Notes under the pieces: model-generated
Databases searched by the model: none
What the model saw: the letters and a program-made list of their open reading frames with translations, nothing else
Told to the model about the DNA's origin: nothing
DNA from: Desulfocapsa sp.
GTDB taxonomy: Bacteria; Desulfobacterota; Desulfobulbia; Desulfobulbales; Desulfocapsaceae
Reading direction: 5' to 3'
DNA: 64,000 nucleotides
NCBI GenBank assembly: GCA_022712895.1
Contig: JAFLJS010000062.1
Location: 1-64,000, forward strand
Shown: in pieces, positions 1 through 64,000 of the stretch
How positions within the stretch are numbered: the stretch's first letter is position 1
Layout of the letters: the number at the start of each line of letters is the position of its first letter
Program-made: the position numbers and the translations under genes

Positions 1-212
1 ATGGAGGCGCCCAGCTCGGTGTGATTCGAAAATTATCACCTTTTGAGTCTTATGGCTTTATCGTCAGCCAGGATGCACGTGAAATTTATTTTCATGAAAA
101 CGCTTTAAAGGATGTATCCCTTGATTCCCTCAGTGAGGGGGCTGAAGTTATGTATGCTGAAAGCGAGGGTGATAAAGGACCACAGGCAACTTGGGTGCGT
201 GTGGGGCATTGA
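1..212 (+). CDS. C-terminal end of HPF/RaiA-type protein with cold-shock domain (partial)
   Basis: The reading frame is open to the window edge, so only the last ~70 residues are present. They resemble the cold-shock-like tail that in many Desulfobacterota and related bacteria is fused behind a ribosome hibernation (HPF/RaiA, sigma-54 modulation) domain. The visible landmarks are a YGFI segment, a REIYFHENAL segment and a GDKGPQA segment, which match the RNP-like strands and the usual GxKGPQAxxVR ending of that fusion. The inferred role is ribosome or RNA binding under stress. A GTG at 21 lies in frame but would cut the domain, so I regard it as internal. The hibernation domain itself lies outside the window, so the fusion is inferred. 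Confidence 0.7.
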   Translation, partial: GGAQLGVIRKLSPFESYGFIVSQDAREIYFHENALKDVSLDSLSEGAEVMYAESEGDKGPQATWVRVGH

Positions 213-240
213 ATTAATAATTGAAGTAAAACTAAATATG

Positions 241-284
241 GGCTCCATGCATTGAACTTTGCATGGGGTCTTTTTTTTATTTTT
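241..284 (+). terminator. Rho-independent terminator
   Basis: An 11-pair stem (with two G-U pairs) runs from 241-251 to 260-270 around an 8-nt loop, with core CCATGCA / TGCATGG. It is followed at once by eight T and a T-rich run. It closes the hibernation/cold-shock gene. Confidence 0.85.
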
Positions 285-305
285 TTTGTGACTCTAACTA
301 TTTAC

Positions 306-499
306 GATAAACTCGTAAAAACCTAAAATTTAGATGGTTAAGTATTTATGCCCTTTGTTCGGGTGAAAAACTTCATATCCGAGGCGCAAATATTTTCTAT
401 CATTTCGGCGTACTAAGGTACGTCGCAATGATAGAAAATGTGCAGCAACGAAGGAGATGGAGAGTTTTCACCCTAACTACGGGCATAAATACGACGCCA
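306..499. repeat. Dispersed hairpin repeat, copy 1 (long form)
   Basis: This is a 194-bp imperfect palindrome between the first terminator and pstS. It starts with the GATAAACTCGTAAAAAC end and finishes with a TACGACGCCA end. Its core (about 361-474) folds back on itself around GTAC-taag-GTAC, with TATTTTCTATCATT opposed by AATGATAGAAAAT. This copy carries an extra outer pair of arms, TTTATGCCC at 345-353 and GGGCATAAA at 481-489, that the others lack. Relatives lie at about 21.2, 23.3, 37.7 and 48.6 kb. It encodes nothing that I can see and lies in the presumed pstS leader. Confidence 0.85.
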
Positions 500-547
500 T
501 CAAGAGTGACAGGTTAACAAAAAAACAATACAAACCAGGAGAAAAAA

Positions 548-1660
548 ATGCTCAAAAAGACAATCTCAATTGTGGCCGCCACTATCATCGGTGGTTCAAT
601 TCTCAGTACTTCAGTTGCCAGTGCCAGAGATTATGTTTCCATCGTCGGTTCTTCCACCGTCTATCCATTTTCCACCACAGTAGCTGAACAGTTTGGCAAA
701 TCATCAAAATTTTCCACACCCAAAGTAGAATCCACAGGCTCAGGTGGAGGATTAAAACTCTTTTGTGCCGGAATTGGTGTATCGCATCCAGACATCACTA
801 ATGCCTCAAGGCGCATTAAAAAATCGGAATACGATAGGTGCCAGAGCAATGGAGTTAAAGACATCATCGAAGTTAAAGTTGGATACGATGGCATCGTACT
901 TGCCAACTCCAAAAAAAGTACTCAAATGAAACTGACCAGAAGGGACATCTTTCTGGCACTCGCCAAAATGGTACCGGGCGCTGACGGCAAATTAATTGAC
1001 ACCCCGTACAAAACCTGGAAGGAGGTCAACCCAAGCCTCCCTGACATCAAGATTGAAGTTTTAGGCCCCCCTCCCACATCAGGTACACGCGATGCCTTTG
1101 CAGAACTTGCAATGGAAGGTGGAGCCAAAACATTTGCTGATATGGCTGCACTACGCAAAGCTAAAGGAGATGCAGTTAAGCCACTAATGGTAAAACTTGG
1201 AATCCCTGAAAATGCGTTCAATAAAAAAGGTAAAAAAGTTTTCCAATATGTGGCTCATTCTATCCGTGAAGATGGTGCGTACATCGAAGCCGGAGAAAAT
1301 GATAACCTGATAGTGCAAAAACTCGACGCAAACCCAGCAGCCCTTGGCATTTTTGGATTTTCTTTCCTTGATCAGAATGAAGACAAGGTACAGGGGTCTG
1401 AAATAGATGGGCATCTTCCCACTTTTGAGGGTATTTCTGATGGCAGTTATCCGGTTTCCAGACCACTTTTCTTCTATGTTAAAAAAGCACACGTTGCTGT
1501 TATCCCCGGAATCACCGGCTACCTTGCAGAATTCACATCAGACAAAGCCTGGGGAGAAGAAGGATATCTAGCAGACAAGGGCATGATTCCCATGCCAGAA
1601 GAAGAAAGAAAGAAGTTTGCAGCCAATGTAAAGAATCTGACTCCACTTGTTTTACAATAG
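548..1660 (+). CDS. pstS: PstS-type periplasmic phosphate-binding protein
   Basis: Phosphate-binding subunit of the high-affinity Pst ABC importer. Residues 1-26 are a Sec signal peptide ending VASA, with likely cleavage before RDY. The mature part shows phosphate-pocket landmarks: GSSTVYPF at 34-41, the STGSGGG loop, the NASRRIKKSE segment and PPTSGTRDAF. At 370 residues it fits the longer PstS branch rather than the shorter E. coli type. A strong ribosome site (AGGAG) precedes the ATG. pstB follows after 39 bp, so the two are probably co-transcribed. The permease genes pstC and pstA, which usually lie between them, are absent here. I see no clear Pho box upstream; a hairpin repeat fills that space. 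Confidence 0.9.
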   Translation: MLKKTISIVAATIIGGSILSTSVASARDYVSIVGSSTVYPFSTTVAEQFGKSSKFSTPKVESTGSGGGLKLFCAGIGVSHPDITNASRRIKKSEYDRCQSNGVKDIIEVKVGYDGIVLANSKKSTQMKLTRRDIFLALAKMVPGADGKLIDTPYKTWKEVNPSLPDIKIEVLGPPPTSGTRDAFAELAMEGGAKTFADMAALRKAKGDAVKPLMVKLGIPENAFNKKGKKVFQYVAHSIREDGAYIEAGENDNLIVQKLDANPAALGIFGFSFLDQNEDKVQGSEIDGHLPTFEGISDGSYPVSRPLFFYVKKAHVAVIPGITGYLAEFTSDKAWGEEGYLADKGMIPMPEEERKKFAANVKNLTPLVLQ

Positions 1661-1699
1661 CCGAAAGTTTTTCTATTACCCAATAAGCCAAGGAACATC

Positions 1700-2572
1700 A
1701 TGTTACAGACACTTTCCCATACGGCACCGCCAATGATTGATACAAGGAATGAGCAAAAGGCAAGATCCCTGGTTCAAAGGGATGATCGACGTACGGCAGG
1801 TGAACCATTTGTAACAGAGCCTAGGATTAGTTGCCGCAATGTAAACGTGTACTACGGTGACAAAATAGCAATTAACGATGTTTCCATCGATATTGGAGCG
1901 AATGAAGTACTTGCCATGATCGGTCCCTCCGGCTGTGGCAAGTCCACCTTCTTACGCTGCTTGAACCGAATGAATGACACCATTGACATCTGTAGGGTGG
2001 ACGGTCAAATCCTGCTGGACGACATGGATATTTACCATAAAAAGATTGATGTGGTTCCCCTTCGGGCACGGGTAGGTATGGTTTTCCAGAAACCGAATCC
2101 TTTTCCGAAATCCATCTTTGATAACGTCGCTTATGGCCCGACAATTCACGGTCTTAGTGCCTCAAAAGCGGAGCTTCATGCAATCGTTAAAACCTCACTG
2201 ATTAAAGCCGGACTCTGGGATGAGGTAAAAGACCGCCTTGATCAGCCGGGGACTGGACTTTCAGGAGGGCAGCAGCAGCGACTGTGCATTGCCCGTGCCA
2301 TAGCTGTCGGGCCTGAAGTGATCCTCATGGATGAACCCTGCTCAGCACTTGATCCGATAGCCACTGCCACCATAGAAGAACTTATTTCAGAGTTAAAACA
2401 GCAGTACACCATTGTAATAGTAACCCACAATATGCAGCAGGCAGCAAGGGTATCGCAAAGAACTGCCTATTTTCACCTGGGCGATCTGCTGGAGGTTGGA
2501 CAAACAGATAAAGTCTTTACCAAGCCCTCTCACCAGCTCACGGAAGACTATATTACCGGGCGTTTTGGTTGA
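1700..2572 (+). CDS. pstB: Phosphate ABC transporter ATP-binding protein PstB
   Basis: ATPase subunit of the phosphate importer. Walker A is GPSGCGKS (75-82), the Q-loop is [13 protein letters not shown] (about 128-139), the ABC signature is LSGGQQQR (187-194), and Walker B is VILMDEP (207-213). The KPNPFP stretch and the CSALDP D-loop are typical of PstB and separate it from amino-acid ABC ATPases. The first 40 residues are an extra hydrophilic tail not needed for the fold. The ATG has an AAGGA ribosome site. Without pstC or pstA nearby, it must pair with permeases encoded elsewhere. No phoU follows; instead an inverted repeat end lies 30 bp downstream. Confidence 0.93.
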
Positions 2573-2601
2573 TCAGGTGTCATGCTGAACAATGAAGTTT
2601 G

Positions 2602-2641
2602 TTACTTAACCATCTAAATTCTGGGTTTTTACGAGTTTATC
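2602..2641 (-). repeat. Solo inverted copy of the dispersed repeat end
   Basis: These 40 bases are the reverse complement of the left end of copy 1 (306-344), with two mismatches by eye. The pstS-pstB pair is therefore bracketed by the same ~39-bp sequence in inverted orientation, about 2.3 kb apart. The hairpin core is missing here. Confidence 0.8.
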
Positions 2642-2706
2642 TTCTTTACGATACTTCCAGGATATTCAGTGTGCAGCGTACTCTCAACTGTGGGATTAAA
2701 CTCATC

Positions 2707-3321
2707 CTATAACATATCCAGTTTATCAATCTCAGACTGCAGACAGCTAGGACAATAACCATGGCTGAACTTTGCCCCTGTGCGTTCGGAAACATACTGT
2801 TCAACTCGTTGCCAAAACCCATCATCATTTCTGATTTTTTTACACTTTGAACAGATTGGTACAATACCCTGCAGAGATTTAACTTCCGCCAAGGCTTTTT
2901 CCAATTCGCTGTTTTTTGCTGCCAGTGTCCTATGCAGATGTTGAATAGTTAACTGGGCTTTAACACGTGCCAGCACTTCCTGTACTTCGAAAGGTTTGGT
3001 AATAAAATCAACTCCACCCACTTCGAATCCTTTCATTTTATCCTTAGTCTCGTTAAGAGCCGTGATAAAAATGATCGGGATATGTTTTGAAAGCGGATTA
3101 CTTTTTATACGCCTACAGGTTTCATAACCGTCCATTTCCGGCATCATAATGTCGAGTAAAACCAGATCAGGAGGATTCGTAGCTATCTTCTGCAAAGCTT
3201 CTTTTCCGGACTCAGCAACGCAAACAATATAATTCATCTTTTGCAATAACAGCACAAGCAAATCTACATTAATCCTGGTATCGTCCACCACCAGTACGGA
3301 CGAACTGTCTAGTGTCTTCAT
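2707..3321 (-). CDS. Single-receiver response regulator with C-terminal CxxC/CxxC zinc-finger-like module
   Basis: Residues 8-125 form a receiver domain: acidic pair DD at 13-14, phospho-acceptor D57 in LVLLDIMMPEMDG, and the KPF lysine near 109. A short coiled coil follows (about 130-150). The tail has CSKCKK and, about 30 residues later, CPSC, a likely metal-binding pair found in receiver proteins of many anaerobic Deltaproteobacteria-like genomes. No DNA-binding or enzymatic output is visible, so it probably acts by protein contact. The divergent sensor kinase gene at 3654 could be a partner, but this rests only on position. Confidence 0.8.
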   Translation of the reverse strand: MKTLDSSSVLVVDDTRINVDLLVLLLQKMNYIVCVAESGKEALQKIATNPPDLVLLDIMMPEMDGYETCRRIKSNPLSKHIPIIFITALNETKDKMKGFEVGGVDFITKPFEVQEVLARVKAQLTIQHLHRTLAAKNSELEKALAEVKSLQGIVPICSKCKKIRNDDGFWQRVEQYVSERTGAKFSHGYCPSCLQSEIDKLDML

Positions 3322-3515
3322 AAATAAATTCCCAAAATTTTCTTTATTCTCTAAATGCCACGATTTTTGATTCTTTAATCTTAACCAGTGTCCTTATAAT
3401 TTACGTACAACCGAATTAAAAGTATAATACTCTTAAAATCCATTTCCATAAATTATCATTAAATCTTTCATCGATATTCACCCTTCCTTAAATAGCAACA
3501 TGGAATATCTCATAC

Positions 3516-3531
3516 GGGCACGTTCTGTGCA
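3516..3531 (+). promoter_or_regulatory. Candidate sigma-54 promoter of the kinase-activator operon
   Basis: GGGCACGTTCTGTGCA has the -24 GG and -12 GC ten bases apart and matches TGGCAC-N5-TTGCA at most positions. It resembles the sites at 8794, 16797 and 19250. It lies about 120 bp before the kinase start. It is the weakest of the four because no operator palindrome lies upstream of it. Confidence 0.35.
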
Positions 3532-3567
3532 TCAACCTCTAGAAACACATAAGCGTCGCATTTAGCA

Positions 3568-3620
3568 CCACACTACTGTAGTATTTATGTGGTACGGTGT
3601 CGCATTCCGCACCACATGTG
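3568..3620. promoter_or_regulatory. Cluster of CCACA/TGTGG half-sites before the sensor kinase gene
   Basis: CCACAC at 3568-3573 faces ATGTGG at 3587-3592, and a CACATGTG palindrome lies at 3613-3620. The same half-sites form palindromes before three other promoters in the next 16 kb, so this may be an operator of the NtrC-type activator encoded at 6812. Here it lies downstream of the candidate promoter, which would suit autorepression better than activation. Confidence 0.4.
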
Positions 3621-3653
3621 TTGCTTAAACTTTTCGACAGGTCGAATAACACT

Positions 3654-5657
3654 ATGGATTCATCAAGAAGAAACGAGATCCTTTTAGCCATTAATGAGCT
3701 AGCCGCATCCGACGGAGGGGAGCTTACTGAAAAGGGCACGCTCCTTGAAAAATGCTGCAATGTTCTTATGCATAACAAAGAGTATTGTCTTATCTGGGCT
3801 GGAGTACGCGACGATGACAACCTTGGTATAACGCCTCTTGTTGCCTTAACATCTGCCAATATTCCTGATCGTGACTGTATGAACCTTGTCGAACAGGTTG
3901 TAACGGAGATGCATAAAGAGAATCCCGCTGCAAAAGCCCTTCTTACTGGACAACACGTTATCTGCCAGGACATTCGCAATGAAAAAGACACTCAGGCCTT
4001 ACGTGAGATATCCTTAAAGACCGGTTTTCTTTCCTGCTCCGCATGGCCACTGCTCTACAAGGGAAAAGAATTTGGTGTACTCTCCATTCATTCTGAAAAG
4101 AAGGACTGCTTTATTGAGCAGGAAATATCTTTTCTACAGACAGTAATAGCTGATATTTCCCTCGCTCTCTACTCTCAGGACATCACTTTGTCCATGCAGA
4201 TTGAGCGTGATTTTAACCGGGAGATTGTGGATACCATGCAAGCTCTACTGATATCTGTCTCTCCCTGCGGACGCATTCTATCTTTCAATCAAACCGCCGA
4301 AGAAGTTACAGGATACAAAGAACGCGATGTTATTGACCGCTACTGGGTTGATGTACTCATGGCACCGGATCACAGAAAAGCTGACCAGCAACGGGTAAGC
4401 AACGTGCTTAAGGGTGAGCAGAATCAAATGAATTTTGAATCGTGCCTGCTCACAAAAGACAATACGGAAAAAAGTATAAACTGGCACGCTTCATTTCGAC
4501 AAAACATCGAACAGGGTAAGGTGGGTATGGTTCTGTTTGGCATCGATATCTCTGAAAAAATCCGTGCCAAGAAGGAACTGAAACAGGCGGTTGCCCAGTG
4601 GGAGAATATCTTTTCAGCAATCCAAGATCCGGCATTGATAGTCTCAATTGACTCCAAAATACTTGATGCCAACTCCGCAACCTTTACCGCCGCACGGAAA
4701 ACCCGCTCTGAGGTCATCGGTCAACAGTTATGTGATGTTCTGCACCTTGGCCGCTTGAAAGAATCATCATGCCCCCTTGAAGACCTGGTTAAAAGCCGAC
4801 ACAGTAGAATCCTTGAGACAGAACTCCTTGGTCTACATGGCAATTATCTATTAACAGTCAGCCCATTAAACCTACAGAACAGTACCATGGAGGCAGCTCT
4901 CCTCGTGGCAAGGGATCTCACCGAGGAAGAGTTGACCAAAGCTGAAGCCATGCGCGCAGCCCAACTGGCCTCCATTGGTGAGCTGGCAGCCGGTGTTGCC
5001 CATGAAATTAACAATCCGATTAATGGCATCATTAATTATGCCCAGATTATCCTTGATGACCCCAAAGATCCAGAAAATCTGGATCTCTTAAAACGTATAA
5101 TAAAAGAAGGAAAACGTGTAGCCTCCATCGTTTCCAATCTTCTTGATTTTTCGAGACGTCGTGAAGACTCTGCTGAAGTTGTTTCTATCCACAAGATTGT
5201 TAACAACTGCCTGGAACTCATCCAGCACCGTTTCAAAAACGATATGATAACGATTATCCAGAACCTCCCTGACGACCTCCCTCTCGTCTACTGCAATGCT
5301 CAGCAGATACAACAGGTACTGCTCAACATCCTGTCAAATGGTCGGTATGCTTTAAATGAACGGTATACAACCCATGACCCCAATAAAATTTTCACAATCG
5401 CAGGGGCACCTATACAGCGTGACAAAAAAGAATACGTACGCCTCACCCTGACCGACAATGGAACGGGCATAGCTCACGATACAATTGACCGAGTTTTTGA
5501 TCCATTCTACTCCACAAAACCGAAAGGAGAAGGTACCGGGCTTGGTTTAAGTATCAGCCATGGCCTTATGCAGGATAACAAAGGACTGCTCCGCATTCAA
5601 ACCGAACCCGGAGAATCAACTTCACTCATTGTAGACCTACCGATCTCTAACGAATAA
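3654..5657 (+). CDS. Sensor histidine kinase (GAF-PAS-PAS-HisKA-HATPase)
   Basis: A cytoplasmic hybrid-free kinase of 667 residues. A GAF-like domain covers about 20-175, two PAS domains about 185-305 and 310-430, then HisKA with the phospho-acceptor H450 in VAHEINNP, and a complete ATPase lobe: DNGTGI, a DPFYSTKP segment and the GTGLGLSISHG G2 box. No membrane segments are seen, so the signal is probably internal (redox, ligand or small molecule). I chose ATG 3654; an in-frame GTG at 3597 would put coding sequence over the CCACA/TGTGG half-sites. The stop is followed after 10 bp by the PAS protein, and the activator follows that, so the three form an operon and a likely two-component pathway. 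Confidence 0.88.
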   Translation: MDSSRRNEILLAINELAASDGGELTEKGTLLEKCCNVLMHNKEYCLIWAGVRDDDNLGITPLVALTSANIPDRDCMNLVEQVVTEMHKENPAAKALLTGQHVICQDIRNEKDTQALREISLKTGFLSCSAWPLLYKGKEFGVLSIHSEKKDCFIEQEISFLQTVIADISLALYSQDITLSMQIERDFNREIVDTMQALLISVSPCGRILSFNQTAEEVTGYKERDVIDRYWVDVLMAPDHRKADQQRVSNVLKGEQNQMNFESCLLTKDNTEKSINWHASFRQNIEQGKVGMVLFGIDISEKIRAKKELKQAVAQWENIFSAIQDPALIVSIDSKILDANSATFTAARKTRSEVIGQQLCDVLHLGRLKESSCPLEDLVKSRHSRILETELLGLHGNYLLTVSPLNLQNSTMEAALLVARDLTEEELTKAEAMRAAQLASIGELAAGVAHEINNPINGIINYAQIILDDPKDPENLDLLKRIIKEGKRVASIVSNLLDFSRRREDSAEVVSIHKIVNNCLELIQHRFKNDMITIIQNLPDDLPLVYCNAQQIQQVLLNILSNGRYALNERYTTHDPNKIFTIAGAPIQRDKKEYVRLTLTDNGTGIAHDTIDRVFDPFYSTKPKGEGTGLGLSISHGLMQDNKGLLRIQTEPGESTSLIVDLPISNE

Positions 5658-5667
5658 GGAGAAGTTT

Positions 5668-6783
5668 ATGGCACATTCAACTCGATCTCTGATCATTCTC
5701 TCCACAGGATTTCTTATGGCTGTGCTTGTGGTCTTTTACATGAACCTGCAGATTGCAGCATCTGACGATTCTTTTCTGCTCTACAATCTCTCATCCCTCG
5801 CCTGTCTGATAACTGTGTTTGGGCTCTTTCTTTTTCTGTTTGCAAAAGATTGCGACACGGCACAGAAAAAACAGGTACGACTCCGTGACAAAATTGACAC
5901 CATCACCAACTCCCTTAATGATGCGCAATCAAGTCTTGACGATGCCGTTGAGAAAAAAACTTTTGAGATGTCGGTGATCAATGGCTCTCTGAACAGAGAG
6001 ATCGCCGAACGAATCCAGGCAGAGACAGAAGGAACTAAACTGCGAAAACGCCTCCATGCAATTCTTGATTCTGCTGGTGATGGCATCTTTGGCATTGACG
6101 GCAATGGCATGGTGACATTTGTTAATCATAAAGCAACAGAACTTCTGGGCTGGACAAAAGAAGAGCTTATCGGCAAATCCCACCATGATCTCGTACATCA
6201 CACCCGCAAATCAGGTGGTACATTTCCTGTTGAAGAATGTCCAATATATAAAGCTTACAAAGATGGGCATATCCACAGTGAAAGCGATGATGTTTTCTGG
6301 GCTAAAGATGGAAGAAGTTTTCCCGTTGAATACACCTCAACCCCAATGCTCAATGGCGGCAATACCAACGGAGCCGTTGTGGTGTTCAAAGATATTTCCA
6401 AAGCAAAAAAACTGCAAAAACAACAGGAACTCATTCTGAACTCAGCAGGAGAAGGTATTTTCGGTCTCGACGTGGAAGGCAAAGTAACGTTTATGAACAA
6501 AGCTGCCTCTATCATGCTCGGTTGGGATCAGAATGAACTGATAGGTCGATCTCATCACGAACTTGTCCACCATAGCCATTCCAATGGCAGTAAGTATCAG
6601 GAAAGTGACTGCCCCATTTATATGGCCTGCTCAGACGGTCAGGTGCACTTCAATTCAGATGACGTTTTCTGGACAAAAGACGGAAGTAACTTCAATGTGG
6701 AGTATAGCTCAACTCCAATAATAGAAGGACAGAGAATTACCGGAGCTGTTGTCATGTTCAGGGATTTGACAACTTTTTCATGA
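5668..6783 (+). CDS. Membrane-anchored tandem-PAS protein without kinase domain
   Basis: Residues 8-28 and 36-54 are two membrane segments. A long coiled coil follows (about 60-120), then two PAS domains (about 125-245 and 250-370), which are clearly copies of each other: each has a GIFG core, a LGW segment and a SHHDLVHH/SHHELVHH segment. There is no HisKA, ATPase, GGDEF or methyl-acceptor domain, so the protein has sensors but no output of its own. The start has an AAGGAG ribosome site. Its position between kinase and activator genes suggests it feeds a membrane or redox signal to the cognate kinase by heteromer formation. That role is inference. Confidence 0.8.
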   Translation: MAHSTRSLIILSTGFLMAVLVVFYMNLQIAASDDSFLLYNLSSLACLITVFGLFLFLFAKDCDTAQKKQVRLRDKIDTITNSLNDAQSSLDDAVEKKTFEMSVINGSLNREIAERIQAETEGTKLRKRLHAILDSAGDGIFGIDGNGMVTFVNHKATELLGWTKEELIGKSHHDLVHHTRKSGGTFPVEECPIYKAYKDGHIHSESDDVFWAKDGRSFPVEYTSTPMLNGGNTNGAVVVFKDISKAKKLQKQQELILNSAGEGIFGLDVEGKVTFMNKAASIMLGWDQNELIGRSHHELVHHSHSNGSKYQESDCPIYMACSDGQVHFNSDDVFWTKDGSNFNVEYSSTPIIEGQRITGAVVMFRDLTTFS

Positions 6784-6811
6784 TCATCCGAATCCATAAG
6801 CAGGAGAAACA

Positions 6812-8620
6812 ATGACAAACCAAACAACTGAGCATATTCCAATTCTTGTGGTTGATGATGAGGAGTCCCTGCGCCATACATTTAAGATTTTCCTCAAGCG
6901 AGAAGGGTATGGCCCCATTGTTCTTGCATCAAATTTTGAAGAAGCGGTTTATGAACTTGCCAACAACTCTTTTGAGTTAATCATCAGCGATATCGTCCTC
7001 GGCGGGAATACTGGCATTGATCTATTAAAGCGTATTCGGGAATTGAATATGGATTGCCCGGTAATTATGGTTACCGGATACCCAAATGTAGAAACTGCTT
7101 CCGACGCGTTACGGTTTGGTGCTTTTGACTATATCCAGAAACCTGTGGAAAAAGAGCAACTCCTCAAAACCAGTCGTCTGGCATTGCAGCAATACAAGCT
7201 CCAGAAAGAAAAGGTGAAGGCGGAAGAAAGCAGAGAACGGTATCGCAGTTATCTAGACACCTTATTTCGCAGTGTATCAGATGCAATCTTAACAATTGAT
7301 GACGACATGAATATCGTCAAAATGAACCAGGCAGCCCGTTCACTGTTTGGTTCCATAAATCCTGATGTTCAGGAAAATGCCAACCTTGCTACAATATGCA
7401 ATGATCAGGGGAGCTGTTTTTTCAAGGAAGAGACTGAGAAAGTGTTACGTTCAGGAATTGAAATCACAGAACATCGCATTGAATTTGAAAGCCTTTCAGG
7501 AAAACAAAAAATCCTCAGCCTCTGCGTATCCCCATTAGATGATGGTAGAGGTGGTACCCACGGTGTTGTTATCGTTATTCGTGATATGACAGTGTGTGTC
7601 CCCAAGCAGGAAGGCAACCGGCGCTCCACATTTCATCGCATGATTGGTTCAAGCAAAGTTATGCAAAATGTTTACACAATGATTGAGAATGTGGGCAGGG
7701 TCGACTCTGCTGTGTTGATAACAGGTGAAAGCGGTACGGGAAAAGAACTGGCCACGGAAGCGCTGCATCTTGAAAGTCACAGAAGACATCGGCCTCTCGT
7801 CAAAGTTGACTGCACAGCCATCCCGGAAAACCTCCTGGAAAGTGAACTCTTTGGTCATAAAAAAGGTTCCTTTACCGGTGCCGATGAAGATCGTATGGGC
7901 CGTATTCTTCAGGCTGATGGAGGAACACTGTTTTTGGACGAGATCGGCGATATATCCTCCATGATGCAACTGAGGCTATTGCGTTTCCTACAGGAAAAAA
8001 CTTTTTACCCTGTGGGACGTGACACTGCTATTCAAGTGGATGTCCGTGTAATTGCAGCAACAAACGTAAACCTACGTGAACAGGTGCAATGCGGTAAATT
8101 TCGCGAAGATCTCTATTTTCGTCTGCGGGTGATTGATATTATTCTTCCACCCTTGCGCGAACGAAATGGTGATACCATGCTTCTTGCAAATCATTTCCTC
8201 AATCATTATGCCAGCCTAATGGGAAAACCGATTAACGGCATATCAGAACAAGCCAGAGAGTTACTCGCCGCATATCACTGGCCTGGAAACATCCGTGAAC
8301 TTGAACATGTTATTGAACGTGCAGCTGTTCTCTGTAATGATTCCACTATTTCAAAAGAGCTGCTGCCAGCAGAGATTCTCTATCCTCAGGACTATAAACC
8401 CATGACTCCCCAGGTTCAGGAGACGCACATTCCAGATAACGAGCCACAATTTACTCCACAATTCTTTCAACCCGACAGTCTCAAAGACGCTATTATCGCT
8501 GCCCTCAAAAAGAGCGGTGGTAACAAGGCTAAGGCTGCACGTCTGCTCAACATAGATCGCTCCACTCTCTATCGTAAATTAAAAGAACTACAGATCGACC
8601 TCAATTCCCTCGATATCTAA
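6812..8620 (+). CDS. Sigma-54-dependent NtrC-family response regulator (REC-PAS-AAA-Fis)
   Basis: A 602-residue activator. The receiver domain has DD at 15-16 and phospho-acceptor D60. A PAS domain (about 145-260) is inserted between it and the AAA+ module. The AAA+ module shows Walker A GESGTGKE (about 305-312), the sigma-54 contact loop GSFTGA (about 352-357), an intact Walker B FLDEIGD and the arginine-finger region FREDLYFRL. A Fis-type helix-turn-helix ends the protein (KAARLLNIDRSTLYRKL). It activates RNA polymerase-sigma-54 from upstream sites. Sites with GG-N10-GC spacing and TGTGG/CCACA palindromes lie before the next operon and before both downstream cassettes, so those are its probable targets. 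Confidence 0.92.
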   Translation: MTNQTTEHIPILVVDDEESLRHTFKIFLKREGYGPIVLASNFEEAVYELANNSFELIISDIVLGGNTGIDLLKRIRELNMDCPVIMVTGYPNVETASDALRFGAFDYIQKPVEKEQLLKTSRLALQQYKLQKEKVKAEESRERYRSYLDTLFRSVSDAILTIDDDMNIVKMNQAARSLFGSINPDVQENANLATICNDQGSCFFKEETEKVLRSGIEITEHRIEFESLSGKQKILSLCVSPLDDGRGGTHGVVIVIRDMTVCVPKQEGNRRSTFHRMIGSSKVMQNVYTMIENVGRVDSAVLITGESGTGKELATEALHLESHRRHRPLVKVDCTAIPENLLESELFGHKKGSFTGADEDRMGRILQADGGTLFLDEIGDISSMMQLRLLRFLQEKTFYPVGRDTAIQVDVRVIAATNVNLREQVQCGKFREDLYFRLRVIDIILPPLRERNGDTMLLANHFLNHYASLMGKPINGISEQARELLAAYHWPGNIRELEHVIERAAVLCNDSTISKELLPAEILYPQDYKPMTPQVQETHIPDNEPQFTPQFFQPDSLKDAIIAALKKSGGNKAKAARLLNIDRSTLYRKLKELQIDLNSLDI

Positions 8621-8635
8621 TCCCACTCCTCTCCA

Positions 8636-8667
8636 TGCCACACTTCTGTCTGATCAGAAGTGTGGCA
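8636..8667. promoter_or_regulatory. Perfect 13-bp inverted repeat, probable activator binding site
   Basis: TGCCACACTTCTG at 8636-8648 is exactly repeated in inverse at 8655-8667 with a 6-bp centre. It contains the CCACA/TGTGG half-sites seen before the two downstream cassettes, and a further CCACAC lies at 8673. It ends about 130 bp before the candidate promoter at 8794, a usual distance for sigma-54 enhancers. No T-run follows, so it is not a good terminator, although it lies just behind the activator gene. Confidence 0.6.
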
Positions 8668-8793
8668 CAATACCACACTTTCGCTGTACATCATCTTCCA
8701 TCCCCAGTCACTGTTCCGTATCCGCCACGCACAAAATCTCATAACATACTGTTATCTATATACTTAAGAAAATGATTAATAGCTTTTCAAGAT

Positions 8794-8809
8794 AGGCACC
8801 ATATGTGCA
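8794..8809 (+). promoter_or_regulatory. Candidate sigma-54 promoter of the redox operon
   Basis: AGGCACCATATGTGCA has GG and GC exactly ten bases apart and matches the -24/-12 consensus except for the first base and one T. It lies 49 bp before the start of the zinc-ribbon gene at 8858. Confidence 0.55.
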
Positions 8810-8857
8810 ATATCTCAAATTAAAGTGGATAAGTAGTTCAACACTGAAGGAGAACAG

Positions 8858-9742
8858 ATGCAGCGGTTCCCAACAACAACGGATGAATTCAAAGAATTGT
8901 TTCCTAATGAGGAAAGCAGTCTGCAATTCCTCTTTGGTAAACGCTGGCCCCAGGGTTTTGAATGTTCTTATTGCAACTGGCTGAACACTGAACAACTCCC
9001 TGTAAAAACCATAATTTGCGGTCACTGCGGACACCCCACTTCAGTCACATCAAACACCATCATGCATGGCACAAAAAAACCTTTGTCTGAATGGCTTCTC
9101 TGTATCTGGTGGTTCGCTGTAAGTGAGGAAGGGCACAGTGCCAAAGATCTGCAACGCCTGCTCAAACTTTCCAGTTATCAGACAGCTTGGACCTGGCTGC
9201 AAAAGCTACGAATGGCCATGGCTTTTTCTGACAACAGACAGTGCAGAGATACGGTTGAGCTAGCGACTGCAAGCATTTCTTTGGGGGGTGAGGCAAAGAA
9301 TAATGCCAATATTCTTGCTGCTGCTGAAATCATCATGCCGGCAGGGATTACCGGAAGAATTAAAATGCGGACAATTCCCGAAATAAGCCCAGAACTCATT
9401 CAGGAATTTATAAACATTCAAATCCTACAGGGCTCTTCACTGATCCTCCCAGAGCTCGAAGCTTTCAGGTCTGTCTCCAGGAAAAACTTTATCACCATGA
9501 ACAGTGCCATTGTTGATCGCAGCCAGCAAATCATCAAAAGTTTTGAGATATGGCTCAACAAAATTCATCGAGGTGGAGTCGTTGCTAAACATCTGCAACT
9601 CTACCTGGACGAGTTTTGTTTTCGCAGCAACGCTGCCATGCTTCCCGATGCAGAAGCAGTTTTTGAGCTGCTGCTCAAAGGGGTAATTCGCAACAAATCA
9701 ATGTCTTACAAAAGATTAACCTCAAAGAAGAGTGAGGAGTAA
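8858..9742 (+). CDS. Domesticated IS1595-type transposase-derived zinc-ribbon protein
   Basis: The first 125 residues match the N-terminus of IS1595/ISXO2-like transposases: a zinc ribbon with C36, C39, C54 and C57, the TSVTSNTIMHGTKKPL segment, the WLLCIWWF helix and a helix-turn-helix ending WTWLQKLRMAM. The C-terminal HLQLYLDEFCFR signature of the family is also kept. The catalytic DDE part has been lost: the VEVDE motif reads VELAT (133-137), the second acidic position reads ILPEL, and no family-type third acidic motif is seen. The protein should therefore bind DNA but not transpose. It has a strong ribosome site (AAGGAG), starts an operon just ahead of ftsH (3 bp between stop and start) and has no flanking inverted repeats. 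I infer a recruited regulator. Confidence 0.75.
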   Translation: MQRFPTTTDEFKELFPNEESSLQFLFGKRWPQGFECSYCNWLNTEQLPVKTIICGHCGHPTSVTSNTIMHGTKKPLSEWLLCIWWFAVSEEGHSAKDLQRLLKLSSYQTAWTWLQKLRMAMAFSDNRQCRDTVELATASISLGGEAKNNANILAAAEIIMPAGITGRIKMRTIPEISPELIQEFINIQILQGSSLILPELEAFRSVSRKNFITMNSAIVDRSQQIIKSFEIWLNKIHRGGVVAKHLQLYLDEFCFRSNAAMLPDAEAVFELLLKGVIRNKSMSYKRLTSKKSEE

Positions 9743-9745
9743 ACA

Positions 9746-11563
9746 ATGTCCCAAATTCAAACAGGATTACTCGTACTGCTTCTTACTTTTATAGGCGTGG
9801 TTGGATACAACGTTTATATAAACGAAACCACCCCCATAGAACGTTCATACAGTGAATTTATTGAGCTTGTTGAGCAGAATAAAATCAAATCTATACATCT
9901 GAAAGGCGGAGAAGTTACCGCCGAAGATGTCCTGTCACATTCTTTTAGTACCTACATTCCCGATGTAACTCTTGTTATGCCACTTTTCAAAGAAAAAAAT
10001 ATCGAGATTACAGCTGAATCAGCAACTGAAAACTGGGGCGGTTTTATGCGATCCATGCTGCCTGTTCTTTTAATTCTTGGTGGCTATCTGATCTTTAGCA
10101 GAAATCAACAGGGACCAAAAGCTGATTTTGGCAAAGGTAAGGGCAAATCATTTCATCCAAAAAAGAAAATTGATATCAGCTTTGATGATGTGGCTGGCAT
10201 CAGTGAGGCACGTCTGGAACTTTCTGAAGTTGTCGACTCATTAACCAATCCTGAAAAATTTTCTGTCCTTGGTGGATACATCCCCAAAGGTATTCTTCTC
10301 CAAGGCCCTCCGGGAACAGGAAAAACATTATTGGCTAAAGCTATTGCTGGCGAAGCATCCGTTCCTTTTTATTCAATAGGCGGCTCAGACTTTGTTGAAA
10401 TGTTTGTTGGTGTTGGGGCATCCAGAGTTCGTGAACTCTTCACAGAAGCCAAGAAGAATGCACCCTGTATCATTTTTATCGATGAGATTGATGCAATTGG
10501 CGGCAAACGAAGTGGTGGCAATGCCAGCGGCTCAAACGACGAACGGGAACAAACACTAAATGCGCTCCTTGTTGAAATGGACGGTTTTGATTCCGACGAA
10601 ACAGTGATCATTATTGCAGCCACAAACAGACCGGACATCCTTGACCCTGCATTGTTACGACCCGGCAGATTTGATCGCCAAGTGACCATTGCCCTGCCAG
10701 ATGTCAAAGGACGCAGAAAGATACTCGAAGTACATGCACGAAAAATCGTCCTTTCCCATTGCACAGATCTGTCGGTAATTGCCAGAGCCATCCCCGGATT
10801 CAGTGGTGCTGAAATCGCAAATCTAGTCAATGAAGCGGCACTTATGGCAGCACGTAAAAACAAAACAGCCGTAGACAGCAGTGACTTTGAAGATGCCAAA
10901 GACAAGATCAGTCTTGGTCTTGAACGAAAGAATCTTGTGATCAAAGAGAAAGACAGAAGAATAACCGCTTACCATGAAGCGGGACACGCCATTACAGCAA
11001 AACTTCTGCCTGAGACAGATCCGGTTCATAAAATCACCATCATCCCACGTGGACAGGCACTGGGCCTTACTCAGCAAGTGCCTCTTGATGACAGGTACAC
11101 CTATTCACGCGATTATCTCATCAACCGCATAAAAATACTTATGGGTGGCCGTGTTGCTGAAGAGATCGTTTTTGACCATCAGACAACTGGTGCAAGTAAC
11201 GACATCTTGTCAGCAACTGATATCGCCTCTCGTTTCGTCTGTGAATTTGGCATGAGTGAGGCCATTGGCCCCATAGCATACTCACAGGAACAGGAAGGGT
11301 TTTTAGGCAGTACCTCAGCGTCAAAAGCATACAGCGAAAAAACTGCTGAGCATATTGATCAGGAAATAAAAAACCTTATTGAACGATGTTACAGCGAGAC
11401 CTTCGACCTGCTCACAGTCAATAATAAGTTCCTGCACAAACTAGCAGAAGCATTACTGGTCAACGAGACTGTGGACGGTGAAGAATTTGAAATCGTCCAT
11501 CAATGCTACCTAAACGACAAAAAAACAGAAGAAAATATACGAAATAAGCAAAAGGAGGGATGA
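9746..11563 (+). CDS. ftsH: ATP-dependent zinc metalloprotease FtsH
   Basis: Membrane-anchored AAA+ protease of 605 residues. Two membrane segments (5-23 and about 100-118) enclose a short periplasmic part. The AAA+ domain has Walker A GPPGTGKT (187-194), Walker [10 protein letters not shown], the second region of homology ending [10 protein letters not shown], and the pore motif FVEMFVGVG. The M41 protease domain has HEAGH at 410-414 and a downstream acidic ligand region ([11 protein letters not shown]). It is normal in length and has all catalytic residues. FtsH usually degrades misassembled membrane proteins. Here it sits in an operon with a transposase-derived protein and a quinone/cytochrome module, so it is likely a specialised paralogue devoted to that complex or stress; whether a housekeeping ftsH exists elsewhere cannot be seen. 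Confidence 0.93.
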
Positions 11564-11621
11564 ACCAAAAAACATTACTAATTTATCAGGATAAACGAAG
11601 TTTTTTTACAAGGAGGAAATA

Positions 11622-12155
11622 ATGCAAACGCGAAAAAAAATCATGCGAACGGCACTGGCCTTGACTACAGGCGCAATACTGTTTGCACCCGGACACCTTT
11701 TTGCGATGGATGCGTCGGATGCCCCGGAAACTGTGACCATCGACTCGCTGGCCAAATATTATACGCCTGTTGAATTCGATCACCTTATGCATGTGGGATA
11801 TGCAAGCTGCGAAGAGTGCCATCATCATACAACTGGCGTTCAGGTTGCAGATCCGAACTGTCTCAGATGTCATGCAAATACACCGGAAGCAGATGAGGTG
11901 AGTTGTGTAGGATGCCACGCTGCTGATCGCTTTAACGATACATATCTGTCCACACTGGATGACCCCCGAATATACCACATCGATAAACCAGGCTTAAAGG
12001 GAGCATATCACCTGAACTGCATCGGTTGCCATGTGATCATCGAAGGCCCGACTGGTTGTCAGGACTGCCACGCAATGACAGAGGCTGGGGAGAAGCTCTT
12101 CAATACTGGAAAACATGCTCCGGCAGGTGGAACTTCATCTGGTGCTAAACATTGA
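11622..12155 (+). CDS. Periplasmic pentahaem class III-type cytochrome c
   Basis: A 177-residue protein with a signal peptide (1-28, ending LFA). Five CxxCH haem-attachment motifs are visible at 63-67, 80-84, 95-99, 133-137 and 146-150. Extra histidines before the first motif (H54, H57) and H130 can serve as distal ligands, as in cytochrome c3/c7 relatives. It is an electron carrier in the periplasm, probably the acceptor or donor for the ferredoxin-NrfD pair that follows. A strong AAGGAGG ribosome site precedes the ATG. The cytochrome-ferredoxin-NrfD order recalls Hmc-like complexes of sulfate reducers and the CbcSTU module of Geobacter; which one it is closest to cannot be settled by eye. 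Confidence 0.88.
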   Translation: MQTRKKIMRTALALTTGAILFAPGHLFAMDASDAPETVTIDSLAKYYTPVEFDHLMHVGYASCEECHHHTTGVQVADPNCLRCHANTPEADEVSCVGCHAADRFNDTYLSTLDDPRIYHIDKPGLKGAYHLNCIGCHVIIEGPTGCQDCHAMTEAGEKLFNTGKHAPAGGTSSGAKH

Positions 12156-12188
12156 CCAGGATTCGGTAACCAGTCTAAGGAGGACATT

Positions 12189-13151
12189 ATGAAAAAACTC
12201 AATCGAAGAAGTTTTATTAAAGGTGGCCTGGCAACAACTGCCGCGGTCACGGTCTTAAAAGAAAAGAAAAGTGCGGCCTCAGGTGATTTTGACAACTACC
12301 CCGAAGGAATGGGCGTCATTGTCGATCTTACCCGTTGTGTAGGCTGTCGGTCTTGTGAGGCAGCATGTAATAAAGAACAAAACCTGCCAGAACCAGAAGT
12401 ACCATTTGATGATTTTTCAGTATTTGACTACATGCACCACGGTGAGAAACGACGTACCGACGAAACAGCCTATACAATCGTCAATCGTTACAATCCACCA
12501 GAAATTGATCATCCACTTTTTAGAAAAGTCCAGTGTAACCATTGCAATGAGCCAGCATGTCTCACATCTTGCTTTGTTAACGCCTACACCAAGACCCCAG
12601 AAGGGGCTGTTATCTATAACGCCAAGGTTTGTGTTGGTTGTAGAACCTGTATGGTTGCATGTCCATTCTATATCCCAGCATTTAAGTATTCCAGTGCGTT
12701 TAAGCCCCAGATTATGAAATGTATCTTCTGTTATGACACTCGTCTCAAAAACGGAGAGCCACCAGCATGTGTTGAAGCATGTCCGCAGGAAGCATTAACC
12801 TTTGGCAGGCGCAAAGACGTTCTGAAAATTGGTAAACAACGCATCCGGGAGACCCCTGGAAAATATGTCGATCATATTTACGGCGAACATGAAGTAGGTG
12901 GTACCGCCTGGATGTATCTCTCAAGCGTACCGTTTGACAAAGTTGGTTTTGATACGCACGTACCCAAAGAGCCTATCATTAATTCTGTAAAAGAGTTCCT
13001 GGCGATGGTTCCCATGGTTCTAACCATCTGGCCCGGTCTCTTTGTAGGGTTCCATTTACTGGCCACACGAAAAGATAAAGTAAGAGAAATGGAAAAAGAA
13101 GCAGAATTGAAAAAAACGAAAGAAAATGATGAGAAGGAGGAGCAGGCATGA
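12189..13151 (+). CDS. Membrane-anchored 4x[4Fe-4S] ferredoxin subunit (HmcB/HybA/CbcT-like)
   Basis: A Tat-type signal (RRSFIKGG, 6-13) is followed by four cysteine clusters: CVGCRSCEAAC, CNHCNEPAC, CVGCRTCMVACP and CIFC with CVEACP. This is the four-cluster ferredoxin of NrfC/HybA/DsrO families. One membrane segment near the C-terminus (about 275-295) separates it from soluble NrfC types and fits HmcB and HybA. The tail is strongly charged (Lys/Glu). It passes electrons between the haem protein and the NrfD-type quinone subunit. The ATG has an AAGGAGG site, and the stop overlaps the NrfD start by 4 bp, which indicates translational coupling. Confidence 0.88.
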   Translation: MKKLNRRSFIKGGLATTAAVTVLKEKKSAASGDFDNYPEGMGVIVDLTRCVGCRSCEAACNKEQNLPEPEVPFDDFSVFDYMHHGEKRRTDETAYTIVNRYNPPEIDHPLFRKVQCNHCNEPACLTSCFVNAYTKTPEGAVIYNAKVCVGCRTCMVACPFYIPAFKYSSAFKPQIMKCIFCYDTRLKNGEPPACVEACPQEALTFGRRKDVLKIGKQRIRETPGKYVDHIYGEHEVGGTAWMYLSSVPFDKVGFDTHVPKEPIINSVKEFLAMVPMVLTIWPGLFVGFHLLATRKDKVREMEKEAELKKTKENDEKEEQA

Positions 13152-14401
13152 AACTCTTTTCCAATGAAAGACCTGAAATTCCAATCGCCCATCACACAAA
13201 AGAAGATGGCTCAGCCTGGACCATTAAAGAAAAATTATGGCTTGGACTCTCCGTCACTGAATATAAAAAACAATTTTTCAGAAACCCGGTAAACTGGTTT
13301 ATGATAATGCTCTTTGCCATTGGCATCCCGCTGATTCTTGGCCGCTATGCCTTTGGTTTGGGATGGGTTACCCACGCTTCAAACGATTATCCCTGGGGTC
13401 TATTCTTAGGATTTGGACTCTTTGGTATGGTTCCTCTGTCAGCGTCAGGATTTATGCTTGGCACCACGGTTGAACTCTTTGGTAGAAAAGATTTCCATTC
13501 CATTGAACGGCTTGCACTGCTCAATGGACTCCTTGGATATTTCTTTGCTGTAGTGTTTCTTGAGATCGATCTCGGTATGCCATGGCGCCTGCCCTACCCT
13601 ATGTTTGTTTCCTTAGGACCTGCTGCGGTATTATTTCTTGTGGCCTGGCATGTCGCTACCTATCTCTCCGTACAAATAGCTGAAGTACTGCCCGCCTTTT
13701 TCGAATGGATTGGCTGGCTCAAAGGAAAACGTATCATACGCAGATATGTCCTTGGCCTCACAGTTGCCGGTATTATCCTGTCAACGCTGCATCAAGGTGC
13801 TCTCGGTGCCTTATTCACCTATGCACCGGCAAAAATTCACCCACTCTGGATCTCATCCAACTTTACATGGATACATTTCTTCGTCTCATCCATTTTTGGA
13901 GGACTTTCCATGGTAATTATCGCATCAACCCTGATCAAAAACTTCATGGGCTGGCGTTGTGATGATGAGTTCAAAGACAACCTGGACTACGTAACCATAG
14001 GAATGGCCAAAGGTGCTTCTCTTGCCATGATTACCTATCTGGTTATCAAACTTGTAGCCGTTGCCCATGACCAGGAATGGACTTACCTGCTCACGGGATG
14101 GGGAAGTTATTACATGCTTGAACTGGGCGTTGCAGTTGTACTGCCTATGTTTATGTTTGCCTTTGGTGTCAGAAATAACTGGGTAACACTTATCAGAGTC
14201 GGTGCCTTTATTGCTGCCATTGGAATCATCTGGAATCGACTCAACACAGCTCTTGTCTGCTTCAACTGGCAGATGTACCAAGAGATTCCACACTGGAAAG
14301 AAGTATGGATTACAGTAACAATCTACGCTCTCTACTTCTTAACCTACCGTTTCATAGTCTATCGTCTTCCCATCGTTTATGAATGGAAAGGCGAGAAGTA
14401 A
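13148..14401 (+). CDS. NrfD/PsrC-family integral membrane quinone-interacting subunit
   Basis: A 417-residue polytopic protein with about ten hydrophobic segments and the layout of the NrfD/PsrC (HmcC, CbcU, HybB) family. It probably exchanges electrons between menaquinone and the ferredoxin subunit encoded just upstream, with possible proton movement. The ATG overlaps the TGA of the ferredoxin gene (ATGA). The first 50 residues are cytoplasmic and hydrophilic. Together with the cytochrome and ferredoxin it forms a complete three-subunit quinone:cytochrome module. No catalytic molybdenum or hydrogenase subunit is present, so it is more likely a quinone-to-cytochrome link than a terminal reductase. 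Confidence 0.88.
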   Translation: MKLFSNERPEIPIAHHTKEDGSAWTIKEKLWLGLSVTEYKKQFFRNPVNWFMIMLFAIGIPLILGRYAFGLGWVTHASNDYPWGLFLGFGLFGMVPLSASGFMLGTTVELFGRKDFHSIERLALLNGLLGYFFAVVFLEIDLGMPWRLPYPMFVSLGPAAVLFLVAWHVATYLSVQIAEVLPAFFEWIGWLKGKRIIRRYVLGLTVAGIILSTLHQGALGALFTYAPAKIHPLWISSNFTWIHFFVSSIFGGLSMVIIASTLIKNFMGWRCDDEFKDNLDYVTIGMAKGASLAMITYLVIKLVAVAHDQEWTYLLTGWGSYYMLELGVAVVLPMFMFAFGVRNNWVTLIRVGAFIAAIGIIWNRLNTALVCFNWQMYQEIPHWKEVWITVTIYALYFLTYRFIVYRLPIVYEWKGEK

Positions 14402-14428
14402 AGCCTGAACCTGAACACTCATTCTACC

Positions 14429-14456
14429 CCAGAGTCTCTTGCAAAAGAGACTCTGG
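14429..14456 (+). other. Intercistronic stem-loop
   Basis: CCAGAGTCTCTT at 14429-14440 pairs perfectly with AAGAGACTCTGG at 14445-14456 around a 4-nt loop. No T-run follows, so it is more likely an mRNA stabiliser or partial attenuator between the NrfD gene and the pseudo-kinase gene than a full terminator. Confidence 0.6.
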
Positions 14457-14493
14457 AATATGTTTCAATAGCAGAGGAAAAGGGAGACTACAG

Positions 14494-15939
14494 ATGAAAA
14501 AATTTTTCTCACAAATTTCACTAAAAAGAATATTTTCTCTCTTCACCTTTAGCACCATCGCCCTGCTGCTGGTGGTGATATTTTTCGCAGGAAAGCAATA
14601 TCTACTCTATCACCAGTGCGACTCCCTGGTAAGATCCAGTCAGCATATACTTTTTCAATTCACTGGAATAAAAGAACATATTAACGAGACGTTCCTCTCT
14701 GACAAGGCTCTGGACAGCTCAAAACTTATAATAGAAATCCAAGGTCTTGACGATGAGCTTACACATATTTTACAAGATGTCCTTATCCCAGAAGAATTCA
14801 AATTAAACTTTATCAGCCAGGTTGATCTGGTTCACCTGACGGTTACTCTTCGCAGCATACAAAATAGCAGCAGCGGAACAGACACAAATCAAAAAGCTAA
14901 ACTCACCAGACAACTCCGTACAATACATGCAAAGCTCACTGCGTTTAATCAACTCATCACACGCTATACGCAAAAACAACTATTAGGATTACACAGAGCC
15001 TTAGTTGGGCTACTCACCTTCATCATAGCCGCGATCAGTATTATGCTGCTGGTTATTAACCAGTATATTACATCTCCCATTCTTCACTATTGCAAAGCAT
15101 TATTTCCGAAAGAAAAAGATACCATATCCCTTTTTACACTCCATAAGAGTATTGAAAACATGGCCGCACAGCCATCAGAGCGAGATGTGCAACCAAATCA
15201 GCGCAATGTAAAGGAAATGTCACGTCTCTATCGCAACTCAAGTATAGGCAATCTACTTGGAGGCATCAGTAACGAACTGACAAATCGTTCAAACGGAATT
15301 ATCAACTACACCCAAGCTATCCTTGATCTGAGTCACGATCTACAGGTGGATCATGATTCTAAAGTATTGTTGCAGAAGTTATTTATCGAAGAAAGAAAAA
15401 TGTCAGAACTCCTGACGCATATGATCCAGTTTACCAGTAGCAGTGAAGATGGTGCAGCCAAAAGCCTTTCCCTTGAAGATATGTTTGCTCCTATAACTGG
15501 ACTTGTACAGGGGACACTGAAAAATGACAGGATCACCTTACATCTCACTCTTGATAATCCGTCACGTATATTGAATTATCATGTCAGTGACTTGCAACTT
15601 GTCATATTATCTGCTCTGCAAAGCAGTAGAGTCGCACTCAACCGTTCTGACACCCTCCAACGACAACACGAAGCCAAAGAGATAACTATTTCTTTAACAG
15701 ATGAACTGCTTACTGAAAATAGGGTGATTATTGCAATCGAAGATAATGGTGCCCCCTGGAAAACAAATCCTGACGACACCGTGCCCGTAACAGAACGCCC
15801 CTGGCACAACATGCGATTCTGCAATGACTTCCTCCATACTTTTGGCGGGAGTCTCCAGGTTAATAGAAAAAACGGGGTGACGAATCAATGCCTCATTGAC
15901 ATTCCATTTCGTGAAAAACGGGTAAATGAAAAATGCTGA
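14494..15939 (+). CDS. Membrane pseudo-histidine kinase
   Basis: Two membrane segments (about 12-34 and 170-190) flank a helical periplasmic domain of about 135 residues. The cytoplasmic part aligns with HisKA-HATPase kinases, notably the one encoded at 3654: GVAHEINNPINGIINYAQ there reads GISNELTNRSNGIINYTQ here. The phospho-acceptor His is thus Asn260. The ATPase lobe has lost the N-box asparagine, keeps only DNG of the G1 box and lacks the GTGLG box. It should neither autophosphorylate nor bind ATP normally. An AGGAAAAGGGAG ribosome site supports ATG 14494 over an in-frame start at 14383 that would run through the stem-loop. A role as a partner or antagonist of the upstream kinase is inferred. 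Confidence 0.8.
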   Translation: MKKFFSQISLKRIFSLFTFSTIALLLVVIFFAGKQYLLYHQCDSLVRSSQHILFQFTGIKEHINETFLSDKALDSSKLIIEIQGLDDELTHILQDVLIPEEFKLNFISQVDLVHLTVTLRSIQNSSSGTDTNQKAKLTRQLRTIHAKLTAFNQLITRYTQKQLLGLHRALVGLLTFIIAAISIMLLVINQYITSPILHYCKALFPKEKDTISLFTLHKSIENMAAQPSERDVQPNQRNVKEMSRLYRNSSIGNLLGGISNELTNRSNGIINYTQAILDLSHDLQVDHDSKVLLQKLFIEERKMSELLTHMIQFTSSSEDGAAKSLSLEDMFAPITGLVQGTLKNDRITLHLTLDNPSRILNYHVSDLQLVILSALQSSRVALNRSDTLQRQHEAKEITISLTDELLTENRVIIAIEDNGAPWKTNPDDTVPVTERPWHNMRFCNDFLHTFGGSLQVNRKNGVTNQCLIDIPFREKRVNEKC

Positions 15940-16067
15940 ACTGGATACTCATTCGTACCTCTCGACTCCTGGACTGGGCCCTTGTAATTATGGTGGTTTT
16001 TGCATTGGTCTATGTTTGTCAATTTATGATAAACTTTTTAAGTCCTCCTCAAAACAAGGATGAGTAG
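15933..16067 (+). CDS. 44-residue single-pass membrane protein
   Basis: A small gene whose ATG overlaps the end of the pseudo-kinase gene by 7 bp. It encodes one clear membrane helix (about 13-36, LDWALVIMVV and onward) with a short positively charged N-terminus and a polar tail ending NKDE. It has no recognised family. Overlap and shared direction suggest translational coupling and a role as a small accessory subunit of the operon's membrane complex, in the way small subunits such as CcoQ accompany oxidases. That comparison is only structural. Confidence 0.55.
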   Translation: MLNWILIRTSRLLDWALVIMVVFALVYVCQFMINFLSPPQNKDE

Positions 16068-16214
16068 CAATTATGACAAAAGACATTTCCGGATTGAAAG
16101 CTTGTGGTGTATAATGAAGAGAATGAAAAACATTCTTATTGCCCAAAGGAGAGCAACTAATCAGTTATTAGTTGTTTGCAGCAAAGTTTAACTATCCTAC
16201 ATGAGGAGGTTTAC

Positions 16215-16466
16215 ATGGCTAAAAAATTACCATCAATGTGTGTACATTCTGCAAAAGACTTCAAGAAACAGGGAAAACACATCAGTAAACTGGCTAGCAA
16301 GCTGGATCTCATTGCTATCACCAACAGGCTATCACTCTTTATTGATGGTAAACCTTGTCGACGCTGGTGGTTCGCCAGTAAAAAAACAAGTGTGCTGCTC
16401 TCGGTGGAATATGGTTTAATCGATCGGGAAGCTATTAATTTTCTGACCAACGACATAACGGATTAG
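16215..16466 (+). CDS. 83-residue protein of unknown function
   Basis: A small soluble protein without recognised domain. It is basic in its first half (KDFKKQGKHISKLASK), has a central CRRWWF segment and ends acidic. A very good ribosome site (GAGGAGG, 5 bp before ATG 16215) supports this start over an in-frame upstream codon at 16176. A stem-loop (CAACTAAT / ATTAGTTG, 16154-16174) precedes it and a strong terminator follows, so it may be the last gene of the redox operon or a separately controlled unit. Confidence 0.6.
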   Translation: MAKKLPSMCVHSAKDFKKQGKHISKLASKLDLIAITNRLSLFIDGKPCRRWWFASKKTSVLLSVEYGLIDREAINFLTNDITD

Positions 16467-16501
16467 TCCCTTATACTACAAAGAAGTTCTTGCTTCACTT
16501 G

Positions 16502-16534
16502 AGCCTGATAGCACTCCCTGCTATCGGGCTTTTC
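16502..16534 (+). terminator. Rho-independent terminator ending the redox operon
   Basis: A 12-pair stem (one G-U) joins 16502-16513 and 16519-16530 around a 5-nt loop and is followed by TTTTCTC. It separates the long operon from the first cassette. Confidence 0.88.
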
Positions 16535-16691
16535 TCATTTCTACCCCCTACTTTTGGTTCGTAACAATCACTTCTGAATAACACCACCTCCTCTGAAACA
16601 CCTATCCACAAAAGTATGCTACAGAAATGTAGGTGAAAACCTACACTTTTCTTTCATCTTGCTACGCTTTTGATCGTGACACACTTTTCAC

Positions 16692-16707
16692 GCCACACAT
16701 GTGTGGC
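16692..16707. promoter_or_regulatory. 16-bp perfect palindrome, probable activator site of cassette 1
   Basis: GCCACACATGTGTGGC is a perfect palindrome made of the CCACA/TGTGG half-sites. It lies about 90-105 bp before the -24/-12 element at 16797, a typical enhancer distance. A second pair (TGTGG at 16777, CCACA at 16786) adjoins the -24 region. Confidence 0.6.
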
Positions 16708-16796
16708 ACAGACCCCACTTAAAAACATCACATATTATGCCATATTTTCCATATGTTACGCACACTGTTGAAATATTGTGGCACCCCACATACAAC

Positions 16797-16812
16797 TGGC
16801 ATCATCAATGCA
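16797..16812 (+). promoter_or_regulatory. Candidate sigma-54 promoter of cassette 1
   Basis: TGGCATCATCAATGCA matches TGGCAC-N5-TTGCA with two mismatches and exact 10-bp GG-GC spacing. The same 16 bases occur unchanged at 19250 in the second cassette. Confidence 0.65.
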
Positions 16813-16870
16813 ATGTAAGAGACAAAGCAAAGGAAAGAAACACAATATCAAAATGATACAGGAGAACACC

Positions 16871-17068
16871 ATGACTACTAATACAAACACAACGACAAGC
16901 ACCCAAGTTGACGCAGGATACGAAACTTCTAAGTTTGCTCTGGGAGTTGGAATCAGCGCCGCTGCTCTTATCGGTCTCTGGGCATGTGCCTGCATGATCA
17001 GCGCATTAGCAAACCACGGCATTGTCGAAGTGGCAAAAGGCTTACTGGGCGCACTTGGCGCTGCCTGA
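16871..17068 (+). CDS. Small membrane protein, type A (cassette 1)
   Basis: A 65-residue protein of unknown family. A Thr/Asn-rich head (about 1-12) is followed by the shared motif YETSKFALGVG and one long hydrophobic helix (about 21-48) containing the cysteines of WACAC, then a short amphipathic Gly/Ala tail. It has an AGGAG ribosome site. By hand count it is identical to its copy at 19324 in 57 of 65 positions. Small size, high expression signals and the sigma-54 promoter suggest an abundant inducible membrane peptide. Function is unknown. Confidence 0.75.
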   Translation: MTTNTNTTTSTQVDAGYETSKFALGVGISAAALIGLWACACMISALANHGIVEVAKGLLGALGAA

Positions 17069-17115
17069 CAAATCAACTCTCTAGATACTTAAAAAACACA
17101 CAACCGGAGGACACC

Positions 17116-17313
17116 ATGAATACAAATATAACCACCGCTAAAAAAACAGAAGTAGACGCTGCTTATGAAACTTCTAAATTTGCATTAGGTGTGGGTATCA
17201 CTATGGCTGCTCTTGTTGGGATATGGGGTGTGGCAAGTCTTGTGAGCGCTCTTAGCACCAACGGTCCTGTAGATCTTGTGAAGAGTTATTTCACAGCAGT
17301 AATCGGCATCTAA
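17116..17313 (+). CDS. Small membrane protein, type B (cassette 1)
   Basis: A 65-residue paralogue of the type A protein: Asn/Thr-rich head, the same YETSKFALGVG motif, one hydrophobic helix and an NGPV turn before an amphipathic tail. It lacks the two cysteines of type A. A CGGAGG ribosome site precedes the ATG. It differs from its own cassette-2 copy at about 20 positions, much more than the neighbouring genes A and C do, so B is evolving faster or under different constraint. Confidence 0.75.
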   Translation: MNTNITTAKKTEVDAAYETSKFALGVGITMAALVGIWGVASLVSALSTNGPVDLVKSYFTAVIGI

Positions 17314-17360
17314 AACAATATTGAACACTACGAATAAAATTATCGAACCAGGAGAATGGC

Positions 17361-17666
17361 ATGAGTACAACTACAAATAATTCAAAAATAGCTGGAAGAA
17401 TCATACTTGCAATGGGCGCCATCATCTGTCTCTGGGTGGGAGCCGCATTAACCAGTGCTCTGTCATCGGTGGGTTGGTCAGTCTCTACATTAGCTGGTCA
17501 GTATATGTCAGCAATTGGTATGGTAAAACCACTGCATACCCTGGTGGATTATTACACACACATCAAAGGTATTGAGTATCTGATCTGCGTTGCCTTCTTT
17601 GTCGCCTTTCCAGTTTTCTTCAAATATGTTAACACGGTACCAAAAGCGGTTACAGCAAGAAAATAA
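17361..17666 (+). CDS. Small two-helix membrane protein, type C (cassette 1)
   Basis: A 101-residue protein with membrane helices at about 11-33 and 70-88 and a polar loop between them (around HTLVDYYTHIKG). The head again starts with a Thr/Asn-rich stretch, and helix 1 (LWVGAALTSAL) resembles the helix of types A and B, so C may be an extended relative. It is 93/101 identical to its copy at 19821 by hand count. It has an AGGAG ribosome site. No family recognised. Confidence 0.75.
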   Translation: MSTTTNNSKIAGRIILAMGAIICLWVGAALTSALSSVGWSVSTLAGQYMSAIGMVKPLHTLVDYYTHIKGIEYLICVAFFVAFPVFFKYVNTVPKAVTARK

Positions 17667-17687
17667 TCGATAACTCTCCCTGATATC

Positions 17688-17724
17688 TTCTGCTCACATG
17701 CCATTACCGGTGAGCAGGAGTTTC
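17688..17724 (+). terminator. Probable terminator of cassette 1
   Basis: CTGCTCAC at 17690-17697 pairs with GTGAGCAG at 17710-17717 around a 12-nt loop, followed by a modest T content (GAGTTTCTC). Weaker than the terminator of the second cassette. Confidence 0.5.
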
Positions 17725-17750
17725 TCACTTTCACACATTTTGTGTAATCA

Positions 17751-17909
17751 ATGGATCAAAAAGTGAAAATAATCAAGATGGGTCGTGGAATCTTTTTCCT
17801 GCTTGCCATCGGCACCCTACCCATTCTGTTTATGAATCCGTTACAATATATTTCCGCACTTATCATTTGCGGTGGAATGTCATTTGCTTTGGCCTTCGTT
17901 CTTGTCTAG
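17751..17909 (+). CDS. 52-residue hydrophobic small protein
   Basis: A short reading frame with a basic head (DQKVKIIKMGRG) and two closely spaced hydrophobic segments (about 13-29 and 34-52). It looks like a small inner-membrane protein. There is no good ribosome site at its ATG, so translation is uncertain. It lies between the two duplicated cassettes, in the same direction. Confidence 0.4.
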   Translation: MDQKVKIIKMGRGIFFLLAIGTLPILFMNPLQYISALIICGGMSFALAFVLV

Positions 17910-18050
17910 CACTTCTGCCTCCTCAAAAGTTCAAAACTGAGCACATCATTCTGAATACCATAGAGTAAGAGCTCCTCTTACTCTTGGCATCACCCTTGAC
18001 AACAGTGCAGTTTTACAGTCTTATTACTCCATCGGGGGCTTCTCGCCTCC

Positions 18051-18305
18051 ATGAAATACTACCCGGGAAATAACGATATGTTTTTCAGAGTCATTGCATT
18101 TATTGTTGGCCTTATTGCTGTAATCGCAGGAATTTCAAAGTATGACAGTTCGGTCGCGACAGCACCTGTACCTATAATAACAGGTGGCCTGGTGATGCTC
18201 ATTGCACTGTTTAACCTTCTGCCACAAATTAAGCGCTGTCCATCCTGCCATAAAAAAATCTCGAACAAAGCTGAAACCTGCCGGTTCTGTGGGAGCAAAA
18301 TATGA
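18051..18305 (+). CDS. Two-helix membrane protein with C-terminal zinc ribbon
   Basis: Residues 10-27 and 39-57 are membrane helices, followed by a short cytoplasmic zinc ribbon with two CxxC knuckles (CPSC and CRFC, about 64-81). Such zinc-ribbon membrane proteins are common and mostly uncharacterised. ATG 18078 is an alternative start. The stop overlaps the following lipoprotein gene by 4 bp, so the two are probably co-translated. Confidence 0.6.
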   Translation: MKYYPGNNDMFFRVIAFIVGLIAVIAGISKYDSSVATAPVPIITGGLVMLIALFNLLPQIKRCPSCHKKISNKAETCRFCGSKI

Positions 18306-18526
18306 ATAGAGCAATTTTATTCCTGCTACTCTGTTATCCTTTACTCTATACTGGCTGCAGTGGTGATGAAGAAAAGAAAAAGAGTTCCGTTGATTCGTTT
18401 ACTGAAGAGACCGCTCAAAAAGCAGTAAAGTACATTCAGGAACCTCTGGACAAGGCACGAGCTGTACAGCAGCTAGCCAATGAACATTCAAGTGAGATCA
18501 AACAGACAATAGAGGCTGAGAACTAG
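18302..18526 (+). CDS. Small lipoprotein of unknown function
   Basis: A 74-residue protein with a lipoprotein signal peptide whose lipobox reads LYTGC, then a Lys/Glu/Ser-rich linker and a helical segment rich in Ala, Gln and Glu. It should be attached to a membrane in the cell envelope. Its ATG overlaps the stop of the zinc-ribbon membrane protein gene (ATGA), so they probably act together. A stem-loop follows. Confidence 0.65.
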   Translation: MNRAILFLLLCYPLLYTGCSGDEEKKKSSVDSFTEETAQKAVKYIQEPLDKARAVQQLANEHSSEIKQTIEAEN

Positions 18527-18527
18527 C

Positions 18528-18574
18528 CCCTGAGATAAGATGTCCCTGCAAACAAGTTGCAAGGACATCTCAGG
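18528..18574. terminator. Stem-loop between convergent genes
   Basis: CCTGAG...GATGTCC...TGCAA opposes TTGCAAGGACATCTCAGG with a small bulge of about five bases on the left arm. It lies between the lipoprotein gene and the oppositely oriented ferredoxin gene. No clear T-run on either strand, so termination is likely but not certain. Confidence 0.5.
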
Positions 18575-18594
18575 TCAAACAAATTCAGTACTGC

Positions 18595-18783
18595 TTATAC
18601 TTCTTCAACTGTGATAGCACCCTCTGGGCATACTTCTACACAGGTCTCACAACCAAGACATTCATCCATCTCAACTGGATCTGATTTCTCGTCAACCAAC
18701 TCAAGTACAGACGCTGGACAAGCATCAATGCATTCTTCACAGCCGGTACACTTGTCTTTATCTACTTCTACATTAAACGACAT
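18595..18783 (-). CDS. 2[4Fe-4S] ferredoxin
   Basis: A 62-residue ferredoxin with two classic cluster motifs, [12 protein letters not shown] and [12 protein letters not shown], separated by an acidic linker. It carries low-potential electrons in the cytoplasm. The GGAG ribosome site 8 bp upstream supports ATG at 18783 over longer in-frame starts. It is encoded against the surrounding small genes, between the two duplicated cassettes. It may serve the general ferredoxin pool, since nothing links it specifically to the neighbours. Confidence 0.9.
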
Positions 18784-19146
18784 ATTAATTCTCCTAGTTC
18801 TCATTTTAGGCCTATTTGACCCTTTATCATACCATTTGCCCGACGCATCGGGCATATACACAATACAAACAAGATAAAAAAAACCCTTTGTATTGTCAAT
18901 CTATTTCGTAAAAAGATTCAGCTTCTTTTCTATTCTCCCTACGATACTCTTTCCCTTATAAGCACCAGTTGCACAAAAAGCAAATCGTCTCAAAAACTGT
19001 CCGTATAATTCTTCAAGACAACACTCCTGATCATCCACCACGTCCACGACAACACCTATCCACAACAGTATGCAACAGAAGCGTAGGCAACACCCTACAC
19101 TTTTCCACACTCATACTACATTTGTGATCATGCCACACTTTTCAAA

Positions 19147-19160
19147 CCACATTTATGTGG
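19147..19160. promoter_or_regulatory. Palindromic activator site of cassette 2
   Basis: CCACATTTATGTGG, a perfect palindrome of the CCACA/TGTGG half-sites, lies about 90-105 bp before the promoter at 19250. The spacing equals that in cassette 1 although the palindrome centre differs. An additional TGCCACAC lies at 19131. Confidence 0.6.
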
Positions 19161-19249
19161 CACGCGAAACGCCGACGTTAGACATTTTCATACCGTTTTT
19201 TCAAGTAGTTACAGTACTTTTTGAATTATTGTGGCACTCCGCGTACAAC

Positions 19250-19265
19250 TGGCATCATCAATGCA
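19250..19265 (+). promoter_or_regulatory. Candidate sigma-54 promoter of cassette 2
   Basis: TGGCATCATCAATGCA is identical to the element at 16797 and keeps GG and GC ten bases apart. It lies 59 bp before gene A. Confidence 0.65.
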
Positions 19266-19323
19266 ATATAAGAGACAAAGCAGATGAAAGAAACACAATA
19301 TCAAATCGATACTGGAGGACAAC

Positions 19324-19521
19324 ATGACTACTAACACAAACACAACAACAAGAACTCAAGTTGATGCCGCATACGAAACCTCTAAATTTGCTCTGGGCGT
19401 TGGAATCAGCTCCGTTGCTCTCGTCGGTCTCTGGGCGTGTGCTTGCATGATCAGCGCATTAACGAACCACGGCATTGTCGGCGTTGCAAAAGGACTACTG
19501 GGCGCAATTGGCGCTGCCTGA
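19324..19521 (+). CDS. Small membrane protein, type A (cassette 2)
   Basis: A 65-residue copy of the protein at 16871: Thr/Asn-rich head, YETSKFALGVG motif, one membrane helix with WACAC, and a Gly/Ala-rich tail. The eight differences are mostly conservative (Ile/Val, Ala/Thr, Gly/Ala), which is what purifying selection on a working protein would leave. The ATG is preceded by GGAGGA. Family and function unknown. Confidence 0.75.
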   Translation: MTTNTNTTTRTQVDAAYETSKFALGVGISSVALVGLWACACMISALTNHGIVGVAKGLLGAIGAA

Positions 19522-19576
19522 TACTGCACTCAACAAAAGCTAACTGATACTCAAAAAATCCGATCAGGAGGACAAC

Positions 19577-19774
19577 ATGAACACAAATACAAACACTGCC
19601 CAAAGAACTCAAATAGATGTTGGTTACGAAACTTCTAAATTTGCTCTGGGCGTCGGCTTCTCAATGGCTGCTCTTGTAGGAATCTGGGGTGCAGCAAGCA
19701 TTATAAGCGCTCTTGCCAGCAACGGACCTGTAACACTTGCAAAGAGTTTATTCACAGCAGTAACCGGAATGTAA
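19577..19774 (+). CDS. Small membrane protein, type B (cassette 2)
   Basis: A 65-residue paralogue of gene A and counterpart of the gene at 17116. It keeps the YETSKFALGVG motif, the MAALVGIWG helix core and the NGPV turn. About 20 positions differ from the cassette-1 copy, several in the tail. It has an AGGAGG ribosome site. No cysteines. Confidence 0.75.
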   Translation: MNTNTNTAQRTQIDVGYETSKFALGVGFSMAALVGIWGAASIISALASNGPVTLAKSLFTAVTGM

Positions 19775-19820
19775 ATAACACATAAAAAACGAAGTTTGAA
19801 TATAGAAACTGGAGATCACC

Positions 19821-20126
19821 ATGACTACAAATACAAAAAATTCAAAAACTGCCGGAAGAATCATACTTGCAATGGGTTCCATAATATGTCTCTGGGTAGG
19901 TGCCGCATTAACAAGTGCTCTATCTTCAGTGGGTTGGTCAGTAAGTACATTGGCAGGCCAGTATATGTCAGCGATCGGTATGGTAAAACCATTGCATACT
20001 CTGGTGGATTATTACACACATATCAAAGGTATCGAATATCTGATCTGCGTTGCTTTCTTTGTAGCCTTCCCGGTTTTCTTTAAATATGTAAACAAGGTTC
20101 CAAAAACTGTTACCGCAAAAAAATAA
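19821..20126 (+). CDS. Small two-helix membrane protein, type C (cassette 2)
   Basis: A 101-residue copy of the protein at 17361. The stretch from residue 21 to 91, including both helices and the loop between them, is unchanged; differences are confined to the head, one residue of helix 1 and the Lys-rich tail. This is the most conserved member of the cassette, so the loop and helices are probably its working part. A strong terminator follows. Confidence 0.75.
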   Translation: MTTNTKNSKTAGRIILAMGSIICLWVGAALTSALSSVGWSVSTLAGQYMSAIGMVKPLHTLVDYYTHIKGIEYLICVAFFVAFPVFFKYVNKVPKTVTAKK

Positions 20127-20146
20127 CAGACAACAAAAAGCCTCAC

Positions 20147-20196
20147 ATAACTCCGGCCCATATGTTTTCACAGATGGGCCGGAGTTATTTTATTTC
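20147..20196. terminator. Strong terminator, probably bidirectional
   Basis: ATAACTCCGGCCCAT at 20147-20161 pairs perfectly over 15 bp with 20174-20188, followed by TTTATTT on the plus strand. On the minus strand GCTTTTTGTTG follows within a few bases. It serves cassette 2 and the convergent zinc-ribbon gene. Confidence 0.9.
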
Positions 20197-20227
20197 AACT
20201 GATTTTATGGCTGTGCCAGACACAATC

Positions 20228-20647
20228 TTATTTTTTCCAATAAGGGTACTGGCCAAGAGCCTGTTGAAGCTTTTTCTTTTGCCTGATTGAGCGTATCTTC
20301 CCTATAATAATCAGCCCGACGCCTGAACCAAGGCTCCAGAGAGCCGCATCAACACCAATTTTCCCAAGCAATAAAAAAGAAACACTAAGAAGCAGAATAA
20401 CAAGCCCCAGAACAAACATGGCCTGTGAGGAGTAGGCTTCCGAACTGCGTACTGAAAAACTTACTGCCCAGCCATTATTTTCTCTTCCCTTATTGCCTCC
20501 AGAATGCAACAGTTCTCCGGCTGGCATATACTTCATTTCTGTTCCACAATTTGTGCAGAGGTAAAAGGTCTCACCACTTTTAAAATCTGTTTCACCAGAT
20601 TCTCCACAAGTAGCACAAGCCGGTATGGGTATATCACTTTTGGTCAT
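20228..20647 (-). CDS. Membrane protein with N-terminal zinc ribbon
   Basis: A zinc ribbon with two CxxC pairs (CATC and CTNC, the first within 15 residues of the start) is followed by a polar linker, two membrane helices and a short Lys/Gln-rich tail. Function unknown. I chose ATG 20647; a TTG at 20716 would add 23 residues and overlap the preceding CBS gene, and neither start has a clear ribosome site. It is probably co-transcribed with the CBS gene. Confidence 0.6.
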   Translation of the reverse strand: MTKSDIPIPACATCGESGETDFKSGETFYLCTNCGTEMKYMPAGELLHSGGNKGRENNGWAVSFSVRSSEAYSSQAMFVLGLVILLLSVSFLLLGKIGVDAALWSLGSGVGLIIIGKIRSIRQKKKLQQALGQYPYWKK

Positions 20648-20696
20648 TGTATTATATTTCGATATTGCGACTTCAGGTCTGTAAAGAACATTATAG

Positions 20697-21101
20697 CTAA
20701 AAAAGTTCGTTTTCAAGGATCAGTGAAGAGAGAGATATCATGCCGATCAATTCACCATTCTCTTCCACCGGAGCCCTTCTGATACCGGCACGAAAAAGTA
20801 ACCGGGCGACATAACGAATATCCATATCTGCTGGTACTGTGATGACCGGTTTTGTCATAATTTCATAGATATTCACCTCACCAGGAGAACGTCCAGCAAC
20901 CAGAACACCCTTGATAAAATCCTGTATAACAACCATTCCCCAGGCATCATCAGCATGTCGTTTCTGCACAAGAAGGTACCTTGTTTTTTCAGCTCGCATC
21001 AATGCCGCAGCATCTTGGGCAGTGGCCATTCCATCAATGGTTACCACCCCTTCTTTCACAACATCTTTTGCCTTGATTATAACGTTTTTATCAAATCGCA
21101 T
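20697..21101 (-). CDS. CBS-domain pair protein
   Basis: A 134-residue stand-alone pair of CBS domains (about 10-70 and 78-134). The second repeat shows the classic IMTKPVITVPADMDIRYVARLLF and GELIGMISLSSL segments. Such proteins sense adenine nucleotides and regulate partners by contact. A GGAG ribosome site precedes the ATG. Next to it lie PII-like and DUF1538 genes in the same direction, though a hairpin repeat separates them. Confidence 0.85.
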   Translation of the reverse strand: MRFDKNVIIKAKDVVKEGVVTIDGMATAQDAAALMRAEKTRYLLVQKRHADDAWGMVVIQDFIKGVLVAGRSPGEVNIYEIMTKPVITVPADMDIRYVARLLFRAGIRRAPVEENGELIGMISLSSLILENELF

Positions 21102-21158
21102 ACTGTCTCCAAGAGTAGAACTCTCTAAATTCTGGATTTTTATGAGTTAATCAATTTT

Positions 21159-21310
21159 GATAAACTCGTAAAAACCCAGAACTTAGATGGTTAAGTAAAA
21201 AGCTTCATATCCGAGGCACAAATATTTTCTATCATTTCGGCGTACTAAGGTACGTCGTAATGATAGAAAATGTGCAGCAACGAAGGAGATGAAGAGTTTT
21301 TACGACGCCA
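21159..21310. repeat. Dispersed hairpin repeat, copy 2, with target duplication
   Basis: A 152-bp element from GATAAACTCG to GACGCCA, with the same GTAC-centred hairpin core as copy 1. It is flanked on both sides by TCAATTTT (21151-21158 and 21311-21318; nine bases if the shared A is counted), as expected after transposition. A further inverted repeat end (about 21123-21149) abuts its left side, forming a head-to-head pair of ends. Confidence 0.85.
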
Positions 21311-21351
21311 TCAATTTTAAAATCTTATCATGTCACCAGACATAAAACATT

Positions 21352-21699
21352 CTAAAAATAACTTCCTCGAACATCTTCCTTAAAACGTTCCATTTGACTT
21401 TCCAGACCAACTACATGCTCCACAGGAAGTACAAAGGCAATGCCTGTTCCTGGTTTATGAAATTCACCACTTTCTTTTATCACATCGAGAATTTCAATAA
21501 CCCGATGCTCTTCCACAAGAAACATGATGATGTCCGTTTGTGCCTCCAGCGACAAGCCAAAAAAAGTCTTTGCTTCGTGGATACCAGTCCCTCTGGCAGG
21601 GATAATTGTAGCTCCGGTTGCTCCTGCGGCCTTTGCAGCATCCACAATAGTATCCGTGATATCTGTTTTCACCGATGATAAAATGAGTTTAAAGCGCAT
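21352..21699 (-). CDS. PII-superfamily small regulator
   Basis: A 115-residue protein with the ferredoxin-like PII fold pattern: the first strand FKLILSSV, the AAKAAGATGATIIPARG helix-strand-loop and the C-terminal strand of GTGIAFVLPV. The T-loop region is short and lacks the uridylated tyrosine of GlnB, so this is a PII-like protein, not GlnB. It overlaps the DUF1538 gene by 11 bp, and PII-like proteins are commonly encoded with DUF1538 membrane proteins. It probably gates that transporter in response to a small ligand. GGAG ribosome site present. Confidence 0.82.
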   Translation of the reverse strand: MRFKLILSSVKTDITDTIVDAAKAAGATGATIIPARGTGIHEAKTFFGLSLEAQTDIIMFLVEEHRVIEILDVIKESGEFHKPGTGIAFVLPVEHVVGLESQMERFKEDVRGSYF

Positions 21700-22483
21700 T
21701 CTTTTTCTCCATTGTTTTTTTGCTGCGTTTTGACTTCCAGTCCATCAGCTGTGCATATCCCATAACTGCAATTATGGGAAAAAGGCTGGCAAAAGCAATC
21801 AGCCCAAAACCATCCAGTGCTGGATTTCTACCAGGAACTGTACTGGCCAGACCGAGACCTAACGCTGCCACGAGGGGCACTGTGACAGTAGAAGTTGTCA
21901 CCCCCCCCGAATCATACGCAAGTGCAACAATGCTTTTCGGGGCAAAGATGGTTTGGACAATAACGATTAAATATCCCACAAGAATATATAAGTAGAGAGG
22001 GGTACCACTGACTATACGAAATGTTCCAAGACTGATTCCGAAGGCCACACCAAATGCCACCGTGATTCGTAATCCCCAGGTGGAAATGGTACCTGCCGAC
22101 ACCTCATGGGCCTTGAATGCTACAGCGATAAGAGAAGGTTCTGCAATGGTGGTTGCAAAACCGATCATTGCGGCAAAAAGATACACCCACCCATAAGCTT
22201 TCCAATCAGCATGGGTAACAACTTCAGTTGTACCATATAAAAAAGCCGGATCTGACAACTGGGTCGCCATGATTTTACCCAGGGGGAACAATGCTTTTTC
22301 AAGCCCGGCAAGAAAGAGGGCAAGTCCGAGAACAACATAGACACCTCCCACTATAAGACGACCTAAATTGGGGATTTTCTGACGCAGTACCAGCAGTTGA
22401 AAAACAACAATTAGAAGAACAATGGGTAAGACATCTCGACAGGTGGCAAGTAGTATTCCACTGAAATCTTTTATAAAATCCAT
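21689..22483 (-). CDS. DUF1538 membrane protein
   Basis: A 264-residue polytopic protein of the DUF1538 family, with about seven hydrophobic segments. Family landmarks are a DVLPIVLLIVVFQ start, a GLALFLAGLEKALFPLG segment and a [21 protein letters not shown] segment. DUF1538 proteins are presumed transporters of unknown substrate, usually made of two halves. Here the two halves are separate genes, this and the next one upstream. The C-terminus is Lys-rich. It is followed by the overlapping PII-like gene. Confidence 0.82.
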   Translation of the reverse strand: MDFIKDFSGILLATCRDVLPIVLLIVVFQLLVLRQKIPNLGRLIVGGVYVVLGLALFLAGLEKALFPLGKIMATQLSDPAFLYGTTEVVTHADWKAYGWVYLFAAMIGFATTIAEPSLIAVAFKAHEVSAGTISTWGLRITVAFGVAFGISLGTFRIVSGTPLYLYILVGYLIVIVQTIFAPKSIVALAYDSGGVTTSTVTVPLVAALGLGLASTVPGRNPALDGFGLIAFASLFPIIAVMGYAQLMDWKSKRSKKTMEKKNAL

Positions 22484-22497
22484 AGAGTCAGATGTTT

Positions 22498-23232
22498 TTA
22501 TCTAAAAACAATAAGCCCGTATCCCATAACAAAAATCATGGGGAGCAGAGAGGCAAAGGCGATAAGACCAAAACCGTCAGTTAAAGGACTCCTGCCTCGA
22601 ATTGTCGAAGCAAGGCCTACTCCTAATGCTGCCACAAGTGGCACTGTGATAGTGGATGTGGTAACTCCACCGGCATCATAAGCGATACCAATGATCTCTT
22701 TAGGAGCAACAATTGTCATCAGCATAACAAGTACATAACCACCAATGATCAAGTAATGAATGGGCCATCCACGCAGGATACGCATGACCCCTATCAGAAT
22801 GGCCAGTCCCACAGAAAATGCCACAGACATGCGAAGTCCGAAGGCGTATTGTTTCAGAGATTCGGGACTGGGGTCGATAAGCCCACCACTACCAGCGATA
22901 TCGGCTGCTTTTGCTGCAACAGCAATAAGGGCTGGTTCTGCAACTGTGGTCGAAAATCCAAGGGCAAAAGCGAATGAGAGCAGCCAGAAGAGGCTTCCTT
23001 TTCTGGCAAGTGCCTGGGCCATGGCCTCCCCTATGGGAAACAACCCCATTTCAAGCCCTTGAATAAAAAGACTGAGCCCCAGCACAATTAGAAGGGTACC
23101 AAAAAGGACCTCTCCAATCTGAGGCAAAGGCTGGCGTATCACCACCATCTGGAAAAATGCAATTACCAGCACAATGGGAAGCAGATCGGTACATGCATTC
23201 CTTAGTTTTTTTAAGATAACAGTTAGAATCAT
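22498..23232 (-). CDS. DUF1538 membrane protein (paired subunit)
   Basis: A 244-residue DUF1538 protein with the same landmarks as its neighbour: [30 protein letters not shown], and [23 protein letters not shown]. It lies 14 bp upstream of the second DUF1538 gene. The two probably form a heterodimeric membrane carrier with inverted or parallel halves, controlled by the PII-like protein. Substrate is not known. The promoter region holds copy 3 of the hairpin repeat. Confidence 0.82.
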
Positions 23233-23293
23233 AGGCTATTCTGTAAAGCTCAACATATAAAATCGTATCATTCTTTCATACTTGTCATACGTT

Positions 23294-23446
23294 GATAAAC
23301 TCGTAAAAACCCCAGAAACAGGATGGGGTTGTAAAAAACTTCATATGCGAGGCACGAAATATTTCTATCATTTCGGCGTACTAAGGCACGTCGTAATGAT
23401 AGAAATATTTCAGTAACGAAGCAGATGAAGAGTTTTTACGACTCCA
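23294..23446. repeat. Dispersed hairpin repeat, copy 3, with 9-bp target duplication
   Basis: A 153-bp element from GATAAACTCG to GACTCCA. It is flanked by exact TCATACGTT copies at 23285-23293 and 23447-23455. The right-hand duplicate contains the stop codon and last codons of the minus-strand kinase gene, so the element inserted right at that gene's end without breaking it. The core again folds around GTAC/GCACG. Confidence 0.88.
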
Positions 23447-24121
23447 TCATACGTTCATAGAGGAAAACAAGAGTTTCATATCAGAAGTTCTCTGATCATT
23501 ATCAATGACTGTTATCTCCCCTTGCAGCTTTGCAACTGCAGCAAGCAGAAGATCATCACGTACCGTCTCAGGTTCCATCTGTAAAACACCAGAAAAACGA
23601 AACAATATCACCGCATTTCTGTCTTCCTTGTCCGTTACTATGGTGAGCGTCTGCTTCTCTTCCAGCAGCTCAAGACAGCTGGTATACACCCGATAGAAAA
23701 CGTGCTGAAGTAAGGCTGGATCACTGATAATGGCAGGAACATCATCACCGAATTCAAACCGAACTTCAATCTGTTTCAACCGAGCAAAGCGTTCCAGAAA
23801 GACATACTCTTCCTCAATCAAATCATTGATCAAAAAAGAAGAATATGGAGTATCCGGCCTATGCGCCATTCCACTAAGATGATGCATCATCTTTGCTGCA
23901 ATGACTATTCTCCGTTCAATGGCTGCGATGGACTTCTGAAAACGTTCCACCATGACTTCGTCTGCAACCAGTGGTTCCATTTCAAGGATATCACCCATCA
24001 AACCATTGGACTCACGAATAATACCAAGATGGTTTTTCATATCATGGGCCATCCCAGCCATCAATCTGCCAAACGATTCCAGTTGTGCTTCGCGAATACT
24101 GTTCTCTGTTTTTGCATCCAT
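23447..24121 (-). CDS. Degenerate histidine kinase (HisKA-like, no ATP boxes)
   Basis: A 224-residue protein. A HisKA-like helix pair keeps the phospho-acceptor in MAHDMKNHLG (about residue 26). The second half has the general shape of an ATPase lobe, but the N-box asparagine, DxGxG and GxGLG motifs cannot be found. It may accept phosphoryl groups from another kinase, like a phosphotransfer protein, rather than autophosphorylate. It ends an operon that also encodes a receiver protein 8 bp upstream and a full kinase. Confidence 0.7.
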   Translation of the reverse strand: MDAKTENSIREAQLESFGRLMAGMAHDMKNHLGIIRESNGLMGDILEMEPLVADEVMVERFQKSIAAIERRIVIAAKMMHHLSGMAHRPDTPYSSFLINDLIEEEYVFLERFARLKQIEVRFEFGDDVPAIISDPALLQHVFYRVYTSCLELLEEKQTLTIVTDKEDRNAVILFRFSGVLQMEPETVRDDLLLAAVAKLQGEITVIDNDQRTSDMKLLFSSMNV

Positions 24122-24128
24122 AAAATAT

Positions 24129-24506
24129 CTAACCCTTACCGCGTTTTTTATGTGCAGATTCTATTATAGCCATAAGTTCCGCAATATCGAGCGGTTTCAT
24201 CACATAAGCAAACGCACCTCTTTTTTTAGCCTCTACACCGGAACCAGCAGAACCATGCCCGGTAAGCATAATAACCTCAATGGTCGAATCAAGTTCCTTT
24301 ATTTTTTCAAGGACATCAAGACCACTCATATCAGGCATTTTCAAATCAAGAATGATAATATCCGGATTCATTTTTTTAAGAGCATCCAAGCCCTCAACAC
24401 CACTGTGCACATCCACTGTGGCCATCCCACGAAGTTTTAACCGTTGACATAAGGTTGAGGCGAACTCAACTTCATCATCAATTATTAACACTGTTGGCAT
24501 ACTCAT
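24129..24506 (-). CDS. Single-domain response regulator
   Basis: A 125-residue CheY-like receiver: acidic pair at 10-11, D54 in IIILDLKMPDMSG, T/S in LTGHGS and the KPL lysine. No output domain, so it relays phosphate or acts by contact. It lies between the full sensor kinase and the degenerate kinase, which suggests a phosphorelay. The receiver resembles those encoded at 32096 and in the fusion protein at 32551. Confidence 0.88.
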   Translation of the reverse strand: MSMPTVLIIDDEVEFASTLCQRLKLRGMATVDVHSGVEGLDALKKMNPDIIILDLKMPDMSGLDVLEKIKELDSTIEVIMLTGHGSAGSGVEAKKRGAFAYVMKPLDIAELMAIIESAHKKRGKG

Positions 24507-24537
24507 CTGTTCACCCGAAATGTTGACTTAAAAACAT

Positions 24538-26292
24538 CTATTCACTCTGCTGCACTGGTAAAGTTATTTTAAAAGTAGTCCCTTCACCAAGCTCAGATAT
24601 CACCTTGATATCGCCACCAAGTTTTCGCACTAAACCATACGTTATGGAGAGTCCAAGTCCAGTCCCTTTACCGGTCTCCTTAGTCGTAAAGAATGGTTCG
24701 AAAATCCTCTCCTGCACCTCTGTAGACATCCCCGGGCCATCATCTGCAATCTTAATCAAAATGCTCTTTTGATCAACCTTACGGGAGCTGAGAACAATGG
24801 TTCCATGATCACCAATGGCATCAATGGCGTTATTGGTAATGTTTAAAAAAACCTGCTGCAACGGACCACGGTCACTCATTATTTTGCCGACGTCCAAATC
24901 CAGGTCAAAATCAATTCGTATCTGGTTATAAGTGGCTTCCCGTGCCAGAAAATCAATAACTTCACGAAGAAGGCTGTTGACATCAAGCTCTTCAGTTTCC
25001 ACATCAGTATGCCGGGCAAATCCTAGTAAACGATGGGTAATTGTTTTGCAACGATTTATACTGCTCTGAATACCGGCAAGTGCCTCGGCCATTGCCTCTT
25101 TATGTTCAAAATCTCCAGAGAATTCCATAAAATCCTGCACCAGTCCAGTTTTCTGATTAATTATGGAAAGGGGATTATTTATCTCATGGGCAACACCTGC
25201 TGCCAGCCGTCCTATGGATGCAAGCTTGTTACTATGCTCCGCCTCGCTATACAACTGTTGTCGTTTTTTGTCGGACACACGCAGGTGAGTTGTAATTGCA
25301 GTACTGATTTCGATAATAACAAAGATTGCGATAACAACACAGGTCAGAAACATAGTGATGAGTTTAATTTTAAACTGTGTCCATGAGGAAGCATGCAGAT
25401 ACTGTTCTTTGATTAACACCAATTTCCATGGGGCGTTGACAAGGGAAGCAACCGCGTGATTAACCTTCTGGTTACCAACTGTTTTTTTAACAATTGTAAT
25501 CCCGCTGGACATTTTACTGACAAAGGTTTTTTCTTCCTCACCTGCGATCCTGTGAAAAATACATATCTCCCCAATTTTGCCATACTTCAGCGGTTGGGTT
25601 GTTGTAATTCCTTCCGAGTCAACCAGAAACATATCATCAGAATAACTGGTTCTGATCGTATCGATAAAGTGTTGCAGTGTCTTCCCATCAATGGTCACTC
25701 GCAAAACCCAAAGATCCTCCTTCTCAGGATGTTTTCTACTGACTGCTATGACAAAGTGGGGAACATCCCGAAAGCCTGAAAAAACACTGCTTATATACAG
25801 TCCTTGCAGCATAACTTTTTTGTACCAGATCTGATTTGAGTAGTCCTGCTCTCCAAGAGAATAGTTACCAAAATAAGTCTTTTGTCTTCCGTTAGAATCG
25901 ATGACTTCAATATCTGCGAAACCGGGATACTCACTTTTCAACCTCACAAATAGAGCTTCCAGCTTTTTTGGATCAAGCAGCTCCTCATAACGATCATCAC
26001 GGGCAACAAATTGTATAACAGACTGTAATTCGGACACATAATGTTCAATGGTGAGCTGCGCCTCCTCCAGATTAAGAACTAGTTGATCCTGTTCTTCCTC
26101 CTGTAAAAGATTTTCGTATTGATAATGCGCAAGAACTGAAACAAGTGTTAAGGGTGCGAGAACCAATATAAGCAGAATTATGGACAACCCCCTTGAAAAC
26201 CGTCGGTATTCTCGAGTAATATTACATCCGTAATCATCGTTTGTTTTCGGTGCAGGAATAAGTTTTTCCAGCCAGTGGCGATGTCTACTCAT
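24538..26292 (-). CDS. Membrane sensor histidine kinase with dCache domain
   Basis: A 584-residue kinase. Membrane helices at about 35-57 and 313-335 enclose a ~255-residue periplasmic double-Cache sensor (with a YSDDMFLVDSEG segment). The cytoplasmic part has HisKA with H369 in VAHEINNP and a full ATPase lobe (DDGPGM, FEPFFTTKE, GTGLGLSITYG). It senses a small extracytoplasmic ligand. It overlaps the NifX-like gene by 4 bp and probably phosphorylates the receivers downstream. The sigma-54 activator at the head of the same operon has no receiver domain, so the link between them is indirect. Confidence 0.9.
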   Translation of the reverse strand: MSRHRHWLEKLIPAPKTNDDYGCNITREYRRFSRGLSIILLILVLAPLTLVSVLAHYQYENLLQEEEQDQLVLNLEEAQLTIEHYVSELQSVIQFVARDDRYEELLDPKKLEALFVRLKSEYPGFADIEVIDSNGRQKTYFGNYSLGEQDYSNQIWYKKVMLQGLYISSVFSGFRDVPHFVIAVSRKHPEKEDLWVLRVTIDGKTLQHFIDTIRTSYSDDMFLVDSEGITTTQPLKYGKIGEICIFHRIAGEEEKTFVSKMSSGITIVKKTVGNQKVNHAVASLVNAPWKLVLIKEQYLHASSWTQFKIKLITMFLTCVVIAIFVIIEISTAITTHLRVSDKKRQQLYSEAEHSNKLASIGRLAAGVAHEINNPLSIINQKTGLVQDFMEFSGDFEHKEAMAEALAGIQSSINRCKTITHRLLGFARHTDVETEELDVNSLLREVIDFLAREATYNQIRIDFDLDLDVGKIMSDRGPLQQVFLNITNNAIDAIGDHGTIVLSSRKVDQKSILIKIADDGPGMSTEVQERIFEPFFTTKETGKGTGLGLSITYGLVRKLGGDIKVISELGEGTTFKITLPVQQSE

Positions 26293-26642
26293 GGGGCCAC
26301 CTCTCTCGATGCCACACCCGCGAATATTGTACCTGATTGAAGTTCGTTATTCATGGCCAGCTGCAACACATCGGCATATGGCCCGATAACAGCATCAATA
26401 ACCTTTATTTTTTTCCAGATTAAAAACTTATAATGTTCGTCTTCAATCCCACCGCAAACAACGAGTGCAACATCTTCTTTCAAGGCAAGATCGCAGAGTA
26501 CTTCAGCAGAAATATCAGATAAAATAAGGGACCGTGGTTCCTCCATGAGTTGGTGGTCATAACAGGTTGCAATAACAACCTCGGAACTCAAATCAAAACG
26601 AGGAGAGACAAAATCACCACGAGTACTAATCATAATTTTCAT
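26289..26642 (-). CDS. NifX/NifB-C-terminal-like (dinitrogenase cofactor superfamily) protein
   Basis: A 117-residue protein with the RNase H-like fold pattern of the dinitrogenase iron-molybdenum cofactor family: a DFVSPRFD start segment like the usual VSxHFG region, a VVCGGI strand-turn and an IGPYADVL segment. Family members bind iron-sulfur or metal clusters or act as small regulators. Here it is encoded between a sigma-54 activator and a sensor kinase, 4 bp overlapping with the latter, so a signalling use is more likely than nitrogenase assembly. GGAT ribosome site. Confidence 0.7.
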   Translation of the reverse strand: MKIMISTRGDFVSPRFDLSSEVVIATCYDHQLMEEPRSLILSDISAEVLCDLALKEDVALVVCGGIEDEHYKFLIWKKIKVIDAVIGPYADVLQLAMNNELQSGTIFAGVASREVAP

Positions 26643-26655
26643 ATTCGTATCCTCA

Positions 26656-28059
26656 TCAGGTCAACTGGTGTTTTTTAAGTTTTCGCCAAAGGGTCGTTCT
26701 CCCCCAACCCAGCAATCTGGCAGCTTTAGTTCGATTCCCCCCACTCTCACGCATTGCATTCAAAATCATTTCTTTTTCAATATTAGTCCAGTCACTGTTT
26801 TCTCTTCTGAGGGGAACGACGTGTTCTACTGGAGGGGGAGAGGAAGGAGGAGGCGAGACGGTATCCACCACAGTCGGTTCCAAGGGACGAAACAGATATT
26901 GCGGAAGATCTTTTAACTCAACCATAGTTCCCTGACAGATATTGGCTGAATATTCGGCAATATTTCGTAATTCCCGAACATTTCCGGGATAGGAATAGTT
27001 ATGAAGGACTTCTGTTGCCTCTGCACTAAAGTCTGTCACCTTCCGCCCAAGTTTCTCACTAAATTGCCGTAGAAAATGACCCAGCAATAATCGAATATCC
27101 CCATCACGTTCACGCAAGGAAGGAGTATGCAGGTGCAGAACGTTTAGCCGATAAAAAAGATCCTCACGAAAAAGCCCTTTCCGCACTTCTTCTCGCAGTG
27201 TTCGGTGAGTGGCAGCAATAATGCGAACATCAACCTGCACCTTTTTACTTCCACCCACTGGAAAAAACTCACGATCATCGAGTACAGTTAGGAGTTTTAC
27301 CTGTAGGGGGAGCGAAAGATCACCAATCTCTGTGAGGAAAATAGTCCCTTTATTGGCCAATCGAAACATGCCAACTGTTTCCGTCAAGGCTCCGGTGAAA
27401 GCCCCTTTCACATGGCCAAAAAGTTCCGATTCCAGCAAGGCCTCCGGCAGCGCACCACAGTTCACCTTAATAAACGGCTGCCTGGCCCGCGGTGATGACT
27501 TATGCAGAGCCTCTGCGATCAAGTCTTTGCCGGTTCCAGTTTCTCCAGTGATCAGCACTGAGGCGTCCGTGCGAGCGAGAACAGACATCAGTTCAAACAC
27601 TGCTTCCATTGGTGGGCTGTGCCCAAGAATTTCGGTGCGAATGGACTGTTCGTGGAAGCCTAACTCTTCAACCATTGCAACTGAAGTATCTTCCAGAACG
27701 ATTAGAATTCCCACAGGCTGACCCAATTCATCGTGAAGCCGGGTAAAGGTAAAATGAATGGGGAGTTTTTTACGATGGCGATTAATTATATTTCCGTCAA
27801 CTGAAACAGGCTCTCCGGTTTTCAACACCTTTTTGCACGGCTGCTTTTTTGCATCAAGATTTGTACGCAACACATACTCGCCGTAGACCCCCCGCACCTC
27901 ATCGGCATCATAACCTGTCATCGCCTCAAGAAAACGATTCATGGTTAGAATGCACAGATCCGGCCCTAAAATGGCAATACCATGGGGTATACCATTCAGT
28001 ATCTCATCTAAACCGGGAACGTTCTGCAGTGTTGACTCAATTTGCATTGTTTCACACAT
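26656..28059 (-). CDS. Sigma-54-dependent activator (PAS-AAA-Fis) with altered Walker B
   Basis: A 467-residue activator without receiver domain. A PAS domain (about 15-130) is followed by AAA+ with Walker A GETGTGKD (172-179), the intact sigma-54 loop GAFTGA (219-224), and an arginine-finger region FREDLFYRL. A proline-rich linker leads to a Fis-type helix-turn-helix (KAARLLGWGRTTLWRKL). Walker B reads IFLTEIGD: the Mg-coordinating Asp is Thr243 (codon ACA at 27331-27333, complement), while the catalytic Glu remains. GTTTC/GAAAC half-sites just upstream and before 33807 are its probable operators. The PAS domain presumably senses the signal. Confidence 0.88.
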   Translation of the reverse strand: MCETMQIESTLQNVPGLDEILNGIPHGIAILGPDLCILTMNRFLEAMTGYDADEVRGVYGEYVLRTNLDAKKQPCKKVLKTGEPVSVDGNIINRHRKKLPIHFTFTRLHDELGQPVGILIVLEDTSVAMVEELGFHEQSIRTEILGHSPPMEAVFELMSVLARTDASVLITGETGTGKDLIAEALHKSSPRARQPFIKVNCGALPEALLESELFGHVKGAFTGALTETVGMFRLANKGTIFLTEIGDLSLPLQVKLLTVLDDREFFPVGGSKKVQVDVRIIAATHRTLREEVRKGLFREDLFYRLNVLHLHTPSLRERDGDIRLLLGHFLRQFSEKLGRKVTDFSAEATEVLHNYSYPGNVRELRNIAEYSANICQGTMVELKDLPQYLFRPLEPTVVDTVSPPPSSPPPVEHVVPLRRENSDWTNIEKEMILNAMRESGGNRTKAARLLGWGRTTLWRKLKKHQLT

Positions 28060-28081
28060 GGGGTTGAAATTAGTTTAAAAG

Positions 28082-28107
28082 GTTCCAACTCTGTTTCAAT
28101 ATGAAAC
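28082..28107. promoter_or_regulatory. Phased GTTCC/GTTTC/GAAAC half-sites before the activator gene
   Basis: GTTCC at 28082, GTTTC at 28093 and GAAAC at 28103 are spaced 11 and 10 bp, so all face the same side of the helix. The last two form GTTTCA-ATA-TGAAAC. The same pattern, longer, lies at 33958-34034. Probably an autoregulatory operator. Confidence 0.5.
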
Positions 28108-28213
28108 TACGATACCACTTTTACTAATACACGTATATGACTTCCCCTCTCTTTTACACGACATCCCTATGCCAGAGAGCGACAGAGCTCTCCGGTACCG
28201 GGTTATAATAATT

Positions 28214-29662
28214 CTACAAAGGCACATTATCAAAAAAGCGGCTGTTCACTACAAAGTGGACCGCAATACTTGCAAAATATCCTAGAGCAATCACTGGCAT
28301 CCATTTTAAATGCCCAGCAAATGTGTACATTCCACGAGCCTGTCCCATAAGCGCAACACCTGCCGCAGAGCCAATGGAGAGCATACTGCCTCCAACACCT
28401 GCCGTGAGCGTTACCAGTAACCAGTGCCCCATGGACATATCTGGCTGCATGGAGAGAACTGCAAACATTACCGGGATATTATCAACAATTGCTGACAAAA
28501 ATCCAACCAGAATATTAGCACTTGTTGGCCCCCAATTGACATACATCACTTCTGAAACCACGGCCAGATAGCCTATAAATCCGAGGCCACCAACACAAAG
28601 AATCACACCGTAAAAAAACATCAGAGTATCCCACTCGGCTCGTGCGATGTTTCGAAACACATCAAAGGCCACAACATCACCGATTCTCTCCTCTGCTTTT
28701 TCAGGATCGTAATCCGGGTGACGACTACCATGACGATGGGTCTTTTTCAGGTAGAAACCATATATTTTCAAATACGCAAGTCCTGTCATCATTCCCATCA
28801 TAGGTGGCAGATGGAGAAAATTATGAAAACAGACAGCAGTGGCAATGGTTGCCAGGAACAGACCGATAACAACAAGTGCACCGCGCTTAAGCTTCACATC
28901 GTCGTCACATGCTGGCGGATTAATCTTAGGTACAGCAAAACTCATGATAACTGCTGGTATAAGCCAGTTGACAACGGAGGGGAGAAAAAGATTAAAGAAG
29001 GTTCCAAAACTGACGATACCTTTCTGCCACACCATAAGAGTGGTAATATCACCAAAGGGACTGAAAGCACCACCTGCATTGGCTGCAACAACAATGTTAA
29101 TACAAGCAAGACCTACGAATTTGACATTATCCTTCCCGATGGCCATAACGACAGCACACATAAGCAGGGCTGTGGTCAGATTGTCAGCTACTGGGGAGAT
29201 AAAAAAAGCAAGAACACCGGTAAGCCAGAAGATCTTCCGAAAAGACAGGCCTGCACTGACTATCTTCACCCGCAGTGTCTCAAAGACCATCCGTTCCTCC
29301 ATGGCGTTAATATACGTCATCGCCACCAGCAGAAAGAGAAAGAGTTCCGCATATTCAAGGATATTGTGTCGTACCGCTACCTCGGCAGCATCGGTAAAAC
29401 CATGGCTTGCATAGACCCAGCCGATAATACCCCATATAATACCAGCTGCCAGAAGGACGGGTTTGGATTTACGCATATGCGTATACTCCTCAGCCATGAC
29501 AAAACCATAAGCGATCACGAATATGGCTAACGACAGATACCCTACCCAGCTGGTAGTCAAATCAAGGTAGTTTGCTTCCGTCCCACCTGATGCCATCGCC
29601 AATCCTGGCACAACAAATAACGCTAAAAGTTGTAAAAACAGCCTGTACGTAGTTCTTATCAC
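28214..29662 (-). CDS. nhaD: Na+/H+ antiporter NhaD
   Basis: A 482-residue ion antiporter. It has an N-terminal signal-like segment and about twelve further hydrophobic helices. NhaD landmarks include the ISPVADNLTTALLM segment, NIVVAANAGGAFSPFGDITTLM and VDNIPVMFAVLSM, all within the NhaD/ArsB (ion transporter) fold. It exports Na+ in exchange for H+. The start is a GTG with a GGAG ribosome site 9 bp upstream. A 204-bp leader with a terminator and a 12-bp inverted repeat separates it from the SLC13 transporter gene, so it may be controlled on its own. Confidence 0.9.
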   Translation of the reverse strand: MIRTTYRLFLQLLALFVVPGLAMASGGTEANYLDLTTSWVGYLSLAIFVIAYGFVMAEEYTHMRKSKPVLLAAGIIWGIIGWVYASHGFTDAAEVAVRHNILEYAELFLFLLVAMTYINAMEERMVFETLRVKIVSAGLSFRKIFWLTGVLAFFISPVADNLTTALLMCAVVMAIGKDNVKFVGLACINIVVAANAGGAFSPFGDITTLMVWQKGIVSFGTFFNLFLPSVVNWLIPAVIMSFAVPKINPPACDDDVKLKRGALVVIGLFLATIATAVCFHNFLHLPPMMGMMTGLAYLKIYGFYLKKTHRHGSRHPDYDPEKAEERIGDVVAFDVFRNIARAEWDTLMFFYGVILCVGGLGFIGYLAVVSEVMYVNWGPTSANILVGFLSAIVDNIPVMFAVLSMQPDMSMGHWLLVTLTAGVGGSMLSIGSAAGVALMGQARGMYTFAGHLKWMPVIALGYFASIAVHFVVNSRFFDNVPL

Positions 29663-29752
29663 AACACTTTCTCCTTGTTCACAAACTTGAAATTTTTATC
29701 GTCTCAACAGATCTAAGTTTTTTCCATACATTCGAAAAAAATAAAACCCATC

Positions 29753-29802
29753 ATTTTTGGCAGTAAATACTCACTATTCTCTGAATATGCACTGCCAAAA
29801 AT
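29753..29802. promoter_or_regulatory. 12-bp perfect inverted repeat in the nhaD leader
   Basis: ATTTTTGGCAGT at 29753-29764 is exactly inverted at 29791-29802, 26 bp apart. It lies about 90-140 bp before the nhaD start. It could be an operator or, as RNA, a stem with a large loop. It is not followed by a T-run. Confidence 0.45.
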
Positions 29803-29810
29803 ACTCCTGT

Positions 29811-29847
29811 AAAATGAAATGCAGACTGTCCAACAGTCTGCATTTCA
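29811..29847 (-). terminator. Terminator of the SLC13 transporter gene
   Basis: A perfect 15-bp stem (29815-29829 with 29833-29847) with a 3-nt loop lies 19 bp behind the stop. On the minus strand TTTTAC follows the stem. Confidence 0.85.
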
Positions 29848-29866
29848 CCAGAAGAGTATGATCCAG

Positions 29867-31363
29867 TTACATTACCCTTGGAACATATATCTCCATGCCC
29901 ATCAAAGGCCAGATCACTGTGACCGCTAACCAGGTTACAAGCATCAGCAGTGCACTGGTTGGAAGCCCCCACAGGAAGAATTCGGCTGTGGTGAACTGTT
30001 TTGAGTTGTATGCAATGGCATTTGGTGCAGCACCAACCAGGAGCAGGAACGGCATACCGGCCACGACAAGAGAAGAGAACAGAATAACCTCTCCACCAAC
30101 CCCGAGATAAGGGGCAATTACCAGAGCTACCGGTAAAGAAATGGCAATGGCTGCCACGTTCATAATGAAGTTGGTCATCATCATAACGAAAAATGCCATA
30201 CCAAGAATAAAAACGATTGGAGGTGAAGTCTGAAACAGCACCAGCCAGTTAACTGCCATCCACTTAGCCGCTCCGGTCTCCCAGAGGCAGAAACCGATAG
30301 ACATGGCGCCGGCAAAGAGCAGGATAATATTCCAGGGAATTTCTTCAAGATCATCCACATCCAGGATATTAAAGAGAAAGAAGGCAATGGTGGAACAGAG
30401 CAGAATGCCTGTTTTGTGTAAATCGGCAAGAGCAGGTATAAAGTTTTTCAAAGCAATAACAAGAATCGTCAGCACTACGATAGAGGCTGTAATAACTTCT
30501 TTACTACTCCAGCTACCAAGCTCAGTATACATTCTGCCGGCTTTTTCTTTCAGCCCTGGGATTCTATCCCGTTCAGGTTTGAAAAAAATCATGAAAAATC
30601 CCCAGAGGAGAAATGTCATAAGCCAACCTATAGGAAACATATACCAGGTAAGCTCAAAAAAGCTGATATCAATATCCATGATATCTTTATAAAACCCAAG
30701 GGCTACAGCACCACGAGCCGCGCCAAGCAGGGTTACAATACTCCCCGCTCCGGCAACGTAGGCCATACCGATAAAAAGGCCTTTGCCAAATCTAGTAGGA
30801 TTGTCGTCGTCGGAATAGAGGGCATGAATAGCCATAAGCAGTGGAAACATTGTGGCAGCAACCGCGGTATGGGCCATAACATGGGTGAGAGCGGCTGTCA
30901 TAACAAAACAGCCAAGATAGATCATGCTTGTCTTTTCACCAACAATGGAGAGCATCTTATAGGCTATGCGTTTGGTAAGGCCGGTTTTGGTAAAGACCAT
31001 ACCAATAACAATGGAACCAAAGATAAAGAGAACCGAAGGGTCCATAAAATCTTTAAATGCTACTTTTGGATCACGAATCATAAAAAGTGCCTGAAGGACA
31101 CCGATGGTAAGACTTGTTACACCAATGGGTACAACTTCAAAAACCCACCAGGTTGCAGCCAGCAAAAACACCGCAATGGCACCTTTTGCCTGCTGACTTA
31201 AAACAAAATGTTCACCCATGGGATCGATGGCATCAGGCCAGGGCGGGCAGTAATAGACAAAACTAAACAATCCGATCCCCAGAAACATAAATAGAATCCG
31301 TTTCACATTGAACGGTTCTTTGGCCTCAGGTAGGCTCATAGTTCGAGACTCTGCAGAAGTCAT
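29867..31363 (-). CDS. SLC13/DASS-family anion:Na+ symporter
   Basis: A 498-residue transporter with about twelve membrane helices. Family features are the WWVFEVVPIGVTSL segment, a TAVAATMFPLLMAI hairpin region, and a C-terminal NFIMNVAAIAISLPVAL segment that corresponds to the second SNT-like substrate/Na+ hairpin. It imports a divalent anion (sulfate, or a di- or tricarboxylate) with Na+. Substrate cannot be told from sequence; sulfate is attractive in a presumed sulfur-metabolising organism but unproven. It lies 30 bp downstream of a CBS gene and upstream of nhaD, so Na+ brought in can be exported by NhaD. Confidence 0.83.
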   Translation of the reverse strand: MTSAESRTMSLPEAKEPFNVKRILFMFLGIGLFSFVYYCPPWPDAIDPMGEHFVLSQQAKGAIAVFLLAATWWVFEVVPIGVTSLTIGVLQALFMIRDPKVAFKDFMDPSVLFIFGSIVIGMVFTKTGLTKRIAYKMLSIVGEKTSMIYLGCFVMTAALTHVMAHTAVAATMFPLLMAIHALYSDDDNPTRFGKGLFIGMAYVAGAGSIVTLLGAARGAVALGFYKDIMDIDISFFELTWYMFPIGWLMTFLLWGFFMIFFKPERDRIPGLKEKAGRMYTELGSWSSKEVITASIVVLTILVIALKNFIPALADLHKTGILLCSTIAFFLFNILDVDDLEEIPWNIILLFAGAMSIGFCLWETGAAKWMAVNWLVLFQTSPPIVFILGMAFFVMMMTNFIMNVAAIAISLPVALVIAPYLGVGGEVILFSSLVVAGMPFLLLVGAAPNAIAYNSKQFTTAEFFLWGLPTSALLMLVTWLAVTVIWPLMGMEIYVPRVM

Positions 31364-31393
31364 TAGTATATCCTCTTTTAAATATTAGTTTTT

Positions 31394-31924
31394 CTATTCC
31401 ATGTCACAATAGATATTGCACATCGCATTGAAGAGTTTCTCAAGACAGAGTAAACCGACAATGTTTCCATTCTCGGTTACTGGAACGTTAAAATCGTTCC
31501 GATGCGACATCATGACCAGGGCTTTTAAAATATGTGTATCAGCCGGAAGCGAAAAATCGATGGCTTGCAACAGATCCTTAACTGTTTTTTGCTGATTTTT
31601 TCCGCATTCAGCAAACGCCTTCTCTTCGTACAAAAATGCGAGATTGGGGTATTCCACATCCTTGCCTTCAAACTTTTCAACCTTTGTGGCATCAACCAAA
31701 CGGGGTACCAGACCCTGCATAATGTCAATGAGAGAGAGCCTACCAACCAGCTGGTTTTTATCATTGACAACCAACAAGCCAGCATAGCGCAAACGTTCCT
31801 GCGTCTCGGCCCGGAATGCCATAAATACCTGGATTGCCTCCCGCAGCGTCTGGTTCTCGTTTAGTTGCGGATAGTGATCCAGAGGTATGATAATGTCCCT
31901 GATAACCGAAATTTTGTTGCTCAC
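31394..31924 (-). CDS. CBS-domain protein
   Basis: A 176-residue protein with two CBS motifs (about 8-80 and 115-170) separated by a longer middle segment rich in charged residues. It probably senses adenine nucleotides. GTG start with a strong GAGGAG ribosome site. It lies 30 bp ahead of the SLC13 gene and is a candidate regulator of that transporter or of the NhaD pair. Confidence 0.75.
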   Translation of the reverse strand: MSNKISVIRDIIIPLDHYPQLNENQTLREAIQVFMAFRAETQERLRYAGLLVVNDKNQLVGRLSLIDIMQGLVPRLVDATKVEKFEGKDVEYPNLAFLYEEKAFAECGKNQQKTVKDLLQAIDFSLPADTHILKALVMMSHRNDFNVPVTENGNIVGLLCLEKLFNAMCNIYCDME

Positions 31925-32095
31925 AATTTTCTCCTCTTTTTCATTTTTCTTTTTTCATTACTCGTTACAATTTACCTATTTTTTATGATTACAAACAGTA
32001 GACGCACCTCACCCGTCCAAGTTGTTCACGCAACCTAACATTTGTGATTTCAAGTGGTTAAGTGGAAAAGTGCTTCTTTTGCTGGATGCGGTTTG

Positions 32096-32536
32096 CTACC
32101 AGCTTTTGCTTCTTAGGATGTTCTTCATCTCTTCAGCAGTTTTCTTTTCAAGAACACGCATACGTTCTCTTTTTGCCTTCCATATTTTATCCAGAAGGTC
32201 ATTAATGATAACTGGTTTTTCGAGAAAATCGAGGGCTCCATGTTTCATGGCATCAATACCACTTTTAACAGTGGCCTGACCGGTCAGCATTATCACTTCC
32301 ATATCCGGTCGTACTTCTTTAATCTGTTTCATTGTTTCAATACCATCAATACCAGGCATGGCCAGGTCGACCACAGCAACATCAAAACTATGATCCGCTA
32401 CTTCAGCTATGGCTTCCTCACCACTTGCCACTGTCACAACTTTTAATCCTCTGGTTTCGAGACGTTGAGACATGAGTTCGATAAACTCTCTCTCGTCATC
32501 AACAAGCAACACCTTTGCGGCTAATTGATTATCCAT
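32096..32536 (-). CDS. Response regulator, receiver domain with short helical tail
   Basis: A receiver of about 120 residues (DD at 13-14, D57 in AVVDLAMPGIDG, T in LTGQAT, the KPV lysine) followed by a charged 25-residue helix. No DNA-binding domain. It is encoded 14 bp downstream of the kinase-like/BON/REC fusion, with a GGAG ribosome site. It could be a partner of the kinases encoded at 23.4-26.3 kb. Confidence 0.87.
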   Translation of the reverse strand: MDNQLAAKVLLVDDEREFIELMSQRLETRGLKVVTVASGEEAIAEVADHSFDVAVVDLAMPGIDGIETMKQIKEVRPDMEVIMLTGQATVKSGIDAMKHGALDFLEKPVIINDLLDKIWKAKRERMRVLEKKTAEEMKNILRSKSW

Positions 32537-32550
32537 ACTATTCTCCCATA

Positions 32551-33807
32551 TTAATTAGTTAGTGAGCCTTGCGATGATTTCACACCCTTATAAGTCTGTA
32601 CCATTTTTAAGGCTGCCACTTTTGCGTAGGCTTCATCAATAATTGTTGTCAGCTGTGCAATATCAACAGGCTTATGTAAATAGGCGTGGGCACCAAGATC
32701 CATGCAGATATTCTTATCCTCCTCCGAACCATGCCCTGTAAGAATAATTATCTCAATATTCGGATTGAACGCCTTTGTCTTGCGGAGGACATCAACGCCG
32801 CCAATACCAGGCATTTTCAAGTCAAGGACCATGACGTCTGGAAGTTCGTTGACCAAAAGCTCCAAAGCCTGCTCACCATTAAAAACCGGGTATGATCCAT
32901 AATTTCTGGTATTGAGTCGATCGGAAAGGGTTTGCACGAATTCCTGCTCATCATCAACCAGTAATACTTTTGGTGGTAGGGTGAACTCCTGCCCTCTGTA
33001 AATCGATACACTGTAATTATTGCCTGCAAGTACTTTTACCGAATGTACACCTTCCACACTTTCAGTGATTTCTGTCAAGGTATTCGCGAGTCTAGGGAAG
33101 TTGGCCACACTTTTATTAACAAGCAGTGTGATCTCACCACAGAACCCTGATATTTCCAGCACATACCCCCGTTCAACCAGTGCCAGTTCAACCTTTGCTG
33201 CAACCGCCATATCATCGACAGCCTGCTGTGATATCTCCTGCTCGAGGACGGCAGGCTTATTATAATTTTCTAGAATAAGTTGTACTGCAGCGTCCGGGAA
33301 ATTTTCTCCCATGGGAATAACGATGTCATAGAGTGCCTTATCAGTTATTTCCTTTTTATACAGATGCTCTGCCCAGTCTGCCGCACTGCTATCATGATTT
33401 TTTATCACTTTTGTCGCATTACTTTCGGTAAGTCCTTCACCTATTGCACGTTGAACCCGATTGGCTTTTTTGTCAAAAAGCCCGACACGCAAGACATGCG
33501 TTACAAGAGCTGGGACAAGAAGTGCTATATTCCCAGAGTAGATAATACCTTTTTTTTGCAGATGAGCTGCAATGACAATTTTCAGATATGCCGTGATTTT
33601 CTCACGTTCCAGAGTAAATCGGTTAAATACCGATGACGGACCATTAATTGCCCGGGCCACCTTGTCTTCACTAACCTTAAATTTACTGGACACTTCAGAT
33701 ATAATATCTGAATCTTGAATAACACTGAATTCAGTTGCTACGGCAAGTTGTTCCCTGACTTTATTTTCTTCAACAAAGATTGTATTAAACAGTGCGATTG
33801 AGGACAT
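32551..33807 (-). CDS. Cytidylate kinase-like / BON / receiver fusion protein
   Basis: A 418-residue three-part protein. Residues 1-190 resemble the cytidylate-kinase-like family, but the glycine-rich P-loop expected in the first 20 residues is missing, so nucleotide kinase activity is doubtful. Residues about 198-275 look like a BON domain (VELALVERG, GFCGEITLLVNKS, GVHSVKVL). Residues 278-400 are a receiver with D329 in VMVLDLKMPGIGG and the KPV lysine. GGAG ribosome site. A candidate sigma-54 promoter and a phased operator array lie just upstream, making this the first gene of a regulated unit with the receiver, CBS and transporter genes. Confidence 0.7.
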   Translation of the reverse strand: MSSIALFNTIFVEENKVREQLAVATEFSVIQDSDIISEVSSKFKVSEDKVARAINGPSSVFNRFTLEREKITAYLKIVIAAHLQKKGIIYSGNIALLVPALVTHVLRVGLFDKKANRVQRAIGEGLTESNATKVIKNHDSSAADWAEHLYKKEITDKALYDIVIPMGENFPDAAVQLILENYNKPAVLEQEISQQAVDDMAVAAKVELALVERGYVLEISGFCGEITLLVNKSVANFPRLANTLTEITESVEGVHSVKVLAGNNYSVSIYRGQEFTLPPKVLLVDDEQEFVQTLSDRLNTRNYGSYPVFNGEQALELLVNELPDVMVLDLKMPGIGGVDVLRKTKAFNPNIEIIILTGHGSEEDKNICMDLGAHAYLHKPVDIAQLTTIIDEAYAKVAALKMVQTYKGVKSSQGSLTN

Positions 33808-33885
33808 AGTAGGCTCCTTTTTTTAGTGGAGTATCTGGGGAGAGCTTATGCTCCGCTGAAATGCTTCCTTCTTTGTTTATAGAAT

Positions 33886-33901
33886 AGCATGAAACATGCC
33901 A
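33886..33901 (-). promoter_or_regulatory. Candidate sigma-54 promoter of the fusion-protein operon
   Basis: On the minus strand the sequence reads TGGCATGTTTCATGCT, with GG and GC ten bases apart and close to TGGCAC-N5-TTGCA. It lies about 80 bp before the start at 33807. Confidence 0.6.
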
Positions 33902-33957
33902 CAACTGAACTATTCGACTAATTCCTTTTATTTCAGCAGCTTATCCGCCTAACGAAC

Positions 33958-34034
33958 GTTTCACGCGCCAGGCACATCGAAACATTACGGAACATACCCG
34001 AAACATAACGTTTCATTTTGTTCCTAAGGGAAAC
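33958..34034. promoter_or_regulatory. Helically phased operator array (GTTTC/GAAAC)
   Basis: Half-sites of the form GTTTC, GAAAC, GGAAC or GTTCC start at 33958, 33979, 33989, 34000, 34010, 34020 and 34030. The steps are 21, 10, 11, 10, 10 and 10 bp. GAAACATAACGTTTC (34000-34014) is a near-perfect dyad. The array lies about 60-135 bp upstream of the candidate sigma-54 promoter. Probable enhancer of the activator encoded at 26656. Confidence 0.6.
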
Positions 34035-34326
34035 ATATATAAGAAGAAGGGGGGGGGCAAAAAGAATATTCTATTAGAAAAAACTACATCTACTGACCAA
34101 GGGCCACCCGCAGGTAAGCCCTTGCCCAAACCTTACACGACACCAGCTTGTCACAGAGCCGCTGCTCTCACAGCCAGTTTGACGGCTGCAAGATCAGCCT
34201 CATTCCGGGTGTCCTTTCGCACCAGGACAACTGGAGGTACCAACAACGGTTGCTCCTACCGCCAGTTCTTTTGCTTTGAGCATTCCATTCTCTGGAAGGG
34301 GGGCTCAAATTTTCCCCTACTACTTC
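34035..34326. other. Non-coding stretch, possible coding remnant
   Basis: No intact gene. A run of G (34052-34060) is followed by sequence that, on the minus strand, gives short protein-like segments (such as EADLAAVKLAVRAAAL) broken by stops and a frame change. It may be the remains of an old gene. I could not assign a family. Confidence 0.3.
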
Positions 34327-35223
34327 CTACAGTGATACTTCCTTCTGCTGCGGCAGGTTTTTAATTCTTTTCTGCAACTTTTTCCACAAATCCCTTATCG
34401 AACAAGCGGCAGGACTTGTTTCACTAGCAGTCACAGGTATACCCTGTATTTGGCAATCAATGACCGTTGAATCAAAAGGAATTTTCCCGAGAACCTCAAC
34501 ACCTCTCCTTTCGGCCAGAAGCTCTATCTCGTCACTCATCTCCGCATGGAGATCCCACTTATTAATGCAGAGTTTTGTTAAAATTTTAAAATGATCAGTA
34601 AGATCGAGAATTCGTTCAAGGTCGTGTTTCCCAGACTGTGACGGCTCTGTAACAACAAGCACCATATCCACATTGGACAGAGAAGCGATAACAGGACAGC
34701 CGACACCGGGAGAACCATCAATAAGAATAAGCTCTGCACCGCTCTGCTCAGCGACTTTTCGTGCCTCACTTTTGATATGCGACACCAGTTTCCCTGAATT
34801 TTCTTCTCCGGCAAAGAGCTGCGAATGAACAAAAGGGCCGTAAGCAGTATCTGAGATATACCACGTACCGCAATGATTTTCGTCAAGCCTGATTGCATCC
34901 TCAGGACAGAAATGAGCACAGACACCACACCCCTCACAAGAAAGTCTGGATATAACAGCAGTCTCTTCCATCGTCACCGACTCAAACTGGCAAAGCTCAG
35001 CACACATTCCACAGGCTGAACATTTATTCGTTTCAACACGCGCTTTCACACCCGAACGAAACTCGTGCTCCTCTATTGTTTCAGGAGACAGAAGGAGGTG
35101 CAGATCCGAGGCGTCAACATCACAATCGAGCATAACCTTTGAATCTGCCAGATGTGCAAAAGAGCCGACGATGGACGTTTTTCCGGTACCACCCTTACCA
35201 CTTAACACTAATATTTCTTTCAT
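34327..35223 (-). CDS. MinD-superfamily P-loop ATPase with inserted ferredoxin
   Basis: A 298-residue protein. The deviant Walker A is SGKGGTGKT (8-16). A two-cluster ferredoxin insert follows (CSACGMCAELC and CEGCGVCAHFCP, about 73-107), then the ATPase continues with LILIDGSPGVGCPV. It belongs to the MinD/Mrp/NBP35 relatives with inserted [4Fe-4S] domains, probable scaffolds or ATP-dependent electron or metallocluster carriers. It is preceded by a paralogue 13 bp away and a NifX-like gene, a grouping common in anaerobes. Confidence 0.87.
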   Translation of the reverse strand: MKEILVLSGKGGTGKTSIVGSFAHLADSKVMLDCDVDASDLHLLLSPETIEEHEFRSGVKARVETNKCSACGMCAELCQFESVTMEETAVISRLSCEGCGVCAHFCPEDAIRLDENHCGTWYISDTAYGPFVHSQLFAGEENSGKLVSHIKSEARKVAEQSGAELILIDGSPGVGCPVIASLSNVDMVLVVTEPSQSGKHDLERILDLTDHFKILTKLCINKWDLHAEMSDEIELLAERRGVEVLGKIPFDSTVIDCQIQGIPVTASETSPAACSIRDLWKKLQKRIKNLPQQKEVSL

Positions 35224-35236
35224 GGGACAACACCCC

Positions 35237-36073
35237 TCACACTGTTTGGGTCATCAGGCGGGTCAGCACATTATTCATATCTCTGCGCAGTTCCGGAACT
35301 GTTTCAATTAGATTCTTCCCTCTGGCATAGCCTTCTGCAATTATTCGCCGGAAAGGGATCTCAAGAAGCACTGGCAGATCCTGATCATCACAAAATGCCT
35401 GCACCTTGTCATCTCCAAGGTCGGATCGATTTACAATCACCCCGCCCGGAATATTAAAATTCTTCAAAACTTCCACGGCAATTTTCAAATCATGGAGCCC
35501 AAAGGGGGTGGGTTCAGTAACCAGAATGACATAATCAACACCATTGATACTCTCGACAAAAGGACAGGACGTGCCAGGAGGAGCATCGATAATGGTCAGT
35601 TTCTCAGGGTCCGCTTTTTTCTTAACAGCCCTTAAAAGGGGAACACCCATAGCCTCCCCGATGCGCACCCTGCCATGAACAAACTCTATACTCCCTGCCA
35701 TACCCGACTCAAGAACTCCAATCTCACGAGTAGCATAGATAAGTGCGTCCTCATCACACACCCTGAAACAACCTAGACATGAGTGACACATCTCGGGGAA
35801 AGTCATAACACTTTCACCAAACTGGACAATTGCATTATAACTACAGATATCTCTACACTTGCCACAGGCTGTGCATTTTTCTCCATTTACTTCCGGAACC
35901 GTAACGCTTATCACGTCGCGATGATCAAAGACCGGTTTCAAAAAGATATGACCGTTTGGTTCCTCCACATCACAATCCAAATATTGCACTTCAATTTCAG
36001 AACTGAGCGCTAAACTTGTGGAAATCGTTGTTTTTCCTGTGCCGCCCTTACCACTTGCCACTGTTATCTGCAT
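35237..36073 (-). CDS. MinD-superfamily P-loop ATPase with inserted ferredoxin (paralogue)
   Basis: A 278-residue paralogue of the next gene: SGKGGTGKT Walker A (7-15), ferredoxin insert with CTACGKCRDIC and CHSCLGCFRVC, then TIIDAPPGTSCPF. The second cluster motif ends VCDEDA instead of the CP form, a small departure. It has a GGAG ribosome site. The tandem pair probably works as a heterodimer that loads or transfers iron-sulfur clusters, with the NifX-like protein as partner. The exact client is unknown. Confidence 0.87.
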   Translation of the reverse strand: MQITVASGKGGTGKTTISTSLALSSEIEVQYLDCDVEEPNGHIFLKPVFDHRDVISVTVPEVNGEKCTACGKCRDICSYNAIVQFGESVMTFPEMCHSCLGCFRVCDEDALIYATREIGVLESGMAGSIEFVHGRVRIGEAMGVPLLRAVKKKADPEKLTIIDAPPGTSCPFVESINGVDYVILVTEPTPFGLHDLKIAVEVLKNFNIPGGVIVNRSDLGDDKVQAFCDDQDLPVLLEIPFRRIIAEGYARGKNLIETVPELRRDMNNVLTRLMTQTV

Positions 36074-36088
36074 AGTACTTCTCCTAAC

Positions 36089-36547
36089 CTATCGACGGCA
36101 CTGTCCGCGCCCTTGTCCCATTCCTCTTCCCTGGCCTTTGCCCTGCCCCATACCGCGCCCACTACCATCATTATTACATTGCCTTGGCGTACCAGCCTGA
36201 GAAGCCGCTGTAGAAGAGGTCGCCTGTACAGGTTCAATAAAACCAGCGACAACGTTCCGAACAATGCCACTGGTATCGTTTACAATCTGGACATTGGCCT
36301 TCTCGAACACAGGCACAGCCTTAGGGCCAACACGGCCTGTCAACACTACCCGAACCCCTTTGTCAGCCACAAGGGCTGCTGCAGATATCCCGGCACCATG
36401 GGCAACTTCTTTTCCCGTGCTGTTATCTATGGCCTCGAGCAACTCGCCTGTTTCCGTTTCAATAATCAAAAACCATGCAGCCCGACCAAAGCGTTGATCA
36501 ACTTGCGCATCAAGATTGCCTTCTGTTGCAGAAATAGCTATTTTCAT
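36089..36547 (-). CDS. NifX-like protein with Gly/Met/Gln/Arg-rich tail
   Basis: A 152-residue protein. Residues 1-105 follow the dinitrogenase iron-molybdenum cofactor family: DAQVDQRFGRA, GISAAALVADKGVRVVLTGRVGPKAV and a final NDTSGIVR segment. The tail (about 120-152) is a low-complexity run built from GRGMGQGKGQG-like units, possibly metal- or nucleic-acid-binding. The GGGAG ribosome site supports ATG 36547 over an upstream in-frame start. It leads the operon of two MinD-like ATPases; this trio is a recurrent arrangement in anaerobes. Confidence 0.83.
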   Translation of the reverse strand: MKIAISATEGNLDAQVDQRFGRAAWFLIIETETGELLEAIDNSTGKEVAHGAGISAAALVADKGVRVVLTGRVGPKAVPVFEKANVQIVNDTSGIVRNVVAGFIEPVQATSSTAASQAGTPRQCNNDGSGRGMGQGKGQGRGMGQGRGQCRR

Positions 36548-36721
36548 TACATTTCTCCCTAATAGTTGTGACGACACAAATCGTCTTTTAGTGTGCTATT
36601 ACACAAAATATAATGGCATTATGCACAAAATCAAGGGGAATCTTTCGCTAGACTAAAAATACATCTGAATACAGATGAAACTCTGATAGAAAAGGGACAG
36701 CAGGGAAATAGCAAAACACAC

Positions 36722-36769
36722 AAAAAAACGACCCCTCCACACTGGCAGGACGCCAGCGCATAGGGATCG
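36722..36769 (-). terminator. Terminator of the first PPK2 gene
   Basis: On the minus strand a stem with two parts (CGATCCCT with AGGGGTCG, and GCTGGC with GCCAG) is followed by GTTTTTTTG. It lies 13 bp behind the stop codon. Confidence 0.8.
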
Positions 36770-36781
36770 TAACATCAGGGG

Positions 36782-37675
36782 CTAACCATGTAACTTCTCG
36801 GGAGACATCAGATTTTTTTCCATATGGCGCAACTCTTCAATTCCTGAAATGACGACTTCAGGATCAGGAATTAGCTCTTCTGCTGGCAGCTTTCCTTCAT
36901 AGTCCATATTACTGAGGATATGTTTAATGCAATTTACCCTGGCCATTTTTTTATTATCGGAACGAATAATGGTCCACGGTGCCAGGGTTCGATTTGTTTC
37001 AGACAGCATCTGAAATTTACGAATGGCATACTCATTCCAATACTTCTGCGCAAGATTATCAACGGGAGACAGCTTGTACTGTTTCAAGGGGTCATGTTTT
37101 CTTGAGTCAAAACGTTCTTTCTGTACATCCTTGGAAACAGAAAAATAGAACTTGAACAGAGTTATCCCTTCTTTCACCAGCAGCTCTTCCAACATAGGCA
37201 CATCTTTTAAAAAGCGTTTATTCTGCTCGTCTGTACAAAAGCCCATAACTGGTTCAACCATGGCACGATTGTACCAACTCCTGTCAAATATGGTAAGCTC
37301 TCCGGCCGTTGGCAGATGAGAAGTGTAGCGCTGAAAGTACCACTGACTGAGTTCTGTCTCGTTTGGCTTAGCAAGGGCTACCACGTTGTAATTTCTGGGA
37401 TTGAGATGGGCGATGATACGCTTGATCGTCCCACCCTTTCCGGCAGCATCACGTCCTTCGAAAATTGCCAACACTCGTTTCCCACTAGCCTGCATGGATT
37501 GCTGCATTTTCATAAGCTCAATCTGCAACACACGAAGATCCTCTTCATACTGCAGATGCCACTTTTTTATCCAGATGGCCTGGCGATCTTTATTCTCCTT
37601 CGCATCCTTATTTCTAATGGCTGTTCCTTCTGCAAGTTTTACAACTTTCTTTTTTTTCTCCATTTTCCGACCCAT
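36782..37675 (-). CDS. ppk2: Polyphosphate kinase 2 family protein
   Basis: A 297-residue PPK2: Walker A FEGRDAAGKGGTIKRI (about 72-87), the lid residues in FQRYTSHLP and the Walker B-like FDRSWYNRA. It transfers phosphate between polyphosphate and nucleotides, most likely ADP/GDP or NMP/NDP phosphorylation. Length and motifs fit class I or III; the class cannot be settled by eye. The head is Lys-rich. GAGG ribosome site 7 bp before the ATG. A second PPK2 gene lies just upstream, separated by a hairpin repeat. Confidence 0.92.
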   Translation of the reverse strand: MGRKMEKKKKVVKLAEGTAIRNKDAKENKDRQAIWIKKWHLQYEEDLRVLQIELMKMQQSMQASGKRVLAIFEGRDAAGKGGTIKRIIAHLNPRNYNVVALAKPNETELSQWYFQRYTSHLPTAGELTIFDRSWYNRAMVEPVMGFCTDEQNKRFLKDVPMLEELLVKEGITLFKFYFSVSKDVQKERFDSRKHDPLKQYKLSPVDNLAQKYWNEYAIRKFQMLSETNRTLAPWTIIRSDNKKMARVNCIKHILSNMDYEGKLPAEELIPDPEVVISGIEELRHMEKNLMSPEKLHG

Positions 37676-37719
37676 AACGACACCTCTATTTGTTGTTTTT
37701 CATTTTAGTTATCTTTGCT

Positions 37720-37840
37720 GGTTAAGTAAAAACTCTCCATCTCCTTCGTTGCTGCACATTTTCTATCATTACGGCGTACTCAAGTACGTCGTAATGATTC
37801 TAATTTTGCAGTAACGAAGAAGATGAAGCTTTTTTTTCGA
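37720..37840. repeat. Dispersed hairpin repeat, copy 4
   Basis: A ~120-bp hairpin. Both arms derive from the arm that in other copies reads ATGATAGAAAATGTGCAGCAACGAAG; here the left arm is its inverse (CTCCTTCGTTGCTGCACATT...). The usual GATAAACTCG end is cut to GGTTAAGTAAAAACT. It lies between two PPK2 genes and reaches within 6 bp of the stop of the upstream one. No target duplication is visible. Confidence 0.8.
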
Positions 37841-37845
37841 ACCTA

Positions 37846-38916
37846 TCAGCCTACGAAACTTCCCAGCTTAATGCGCTGCGCATCCATGATCTCCTTTTCA
37901 CGGGCTCCTGAAAGGACAATGTTAGGGTCCGGTACAAAATCAAGATCAACATTCCCCCTGTCATACGGAACTGCATTCAGGATCACCTTCATGGCGTTGA
38001 GACGTGCTTCATGTTTGTTGTTAGAACGAATAATTGTCCATGGAGCGATGTTAGTATGGGTTTTTTTCAGCATCTCATACTTCTGGTTCGTAAAGTCATC
38101 CCACCGATCCTGCGCCTGTACGTCAATTTCTGAGAGCTTCCACTGCCGAAGAGGATCAGTCTTGCGTCTTTTAAAACGCTTGGCCTGTTCTTCTCTAACC
38201 ACCGAAAAGTATAGCTTCACAAATATGGTACCCTGACGAACAAGATCTTTTTCAAATCCCACAACTCCCCGCATAAAATTAGAATATTCCTCAGGAGTGC
38301 AAAAGCCAAAAACCGGTTCCACAACTGCACGATTGTACCAAGAGCGATCAAAGAGTACAACTTCACCACCACGGGGAAGCTGAGCTATATACTTCTGAAA
38401 AAACCATTGGGTTTTTTCATATTCAGTTGGTTTGGCCATGGCTACCACCCGGTAATGTTTTTCATTCATATAACGGGTAACACGACGGATAGTACCACCC
38501 TTCCCGGCTGCATCACGTCCTTCAAAGAGAATTATCATTCGGCGGTTATTATTTTCCAAACACTTTTGCATCCTGATGAGTTCGGCCTGATATGGCTTTA
38601 GGGCCTCTTCACGATGATAACGACGAATGGCCTTTCTCTGGAACTTATTGAGCGCTGGAGAGCCTTTTTTCAGCATCTCGTAATCCTTTAATAAATTTTT
38701 CAGGGAAACGTCCTTCTTTTTGTAACAGATTGTTTCAGGGTTCTTTATTTTTGAAACGCTACCTTTTTTTCCCTTTTTACTTTTTGCGACAGCCTTCTTT
38801 TTTGTGTCCACCTTTGCCGCTGACTTTGTTTTCTCCACCGTAATCTCGGTTTGTTCTGCCGAGGTGGCAGTGGATGATGCTGCCTTTTTTCCGCTGTTTT
38901 TTGCTCTTGTCCCCAT
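37846..38916 (-). CDS. ppk2: Polyphosphate kinase 2 family protein with Lys/Ala-rich N-terminal tail
   Basis: A 356-residue PPK2. The catalytic part has FEGRDAAGKGGTIRRV (about 130-145) and FDRSWYNRA (about 191-199). The first ~60 residues are a basic, low-complexity tail rich in Lys, Ala, Ser and Thr, which could bind polyphosphate or nucleic acid. It is clearly paralogous to the next gene but diverged (different tails and lid regions), so the two may prefer different nucleotides. GGAG ribosome site. Confidence 0.92.
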   Translation of the reverse strand: MGTRAKNSGKKAASSTATSAEQTEITVEKTKSAAKVDTKKKAVAKSKKGKKGSVSKIKNPETICYKKKDVSLKNLLKDYEMLKKGSPALNKFQRKAIRRYHREEALKPYQAELIRMQKCLENNNRRMIILFEGRDAAGKGGTIRRVTRYMNEKHYRVVAMAKPTEYEKTQWFFQKYIAQLPRGGEVVLFDRSWYNRAVVEPVFGFCTPEEYSNFMRGVVGFEKDLVRQGTIFVKLYFSVVREEQAKRFKRRKTDPLRQWKLSEIDVQAQDRWDDFTNQKYEMLKKTHTNIAPWTIIRSNNKHEARLNAMKVILNAVPYDRGNVDLDFVPDPNIVLSGAREKEIMDAQRIKLGSFVG

Positions 38917-39114
38917 GGCTCCCGTTCTCCTTGGATTAGATTATTCCCGCAAGGCACAATCCAAACTTGCCCCCCCGGAAAATAGTATAAAAGAATCTGA
39001 TGTAGGAGAAATATCATCGAAAAAGAGACAGGGGTCAATACCGAAAAAACACGCTATTACTACGTTAGTGATTACCGTACTTTTGAGGAGAGGGGAGAAT
39101 TACAGGTGTGACTA

Positions 39115-40764
39115 CTATTCATCATCAAAATCAGCGATAAGATAGGTTCGCAAACTGATTTTCTTTTTGTTAATACCCAGTTTTTTTCGCAGATTATTGC
39201 GATACGTTTCAACGGTACGTAAAGAAATATGGAGAAGATCTGAGATATCTTTACTGGTCTTCCCCTGTCTTACAAGATCAGCAATCATGGTTTCTCGAGG
39301 TGAGAGTTTGAGCATGATCTTTCTGGCGCGTGGCGAGAACTGGCGAGTAATGGAATCGATATGAGCAGCTATAATACGTATTGTTTCCGTTTGTTTTCCA
39401 TTCGTTACAGATTGTCTGAGCAGATCGATATACGGATTGACAAGATCCTGTAACTTGATTGAGATCTGTTCTTCAATACTTTCTTTTGCCCGGGTATGCT
39501 GATCAAGCATCACCTGCAAAGCAATATTCGCATCCTCTGCTTCCTTCTTTTTCTGCTCAAGGGCAAGCACCGCTTTTCGCTGTTCAGTTATATTCTGGGC
39601 AATCAGTCCGAAGCCGCTCTTTTGCGATTCCTGATTCCGGATACAAAACACGGTGGTGGCAAAATAACAGATCTCACCACCTACCTGCTGTTCCATCACA
39701 AACTCGTGGCGTCCCTCTTGATCTGCAAAGGCAACTGCCTCTTCAAATTTGTGGTAATCGGCAACATTTTTATGCAGTGTCACTGCATTCATGCCGATAA
39801 GTTTTCCAGCAACGTTTCCATAAAGTGTGGCCGCAGCCTGATTATGTATAATGATATTTAAATCAGGATCCATAATAGATATTGCCGTATCACCGGTAGA
39901 CTGTAACATACTATCCAGTATGGCCTTTTCTTCCATCTGCTGTTTCACTTCTTCCAGTTGCCTGTCCTGCTGTTTAATAACTCCTTTCAGATGATCGGTA
40001 TAGCTTGTACGTAGGCCCTTCACCATATCTGTTTCTGTTATTATCCCTACACATTGCCCACCACTATTCGTCACCACCAGACGTCGAAGTTTATTCTTGG
40101 TGAGTATCTTTGCAGCATCATGACTGGAGACATCTGAGTAAACCGTTTGCACCGGTGTACTCATCACTTCCTCAAGAGCTATTTTCGTCAAATCCTTTTC
40201 CGAGCGAATCAATCGCAGCAGGTCCCGTTCTGTAATAATGCCCAGAGGAAGCCCCCCCTCTTCCATAAGCAACGAACTGATACGACGTTCATTCATCAGT
40301 TTCATCGCCGCAAAAACCGACACAGAAGGGTGCAACGAAACAATATCCCGGCTCATTACCTGGCCGACACTCTTAAATTCCATAAAGTATTCAAGACCAA
40401 GATGGGCAAGAAAATCCGTTCCCGTCATTATCCCAACAAGGAGCCCATCGTTATCCGTCACCACCAGATGGCGAAAACGGTGCTGCAACAAAAGTTGATA
40501 CGCTTCACGGTAGTCCATATCCACCGAAGCAGTTAAAGCCGGGCTGCTCATAACCTTATAAATTGGCCATGTATAATCGATAAGCCCTCCGGCGCGTATC
40601 TGGATCAATGCCCGTTCGGTAAAAATCCCAACAGGCTTATTCTCCTCAGCAACAATGAGCGCACTGAGTTTTTCCCGTTCCATGATACCCAGGGCATGAC
40701 TGACCGTTTTATCAGGGGAGACGGCGAGAACCGGCGTTGTCATAATGTCCTGCAGTTTTGCCAT
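39115..40764 (-). CDS. Four-CBS / PAS / LuxR-type transcriptional regulator
   Basis: A 549-residue regulator. Four CBS motifs (two Bateman pairs) cover 1-255, a coiled coil about 258-285, a PAS domain about 290-400, another coiled coil, and a LuxR/GerE-type helix-turn-helix at about 485-535 (LSPRETMIADLVRQGKTSKDISDLLHIS, given in part). It should combine adenine-nucleotide sensing with a PAS ligand to control transcription. No receiver or kinase is present, so it is a one-component system. It lies 9 bp downstream of the MFS gene, in the same direction as crp-like and MFS genes. Confidence 0.85.
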   Translation of the reverse strand: MAKLQDIMTTPVLAVSPDKTVSHALGIMEREKLSALIVAEENKPVGIFTERALIQIRAGGLIDYTWPIYKVMSSPALTASVDMDYREAYQLLLQHRFRHLVVTDNDGLLVGIMTGTDFLAHLGLEYFMEFKSVGQVMSRDIVSLHPSVSVFAAMKLMNERRISSLLMEEGGLPLGIITERDLLRLIRSEKDLTKIALEEVMSTPVQTVYSDVSSHDAAKILTKNKLRRLVVTNSGGQCVGIITETDMVKGLRTSYTDHLKGVIKQQDRQLEEVKQQMEEKAILDSMLQSTGDTAISIMDPDLNIIIHNQAAATLYGNVAGKLIGMNAVTLHKNVADYHKFEEAVAFADQEGRHEFVMEQQVGGEICYFATTVFCIRNQESQKSGFGLIAQNITEQRKAVLALEQKKKEAEDANIALQVMLDQHTRAKESIEEQISIKLQDLVNPYIDLLRQSVTNGKQTETIRIIAAHIDSITRQFSPRARKIMLKLSPRETMIADLVRQGKTSKDISDLLHISLRTVETYRNNLRKKLGINKKKISLRTYLIADFDDE

Positions 40765-40773
40765 ATTCGTTAT

Positions 40774-41955
40774 TTATGCGGTTTTTTTGAGAAGTTGATT
40801 AATGATTAAATGTTTCTTCAACACTATCCAGACGCCAAAGGCCACAATTCCGCTGACAACGGATAATGTTCCAATATACACAAGCTTATCTCCCCAATCT
40901 AACGAAACAATCCACATGGACAGTGCACCGCACATAAAGTAGGAGAAAACCATAAGTGAAGAGGCAGTACCTGCATCTTTTGTCACCTGTTCAAGGGCCA
41001 GATTATTTGAAGGCGGCCGACTGAGGCCCAGGCAAAAGGTGATAAACCCCATGGGAACAGCAAACTGATAAGGGCCATCAAAACCGCCAACAAGCATTAA
41101 CAGGCCACCGATCACAATGCCGGCATAACCAAAACTTATCATGGGCAATGTTCCGAGTTTTTTACCAAAATGCATGCAGGTCATGGAGCCAACCATAAAA
41201 CAGAAGGCATTAGCCCCAAAAAAAAGGGCAAACTGCTTTTCACTGAGGCCGAATCGATTGATATAAACACTGGAAGATCCGGCGATAAACGCAAACAGTG
41301 GCAATGCGATCAAGGCATTACAGAACACGACTCCCATAAAACGCCTGTTGTGAAACACCTGTACAAATTTCTGCAAGAGCATCCCCAGGCTCTCCCCTGC
41401 CTCACCCTCATGGGACTCGGAAGTTGCAATAACACCACCAAGTGCCACAACACCCATCACTCCCTGAGCCACAAACACCCATGGCCAAGCGAAATAATCC
41501 ATAATCAAACTGCCAATAGTAGGAGATACCATGGGAGCTAAAGCCATGATAACGGATACCTGACTCAAGACTTTCTCACGAGCACCACTTTCCAGACGAT
41601 CCCGGGCCATGGCAAGAGATATTGCTGAAGCGGCTCCTGCCCCCATGCCCTGAACAACTCGTGCTGCTACAAGCATCCAGATATTCGTTGAAAGAGCACA
41701 GAACAGACTTGCTGCGATGAAAAGTACCAGGCCAGCGATAAGGGGAGGTTTTCGCCCAACTCGATCCGACAAAGGGCCATAAAAAAGAAGTGACACACAA
41801 TAGGTCACAAAAAACAAAATTAGGGTAAGGTTGACAACAGAGAGAGGCTGCCCCCAGATCTCCATTAGGTGCGGGATGGCTGGCAGATACATATCCGTTG
41901 CCAACGGTGGAAATGCTGTGAGCAATGCAAGAAGAAGAACAAAGCGAATCTGCAT
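40774..41955 (-). CDS. Bcr/CflA-type MFS drug efflux transporter
   Basis: A 393-residue major facilitator with twelve hydrophobic segments. The Bcr/CflA type is shown by the start TAFPPLATDMYLPAIPHL, the motif A-like GPLSDRVGRKPPL and the QGMGAGAASAISLAMARD segment. It exports small drugs or metabolites such as cysteine or bicyclomycin in other bacteria; the substrate here is unknown. It lies 7 bp downstream of the Crp/Fnr regulator gene and may be under its control. Confidence 0.87.
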   Translation of the reverse strand: MQIRFVLLLALLTAFPPLATDMYLPAIPHLMEIWGQPLSVVNLTLILFFVTYCVSLLFYGPLSDRVGRKPPLIAGLVLFIAASLFCALSTNIWMLVAARVVQGMGAGAASAISLAMARDRLESGAREKVLSQVSVIMALAPMVSPTIGSLIMDYFAWPWVFVAQGVMGVVALGGVIATSESHEGEAGESLGMLLQKFVQVFHNRRFMGVVFCNALIALPLFAFIAGSSSVYINRFGLSEKQFALFFGANAFCFMVGSMTCMHFGKKLGTLPMISFGYAGIVIGGLLMLVGGFDGPYQFAVPMGFITFCLGLSRPPSNNLALEQVTKDAGTASSLMVFSYFMCGALSMWIVSLDWGDKLVYIGTLSVVSGIVAFGVWIVLKKHLIINQLLKKTA

Positions 41956-41962
41956 AACTCTT

Positions 41963-42622
41963 CTACCCCTTTAGCTCTAGCCCTTCACGATCGAGGAGAT
42001 CAATCTCCTTACCATTCACTTTAATCAATCCCTCATCACTCATCTTTGCAAAAATACGAGACAGTGTCTCCGGGATTGTACCCAACAGACTGGCAAGTTG
42101 CCCCTTGGATATTTCAAGTACCACGTGATCGGGACTGCTCTGTTCTTCAGAGAGGTAAACCAGATAATCAGCCAGTCGCGCAGGCACCTCTTTTAAGGAG
42201 AGGTTTTCAATCTGAGTGGTAAAACGACGCAGGCGCATGGAGAGCACAGCCAGCATATTCATAACAAGGGATGGCATAGTATTGACAAGTTCGACAAAAC
42301 GCTTTCGTGGAAAAAAAATAAGAGTGCTTTTTTCAAGAGCTGTAGCATTGGCCGGAAAAGGCTGATCATGAAAAACAGGAACCTCGCCAAAAGGCTCTCC
42401 TTTTCCAAAAATATGAAGAATCTGTTCTTTACCTGAAAATGAGGTCTTAAATATCTTCACCTTTCCACTGGCAACCATATAAAAGCCTTCACCGGGATCT
42501 CCCTCAAAAAAGATAGACTCACCGCGTTTAAAGGTTTTCATTACTCCAATATTGACTATTTCTGTAAGATGTTTCGGTGGCAGCCCACCGAACAGTTCAC
42601 TTTCCTCTATAACCTGACGCAT
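41963..42622 (-). CDS. Crp/Fnr-family transcriptional regulator
   Basis: A 219-residue regulator with a cyclic-nucleotide-like beta-roll (about 10-120; GDPGEGFYMVASGKVKIF, GEPFGEVPVF), a long dimer helix, and a winged helix-turn-helix (SKGQLASLLGTIPETLSRIF). There is no N-terminal cysteine set for an Fnr cluster, so a haem, nucleotide or other effector is possible. GGAG ribosome site. First gene of the MFS and CBS-PAS-LuxR unit and divergent from dinB. Confidence 0.88.
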   Translation of the reverse strand: MRQVIEESELFGGLPPKHLTEIVNIGVMKTFKRGESIFFEGDPGEGFYMVASGKVKIFKTSFSGKEQILHIFGKGEPFGEVPVFHDQPFPANATALEKSTLIFFPRKRFVELVNTMPSLVMNMLAVLSMRLRRFTTQIENLSLKEVPARLADYLVYLSEEQSSPDHVVLEISKGQLASLLGTIPETLSRIFAKMSDEGLIKVNGKEIDLLDREGLELKG

Positions 42623-42783
42623 TATTTTATCAGCTCCTCAAAAGACGGCTTTGTATATATTTTTTTTCGATGCCCTTTATGATGAACAGAGCCTTTGCAG
42701 ATGCATAACAACCTTGCAGTGTAGCATGAATTCCTCCTTTACGATTGCTTTTTTCGGCTACCCGTCTTAAAAATCAGCAGAAC

Positions 42784-43863
42784 ATGCAGAGTAGAAGATA
42801 CATATTACATATCGACATGGACGCCTTTTTCGCCTCCGTGGAACAGATGGACAATCCCAAGTACGCAGGACGTCCACTGATTGTCGGCGGAGACCCGCAA
42901 GGCCGTGGTGTTGTTGCTGCCTGTTCTTACGAAGCCAGAAAATTTGGTATCCATTCTGCCATGTCTGCCGCCAACGCTATCAGGCATTGTCCACATGCCC
43001 TTTTTGTGCGTCCGCGAAAAGAACGATATAAAGAAATTTCTGTCCAGGTTATGCAAATTTTCCGCGAATGCGCATCCGTCATCGAACCACTCTCCGTAGA
43101 CGAAGCATTTCTTGATGTCAGCGAAGACCATACAAGCCTTGAAGACGCCATACAGACAGCAGAACACATTCGTAACAGAGTGTTCAATGAAATCGGACTT
43201 ACCTGCTCAGCCGGAGTTTCCCACAACAAGTTCCTTGCAAAAGTTGCATCAGACATCAACAAACCTGACGGGTTAACTGTCATCAGCCCGGAAGAAGCTG
43301 ACGATTTCCTTGCAGCACTGCCCATAGGCAAGTTTTTTGGGGTGGGTAAAGTCACTGAAAAAAAGATGCATAGTCTCGGGGTTCGAAAAGGTGCGGATCT
43401 TTTTCGGTTCACCCAAAAAGAACTGGAACGTTTTTTTGGCAAAGCAGGTCTTTTTTTCTACGATATCGTGCGAGGAATTGATAACAGACCTGTGCAGGTT
43501 AACCGTGGACGAAAATCCATCGGCACTGAAACAACTCTGCATACAGACCTTATTGATATGGAAAAGATTTATGAAATACTACATGATCTCAGCGAGAAAG
43601 TAGGGCAGAGTCTGCAACGAAAAGAATGTGGCGGGACAACGATCACTCTCAAAGTTCGCTACCATGACTTTAGCACTGTCACCCGCTCGCACACCTTGTC
43701 CGTACCACTGTTCAGTGCCACAGAAATTATGCAACTGATTCCGAATCTTTTACAAGCCACTGATGCTGGTAAAACAAAAGTCAGACTACTTGGAATTACC
43801 ATTTCAAACCTCAGTGGTATTGCAGAAAAACACCCCTTACAACTGCCGCTGCCTTTTGGATAA
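42784..43863 (+). CDS. dinB: DNA polymerase IV
   Basis: A 359-residue Y-family translesion polymerase. Catalytic residues are in HIDMDAFFASVE at the start and SVDEAFLDVS. The palm, fingers, thumb and little-finger regions follow in normal length. The C-terminus reads QLPLPFG, a good sliding-clamp-binding motif. I chose ATG 42784 because the polymerase fold starts there; a TTG at 42745 would add 13 unrelated residues. No LexA box could be recognised with confidence upstream. Confidence 0.93.
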   Translation: MQSRRYILHIDMDAFFASVEQMDNPKYAGRPLIVGGDPQGRGVVAACSYEARKFGIHSAMSAANAIRHCPHALFVRPRKERYKEISVQVMQIFRECASVIEPLSVDEAFLDVSEDHTSLEDAIQTAEHIRNRVFNEIGLTCSAGVSHNKFLAKVASDINKPDGLTVISPEEADDFLAALPIGKFFGVGKVTEKKMHSLGVRKGADLFRFTQKELERFFGKAGLFFYDIVRGIDNRPVQVNRGRKSIGTETTLHTDLIDMEKIYEILHDLSEKVGQSLQRKECGGTTITLKVRYHDFSTVTRSHTLSVPLFSATEIMQLIPNLLQATDAGKTKVRLLGITISNLSGIAEKHPLQLPLPFG

Positions 43864-43980
43864 CCAACAGAAGTTGCTGGTCTTGTAAAAAGCTCATTTA
43901 CTTCTCTAGCGCTGCTTGCTATTATTTTGCTTAATTTAAACTTTTCAAAAGTCACTTTAACTCAACGAAACAACAACGTA

Positions 43981-45843
43981 ATGAAAGACTTAATTTATTC
44001 CATAGTAAATATTTTCCGCTGGGTGGGAAGATTTCTTACCAGTGTACGAATCTGGACCTTGAATATCGCTTTTATTGCACTGCTCTTCTTTATCATTACT
44101 GCGATAGGCTCCCAGAGTACCAAAAAAGTAAGCGACATATCAACAAGCGGTATCCTGCTCCTCAGTCTCTCCGGTGATATTGTAGAAGAAAAACAAAACA
44201 GTGACCCTATATCCGAGGTCATCAATGAAAAACTGGGCTTCAATACTCTTCCAACTGAGACGCTGTTGCAGGATGTTCTCGATGCCATTAATAGTGCTGC
44301 CACAGACGACAATGTTATCTGCATTCTTCTTGATCTTGCAAAACTTAAATCTGTTGGACTGAACCAGTTGCAACTTATTGGGCAGGCACTCACAGACTTC
44401 AAAGAAAGCGACAAACTGGTCATTGCCGCTGAAGATTTTTATCCTCAGAAGTCCTATTATCTCGCAAGTTACGCAGATGAGATATACCTGAATCCCATGG
44501 GAGCTGTTGATCTCCACGGCATTGGCACATTCCGGCTCTACTTTAAAGATGCCATTGATAAGATGAAGGTCACCTACAATGTCTTCCGGGTGGGAAGTTT
44601 TAAATCCGCCATGGAGCCAATCATGCGAAACAGCATGTCTCCTGAAGCAAAAAAACAGAACATGACTTGGCTCACTGTACTCTGGAACACTATCAGTAAA
44701 GATATTATCAGAGAACGTAATCTTGATGCTGATGCCATTGAAATCTACACCGAGAATATCCCTTCCGAGCTGGCAACAGCCGGAGGTGATACTGCCAGAC
44801 TTGCTCTCGAGAGTGGACTGGTAGATGGTCTCAAAACCCGTGAAGAGTTACGAAACTATCTAGTGACTATAAGCGGTAGAAATAGTCATGGAAATTTCCA
44901 ACGAATCCGCTTCAACAATTATCTGAATACCATTTCCAAATCATATCTCGATAATGGCCTGGACGAACCCAGCGTTGGAATTATCATTGCTCAAGGCCCC
45001 ATTCTTAACGGCAAGCAACCAATAGGTACCATTGGTGGTGACAGCCTTGCCCAAATGATACGTAACGCCCGTACAGATTCAAATATTAATGCACTTGTGC
45101 TGCGCGTAGTGTCAGGTGGCGGTTCTGTTTTTGCCTCTGAGATAATCAGACAGGAAATCCTGGAATTCAAAAAAACCGGTAAGCCTATAGTTATTTCCAT
45201 GGGATCAATGGCCGCTTCAGGTGGATATTGGATTGCTGCAGATGCCGACGAAATCTGGGCATCACCTGTAACCCTTACCGGTTCCATAGGCATTTTTGCT
45301 GCTATCCCCACCTTTGAAGAAAGCCTCTCTGCCATGGGTATTTATAACGATGGGGTCGGCACCACCAGCCTAGCCTCTTTTCTCAACCTCACTCGACCTA
45401 TTTCCCCTCTGTTAAAGGAGTCTATCTCCATCAGCCTCAGGCACGGGTATGACCAGTTTTTAAATATTGTGTCGGAAGGGAGAGCAATTGATAAAGCACA
45501 GGTGTCACGGGTCGCTGAAGGAAGGGTCTTTGATGGGCAGACTGCCATGGATCTAGGGCTTGTCGACAAGCTTGGCGACATGAAAGATGCCATCGACTCA
45601 GCTGCCAGGCTTGCCGGTTTGACAGAATACAGTGCACACTACATTCGTAAACCACTGACCGTAAAAGATGAGATTATGCAGATCTTTTCCGGGAAAATAA
45701 CGGATTGGCTTCTGTCAGTTGCCCTACCACCATCTCTCTTGACTCTTGCCAAGAACCTGATCATGCCAATACAAGAGTTACTGCTGTTTGACGATCCCAA
45801 AGGACTCTATGCACACTGTATGATTCATGATTTGTCTCTCTAA
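43981..45843 (+). CDS. sppA: Signal peptide peptidase SppA, long type
   Basis: A ~620-residue S49 peptidase of the double-length type. One membrane anchor lies at about 20-45. The N-terminal half holds the catalytic lysine region GSFKSAMEPI and the C-terminal half the nucleophile serine in SMGSMAASGGYW, as in E. coli SppA. It degrades signal-peptide remnants in the inner membrane, with its active site on the periplasmic side. ATG 43981 begins a normal N-terminus; an in-frame TTG at 43927 is possible but adds a poor head. Confidence 0.9.
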   Translation: MKDLIYSIVNIFRWVGRFLTSVRIWTLNIAFIALLFFIITAIGSQSTKKVSDISTSGILLLSLSGDIVEEKQNSDPISEVINEKLGFNTLPTETLLQDVLDAINSAATDDNVICILLDLAKLKSVGLNQLQLIGQALTDFKESDKLVIAAEDFYPQKSYYLASYADEIYLNPMGAVDLHGIGTFRLYFKDAIDKMKVTYNVFRVGSFKSAMEPIMRNSMSPEAKKQNMTWLTVLWNTISKDIIRERNLDADAIEIYTENIPSELATAGGDTARLALESGLVDGLKTREELRNYLVTISGRNSHGNFQRIRFNNYLNTISKSYLDNGLDEPSVGIIIAQGPILNGKQPIGTIGGDSLAQMIRNARTDSNINALVLRVVSGGGSVFASEIIRQEILEFKKTGKPIVISMGSMAASGGYWIAADADEIWASPVTLTGSIGIFAAIPTFEESLSAMGIYNDGVGTTSLASFLNLTRPISPLLKESISISLRHGYDQFLNIVSEGRAIDKAQVSRVAEGRVFDGQTAMDLGLVDKLGDMKDAIDSAARLAGLTEYSAHYIRKPLTVKDEIMQIFSGKITDWLLSVALPPSLLTLAKNLIMPIQELLLFDDPKGLYAHCMIHDLSL

Positions 45844-45904
45844 TGTGCTGTTAGTTCTTTGCGCTTTTTGTAAAATCGTGTAGTCTGTCTGCGTGCAGCT
45901 TTTC

Positions 45905-45923
45905 CATAATAATTATCATTTCG
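45905..45923. promoter_or_regulatory. Weak Fur-box-like sequence
   Basis: CATAATAATTATCATTTCG agrees with the 19-bp Fur consensus at about 13 positions by eye. It lies just before the solute-binding protein gene. Such AT-rich matches are frequent by chance. Confidence 0.22.
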
Positions 45924-45936
45924 ACACAGAGGCCTT

Positions 45937-46848
45937 ATGAAATCGATTTCCTTACTTATTTCCTGTTTTCTTCTGCTTGTACTCACCCCGCTTACAACAC
46001 TTGCCGCAGACCCTTTTGTTGTCTCTGGTAACCCAAAAGCACCGCCTGTTGTCTGGGAAGAGTATAATAAACTTACCGGAATCGGCCCTGATCTTGCGCA
46101 ATCCATTTTGTCGGAGCTTGGCATCAGTTACACTCTTCAGGTAAAGGGTGACTGGCAACAGGTTCAAGATAAATGTAAAAGTGGTGAAATCGATATGATC
46201 GTTTCCGCCTACAAAAATGAAGAACGCGCCTCTTATATGAATTACTCAGTGCCATATCTGCCACAACCAACGGTTATTCTCGTTGAAAAGGGAAGAGAGT
46301 TTGCTTTTGGTCGCTGGGAATCTCTTATTGGCAAGAGGGGAGTAACGAATGTGGGAGAGAGTTACGGACAGGAATTTGACGATTTTATTAAAGACAAGTT
46401 AAACGTAAAATACATTGCCTTTGAACGTGCCATTGAACTTCTCAATCGCGGCGAAGCAGACTATCTCATCGTCGATCTATTTACAGCCCTTATTTATGCA
46501 CAGCTCCTGCAGGGGGAAGATGCTATTACCATCCTCGACCCTCCTGCCACCACCCAGACATTCCATATGACCATTGCTAAAGATTCTGCTCTCGCCAAAC
46601 AGATGCCCGAAATTGACAAAAAGCTTCGGGTTCTTGTAAAAGATGGTACCGTGGAAAAACTCTTTTATAAACACTACGATGCCTGGAAAACACTGATTGC
46701 AAAACGTTCACACTTCTTAAACAGAAATTCTGGTATCCGCAGCCAAGAACATGTGCAGTATCTGAAAGATCAGGATGCGTATGCAAAACAGCGAATTAGC
46801 AGCCTGCTCAAGCAAAACCGAGATGGCCTACCAGCTGCTGCCGAATAA
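45937..46848 (+). CDS. Periplasmic solute-binding protein, family 3 type
   Basis: A 303-residue protein with a signal peptide (1-23, ending LAA). It follows the amino-acid-binding family 3 fold: GIGPDLAQSILSELG, GEIDMIVSAYKNEERASYMNYSVPY (given in part), an IELLNRGEADYLIVD segment and the VEKLFYKHYDAW end. No permease or ATPase gene is adjacent, so it may be an orphan receptor, for example one that feeds a sensor such as the diguanylate cyclase encoded convergently downstream. The C-terminal 50 residues are a charged extension beyond the family fold. Confidence 0.8.
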   Translation: MKSISLLISCFLLLVLTPLTTLAADPFVVSGNPKAPPVVWEEYNKLTGIGPDLAQSILSELGISYTLQVKGDWQQVQDKCKSGEIDMIVSAYKNEERASYMNYSVPYLPQPTVILVEKGREFAFGRWESLIGKRGVTNVGESYGQEFDDFIKDKLNVKYIAFERAIELLNRGEADYLIVDLFTALIYAQLLQGEDAITILDPPATTQTFHMTIAKDSALAKQMPEIDKKLRVLVKDGTVEKLFYKHYDAWKTLIAKRSHFLNRNSGIRSQEHVQYLKDQDAYAKQRISSLLKQNRDGLPAAAE

Positions 46849-46867
46849 CAACGTGAACACGGGATCG

Positions 46868-46892
46868 AAGTCGTCTCTCCATAAGGCGACTT
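46868..46892. terminator. Stem-loop after the solute-binding protein gene
   Basis: AAGTCGTCT at 46868-46876 pairs with AGGCGACTT at 46884-46892 (one G-U) around a 7-nt loop. Only TTTG follows, so it is a weak terminator candidate between convergent genes. Confidence 0.5.
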
Positions 46893-46978
46893 TGACGCCA
46901 TCAACCCTAAAAGGGTATCAAATGAATCTGTACTCTAGAGTTGACAACGTGCCTTTTAAAGTTTTCACACCGTACAAT

Positions 46979-48550
46979 TCACTCAAAAAAACAATAGTTA
47001 TTCCGTCCATTTTGCTTCGCCTGATACATTGCGCTATCAGCATTATGTATCAGAATTGTTTCCTCAATTCCGTCTTCCGGAAAGACTGCTATGCCTATAC
47101 TCGCGCCAACAATTGCTTGCTGACCATTCAATGCAAACGGTACTGAAAGATTCTTTATTATGAGTTGCGCGACCTTGGCAATATTTTCATTTTCCATCAC
47201 ACCATTAAGGATTACAGTAAATTCATCCCCGCCCAGACGGGCAACAGTATCAGACTCCCGTACAATTTGCTGAATCCTCGTTGAAACCTCTCGCAGTAGT
47301 TGATCACCTGCAGCATGCCCTAGAGTATCATTAACAATTTTAAATTTATCGAGATCGATAAAAAGCAGAGCAAAGCGAGTTTTCAAACGTTTATTATGCA
47401 GTACAGCCCTTGCCAAACGATCCTGAAACAGTTGTCTGTTCGGCAACCCGGTTAAAGTATCTATGGTGGCCTGATGTTTGAGTACTACTCCGTCCTTTTT
47501 CTCTTTGATCCTTGTACAAAAAAGACGCCAGCTGAGGAGCATCAAAAGTATAAAAACCGGAGTAGCAATTTGTACAAGGGAGCGTAATATTGCTCTATTT
47601 TCAGCACGAATAACCTGAGGGGTTACGTGCGAAACGACCTTCCACTGGTAGGCAGTGTTATTGGCACTTTCTCCCCGTACGTCTCGCCGAGATTTATAGA
47701 GTTGCAGTGTGTGGAAAAAACGAATTGTAGTGAAAGTAAAGATGCCAGCGTTGTGCAGATACTGTCCATCTTCTTCAAGAAATATTTTCTCTGAACCGAC
47801 TGGATGCTTCTTTAAAAAATTATGATCGTGATCCAACATAAATCCCCATTCCATCAGAGGATCAGGATGTTTGAGCCAATAGCCGTCAGCATTGATGAGA
47901 GTAGCATGGTCTCCAATGTTTGCAACTGCACTGGAAAAATCATCCAACAACTGTTCTGCCAGATAATTGAGTAGAATAACACCTATTTTTTCTCCCTGAG
48001 CATTAAAAACTGGAGTGCCAAAACGAATCATTGGCTTGTGAGGCTCTTCAATTCTGCCATGTTCCTTGTTGAGGTCAAGGGGTGAGACATACACCATACC
48101 TTTAGCTACTTTTATCGATTCTTTAAAATAGTACCGATCTCTTTTATTTTGTAAATATTTGGCAGCTACAGCACTGGCTTTTCCTTCATGGTAATTAACC
48201 CGCACAATCTCCAAGCCCTCGGTATCCAAAAAACGAATTTGGTCGTAAACGCCCTTCATTTCAGAAAAATATGACAAATCACTTTGTAGAGTCCGGAAGG
48301 CTTCAAGATTCAACAGTTTTCTGTCCGTATAAAAGGCATTATGCCGTGCCAAAATAAGAAGATCCGACATGATCGTCTGAAATTCCTGATTGATGGCTCG
48401 CGCCCCCATATTCACATTCAACCGTTCATTTTCAAGGCGATGCGTATTAATTTTTTCAGTTTCTGACAGGTAAAAGTAGGTGAAGAAAGCAATGAAGGCT
48501 ATGCCACAGGGAAGGAAGATATACAAAACAAATTTAACAACGTTATTCAT
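46979..48550 (-). CDS. Membrane diguanylate cyclase with dCache sensor
   Basis: A 523-residue protein. Membrane helices at about 8-28 and 318-338 enclose a double-Cache periplasmic sensor. The cytoplasmic GGDEF domain has an intact GGDEF signature and an RESD I-site five residues before it, so product inhibition is expected. It makes cyclic di-GMP in response to an extracytoplasmic ligand. There is no EAL domain. It is transcribed towards the solute-binding protein gene, so the two genes converge. Confidence 0.92.
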   Translation of the reverse strand: MNNVVKFVLYIFLPCGIAFIAFFTYFYLSETEKINTHRLENERLNVNMGARAINQEFQTIMSDLLILARHNAFYTDRKLLNLEAFRTLQSDLSYFSEMKGVYDQIRFLDTEGLEIVRVNYHEGKASAVAAKYLQNKRDRYYFKESIKVAKGMVYVSPLDLNKEHGRIEEPHKPMIRFGTPVFNAQGEKIGVILLNYLAEQLLDDFSSAVANIGDHATLINADGYWLKHPDPLMEWGFMLDHDHNFLKKHPVGSEKIFLEEDGQYLHNAGIFTFTTIRFFHTLQLYKSRRDVRGESANNTAYQWKVVSHVTPQVIRAENRAILRSLVQIATPVFILLMLLSWRLFCTRIKEKKDGVVLKHQATIDTLTGLPNRQLFQDRLARAVLHNKRLKTRFALLFIDLDKFKIVNDTLGHAAGDQLLREVSTRIQQIVRESDTVARLGGDEFTVILNGVMENENIAKVAQLIIKNLSVPFALNGQQAIVGASIGIAVFPEDGIEETILIHNADSAMYQAKQNGRNNYCFFE

Positions 48551-48593
48551 AAGCTCTTATAAAAACTTTTAAATCAGACCATTCCTGACGTCT

Positions 48594-48701
48594 TCGTAAA
48601 AATCTCACATACTTGTTGGTTTTACTGATTTTTTATTCCAATGGCAGACGTTACATCTACTTACAGCACAGATGTAACATATGAAGTTTTTTACGACTCC
48701 A
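48594..48701. repeat. Diverged member of the hairpin repeat family (copy 5)
   Basis: The ends TCGTAAAAATC and TTTTTTACGACTCCA match the ends of copies 2 and 3, but the interior differs. It carries its own hairpin, GTTACATCT (48650-48658) with AGATGTAAC (48670-48678). It suggests that the ends, not the core, define the family. Confidence 0.6.
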
Positions 48702-49172
48702 ACATAGTTAGTATATGCTCACGGCCTCTGGGGGAGTCTCGTGTCCACTGTAACAGTACTTGGAGTACGGGACAAGCCCTCTTCAACATATATCTAGTTA
48801 GATAAAAAAGTGCTGCCTGCACGAGGAACACTCTCGACCTTTATAACCCACTTACATCATACAACAATACTCCGAATTACGGATCGACTGCCCAGCCCCA
48901 AGCGGAAGGATTTTCGATCAGGTTTCGAATCCTTTCTTTATTGAGTTATAATTCTGTTGCAGTGCTCTACACTTTTTATGAAATTTTGTGTTAAGAACTC
49001 GTAAGACAGAACAGTTACGAGGTAAATCAAAAAACCCGAATCACAAACAAATAGTCTGTGACTGGAATTACTCAAATAGAAGGCCAGCCTTCCGATGTCA
49101 TATCAAATAGTATCATGCCCCGTGCGAATGGGTCACTGGCCACTTTTGCTTTCAACTTCTTGTTATAAACAA
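48702..49172. other. Gene-free stretch with weak stem-loop
   Basis: No gene recognised. Around 49031-49066 the minus strand gives TCACAGAC-TATTT-GTTTGTGA followed by TTCGGGTTTTTT, a possible terminator for the DUF1499 lipoprotein gene. The part at 48720-48800 has higher GC and no recognisable product. Confidence 0.4.
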
Positions 49173-49634
49173 TTATTTATTTTCTTTGTTAATTGCTTTT
49201 AGCTTACTTCGAATTTGCTCAATACGTTTTCGGTTCACACCAAGATCTGAATGCCCAACTCTGGAAGCTGATCGCACATGTATGGTCATTTCTCTTGCGT
49301 TTGTATCCGGAAAATAAAATTCTACATCATCAACAAAATGGAACACCCGAGAAGTAAACTCAGCTCTAATATAATTATCCTCAGTCACTATAACCTTTGA
49401 GTTTGTCGACTCATTAAGAATTTTTAAGATATGGTTTTTTACTTCTAATGCTGTACCTGTGGTGAGGATGGGTTCGATATAATGTTTTTTATCTTTTGCC
49501 TGGCTGTTAACACAATTTGGTGTTGTTGGACATTGAATCAGTTGTCCATTCTCAATTCCCAATTTAGGTATCACTTCTGTACATCCTGTTAAAAGTATTA
49601 AACTTGTTAGAACAATCTGAATTTGTTTATTCAT
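49173..49634 (-). CDS. DUF1499 lipoprotein
   Basis: A 153-residue protein with a lipoprotein signal (lipobox LTGC at about 16-19). The mature part matches DUF1499: LGIENGQLIQCPTTPNCVNSQ, the HFVDDVEFYF strand and RSASRVGHSDLGVNRKRIE (given in parts). DUF1499 proteins are of unknown function. ATG 49634 follows a GGA ribosome site; an upstream in-frame start at 49700 would bury the signal peptide. It stands alone between two repeat-like regions and its codon use is AT-rich compared with neighbours, so lateral acquisition is possible. Confidence 0.82.
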   Translation of the reverse strand: MNKQIQIVLTSLILLTGCTEVIPKLGIENGQLIQCPTTPNCVNSQAKDKKHYIEPILTTGTALEVKNHILKILNESTNSKVIVTEDNYIRAEFTSRVFHFVDDVEFYFPDTNAREMTIHVRSASRVGHSDLGVNRKRIEQIRSKLKAINKENK

Positions 49635-49723
49635 TGTTCTTATTCCTTTACGATTATAACGCCGCCAATAACTGGTTTTTTGTGAAGCGAAGTATAACAA
49701 AGAGTCCGAGTTTATGTGCGATT

Positions 49724-49834
49724 GGGGTCAAATCCTTAGCTTGACATAGATTCTCTATCTTTCTACCATCTTGAAATTTTCTGGATCATTTTATACCTTG
49801 TTCCTAAACGGTTCAAGGATAAAGATTTGATCCC
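49724..49834. repeat. 111-bp element with terminal inverted repeats
   Basis: GGGGTCAAATC at 49724-49734 faces GATTTGATCCC at 49824-49834 with one mismatch; inner CTTGA and TTCAAG segments extend the dyad. The ends resemble those of small elements mobilised by REP-associated transposases, but no such gene is present. The rest of 49635-50007 has no gene. Confidence 0.5.
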
Positions 49835-50007
49835 ACCTTCAGACCACCCTCATAAATGAGCCGTTCTTTCATCAGAGAACCTGGCCTCATCAACCGTTAG
49901 AAATCCAGGGACACGCAAAAAGCAAAATACATATCGGATAACTTGTGTTTTAATCCTGGTTTTAGGGTAAAGGTACACTCTGTAACCATAGAGCGAAAGG
50001 AGAAAAA

Positions 50008-50877
50008 ATGAACAAGCTACACGAGTGGATAACTTGGGTTTTTGACCCTTTAAATCAGTTTTATGAACAGGAAAAGGTTCACCGAAAAATCTCTATCCTG
50101 TTGGTTCTGTTTTTTATCTCTAGCCTGCTGGTTATTGAGTTAAACCGTCAACACTTGTTGCCGACTGCCCTGAGTAACATCGTACCGGGTAATCATTTTT
50201 ATGCCATTGGTGGTGCCTTCACAGTTATCCTGATCCTTGAGGTTATCAGCCTCATTTTTGTTCTGCCCTGTTCTTTTTCCCGTTCTGTGGGTAAACAGTT
50301 TGAAATCCTCTCCCTGATTTTGATGAGAAATGCCTTTAAAGAGCTATCCCATTTTCAGGAACCGGTAACTTTTTTTGGCAACGAGAAAAGTATCCTCTAT
50401 ATATTATCAGATGGATTTGGAGCTGTCCTTATTTTTGGCCTGTTGGGTGTGTATTACCTGCTCCAATCTAAAACAAGTGATGAGCGAGACACTCTTGACA
50501 ATCTATACAGTTTTGTAGCAGCCAAAAAAGGCATTGCTCTGGTTCTGCTCGCCTCCTTTATTATCATGGGTTTACATACCTTGTACGGGACACTAACCGG
50601 CAACCAGCAAGGTGATTTCTTTCACGATTTTTACACCCTCTTAATCATAACTGACATTCTGGTAGTTCTTGTTGCCCAATGTTTTCATCCCTCTTTTTAC
50701 AGCATTTTCCGCAACTCCGGTTTTGCCCTTTCTACCATGATCATCCGTCTTGCCCTGGTGGCTCCAGTCTATTTTAATGTCCTGTTGGGCCTTGCCGCGA
50801 TTATTCTAGCCATCCTGCTGACAGTTATCAGCGACAGATTGTTCTCAACATCCAAAGAGGTACATTCCAAACATTGA
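50008..50877 (+). CDS. Polytopic membrane protein of unknown function
   Basis: A 289-residue protein with about six hydrophobic helices (roughly 28-45, 65-90, 130-152, 172-190, 210-228, 240-280). A cytoplasmic loop carries SRSVGKQFEILSLILMRNAFKEL, a charged amphipathic segment that recalls the S4-S5 or linker regions of channel-like proteins, but I cannot name a family. GGAG ribosome site. It stands between an inverted-repeat element and a decayed MarR-type gene. Confidence 0.65.
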   Translation: MNKLHEWITWVFDPLNQFYEQEKVHRKISILLVLFFISSLLVIELNRQHLLPTALSNIVPGNHFYAIGGAFTVILILEVISLIFVLPCSFSRSVGKQFEILSLILMRNAFKELSHFQEPVTFFGNEKSILYILSDGFGAVLIFGLLGVYYLLQSKTSDERDTLDNLYSFVAAKKGIALVLLASFIIMGLHTLYGTLTGNQQGDFFHDFYTLLIITDILVVLVAQCFHPSFYSIFRNSGFALSTMIIRLALVAPVYFNVLLGLAAIILAILLTVISDRLFSTSKEVHSKH

Positions 50878-51114
50878 TCGGATTGACAAATTAATAGAAC
50901 AATGGGAGAAAGAGCGACCTGACTTAGATGCAACGCCGATGTGAATAATTTGAAGATTAATGATGCTTAACCGTATAGCGGAGCAGGGAATTGAAAAAGA
51001 TTTTCTGTAATGCCGAAAGAAGAGCGAAACCAGCTAGACTATTTACTCAAAAAATTTCTACCTCTACAAATGCACAATGAAGCAGCCATCAAAAATAATG
51101 CTTTTGATAGGTAA
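50873..51114 (+). pseudogene. Decayed MarR-family regulator
   Basis: The frame at 50873-51005 translates as IDRIDKLIEQWEKERPDLDATPM, a typical MarR head, then continues with two in-frame stops through RLMMLNRIAEQGIEKDF. The winged-helix middle is gone. A second frame from 51010 gives MPKEERNQLDYLLKKFLPL, the usual MarR C-terminal helix. Stops, a frame change and an internal deletion mark it as a remnant. It lies just upstream of the LOG gene and may once have regulated it. Confidence 0.7.
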
Positions 51115-51134
51115 GACTCATTGAAAGGACAATT

Positions 51135-51701
51135 ATGAAGACGATTTGTATATTTTTAGGATCAAGCAAAGGCAATCATGAAGCTTACATGAAAGCAGCG
51201 AAAACGATGGGCCAAGAAATTGCTAAGCGTGGTTTGACTTGCGTTTACGGCGGCTCCTGTACCGGCATAATGAATGAATTAGCCAACAGTGTTTTAGAGG
51301 CAGGTGGAACCGTCATAGGTGTTACAATTCAAGCCTTAAAGGACAAGGAAGAGTTTCATAAGGGTCTAAGCGAACTGCATGTTCTACCAACCATGTCCGA
51401 AAGGAAAAATTTGATGATCCAGCTTTCCGATGGCTTTATAGCTTTACCTGGTGGAATAGGAACTTTTGAAGAATTTTTTGAAGTATACACTCTCGCTCAG
51501 TTGGGCTTTCACGATAAACCATGTGGACTATTAAATGTTAATGATTTTTACAAACCACTCGAACTACTTCTGGCCAAAGCTGAAGGAGAGGGGTTTATGA
51601 AAAAACCATACAAAGAATCCCTTGCTTATTCCGAAGATCCAGCGGAACTCCTTGAACTCCTCTTAGAGAAAAAACCAATCTCGCAAATACCAGATTGTTA
51701 G
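51135..51701 (+). CDS. LOG family (TIGR00730-type) nucleotide phosphoribohydrolase-like protein
   Basis: A 188-residue Rossmann-fold protein with the LOG signatures: a Gly-rich start (FLGSSKGN), YGGSCTGIM, the SERKNLM segment and PGGIGTFEE. Such enzymes release the base from cytokinin or other nucleoside monophosphates; in bacteria many act on AMP-type substrates. AAGGA ribosome site. It converges with the P-type ATPase gene, with only 4 bp between the stops. Confidence 0.9.
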   Translation: MKTICIFLGSSKGNHEAYMKAAKTMGQEIAKRGLTCVYGGSCTGIMNELANSVLEAGGTVIGVTIQALKDKEEFHKGLSELHVLPTMSERKNLMIQLSDGFIALPGGIGTFEEFFEVYTLAQLGFHDKPCGLLNVNDFYKPLELLLAKAEGEGFMKKPYKESLAYSEDPAELLELLLEKKPISQIPDC

Positions 51702-51705
51702 ATAA

Positions 51706-54342
51706 TTACCTTGTAGAAAAATTGCCTTTCCAAGGCCAGTAATTGTAGAGCAGATAACTCATGAGAAAGCAGAACCCTCCCAGTCCAAGCACTATAAAAT
51801 CAAGACTGTTTGGGGCAACAACCTGAAAAACAGCAGCCAGGGGAGTGTAAAGGATCAGTGCCTGTAAGACAAAAGTAAAGAATACGGCACCCCACAGCAG
51901 AGGATTCGCCAAGAAAGCGACTTGATAGCTTCTACGGATCAAAAAGACAAGCAGCATCTCATACAGAACAATAAAATTAAAGACCATGGTTCGCCCATGG
52001 ATAAGCTCTTCGCCATTGCTACTGTTGCCACCGGTATAAACAAAGATTGTCAGGGCAATAGCGGTTCCTGAAATACCTAAGAAAAAAAGAAGCATCAGAC
52101 GAGCTTTGGGTAATATTCCTTCAGAAAGTGGGATGGGTGGTCGTTGCATAATACCACGTGAATAGGGATCAATGGAATACGCCAGCGCCGGAGCACCATC
52201 AGTGATCATATTAATCCACAGGAGTAACACAGCGGTAAGAGGAAGATTCATGCCCGTCACCACGGCAAAAAAGATAATAAGTACTTCCCCCAGATTACCG
52301 GAAAGTAGAAGCATGATGGACTTCTGAATATTATCATAAATCCCCCGCCCCTGCTCCACCGCATCGACTATATGGGCAAAAGAATCATCCAGAAGAATAA
52401 AATCTGCTGCCTCTTTGGCCACTTCAGTTCCACTTCCAACAGCTACTCCAATGTCAGCATGTTTCAGAGCCGGAGCATCATTAACCCCATCACCAGTCAT
52501 GGCCACTACATGTCCATCGGACTGGAGTATCTGGACAATACGCAACTTATGTTCCGGAACCACCCGCGCAAAAATATTTGTATCCTGCCGCAGCGCCTGA
52601 CGCAGTTCCACGTCGCTCAGCATATCCATCTGAACGCCCGTAAGCATTTCCCCTTCAATACCAACCATTGCTGCAACTGCTTTAGCCGTTTGTGGATAGT
52701 CTCCGGTTATCATGATGGAACGAATATGAGCCCTCTTTGCCCGCTGCACAGACTCGGCAACATCAGGCCGGGGTGGATCAATCATGGCTTGCAAGCCAAC
52801 AAAAACTAATTCATCTTCATTAAACTCTGATCGTTTTTCAATTTCTTTATATGCCATGGCCAAGACACGCATGGCCTGGGATGCATAACGATCATAGACC
52901 TCCAGCACCTTTTCCCTCAACGGTTCGTCAAGTACAACAGTGGCACCATCAAAAAGAATATGGTCACAACGAGCGAGCAGGTTATCTGGCGCACCTTTAC
53001 TGTACACAACAAGTTTATCAGAATTCTGAACCAGTACACTCATACATTTACGGCTGGAATCAAAGGGTAACTCCTCCAGACGCTGTCCGTGGAAGTCAAT
53101 GCCAGCCTTTGCCCCGCTAACAAGTAATGCCCCCTCTGTTGGGTCACCAACCACCCGCCACCGATCCTCTATCTCTTCAAGTTTCGCGTTGTTGCAAACT
53201 TCGCCAATCTCATAGAGCAAGGATGCGGCTTCTCCTTCAATCACCCCCTGAGGTGAGTATCCACTGCCTGACAGTGAACTTTCGCCATCAAGACTCCATG
53301 CATGGACAATGGTCATCTCATTCTTGGTGAGCGTTCCGGTTTTATCAGAACAGATTATATCACAGGAACCGAGACTTTCCACTGCTGCCAATCGCCGCAC
53401 GAGGCATCGCTTAGCCAGTAACCGTTTGACTCCAACTGCCAGAGTAATAGTGACAACGGCTGGTAGAGCCGTGGGTACCGCTGCCACCGCAAGGGAAATA
53501 GCAATAAAAGCGATCTCCTGGAAATAGGGGATTGTTATTGCTTCCGCAGAGAGAAGCTGGCGAATGGAAAGGGTAAAGAGAATAATTGTGCAGATAGCAA
53601 TAATCACCCCTCCAAGGCGTTTACCAAAACGCTCAAGACGCTGTTGCAGCGGAGTGAGACCTTCCTCTGACTCCTGAATAAGGCGGGATATTTTCCCAAT
53701 CTCTGTGTTCATTGCCGTGGCAGTGACGATGGCTGTTGCACGGCCTGCGACCACTGCTGTCGAGGCAAAAACCATATTCAGCTGATCACTAATGGGAGTT
53801 GATTTGGGCAGGATTCCCTCTTCTTTACGTACGGGCAGACTTTCACCAGTAAGAGCAGACTCATCAACTTGGAGGCTAACGGTGGTAATCAGTCTGGCAT
53901 CGGCAGGGATTTTGTCACCATTTTCCAGAAGAATTATATCACCGGGTATCAATTCCTCCGCAGGAATAGTGAACTGTTTCCCGTTACGAAGAACCACACT
54001 TTGGATGCGTATCATTTTTTTCAGTGCATCCAGAGAACGATTGGCACTGAATTCCTGAAAAAAACCAATGGTGCCATTGAGTAGCAGGATGGCCAGGATA
54101 ATGATTGAATCTACATATTCTCCAATAAGCAGTGAGAAAAATATTGCAAAGAGGAGGATGTAAACGATAAAGTCTTTAAATTGTTTTATAAAAATACTAA
54201 ACAGAGAGGGAGCGGGTGCCGAGGTGAGTCGGTTGGGACCGTAAGCTTTTTGACGTGTTTCTACTTCACTGAGGTCGAGTCCATGAACAGAACTGTTCAT
54301 CTCCGTTATGACTTGCTGACTGCTTTTATCAAAGGGCTCCAT
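51706..54342 (-). CDS. P2-type cation-transporting ATPase
   Basis: An 878-residue P-type ATPase of Ca2+/Na+-pump layout: ten membrane helices, TGES actuator motif, phosphorylation site DKTGT (Asp about 333), KGAPD nucleotide site and TGDGVNDAPAL hinge. M5 keeps the N and E of GNLGEV and M6 keeps NMITDGAP, as in SERCA-type pumps. In M4 the usual PEGLP reads PTALP (Thr about 291), so the key ion-binding glutamate is missing. The substrate ion (Ca2+, Mn2+, Na+ or H+) is therefore uncertain. Divergent from nothing; the TPM/lemA genes follow upstream in the same direction. Confidence 0.9.
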   Translation of the reverse strand: MEPFDKSSQQVITEMNSSVHGLDLSEVETRQKAYGPNRLTSAPAPSLFSIFIKQFKDFIVYILLFAIFFSLLIGEYVDSIIILAILLLNGTIGFFQEFSANRSLDALKKMIRIQSVVLRNGKQFTIPAEELIPGDIILLENGDKIPADARLITTVSLQVDESALTGESLPVRKEEGILPKSTPISDQLNMVFASTAVVAGRATAIVTATAMNTEIGKISRLIQESEEGLTPLQQRLERFGKRLGGVIIAICTIILFTLSIRQLLSAEAITIPYFQEIAFIAISLAVAAVPTALPAVVTITLAVGVKRLLAKRCLVRRLAAVESLGSCDIICSDKTGTLTKNEMTIVHAWSLDGESSLSGSGYSPQGVIEGEAASLLYEIGEVCNNAKLEEIEDRWRVVGDPTEGALLVSGAKAGIDFHGQRLEELPFDSSRKCMSVLVQNSDKLVVYSKGAPDNLLARCDHILFDGATVVLDEPLREKVLEVYDRYASQAMRVLAMAYKEIEKRSEFNEDELVFVGLQAMIDPPRPDVAESVQRAKRAHIRSIMITGDYPQTAKAVAAMVGIEGEMLTGVQMDMLSDVELRQALRQDTNIFARVVPEHKLRIVQILQSDGHVVAMTGDGVNDAPALKHADIGVAVGSGTEVAKEAADFILLDDSFAHIVDAVEQGRGIYDNIQKSIMLLLSGNLGEVLIIFFAVVTGMNLPLTAVLLLWINMITDGAPALAYSIDPYSRGIMQRPPIPLSEGILPKARLMLLFFLGISGTAIALTIFVYTGGNSSNGEELIHGRTMVFNFIVLYEMLLVFLIRRSYQVAFLANPLLWGAVFFTFVLQALILYTPLAAVFQVVAPNSLDFIVLGLGGFCFLMSYLLYNYWPWKGNFSTR

Positions 54343-54465
54343 GTTTTACTCTATCAAAGCCAAAGGACATGGGCAAGACTTCTCGCCCCTATACTCTTTG
54401 TCGCCGGTATCTGTTATTTTTGTTTCCACATCGTAGAATTCCCAAGAACATAAACTGATCAATAG

Positions 54466-55128
54466 TTAACGAATAATCAGATCATGCAATTCATTCTTAT
54501 CGTCTTGCTGAATCGGAAACTCTTTCTCGATAATATCACCTATCATTCCAATGGCCTGACACAGTGCATCACAAGCACAGCCATCTTTAATTCCTCTTGT
54601 TATAAGCTGCATGGCAGTATCCCATTGTTGAGGCTCTATTCGATCATTGATGCCACTGTCTGCGAGAATCCAAGCACGGTGCTCAAGGAGTGAAATATAA
54701 ATCAATATCCCATTTGCATCTTTGGTCTTAAACAACTGCTCTTCATAAAAAGCGGTAAAAGCTGCCTTTTGCACCTCTGCTTCTGTCTCGTCGGCAAACA
54801 GAAAAGGACGTTTCAAAACAGGGTAATAATGAATCAATAAATTCGCCAGCCAGTATAAAGGAAAAAAAAGTCCAAGGAACACCCACATATTGGAGCTGCC
54901 AAGCCAGAACATCCCTGCCACAGGGGCAGTGAGCAATATGGCGAGGATCAGGGCCGTAAGGCTCCCCCCTCGAACAGCTGCTAGAGGATAGGAATGGCTT
55001 TCACTCGCTAGCATGGGAACAAGCTCACCCGAAGTTTTTGTTTCAGCGTCATGCACTGCCTTGCAGATTTTCTGCTGTTCTTCAGTACTGAAAAACCGTG
55101 TGGCCGTAGATCGTTTTTTCATTTTCAT
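54466..55128 (-). CDS. TPM-domain membrane protein
   Basis: A ~220-residue protein with a TPM domain interrupted by two membrane helices (about 55-95). The end of the domain (LEHRAWILADSGINDRI) is clear. TPM proteins are envelope proteins linked to phosphatase-like or photosystem-repair roles in other organisms. ATG 55128 has a GGAGG site at good spacing. The start lies just behind the stop of the next TPM gene, so the two and lemA form an operon. Confidence 0.8.
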   Translation of the reverse strand: MKMKKRSTATRFFSTEEQQKICKAVHDAETKTSGELVPMLASESHSYPLAAVRGGSLTALILAILLTAPVAGMFWLGSSNMWVFLGLFFPLYWLANLLIHYYPVLKRPFLFADETEAEVQKAAFTAFYEEQLFKTKDANGILIYISLLEHRAWILADSGINDRIEPQQWDTAMQLITRGIKDGCACDALCQAIGMIGDIIEKEFPIQQDDKNELHDLIIR

Positions 55129-55130
55129 TT

Positions 55131-55997
55131 CTACCATCCTCCCGATGCACCACCGCCACCAAAACCACCGCCGCCTCCACCGAACCCTCCTCCAAAACCT
55201 CCTGAAGAACCTCCGAATCCACCACCGCCCCCCATATAAAAGCCGCCACCTCCCGCACTCGAGGCAGCAAGGGAAGAAACAAACAAACCCCCAAGAGCCC
55301 CCACTGGAATAAGAGCAAGAAGTATCAATCCCAGTTGAGGAAGCATCATAAATCCAAGAACAGGAGAAGCAACTGCGCCAGCCAAAGCTGCGGTACCCTT
55401 TTTCCCATGGAATACTTTTGCAATAAAACTAAAGGCAAAGATCATCAGAAAGATAAGACCAGCCGGATCAGTTCCCTGCTGCTTGACAGGAGGGACATCA
55501 GAGGCTGTAAACTCCCCCCGAACAGCTTGAATCATTGCCTGTACACCATCCACAAGTCCAGCATCAAAGTCTCCAGTTTTGAACCGTGGCACAATAACCT
55601 GCCCTATAATTCTTCCAGCAGTAAGATCCGTTAGATTTCCTTCAAGCCCATAGCCAACTTCAATTCGCAACCGCCTGTCATCTCGTGTAATAAGCAGCAG
55701 TGCCCCGTTATCCAGCCCCTTCTGGCCAATCTTCCATGCCTCTACCACACGTATGGAATAATCTTCCAGCAGATCGCCCTCAAGGGAAGGAACAGTCAGC
55801 ACCACGATCTGGGTAGAGTCTGAGCTTTCAAACTGGCTGAGGACTGCTTCAGTTTGTGAGACAACCTGCGGGGAAAACATAGCAGCAGTATCATTGACCC
55901 TGGCACTGAGAGACGGTACCTCAAGGGCTGCCACCTGACGACTCGGCAAAAACAGGCCAAGACAACAGAGCAGTAGAAAGATGCGCTTACAGGACAT
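55131..55997 (-). CDS. TPM-domain protein with glycine-rich tail (YgcG-like)
   Basis: A 288-residue protein: signal peptide (1-24), TPM domain (about 30-150; VVSQTEAVLSQFE, DDRRLRIEVGYGLEG), two or three membrane segments (about 180-245), and a C-terminal run of Gly with Phe and Ser (about 252-288), as in YgcG/BA_2 type proteins. It is probably anchored in the inner membrane with the TPM domain outside. LemA-TPM pairs are common in bacteria and of unclear function. Confidence 0.87.
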   Translation of the reverse strand: MSCKRIFLLLCCLGLFLPSRQVAALEVPSLSARVNDTAAMFSPQVVSQTEAVLSQFESSDSTQIVVLTVPSLEGDLLEDYSIRVVEAWKIGQKGLDNGALLLITRDDRRLRIEVGYGLEGNLTDLTAGRIIGQVIVPRFKTGDFDAGLVDGVQAMIQAVRGEFTASDVPPVKQQGTDPAGLIFLMIFAFSFIAKVFHGKKGTAALAGAVASPVLGFMMLPQLGLILLALIPVGALGGLFVSSLAASSAGGGGFYMGGGGGFGGSSGGFGGGFGGGGGGFGGGGASGGW

Positions 55998-56000
55998 GAT

Positions 56001-56585
56001 TTAAAAAGTTACCTTGGGAGCAGTTTTAGCACCCTCTTCAGCCTTAAAGTATTCTTTGCGTTCAAGGTGAAGCAAGAACTTATTGGTGAGACTTGCAGGA
56101 AGACGACGAATAGCACCGTTAAAATCAGAAACGGCAGCATTATAACGCTGACGGGCTACATTAATTCGATTTTCAGTTCCTTCCAGTTGGTTTTGCAGGT
56201 CTAGGAAATTCTGGTTAGCCTTCAGATCTGGATAGCGCTCAACAACCAACATCAACTTGGAAAGTGCGGAAGTAAGTCCGCCTTGAGCCGCCTGCATCTG
56301 CTGCATAGCAGCCGGATTGCCAAGATCTTTTGCTGAAATTTGAACGGAACCAGCTTTAGATCTGGCATCAATTACAGCCTGCAAGGTTTCCTGCTCATGT
56401 TTGGCATAGCCTTTGACTGTTTCGACAAGATTGGGAATGAGGTCGGCACGACGCTGCAAAGTTGACTCAATATCAGCCCAGGCCTTAAACACTACCTCCT
56501 CCTGCGTTTGCAAACTATTATAGCCACAACCGGAAAAAGCAACACTGAAGAGGGCAGCGAAAAAGAGTATAGATATTCGTTTCAT
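56001..56585 (-). CDS. lemA: LemA family lipoprotein
   Basis: A 194-residue LemA protein. Lipoprotein signal with FSGC lipobox (about 16-19), then the helical LemA core: VFKAWADIESTLQRRADLIPNLVETVKGYA (given in part), VERYPDLKANQNF and LQNQLEGTENRINVARQRYN. A strong GGAG ribosome site precedes the ATG. It leads an operon with two TPM genes. Confidence 0.93.
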   Translation of the reverse strand: MKRISILFFAALFSVAFSGCGYNSLQTQEEVVFKAWADIESTLQRRADLIPNLVETVKGYAKHEQETLQAVIDARSKAGSVQISAKDLGNPAAMQQMQAAQGGLTSALSKLMLVVERYPDLKANQNFLDLQNQLEGTENRINVARQRYNAAVSDFNGAIRRLPASLTNKFLLHLERKEYFKAEEGAKTAPKVTF

Positions 56586-56765
56586 AGGAGCTCCTTAAAG
56601 TAGTTTCTGTGTTTTAAATAGTGTAGCAGATCCATATTGTCATTGCCAGATTAATGGGGAGTCTTGTTACATGATGATTGACAAAAACTCCCATTTTCGC
56701 TAATAGCAAAGGGAATTAATACGTATCCCACATTGTGATTTCAAGCAATTTCTTTTGCGAAACTT

Positions 56766-57788
56766 ATGACCGCACGTCCATTTGTAATTTTACTGCTTCT
56801 CTTCCTTCTCCTTATTGCTGCAATTATTGCAGCAACAGGCATGGGCTTTCTCTCCATCAGTCCCGGTGAAGTTATTGCAATACTCTATTCAAAACTCCAG
56901 GGGCAGATCCCTGAAGGAATAAACCCAACCTATCCCTTTGTGGTTATGGAAGTACGGCTGCCACGCATTCTGACTGCTGCTCTGGTGGGCGGCGGACTTG
57001 CAGTGGCCGGAGCCGTTTTTCAGGCAATTTTATTAAACCCATTAGCCGACCCTTACACCTTGGGTATCTCATCTGGTGCAGCCTTTGGTGCATCACTGGC
57101 TATTATTTTATCAATATTTGGCATTGCCATTCCCGCCTGGTTCTCAATACCCACTTTTGCTTTTTTTGGTGCCATGGCAACTTTGATTGGTGTATTTTCG
57201 CTTGCATCCACCGATAACCGTCTCTCATCAAACAGTCTTATTCTCTCTGGAGTTATCATTGCTTCCATTCTCTCAGCGGGTATTGGCTTTATTAAATACT
57301 TGGCAGATGAACAGGTGAGCATTATCATTTTCTGGCTTATGGGAAGCTTTGTGGGACGCAGTTGGGGAGATGTCATCACCACCCTCGTTGTGATTATCCC
57401 AGGACTCCTGTTTATGCTCTTTCATGCGCGTGATCTCAACATAATGGCCCTTGGTGAACGAACAGCAGACACCCTTGGTGTTGAAACGGCACGAGTCAAA
57501 AAGCAGCTATTGGTCTGTGCATCTCTGGTCACCGCTGTTGCAGTATCGGTTTCAGGAATAATTGGATTTGTAGGCCTGATTATCCCCCATCTACTGCGTA
57601 TGATTTTAGGACCAGACAACAGGATTCTATTGCCCGCATGTTTTTTAGGTGGCGCCATACTGCTCCTTGGAGCTGATACCATTACCCGTGCCTGGCTGCC
57701 ATCCGAGATCCCCATTGGCGTCCTGACATCACTGATTGGCGGACCGTTTTTCTGTTATATTTTTCGTAAAAAACAGCTAGCCAAATAA
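56766..57788 (+). CDS. FecCD/BtuC-type ABC transporter permease
   Basis: A 340-residue permease with about nine or ten helices and the landmarks of siderophore/cobalamin/haem importers: RLPRILTAALVGGGLAVAGAVFQ, NPLADPYTLGISSGAAFGAS and GFVGLIIPHLLRMILG. It imports an iron chelate, B12 or a similar cofactor. The ATPase gene starts 1 bp after its stop. No periplasmic binding protein gene lies beside it; the next region downstream holds a decayed reading frame. I see no convincing riboswitch in the 180-bp leader. Confidence 0.9.
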   Translation: MTARPFVILLLLFLLLIAAIIAATGMGFLSISPGEVIAILYSKLQGQIPEGINPTYPFVVMEVRLPRILTAALVGGGLAVAGAVFQAILLNPLADPYTLGISSGAAFGASLAIILSIFGIAIPAWFSIPTFAFFGAMATLIGVFSLASTDNRLSSNSLILSGVIIASILSAGIGFIKYLADEQVSIIIFWLMGSFVGRSWGDVITTLVVIIPGLLFMLFHARDLNIMALGERTADTLGVETARVKKQLLVCASLVTAVAVSVSGIIGFVGLIIPHLLRMILGPDNRILLPACFLGGAILLLGADTITRAWLPSEIPIGVLTSLIGGPFFCYIFRKKQLAK

Positions 57789-57789
57789 C

Positions 57790-58569
57790 ATGCAGTCTCT
57801 TTTCAACATACAAAACCTCTCCTTTGCCTACGGTAAAAACAGCGTTTTTACAGATCTACAGTTGGAGTTGGAACGTGGCACATTCTATGGATTAATTGGA
57901 GCCAACGGCAGTGGTAAATCCACACTTCTTGAGTTACTCACAGGAGGACTCTCGGCCACATCCGGTACAGTGCGGTTCATGGATAAAGAGATACGCCATT
58001 ACTCAAAACAGGAACTGGCAAGTAGCATGGCTCTGGTTCCTCAACACTTTTCCATGGATTTTGAGTATTCCGTACGCGATGTTGTGCTCATGGGAAGACA
58101 TCCCCACATTCCACGATTCTCTGCGCCATCAGCAAAGGATTACAAAAAGGTCGACAACGCGATGCGAACCATGGATATTATGCATCTGGCTTCACGAATA
58201 GTCAGTGCTTTGTCCGGTGGAGAATTACAAAGGGTTGTTATGGCAAGAGCACTTGCTCAGGATACCAAAGTACTGATCCTTGACGAAGCAACATCTAACC
58301 TGGATATTAATCATACCATTGGTATTTTACGCGTTATCCGCAAAATGGTGGATACAGTGCGACTAACAGTCATTGCAGCCATTCACGACCTTAATCTTGC
58401 AGCAGCTTTTTGTGATAACTGCTTGGTATTGCAAGACGGACAGATTGTAGCCAATGCCGACGTAAACACTGTTTTCACAAAAGAGATGCTACAGAACGTT
58501 TTTTCTGTGGATGTGGAACGAATTTATCAGACCAATCAGAATCGACCTCAGATCCAGTTTAAATATTAG
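57790..58569 (+). CDS. ABC transporter ATP-binding protein (FepC/BtuD type)
   Basis: A 259-residue ATPase with Walker A GANGSGKS (about 37-44), signature LSGGELQR, Walker B VLILDEAT and the switch histidine in AAIHDLN. It pairs with the permease encoded immediately upstream to power uptake of a metal chelate or corrinoid. The 32-residue tail after the ATPase core is normal for the family. Confidence 0.92.
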   Translation: MQSLFNIQNLSFAYGKNSVFTDLQLELERGTFYGLIGANGSGKSTLLELLTGGLSATSGTVRFMDKEIRHYSKQELASSMALVPQHFSMDFEYSVRDVVLMGRHPHIPRFSAPSAKDYKKVDNAMRTMDIMHLASRIVSALSGGELQRVVMARALAQDTKVLILDEATSNLDINHTIGILRVIRKMVDTVRLTVIAAIHDLNLAAAFCDNCLVLQDGQIVANADVNTVFTKEMLQNVFSVDVERIYQTNQNRPQIQFKY

Positions 58570-58740
58570 TACCAAACGGAATCTTTTCTTGTTTTAAAAG
58601 AGAAAATATTCTAATAAGGCACTTATACCGACTTACAATTCATCACCTGTGTCAGAGCCTTAACAACTCAACCATTATTATTAGCAAGCGATTGTAACCC
58701 CTTCATTTGTAAAAGTTCCTGGCGTAATGATCGATTTCCA

Positions 58741-59006
58741 TCAACAAGGGCTGCCTTTTGCAGTGCCTGTTACTGAAATCACAATCGTCGGCAAATCAGG
58801 TTTTTCCAGACGCCGTACTTCCTGCAAGGCCTCAAGTAAAAACGAAATGAATCACGAATCAACTCCTCGTCTTCATAGGGAATACAGTAAACGCTTGTTC
58901 AAGCATTTTACGGAACACTCCCTGCCAACAAACGTACAGTAACGTTGACAAAGTCTTTCTGTTCCACCTATAATAACATTAGGAAAAAGATCAGTTTTTG
59001 ACATAA
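58741..59006 (-). pseudogene. Frame-shifted remnant of an unknown gene
   Basis: On the minus strand, pieces in different frames read like one protein: MSKTDLFPNVIIGGTERL, then FRKMLEQAFTVF, then PYEDEELIRDSFRF, then LLEALQEVRRLEKPDLPT followed by IVISVTGT. Frame changes and stops separate them. I cannot name the family. It fills most of the gene-free stretch 58570-59065 behind the ABC importer. Confidence 0.4.
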
Positions 59007-59065
59007 GGGTAGCTTGATAACTGCTTCTTCAAGGTGCCCATAAATCCTTCAAGCGGATAATAACT

Positions 59066-62000
59066 ATGTACAGATTTCTTCTTTTCACCCTTCTCTTTCT
59101 CACTCTTTCACAAAGCACACTAGCCGCTCAACAGTACAAGATACCGGAAGAGCTTCAGCTATGGATACCCTGGGTCCTCTATGAGCAGGAAGAAAAAATC
59201 TGCACGCTGAATGCGAACAAATCAACAGAACGATTTTGTACATGGCCATCAACTCTCAGCCTCAAGGTAGGTCAGAATGGGGCGGAATTCACCCAAAAAT
59301 ATCTCGTCGAAACAAAAAGCCTTATCGCCCTTCCTGGATCTATACCGTTCTGGCCCCAAGGTGTAAAAGCAAACGGCAAAGAGTTGCTAGTCAATAAAAA
59401 AGGCACCCACCCGACAGCATGGCTGGAAGCAGGCACCCACGTTGTCACCGGTTCATTTATGTGGGACTCTCTCCCTGAATATTTATTTATTCCACCTGCC
59501 ACAGGCCTTGTCAGCCTCAACCTGCATGATCGGGACGTCTCAAACATCCAACTCGATGAAAAAGGTAGGCTCTGGTTTAAACAAAAAAGACAGGAAACAA
59601 AAACTGACGAGGATAGCCTCTCCCTTCAGGTTTTCCGTAAAATTGAAGATGGAGTGCCACTGCTCCAGCATTTACGGATTTTACTCACCGTTTCAGGTGC
59701 CCCCAGACAAGTAACTCTTGGGCTAAGCAGTGATCCCGCCTTTGTCCCCTTAACGTTACAATCTCCTCTGCCAATTAGTTTTAATGACAAAAACCGACTA
59801 CAGTTACAGGTTCGTCCCGGCCAATGGGATATCCGTCTCACCCTTCGAAACAGTATAAACAAATCTCCTGCTTCACTTGCTATGGGTAACATTAATGGCC
59901 CCTGGCCCGAACAGGAAATATGGGTATTTGCCGCAGATCAGAAATTAAGACACGTTGAGATTGAAGGAGTTTCCGCCATTGATCCCAGCAGGACGTCCCT
60001 GCCAAACGATTGGAAAAGACTACCAGCATACCTGATTCAGGCAGACCAGAAGATGCAGTTTATCGAAAAGAATCGTGGTAACCCAAGCCCTGTCCCCAAC
60101 CGCCTCACCCTTGATCGAAAATTCTGGCTGGATGAGCTGGGAACCGGCCTCACTGTCCTCGACACCATAGGGGGCACCATGACGTCAACCTGGCGTCTGA
60201 ATGTAGACGACTCACAAAATCTCGGTCTGGTTAAAGTCGCCGGTAAAGCGCGTTTAATTACCAAACTGAACGGGTCAGGAAAAACAGGTGTTGAAGTACG
60301 TGAAGGAAGCCTTGCCCTGCAAGCAGAATCTCGAATTGAAACAGGTGTAAAATCCGGGCAACTGGTAATTCCGGCCATAGGCTGGGACCATAACGTACAA
60401 AAACTTTCCGGTGAACTCAACCTGCCACCTGGCTGGAAACTCTTTTCAGCGACGGGTATTGACAAGGTCTCAACCTGGCTAAATCGCTGGAGTCTTCTCG
60501 ACATCTTCCTGGTTCTGATCATAGCACTTGCCACAGGCAAAATCCTTGGTTGGGGATGGGGCCTGGGAGCACTTATTACCCTCACCCTCTGCTTTCATCA
60601 AGGAGGTTCTCCCACCTATATCTGGCTACCCTTGCTGGCAATACTTGGACTGCAGAAAATTATCAATGCACCCACAGCCGAACAGGTGATGAGGGTGATT
60701 GGGCTTGTCATCCTCACCGTGCTTATTGTGACATCAATTCCTTATATGGTGCAGGAAATAAGAGTTGGTCTCTACCCGCAACTGGAATATGGCAGTTATC
60801 GCAAAATCAGCCCGAATCAACGCAGACAAACATTCGAAGAAATGAAGATGAATGCCGAATTAGAAGATGCAGTTTTGACCGAACAAGCTGCGCCCCTATC
60901 CAAATCATCTGGTAGAAGTAGTATCGCAAATTACTACAGGGCCGACATTGCGGTACAACAGATTGCCCCACGGAAGATTCAGATTGATCCTCAGGAGATG
61001 ATCCAGACAGGCCCCGGCCTGCCCGACTGGAGTTGGACCCGCATCGCTCTTCGCTGGAATGGGCCGGTGAACCCGGATCAACAGATCTCTTTTCTGTTGA
61101 TTTCTCCACTTACAGGAACAGTCCTTGCCTTTATCCGGGTAATTCTTCTGGCCCTGTTGATTATAGGATTTTTGCGCAAATGCGTAACCGTCAGTAAACA
61201 CAGTAGAACAAAAAACATCGTCAAGCCAGCCACAACGACAACAATTCTCGCCTTGACCCTCATTGCAGCCAACTTTTCCCCTCAAAGCAGTCAGGCAGAG
61301 ATACCATCTCCTGAAATGCTCCAGGAATTACAAAACCGACTGCTGACTCCGCCCAAATGTGGCTCTGAATGTGTGAGTATCAACAGATCTCATATTTCCA
61401 TCGACAACGATCAATTAACAGTGATGTTACAAGTCGATGCTCTTATACAAATCGGTGTTCCGCTGCCTGGTAAAAACAGGTTCTTTGATTCCATAAACCT
61501 TGATCATAAAGAGCCGATAATTCTTAGACAGAACAAAAAAGGTTTTACAACCATCCGTATACAGCAGGGCAGCCATACCATTACCCTCAAAAAAGATCTC
61601 AGTGCAGACAATAAAATATCACTCTTCTTCCCATTGCTTCCGGTTAATGTCCAGGCGAGCCTACAAGGTTGGTCGATTAATGGCATGCGTGATGATGGTC
61701 GCCTGTCACGGCAAATCAGCCTTACTCGATTAAAAACTGAAACAGAATTTGAAGTAAACGAAAAAAAGCAGAGCACAACAATTGATATTCCAGCATTTGT
61801 ACAAGTGGAACGCACCCTTCACGTAAACCTGAAGTGGACAGTTAGCACCAGAATTGTACGTAAAAGTCCAAAATCTGTTGTTGCTCTAAATATTCCACTG
61901 CTTCCCGGTGAACACGTTACCAGCGAGACCTTCCACATCGCAAATAAACATGTGCGAATCAATATGATGCCTGGGCAACAAAGCATTACCTACCATTCGT

Positions 62001-63232
62001 CCATCGAACCCGTCGACAGTCTGGTCTTTACAGCTGCAGACACCTGCTCCTGGAATGAGGTATGGTTTCTGGATGTCAGCCCTATCTGGCATGTCGAGAC
62101 CAAGGGAATCCCTGAAATCAACCAGACAAACCCGGCAGGTAAACGTTTCCCCGAATTCCACCCCTATCCCGGTGAAAGTTTGCAGCTTTTAGTTACAAAA
62201 CCTAAGGGGGTCGTCGGCCCTACAATGACCATTAATAGAAGTAAGTTACTGGTTAAGCCTGGGCACCGTGCAACGGAAACAACGCTCACATTTTCACTCA
62301 CAACCAGCCGTGGTATGCAACATCGAATAACCTTGCCTCCCGGTATTGATCTCCAGAAAACCTTACTTAATAATAAAGAGATCCCTCTACAGCTGGAAGA
62401 TAACCAACTTATTCTGCCCCTTGCGCCCGGAGAACAACATGTGGAAATCGGGTGGCGCAGTACAACGGATCTTGGCTACAAGACAGCTACGGAAGCAGTT
62501 GATCTCGGCGTAAACAGTGTTAATCATTCTATCGAAATGCAGGTTCCCTCTTCACGCTGGATATTGCTCACCGGAGGGCCAAGGGTAGGCCCTGCTGTAC
62601 TCTTTTGGGGCGAATTACTGGTGATTATCCTTGTTGCACTGTTTCTGGGCAGGATCACACTAACTCCACTCTCTACTTTGCAATGGCTGTTATTGAGTCT
62701 TGGCTTAAGCCAGATCCCCGCCGCCATGGCCGCAATTGTTGTTGCCTGGTTACTGCTTTTAGGGCTTAGAAAAAAGAGAGGTGTAGAAATCAAACAGGTT
62801 GTCACTTTTAATCTGCTGCAAGTACTGCTTGTCATCCTCACCCTCTTTGCCCTTGGCACCCTCTTTTTTGCCATACAGCAGGGATTACTTCGACACCCCG
62901 ATATGCAGATAGGTGGTAACGGTTCATCGGGTCATCAGCTGCACTGGTATCAGGATAGAGTAGAGAAACAACTTCCCATTGCCAACGTTATAACAGTACC
63001 GCTCCTTGTATACCGGATTGGTATGCTCCTCTGGGCATTATGGCTTGCCATGGCATTGCTTCGCTGGTTACGTTGGGGCTGGGATTGCTTCAGCAGTGGC
63101 AGTAGCTGGAAAGTAACTCCTCCACACAAAAAGATTGTACGTACACCTAAACAAAAGACAGGTGCTCAACCTGCAAGAAAACTGGTGAAAAAGCGAGTGG
63201 TAAAACCTGTTACTTCCAAGCCAACTGATTGA
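59066..63232 (+). CDS. Very large (1388-residue) envelope membrane protein of unknown function
   Basis: A signal peptide (1-20, ending LAA) leads a large beta-rich exported region (about 21-470). A membrane cluster follows at about 475-570, then a soluble part, a helix at about 683-703, a second signal-like helix (about 725-742, ending QAE), another large exported beta-rich region (about 745-1170), and a final membrane cluster (about 1176-1340). The tail is Lys/Pro-rich and basic. The two halves have the same order of parts, so it may be an internal duplication or a fusion. No enzyme motif was seen. The universal stress gene starts 9 bp downstream. No family recognised. Confidence 0.75.
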   Translation: MYRFLLFTLLFLTLSQSTLAAQQYKIPEELQLWIPWVLYEQEEKICTLNANKSTERFCTWPSTLSLKVGQNGAEFTQKYLVETKSLIALPGSIPFWPQGVKANGKELLVNKKGTHPTAWLEAGTHVVTGSFMWDSLPEYLFIPPATGLVSLNLHDRDVSNIQLDEKGRLWFKQKRQETKTDEDSLSLQVFRKIEDGVPLLQHLRILLTVSGAPRQVTLGLSSDPAFVPLTLQSPLPISFNDKNRLQLQVRPGQWDIRLTLRNSINKSPASLAMGNINGPWPEQEIWVFAADQKLRHVEIEGVSAIDPSRTSLPNDWKRLPAYLIQADQKMQFIEKNRGNPSPVPNRLTLDRKFWLDELGTGLTVLDTIGGTMTSTWRLNVDDSQNLGLVKVAGKARLITKLNGSGKTGVEVREGSLALQAESRIETGVKSGQLVIPAIGWDHNVQKLSGELNLPPGWKLFSATGIDKVSTWLNRWSLLDIFLVLIIALATGKILGWGWGLGALITLTLCFHQGGSPTYIWLPLLAILGLQKIINAPTAEQVMRVIGLVILTVLIVTSIPYMVQEIRVGLYPQLEYGSYRKISPNQRRQTFEEMKMNAELEDAVLTEQAAPLSKSSGRSSIANYYRADIAVQQIAPRKIQIDPQEMIQTGPGLPDWSWTRIALRWNGPVNPDQQISFLLISPLTGTVLAFIRVILLALLIIGFLRKCVTVSKHSRTKNIVKPATTTTILALTLIAANFSPQSSQAEIPSPEMLQELQNRLLTPPKCGSECVSINRSHISIDNDQLTVMLQVDALIQIGVPLPGKNRFFDSINLDHKEPIILRQNKKGFTTIRIQQGSHTITLKKDLSADNKISLFFPLLPVNVQASLQGWSINGMRDDGRLSRQISLTRLKTETEFEVNEKKQSTTIDIPAFVQVERTLHVNLKWTVSTRIVRKSPKSVVALNIPLLPGEHVTSETFHIANKHVRINMMPGQQSITYHSSIEPVDSLVFTAADTCSWNEVWFLDVSPIWHVETKGIPEINQTNPAGKRFPEFHPYPGESLQLLVTKPKGVVGPTMTINRSKLLVKPGHRATETTLTFSLTTSRGMQHRITLPPGIDLQKTLLNNKEIPLQLEDNQLILPLAPGEQHVEIGWRSTTDLGYKTATEAVDLGVNSVNHSIEMQVPSSRWILLTGGPRVGPAVLFWGELLVIILVALFLGRITLTPLSTLQWLLLSLGLSQIPAAMAAIVVAWLLLLGLRKKRGVEIKQVVTFNLLQVLLVILTLFALGTLFFAIQQGLLRHPDMQIGGNGSSGHQLHWYQDRVEKQLPIANVITVPLLVYRIGMLLWALWLAMALLRWLRWGWDCFSSGSSWKVTPPHKKIVRTPKQKTGAQPARKLVKKRVVKPVTSKPTD

Positions 63233-63241
63233 GATGTAAAT

Positions 63242-64000
63242 ATGGAAAAAGAAATTATTGTAGCCATCGATGGCTCCACCTATTCAAACCATGCACTTTC
63301 CTATATTACTGGGCTCTTTGCAGAGGTGAAAGATTTTCACTTTCATCTTGCGTCATGGGTTACAGCAGCTACTTCCATCATGCCAAGTGCTGCCAATCCA
63401 AAAGATTCTCTTATTCCGGAAGTGAGTCACAATAAAAAGGAAATTGCAGCTAAACGCTATCTGCACAAAGCCAAGGAAAAACTGCTTTTAGCTGGTATTG
63501 ATGACGAACGCATTCACACAAGTGTTGCAGTTTCAGGCTACAATATCGCCGCCTCCATTCAGCAACATGTGACAAAAGAAATACCGGACGCACTTCTTCT
63601 CGGCAGACGTGGCTTTAAGGGGATCACCGAAATGCTGATGGGTTCTGTTTCCACTGAGCTTTTCCGTAAATGCCACTCTACGCCCTTATGGATTATTGAC
63701 GGGGAAGTACAACAGAAAGACTTCTTTGTCCCTGTGGATGGGTCTGTTAACTCACTTCTTGCAGTGGATCACCTTGCTCATATTTTGAGTAACCGAAAAG
63801 ATGTCCGTATCTGTTTATTTCACTGCACAGCACTTTTTCGAAAAAAAGTGACGTGTGATCCCAGACTTTTTAACAAACACTGGGATAAAAAATGGTGTAC
63901 CAAATACCTGTCCGGGAAAGACTGCCTCTTTCAGGGACCTCGTCAAATTTTTCTGGAGGCTGGAATTCCTGACGCAAAAATTGAAATTCTACCTGAAAAG
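63242..64000 (+). CDS. Tandem universal stress protein (partial, runs off the window)
   Basis: The frame stays open from ATG 63242 to the window end (253 codons). The first UspA domain (1-157) has the start IIVAIDGSTYSNHAL and an ATP-binding motif GRRG-9x-GS in LLGRRGFKGITEMLMGS. A second domain starts at about 160 (FFVPVDGSVNSLLAVDHL). Tandem Usp proteins bind nucleotides and act in stress or energy starvation. The gene follows the giant membrane protein by 9 bp, so they are probably co-transcribed. Confidence 0.85.
   Translation, partial: MEKEIIVAIDGSTYSNHALSYITGLFAEVKDFHFHLASWVTAATSIMPSAANPKDSLIPEVSHNKKEIAAKRYLHKAKEKLLLAGIDDERIHTSVAVSGYNIAASIQQHVTKEIPDALLLGRRGFKGITEMLMGSVSTELFRKCHSTPLWIIDGEVQQKDFFVPVDGSVNSLLAVDHLAHILSNRKDVRICLFHCTALFRKKVTCDPRLFNKHWDKKWCTKYLSGKDCLFQGPRQIFLEAGIPDAKIEILPEK

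What the first reader, a model, noticed from the sequence alone, without database searches (positions are those of the whole stretch)
8858..9742. Transposase recruited as a probable regulator, catalytic residues lost
The zinc ribbon, helix-turn-helix and YLDEFCFR end of IS1595/ISXO2 transposases are all kept, but the VEVDE motif reads VELAT and the other acidic positions are gone. The gene has its own strong ribosome site, opens an operon, lacks flanking inverted repeats and lies 3 bp before ftsH. Loss of catalysis with retention of the DNA-binding part is the mark of domestication.
Basis: partly seen in the sequence, partly recalled or inferred. Interest (0 to 1): 0.78.

Follow-up and report, generated by a model that had tools for sequence, protein, structure and literature searches.

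The report
Tamed transposase heading a redox operon
A jumping-gene enzyme lost its cutting residues long ago in a group of sulfur bacteria and was kept in front of an FtsH protease and electron-transfer operon, where it probably works as a DNA-binding switch on a promoter site that resembles the ends of its mobile relatives.

Summary
Window 8858-9742 encodes a 294-aa IS1595/ISXO2-type protein with zinc ribbon, HTH and a predicted RNase H fold, but A136/P198/Q223 at the catalytic positions. Orthologues (25-88% identity) were found by context in 57 of 257 genomes of the order (a lower bound): ftsH is next in 54, absent in 2, beyond the contig end in 1. None of 54 aligned orthologues shows the catalytic set; omega is 0.05-0.24 in 13 near pairs. 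They form one clade (100/100). The operon has a sigma54-type promoter. In 35 of 35 near loci it is followed, at fixed spacing over the presumed start site, by AAGTGGATA-like DNA resembling ends of ISXO2-like insertion sequences; the element is absent from 18 of 18 TNP-less clusters with a sigma54-like site. That contrast rests on about three independent events, the likeness is modest in the window itself and missing in half of the distant orthologues, and the IS ends compared were chosen after it was seen. Best reading: a domesticated transposase that binds a TIR-like operator and represses its own operon. Domestication is near certain; binding and sign are inferred.

The parts
8858..9742 (+). 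Domesticated IS1595/ISXO2-type transposase (TNP), 294 aa: zinc ribbon C36/C39/C54/C57, HTH region about 76-124, RNase H fold about 130-260 without the catalytic set
8794..8808 (+). sigma54-type -24/-12 promoter AGGCACCATATGTGC; start site inferred at about 8820
   Evidence: GG and GC found at the same distance from the element in 35 of 35 near loci; coordinates; start not measured
8818..8834 (-). TIR-like element, minus strand ACTTATCCACTTTAATT; presumed operator covering about -2 to +15
   Evidence: fixed spacing in 35 of 35 near loci; TIR matrix; in the window it scores 7.9 and ranks 7th of all positions on both strands
8637..8666 (.). Palindrome GCCACACTTCTGTCTGATCAGAAGTGTGGC, presumed binding site of the NtrC-type regulator
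   Evidence: similar palindromes seen by eye upstream in several relatives; binding inferred
8847..8852 (+). Shine-Dalgarno AAGGAG
   Evidence: sequence
3597..5657 (+). Histidine kinase with GAF and PAS domains (HK1)
   Evidence: neighbour in relatives
5668..6783 (+). PAS-domain protein
   Evidence: neighbour in relatives
6812..8620 (+). NtrC-type sigma54-activating response regulator
   Evidence: Response_reg, Sigma54_activat, HTH_8; upstream in 45 of 57 genomes
9746..11563 (+). FtsH protease, one of three FtsH-type genes in the genome
   Evidence: HEAGH and GPPGTGKT motifs in the translation
11622..12155 (+). Multihaem class III cytochrome c, like the C-terminal part of HmcA
12189..13151 (+). 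HmcB-like iron-sulfur protein with Tat signal
   Evidence: 399.8 bits, equivalog cut-off 420
13148..14401 (+). HmcC-like membrane protein
   Evidence: 357.2 bits, equivalog cut-off 550
14383..15939 (+). Kinase-like protein HK2 (start uncertain), no Pfam match at 0.01; seen downstream in most near relatives, not in the distant ones fetched; weak matches also in TNP-less clusters

Best explanation
A long-domesticated IS1595/ISXO2 transposase. Shown by sequence: inheritance in a fixed gene cluster, loss of the catalytic set (sure in the near group), purifying selection, intact zinc ribbon/HTH, predicted RNase H fold. Inferred: the upstream kinase and NtrC-type regulator activate the sigma54 promoter through the palindrome at 8637-8666; the TNP protein, made first from the operon, binds the TIR-like element over the start site (about -2 to +15) and holds the promoter down, so the tnp-ftsH-cytochrome-hmcB-hmcC operon limits itself. 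The co-transcribed FtsH may degrade TNP or other clients; that step has no evidence here beyond adjacency.
For: Of 57 genomes, ftsH is next in 54; the NtrC-type gene is upstream in 45; cytochrome, HmcB and HmcC follow in 30, 30 and 29, the others except G058 being stretches that end first. Second-Asp column D in 0 of 54 orthologues against 29 of 31 non-syntenic relatives outside Paenibacillus; zinc-ribbon cysteines in 54 of 54. Omega 0.05-0.24. One clade 100/100 of 40 rows. Promoter GG/GC and the element at a fixed 19 nt (GC to GATA) in 35 of 35 near loci, identity about 40% on either side of the block, while distance to the start codon varies. A TIR matrix from 14 IS loci picks this element as best in 200 nt in 33 of 35 near loci and finds nothing above 2.3 in 12 of 12 TNP-less promoters; with 5 sister ISs only, best in 29 of 35. 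Element in 35 of 45 TNP-bearing and 0 of 18 TNP-less loci with a sigma54-like site. The exact 12-mer AAGTGGATAAGT occurs once in the genome.
Against: Nothing shows binding or the sign of regulation. Gene and element differ together in only about 3 independent events: typically 2 agree, 0 disagree, 1 does not differ. Half of the distant orthologues (10 of 20; L154 too) lack the element as defined, and the TIR matrix picks it in only 2 of 20 of them. In the window the match is modest: 7.9 bits, rank 7 in 64 kb. The IS set was chosen after the likeness was seen; adding the sister IS L109 lowers 'best' to 16 of 35, and sister L117 has another end. The element is oriented like a right end. In G138, G144 and G147 no NtrC-type gene lies in the 7 kb upstream although TNP, promoter and element are present; G058 and G126 lack FtsH next door. 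Six distant rows have Asp at the first position and Asp one column after the second.
Confidence: 0.6

Rival explanations
1. Domesticated, but not the factor that binds the promoter element: TNP serves elsewhere (chromosome structure, partner or substrate of FtsH), and the element is bound by another protein, for example a DnaA-like protein, or acts in the transcript leader.
For: The minus strand holds TTATCCAC, close to the recalled DnaA box TTATNCACA; no binding data; half of the distant orthologues lack the element.
Against: The last box position is T, not A, in 34 of 35 near loci and the first T varies; the exact 12-mer occurs once in the genome; the element is missing where TNP is missing; distance to the start codon varies while distance to the promoter does not.
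Confidence: 0.22
2. TNP is an activator or co-activator of the sigma54 promoter, for example by bending DNA between enhancer and polymerase, not a repressor.
For: A transposase can bend its ends (recalled); nothing in the sequence fixes the sign.
Against: The site covers the inferred start (about -2 to +15), where a bound protein usually blocks open complex or escape (recalled); TNP-less clusters keep a sigma54-like promoter.
Confidence: 0.13
3. A decaying insertion sequence that happens to stand before ftsH.
For: Catalytic residues and paired ends are gone.
Against: Omega 0.05-0.24; same place in 57 genomes down to 25% identity; open frames.
Confidence: 0.02
4. A still active enzyme, at least in some distant orthologues, used for programmed DNA cutting at the operon.
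For: RNase H fold kept (Z 13.9); Asp at the first position in 12 of 20 distant rows, 6 of them with Asp one column after the second position.
Against: First Asp lost in 34 of 34 near rows; second-Asp column D in 0 of 54; H/N within one column of the third position in 0 of 20 distant rows.
Confidence: 0.03

Closest known systems
IS1595/ISXO2-type insertion sequences
   Same: Zinc ribbon, HTH, RNase H fold, YLDEFCFR end; nearest rows in the tree; ends resemble the promoter element
   Different: No catalytic set, no paired ends, fixed place in an operon
TldR, nuclease-dead TnpB-like repressors (PMC13418256, passages read)
   Same: Mobile-element protein that lost catalysis, kept DNA targeting and became linked to host genes
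   Different: RNA-guided RuvC nuclease lineage; here a DDE transposase with presumed direct recognition of an IS-end-like site and no guide RNA known
TnpA-REP (PMC8266576, search listing with start of abstract only)
   Same: Domesticated bacterial transposase linked to short repeated palindromes
   Different: Another transposase class (recalled: Y1 HUH), linked to REP dissemination
Hmc sulfate-respiration complex (NCBIfam HmcA/B/C models)
   Same: HmcB-like and HmcC-like subunits and a cytochrome like the end of HmcA
   Different: HmcB and HmcC score under their equivalog cut-offs; the 177-aa cytochrome matches only positions 419-539 of the 541-position HmcA model

Membership tests
IS1595 transposase family (protein) | Zn_ribbon_IS1595 domain | tested here: met
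   25.8 bits, cut-off 25.4
IS1595 transposase family (protein) | DDE_Tnp_IS1595 domain above cut-off | tested here: inconclusive
   25.1 bits, Pfam cut-off 27; NCBIfam transposase model 78.8, cut-off 75
IS1595 transposase family (protein) | Catalytic D, D and third residue | tested here: not met
   A136, P198, Q223; full set in 0 of 54 orthologues even with a one-column slip at the second and third positions
IS1595 insertion sequence (mobile element) | Terminal inverted repeats flanking the gene | tested here: not met
   only one TIR-like site, upstream
IS1595 insertion sequence (mobile element) | More than one copy or place in a genome | tested here: not met
   one match in own genome by BLAST-type search; a profile search counts a second, weaker match that is not listed; fixed context
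Domesticated transposase | Conserved synteny and vertical inheritance | tested here: met
   57 genomes; 40 rows one clade 100/100
Domesticated transposase | Purifying selection on the protein | tested here: met
   omega 0.05-0.24 in 13 of 14 pairs, all of the near group; dS not computable in one; distant group not tested
Domesticated transposase | Demonstrated host function | not testable with these tools
   needs gene removal and binding assays
Autorepressor of a sigma54 operon | Operator over the start site that follows the gene's presence | tested here: inconclusive
   0 of 18 TNP-less against 35 of 45 TNP-bearing loci, but about 3 independent events
Autorepressor of a sigma54 operon | Specific binding and repression | not testable with these tools
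   no binding data

The most novel reading that the evidence does not exclude
A DDE transposase became a dedicated transcription factor with its ancestral recognition kept: its operator is the former (or re-selected) terminal inverted repeat, set at a fixed helical place over the start site of a sigma54 promoter, and protein and operator have been kept or lost together across the Desulfocapsa/Desulfobulbus lineages.
Probability: 0.45. Interest if true: 0.85.

Novelty: new variant of a known kind. Interest (0 to 1): 0.72.

Why it matters
Exapted DDE transposases acting as transcription factors are, to my recall, known mainly from eukaryotes, while the bacterial case I read is an RNA-guided nuclease derivative (TldR). 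Here protein, presumed operator, mobile relatives with their ends, and sister clusters without the gene can all be compared, so the question whether a transposase's end recognition can be re-used as an operator is directly testable. It would also give a regulator for an uncharacterised FtsH/Hmc-like redox operon of sulfur bacteria, in a gene that the NCBIfam model names a plain transposase.

Tried and rejected
Decaying IS: rejected (omega, synteny, one clade). Spread beyond the order: a sample of 395 genomes of the phylum was searched (its match list was cut); of the 19 stretches fetched, 17 are matches from outside the order (L138-L153, L156) and none lies in the cluster; by motif search 14 of these 17 show both first and second Asp, L152 and L153 (a partial and a split gene) one each, L145 neither. 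The other two were L154 (G117, same family, in the cluster) and L155 (100 bases, of no use). A second, plus-strand TIR-like site upstream of the promoter was suspected by eye; its best positions scatter, so dropped. Plasmid homologues in the 20 of 160 records listed are at most 32% identical. No wider regulon appeared: one exact 12-mer site in the genome, 22 one-mismatch sites against 34 for the backward control. The 37-base promoter-plus-element pattern gave 76 matches in 64 of 257 genomes, 32 of them upstream of TNP by their coordinates; the other 44 were not examined; the backward control gave 7. One search undercounted near loci (29 of 35) because of its 130-nt frame and narrow motif; searches corrected this. 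L086 and L046 gave no promoter by the pattern and were dropped from its count, as were all loci without a sigma54-like site; L045 and L113 in that count are the same locus (identical rows). The 57 genomes are those whose context I fetched; weaker matches, whose list was cut, were mostly not followed. Literature: searches listed no title on an IS1595 or DDE transposase acting as a bacterial transcription factor; listings were cut at 10-15 papers where more matched, and most subscription papers are not held.

Full report
THE OBSERVATION. The ORF at 8858-9742 encodes 294 aa. Pfam finds Zn_ribbon_IS1595 (25.8 bits, cut-off 25.4) and DDE_Tnp_IS1595 (25.1, cut-off 27); NCBIfam finds the IS1595 transposase model (78.8, cut-off 75). 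Two relatives with intact motifs score 104.5 and 109.9 bits on the DDE domain. The gene has AAGGAG at 8847-8852 and ends 3 bp before ftsH. A BLAST-type search finds one copy in the genome; a profile search counts a second, weaker match that its cut list does not show. No IS-like pair of inverted repeats flanks the gene.

CATALYTIC POSITIONS. In an alignment of 54 orthologues in the cluster with 38 non-syntenic relatives, the first Asp is D in 30 of 31 relatives outside Paenibacillus, in 0 of 34 near orthologues and in 12 of 20 distant ones; the second-Asp column is D in 29 of 31 relatives and 0 of 54 orthologues; the presumed third residue is H or N in 28 of 31 relatives and 2 of 54 orthologues. 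That H/N is the third catalytic residue is my reading of the alignment. Against this: the column after the second position is D in 19 of 54 orthologues, and six distant ones combine that with an Asp at the first position; no row has all three even with a slip of one column at the second and third positions. Loss of catalysis is therefore sure for the near group and likely for the distant one. The four zinc-ribbon cysteines are invariant in all 54. In the 19-row near alignment 37 of 56 invariant columns lie in residues 16-130, 4 in 131-219 and 15 in 220-294 (counted).

FOLD. AlphaFold2 gives mean pLDDT 91.5. Foldseek's best PDB matches are ISCth4 transposase chains (E 2.8e-05, TM-score 0.35-0.38 by query); VIA-align gives Z 13.9, rmsd 2.2, 122 residues against a retroviral integrase core over residues 130-260. 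The catalytic-domain fold is thus predicted to be kept without its residues.

SYNTENY. Of 257 genomes of the order, 108 have some IS1595-type match. By fetched context at least 57 carry the orthologue: 36 at 41% identity or more and 21 at 25-36%. In a recount with one locus per genome FtsH is next in 54, missing in two (G058, G126) and beyond the contig end in one (G038). The NtrC-type gene is upstream in 45; in nine the stretch held upstream is 1.6 kb or less, and in three (G138, G144, G147) it is absent from about 7 kb upstream. Cytochrome, HmcB and HmcC follow in 30, 30 and 29; the other stretches end before them, except in G058, which lacks them over 7.5 kb. The 18 named loci at 43% or more (L031-L048: Desulfocapsa, Desulfobulbus and Desulfobulbaceae records, some titled only Proteobacteria or Pseudomonadota) all show the order TNP - FtsH - cytochrome - HmcB, as far as each contig reaches; of the other 28 loci, all at 29% or less except one fragment, none has FtsH or Hmc matches. 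Some other clusters of the order have two small, probably membrane proteins between the regulator and FtsH (L158, L160, L162, L165, L171), and some (L164, L169, L170, L173, L175) no convincing gene there. The window's genome is probably a Desulfocapsa or close relative, because its nearest named orthologue (88%) is a Desulfocapsa MAG (inference).

SELECTION AND DESCENT. Pairwise NG86 omega is 0.05-0.24 in 13 pairs of the near group; a 14th pair gave no dS. dS exceeds 1 in six of the 13, so the seven pairs with dS 0.18-0.77 (omega 0.09-0.24) weigh most. In a tree of 70 rows all 40 orthologues form one branch (100/100); the nearest rows are 8 ISXO2-like ones, but the branch that joins them has only 88/75 and rests on midpoint rooting.

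PROMOTER. A -24/-12 sigma54-type site lies at 8794-8808 and a palindrome at 8637-8666. In 35 of 35 near loci GG and GC are found and AAGTGGATA or a close variant follows at an exact 19-nt distance (GC to GATA); outside the block identity falls to about 40%. The 36th near genome, G030, has its gene split over contigs and shows promoter and element. Distance from the element to the start codon (as my script chose it) varies from 31 to 77 nt in the loci, so the element is tied to the promoter, not to the ribosome site. If C8808 is -12, the 17-mer 8818-8834 covers -2 to +15; the start itself was not measured.

LIKENESS TO IS ENDS. Ends of relatives were found as inverted repeats around their genes. 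Fourteen loci share GGGTATCCACTTTACTC-like ends; they were chosen because they fit that pattern, after I had seen the likeness, so the set is not blind, and three of the genes are not intact (L106, L112, L143). The matrix from them picks the promoter element, minus strand, as best site in 200 nt in 33 of 35 near loci, but in only 2 of 20 distant loci, and scores at most 2.3 in 12 of 12 TNP-less promoters. Scores reach 18.4 (L115) and 18.0 (L048), the best in their whole loci, with none of 1,500 random sequences reaching them (one of 1,500 when L112 is left out); among the loci nearest the window most score 7.9 with P 0.01-0.02, L041 scores 4.6 (P 0.10), in L042 another site is best, and L034 scores -0.9. 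In the window the site ranks seventh over 64 kb. With only the five sister ISs that fit the pattern the element is best in 29 of 35; adding the sister L109, in a register that I chose, it is best in 16 of 35 and within the first four in 33. L117, another sister, has a different end, and no end was found for L103. The orientation is that of a right end, so simple retention of the left end of an IS does not explain it.

GENE AND ELEMENT TOGETHER. Among loci with a sigma54-like site, the element is present in 35 of 45 with TNP and 0 of 18 without. One locus is counted twice (L045/L113), and in some TNP-less loci the sigma54-like site may not be the true promoter. On an HmcC tree this is only three independent contrasts: typically two agree, none disagrees, one does not differ, so no significance can be claimed. 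In the distant group half keep a GATAGG variant at 18 nt (10 of 20).

MECHANISM. I propose that TNP binds the element and represses its own sigma54 operon, activated by the upstream kinase/regulator pair. Shown: domestication, selection, conserved promoter block, likeness to IS ends. Inferred: binding, sign, the role of the palindrome, any proteolysis by FtsH. In G138, G144 and G147 the activator would have to be encoded elsewhere. The genome holds two other FtsH-type genes, 50-52% identical to this one.

KNOWN WORK. TldR proteins are nuclease-dead TnpB derivatives acting as RNA-guided repressors (PMC13418256, passages). A review of MGE recruitment in prokaryotes (PMC8987985, passages) mentions transposase-derived Cas1; the passages shown name no DDE-derived regulator. 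The IS1595 family background was read in passages of PMC8101967. My eight searches listed no paper on a bacterial DDE transposase serving as a transcription factor.

Searches were added; they brought in the three genomes without the upstream regulator and the Asp one column after the second position. For that reason confidence in the main reading went from 0.62 to 0.60 and in the active-enzyme rival from 0.01 to 0.03.

Noticed in passing
L050, L051, L053, L054, L055, L057, L058, L073, L075 (Paenibacillus): A second set of IS1595-like proteins; the 7 aligned rows lack the catalytic set and have an intact zinc ribbon. L050 is 34-48% identical to those of the other loci (95% to L051). Two pairs of loci share flanking genes (L050/L051, L055/L075); no synteny was seen across the set: possibly an independent domestication.
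   Followed up: partly
L158, L160, L162, L165, L171 between regulator and ftsH: Two small, probably membrane proteins (about 70-84 and 102-106 aa, judged by eye) fill the slot that TNP fills in the window's relatives.
   Followed up: partly
L033, L022, L041 upstream of TNP: An additional TTATCCACA-like copy on the plus strand makes an inverted pair with the element in single genomes; not fixed across loci.
   Followed up: partly
L084 (G138), L089 (G147), L096 (G144): TNP, promoter and element present, but no NtrC-type gene in about 7 kb upstream.
   Followed up: partly
L145 (G440): IS1595-like protein outside the cluster for which the motif search found no first or second Asp motif.
   Followed up: no
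L154 / L135 (G117): TNP orthologue with an odd stretch near residues 60-90 in the alignment; the HmcC frame of the same genome shows one TGA.
   Followed up: no
window 11622-14401: HmcA-end-like cytochrome, HmcB-like and HmcC-like genes under their equivalog cut-offs: a reduced Hmc-like module.
   Followed up: no
window 548-2572: Phosphate-binding-protein-like (PstS) and PstB-like ORFs upstream of the kinase gene (named by eye, not searched).
   Followed up: no
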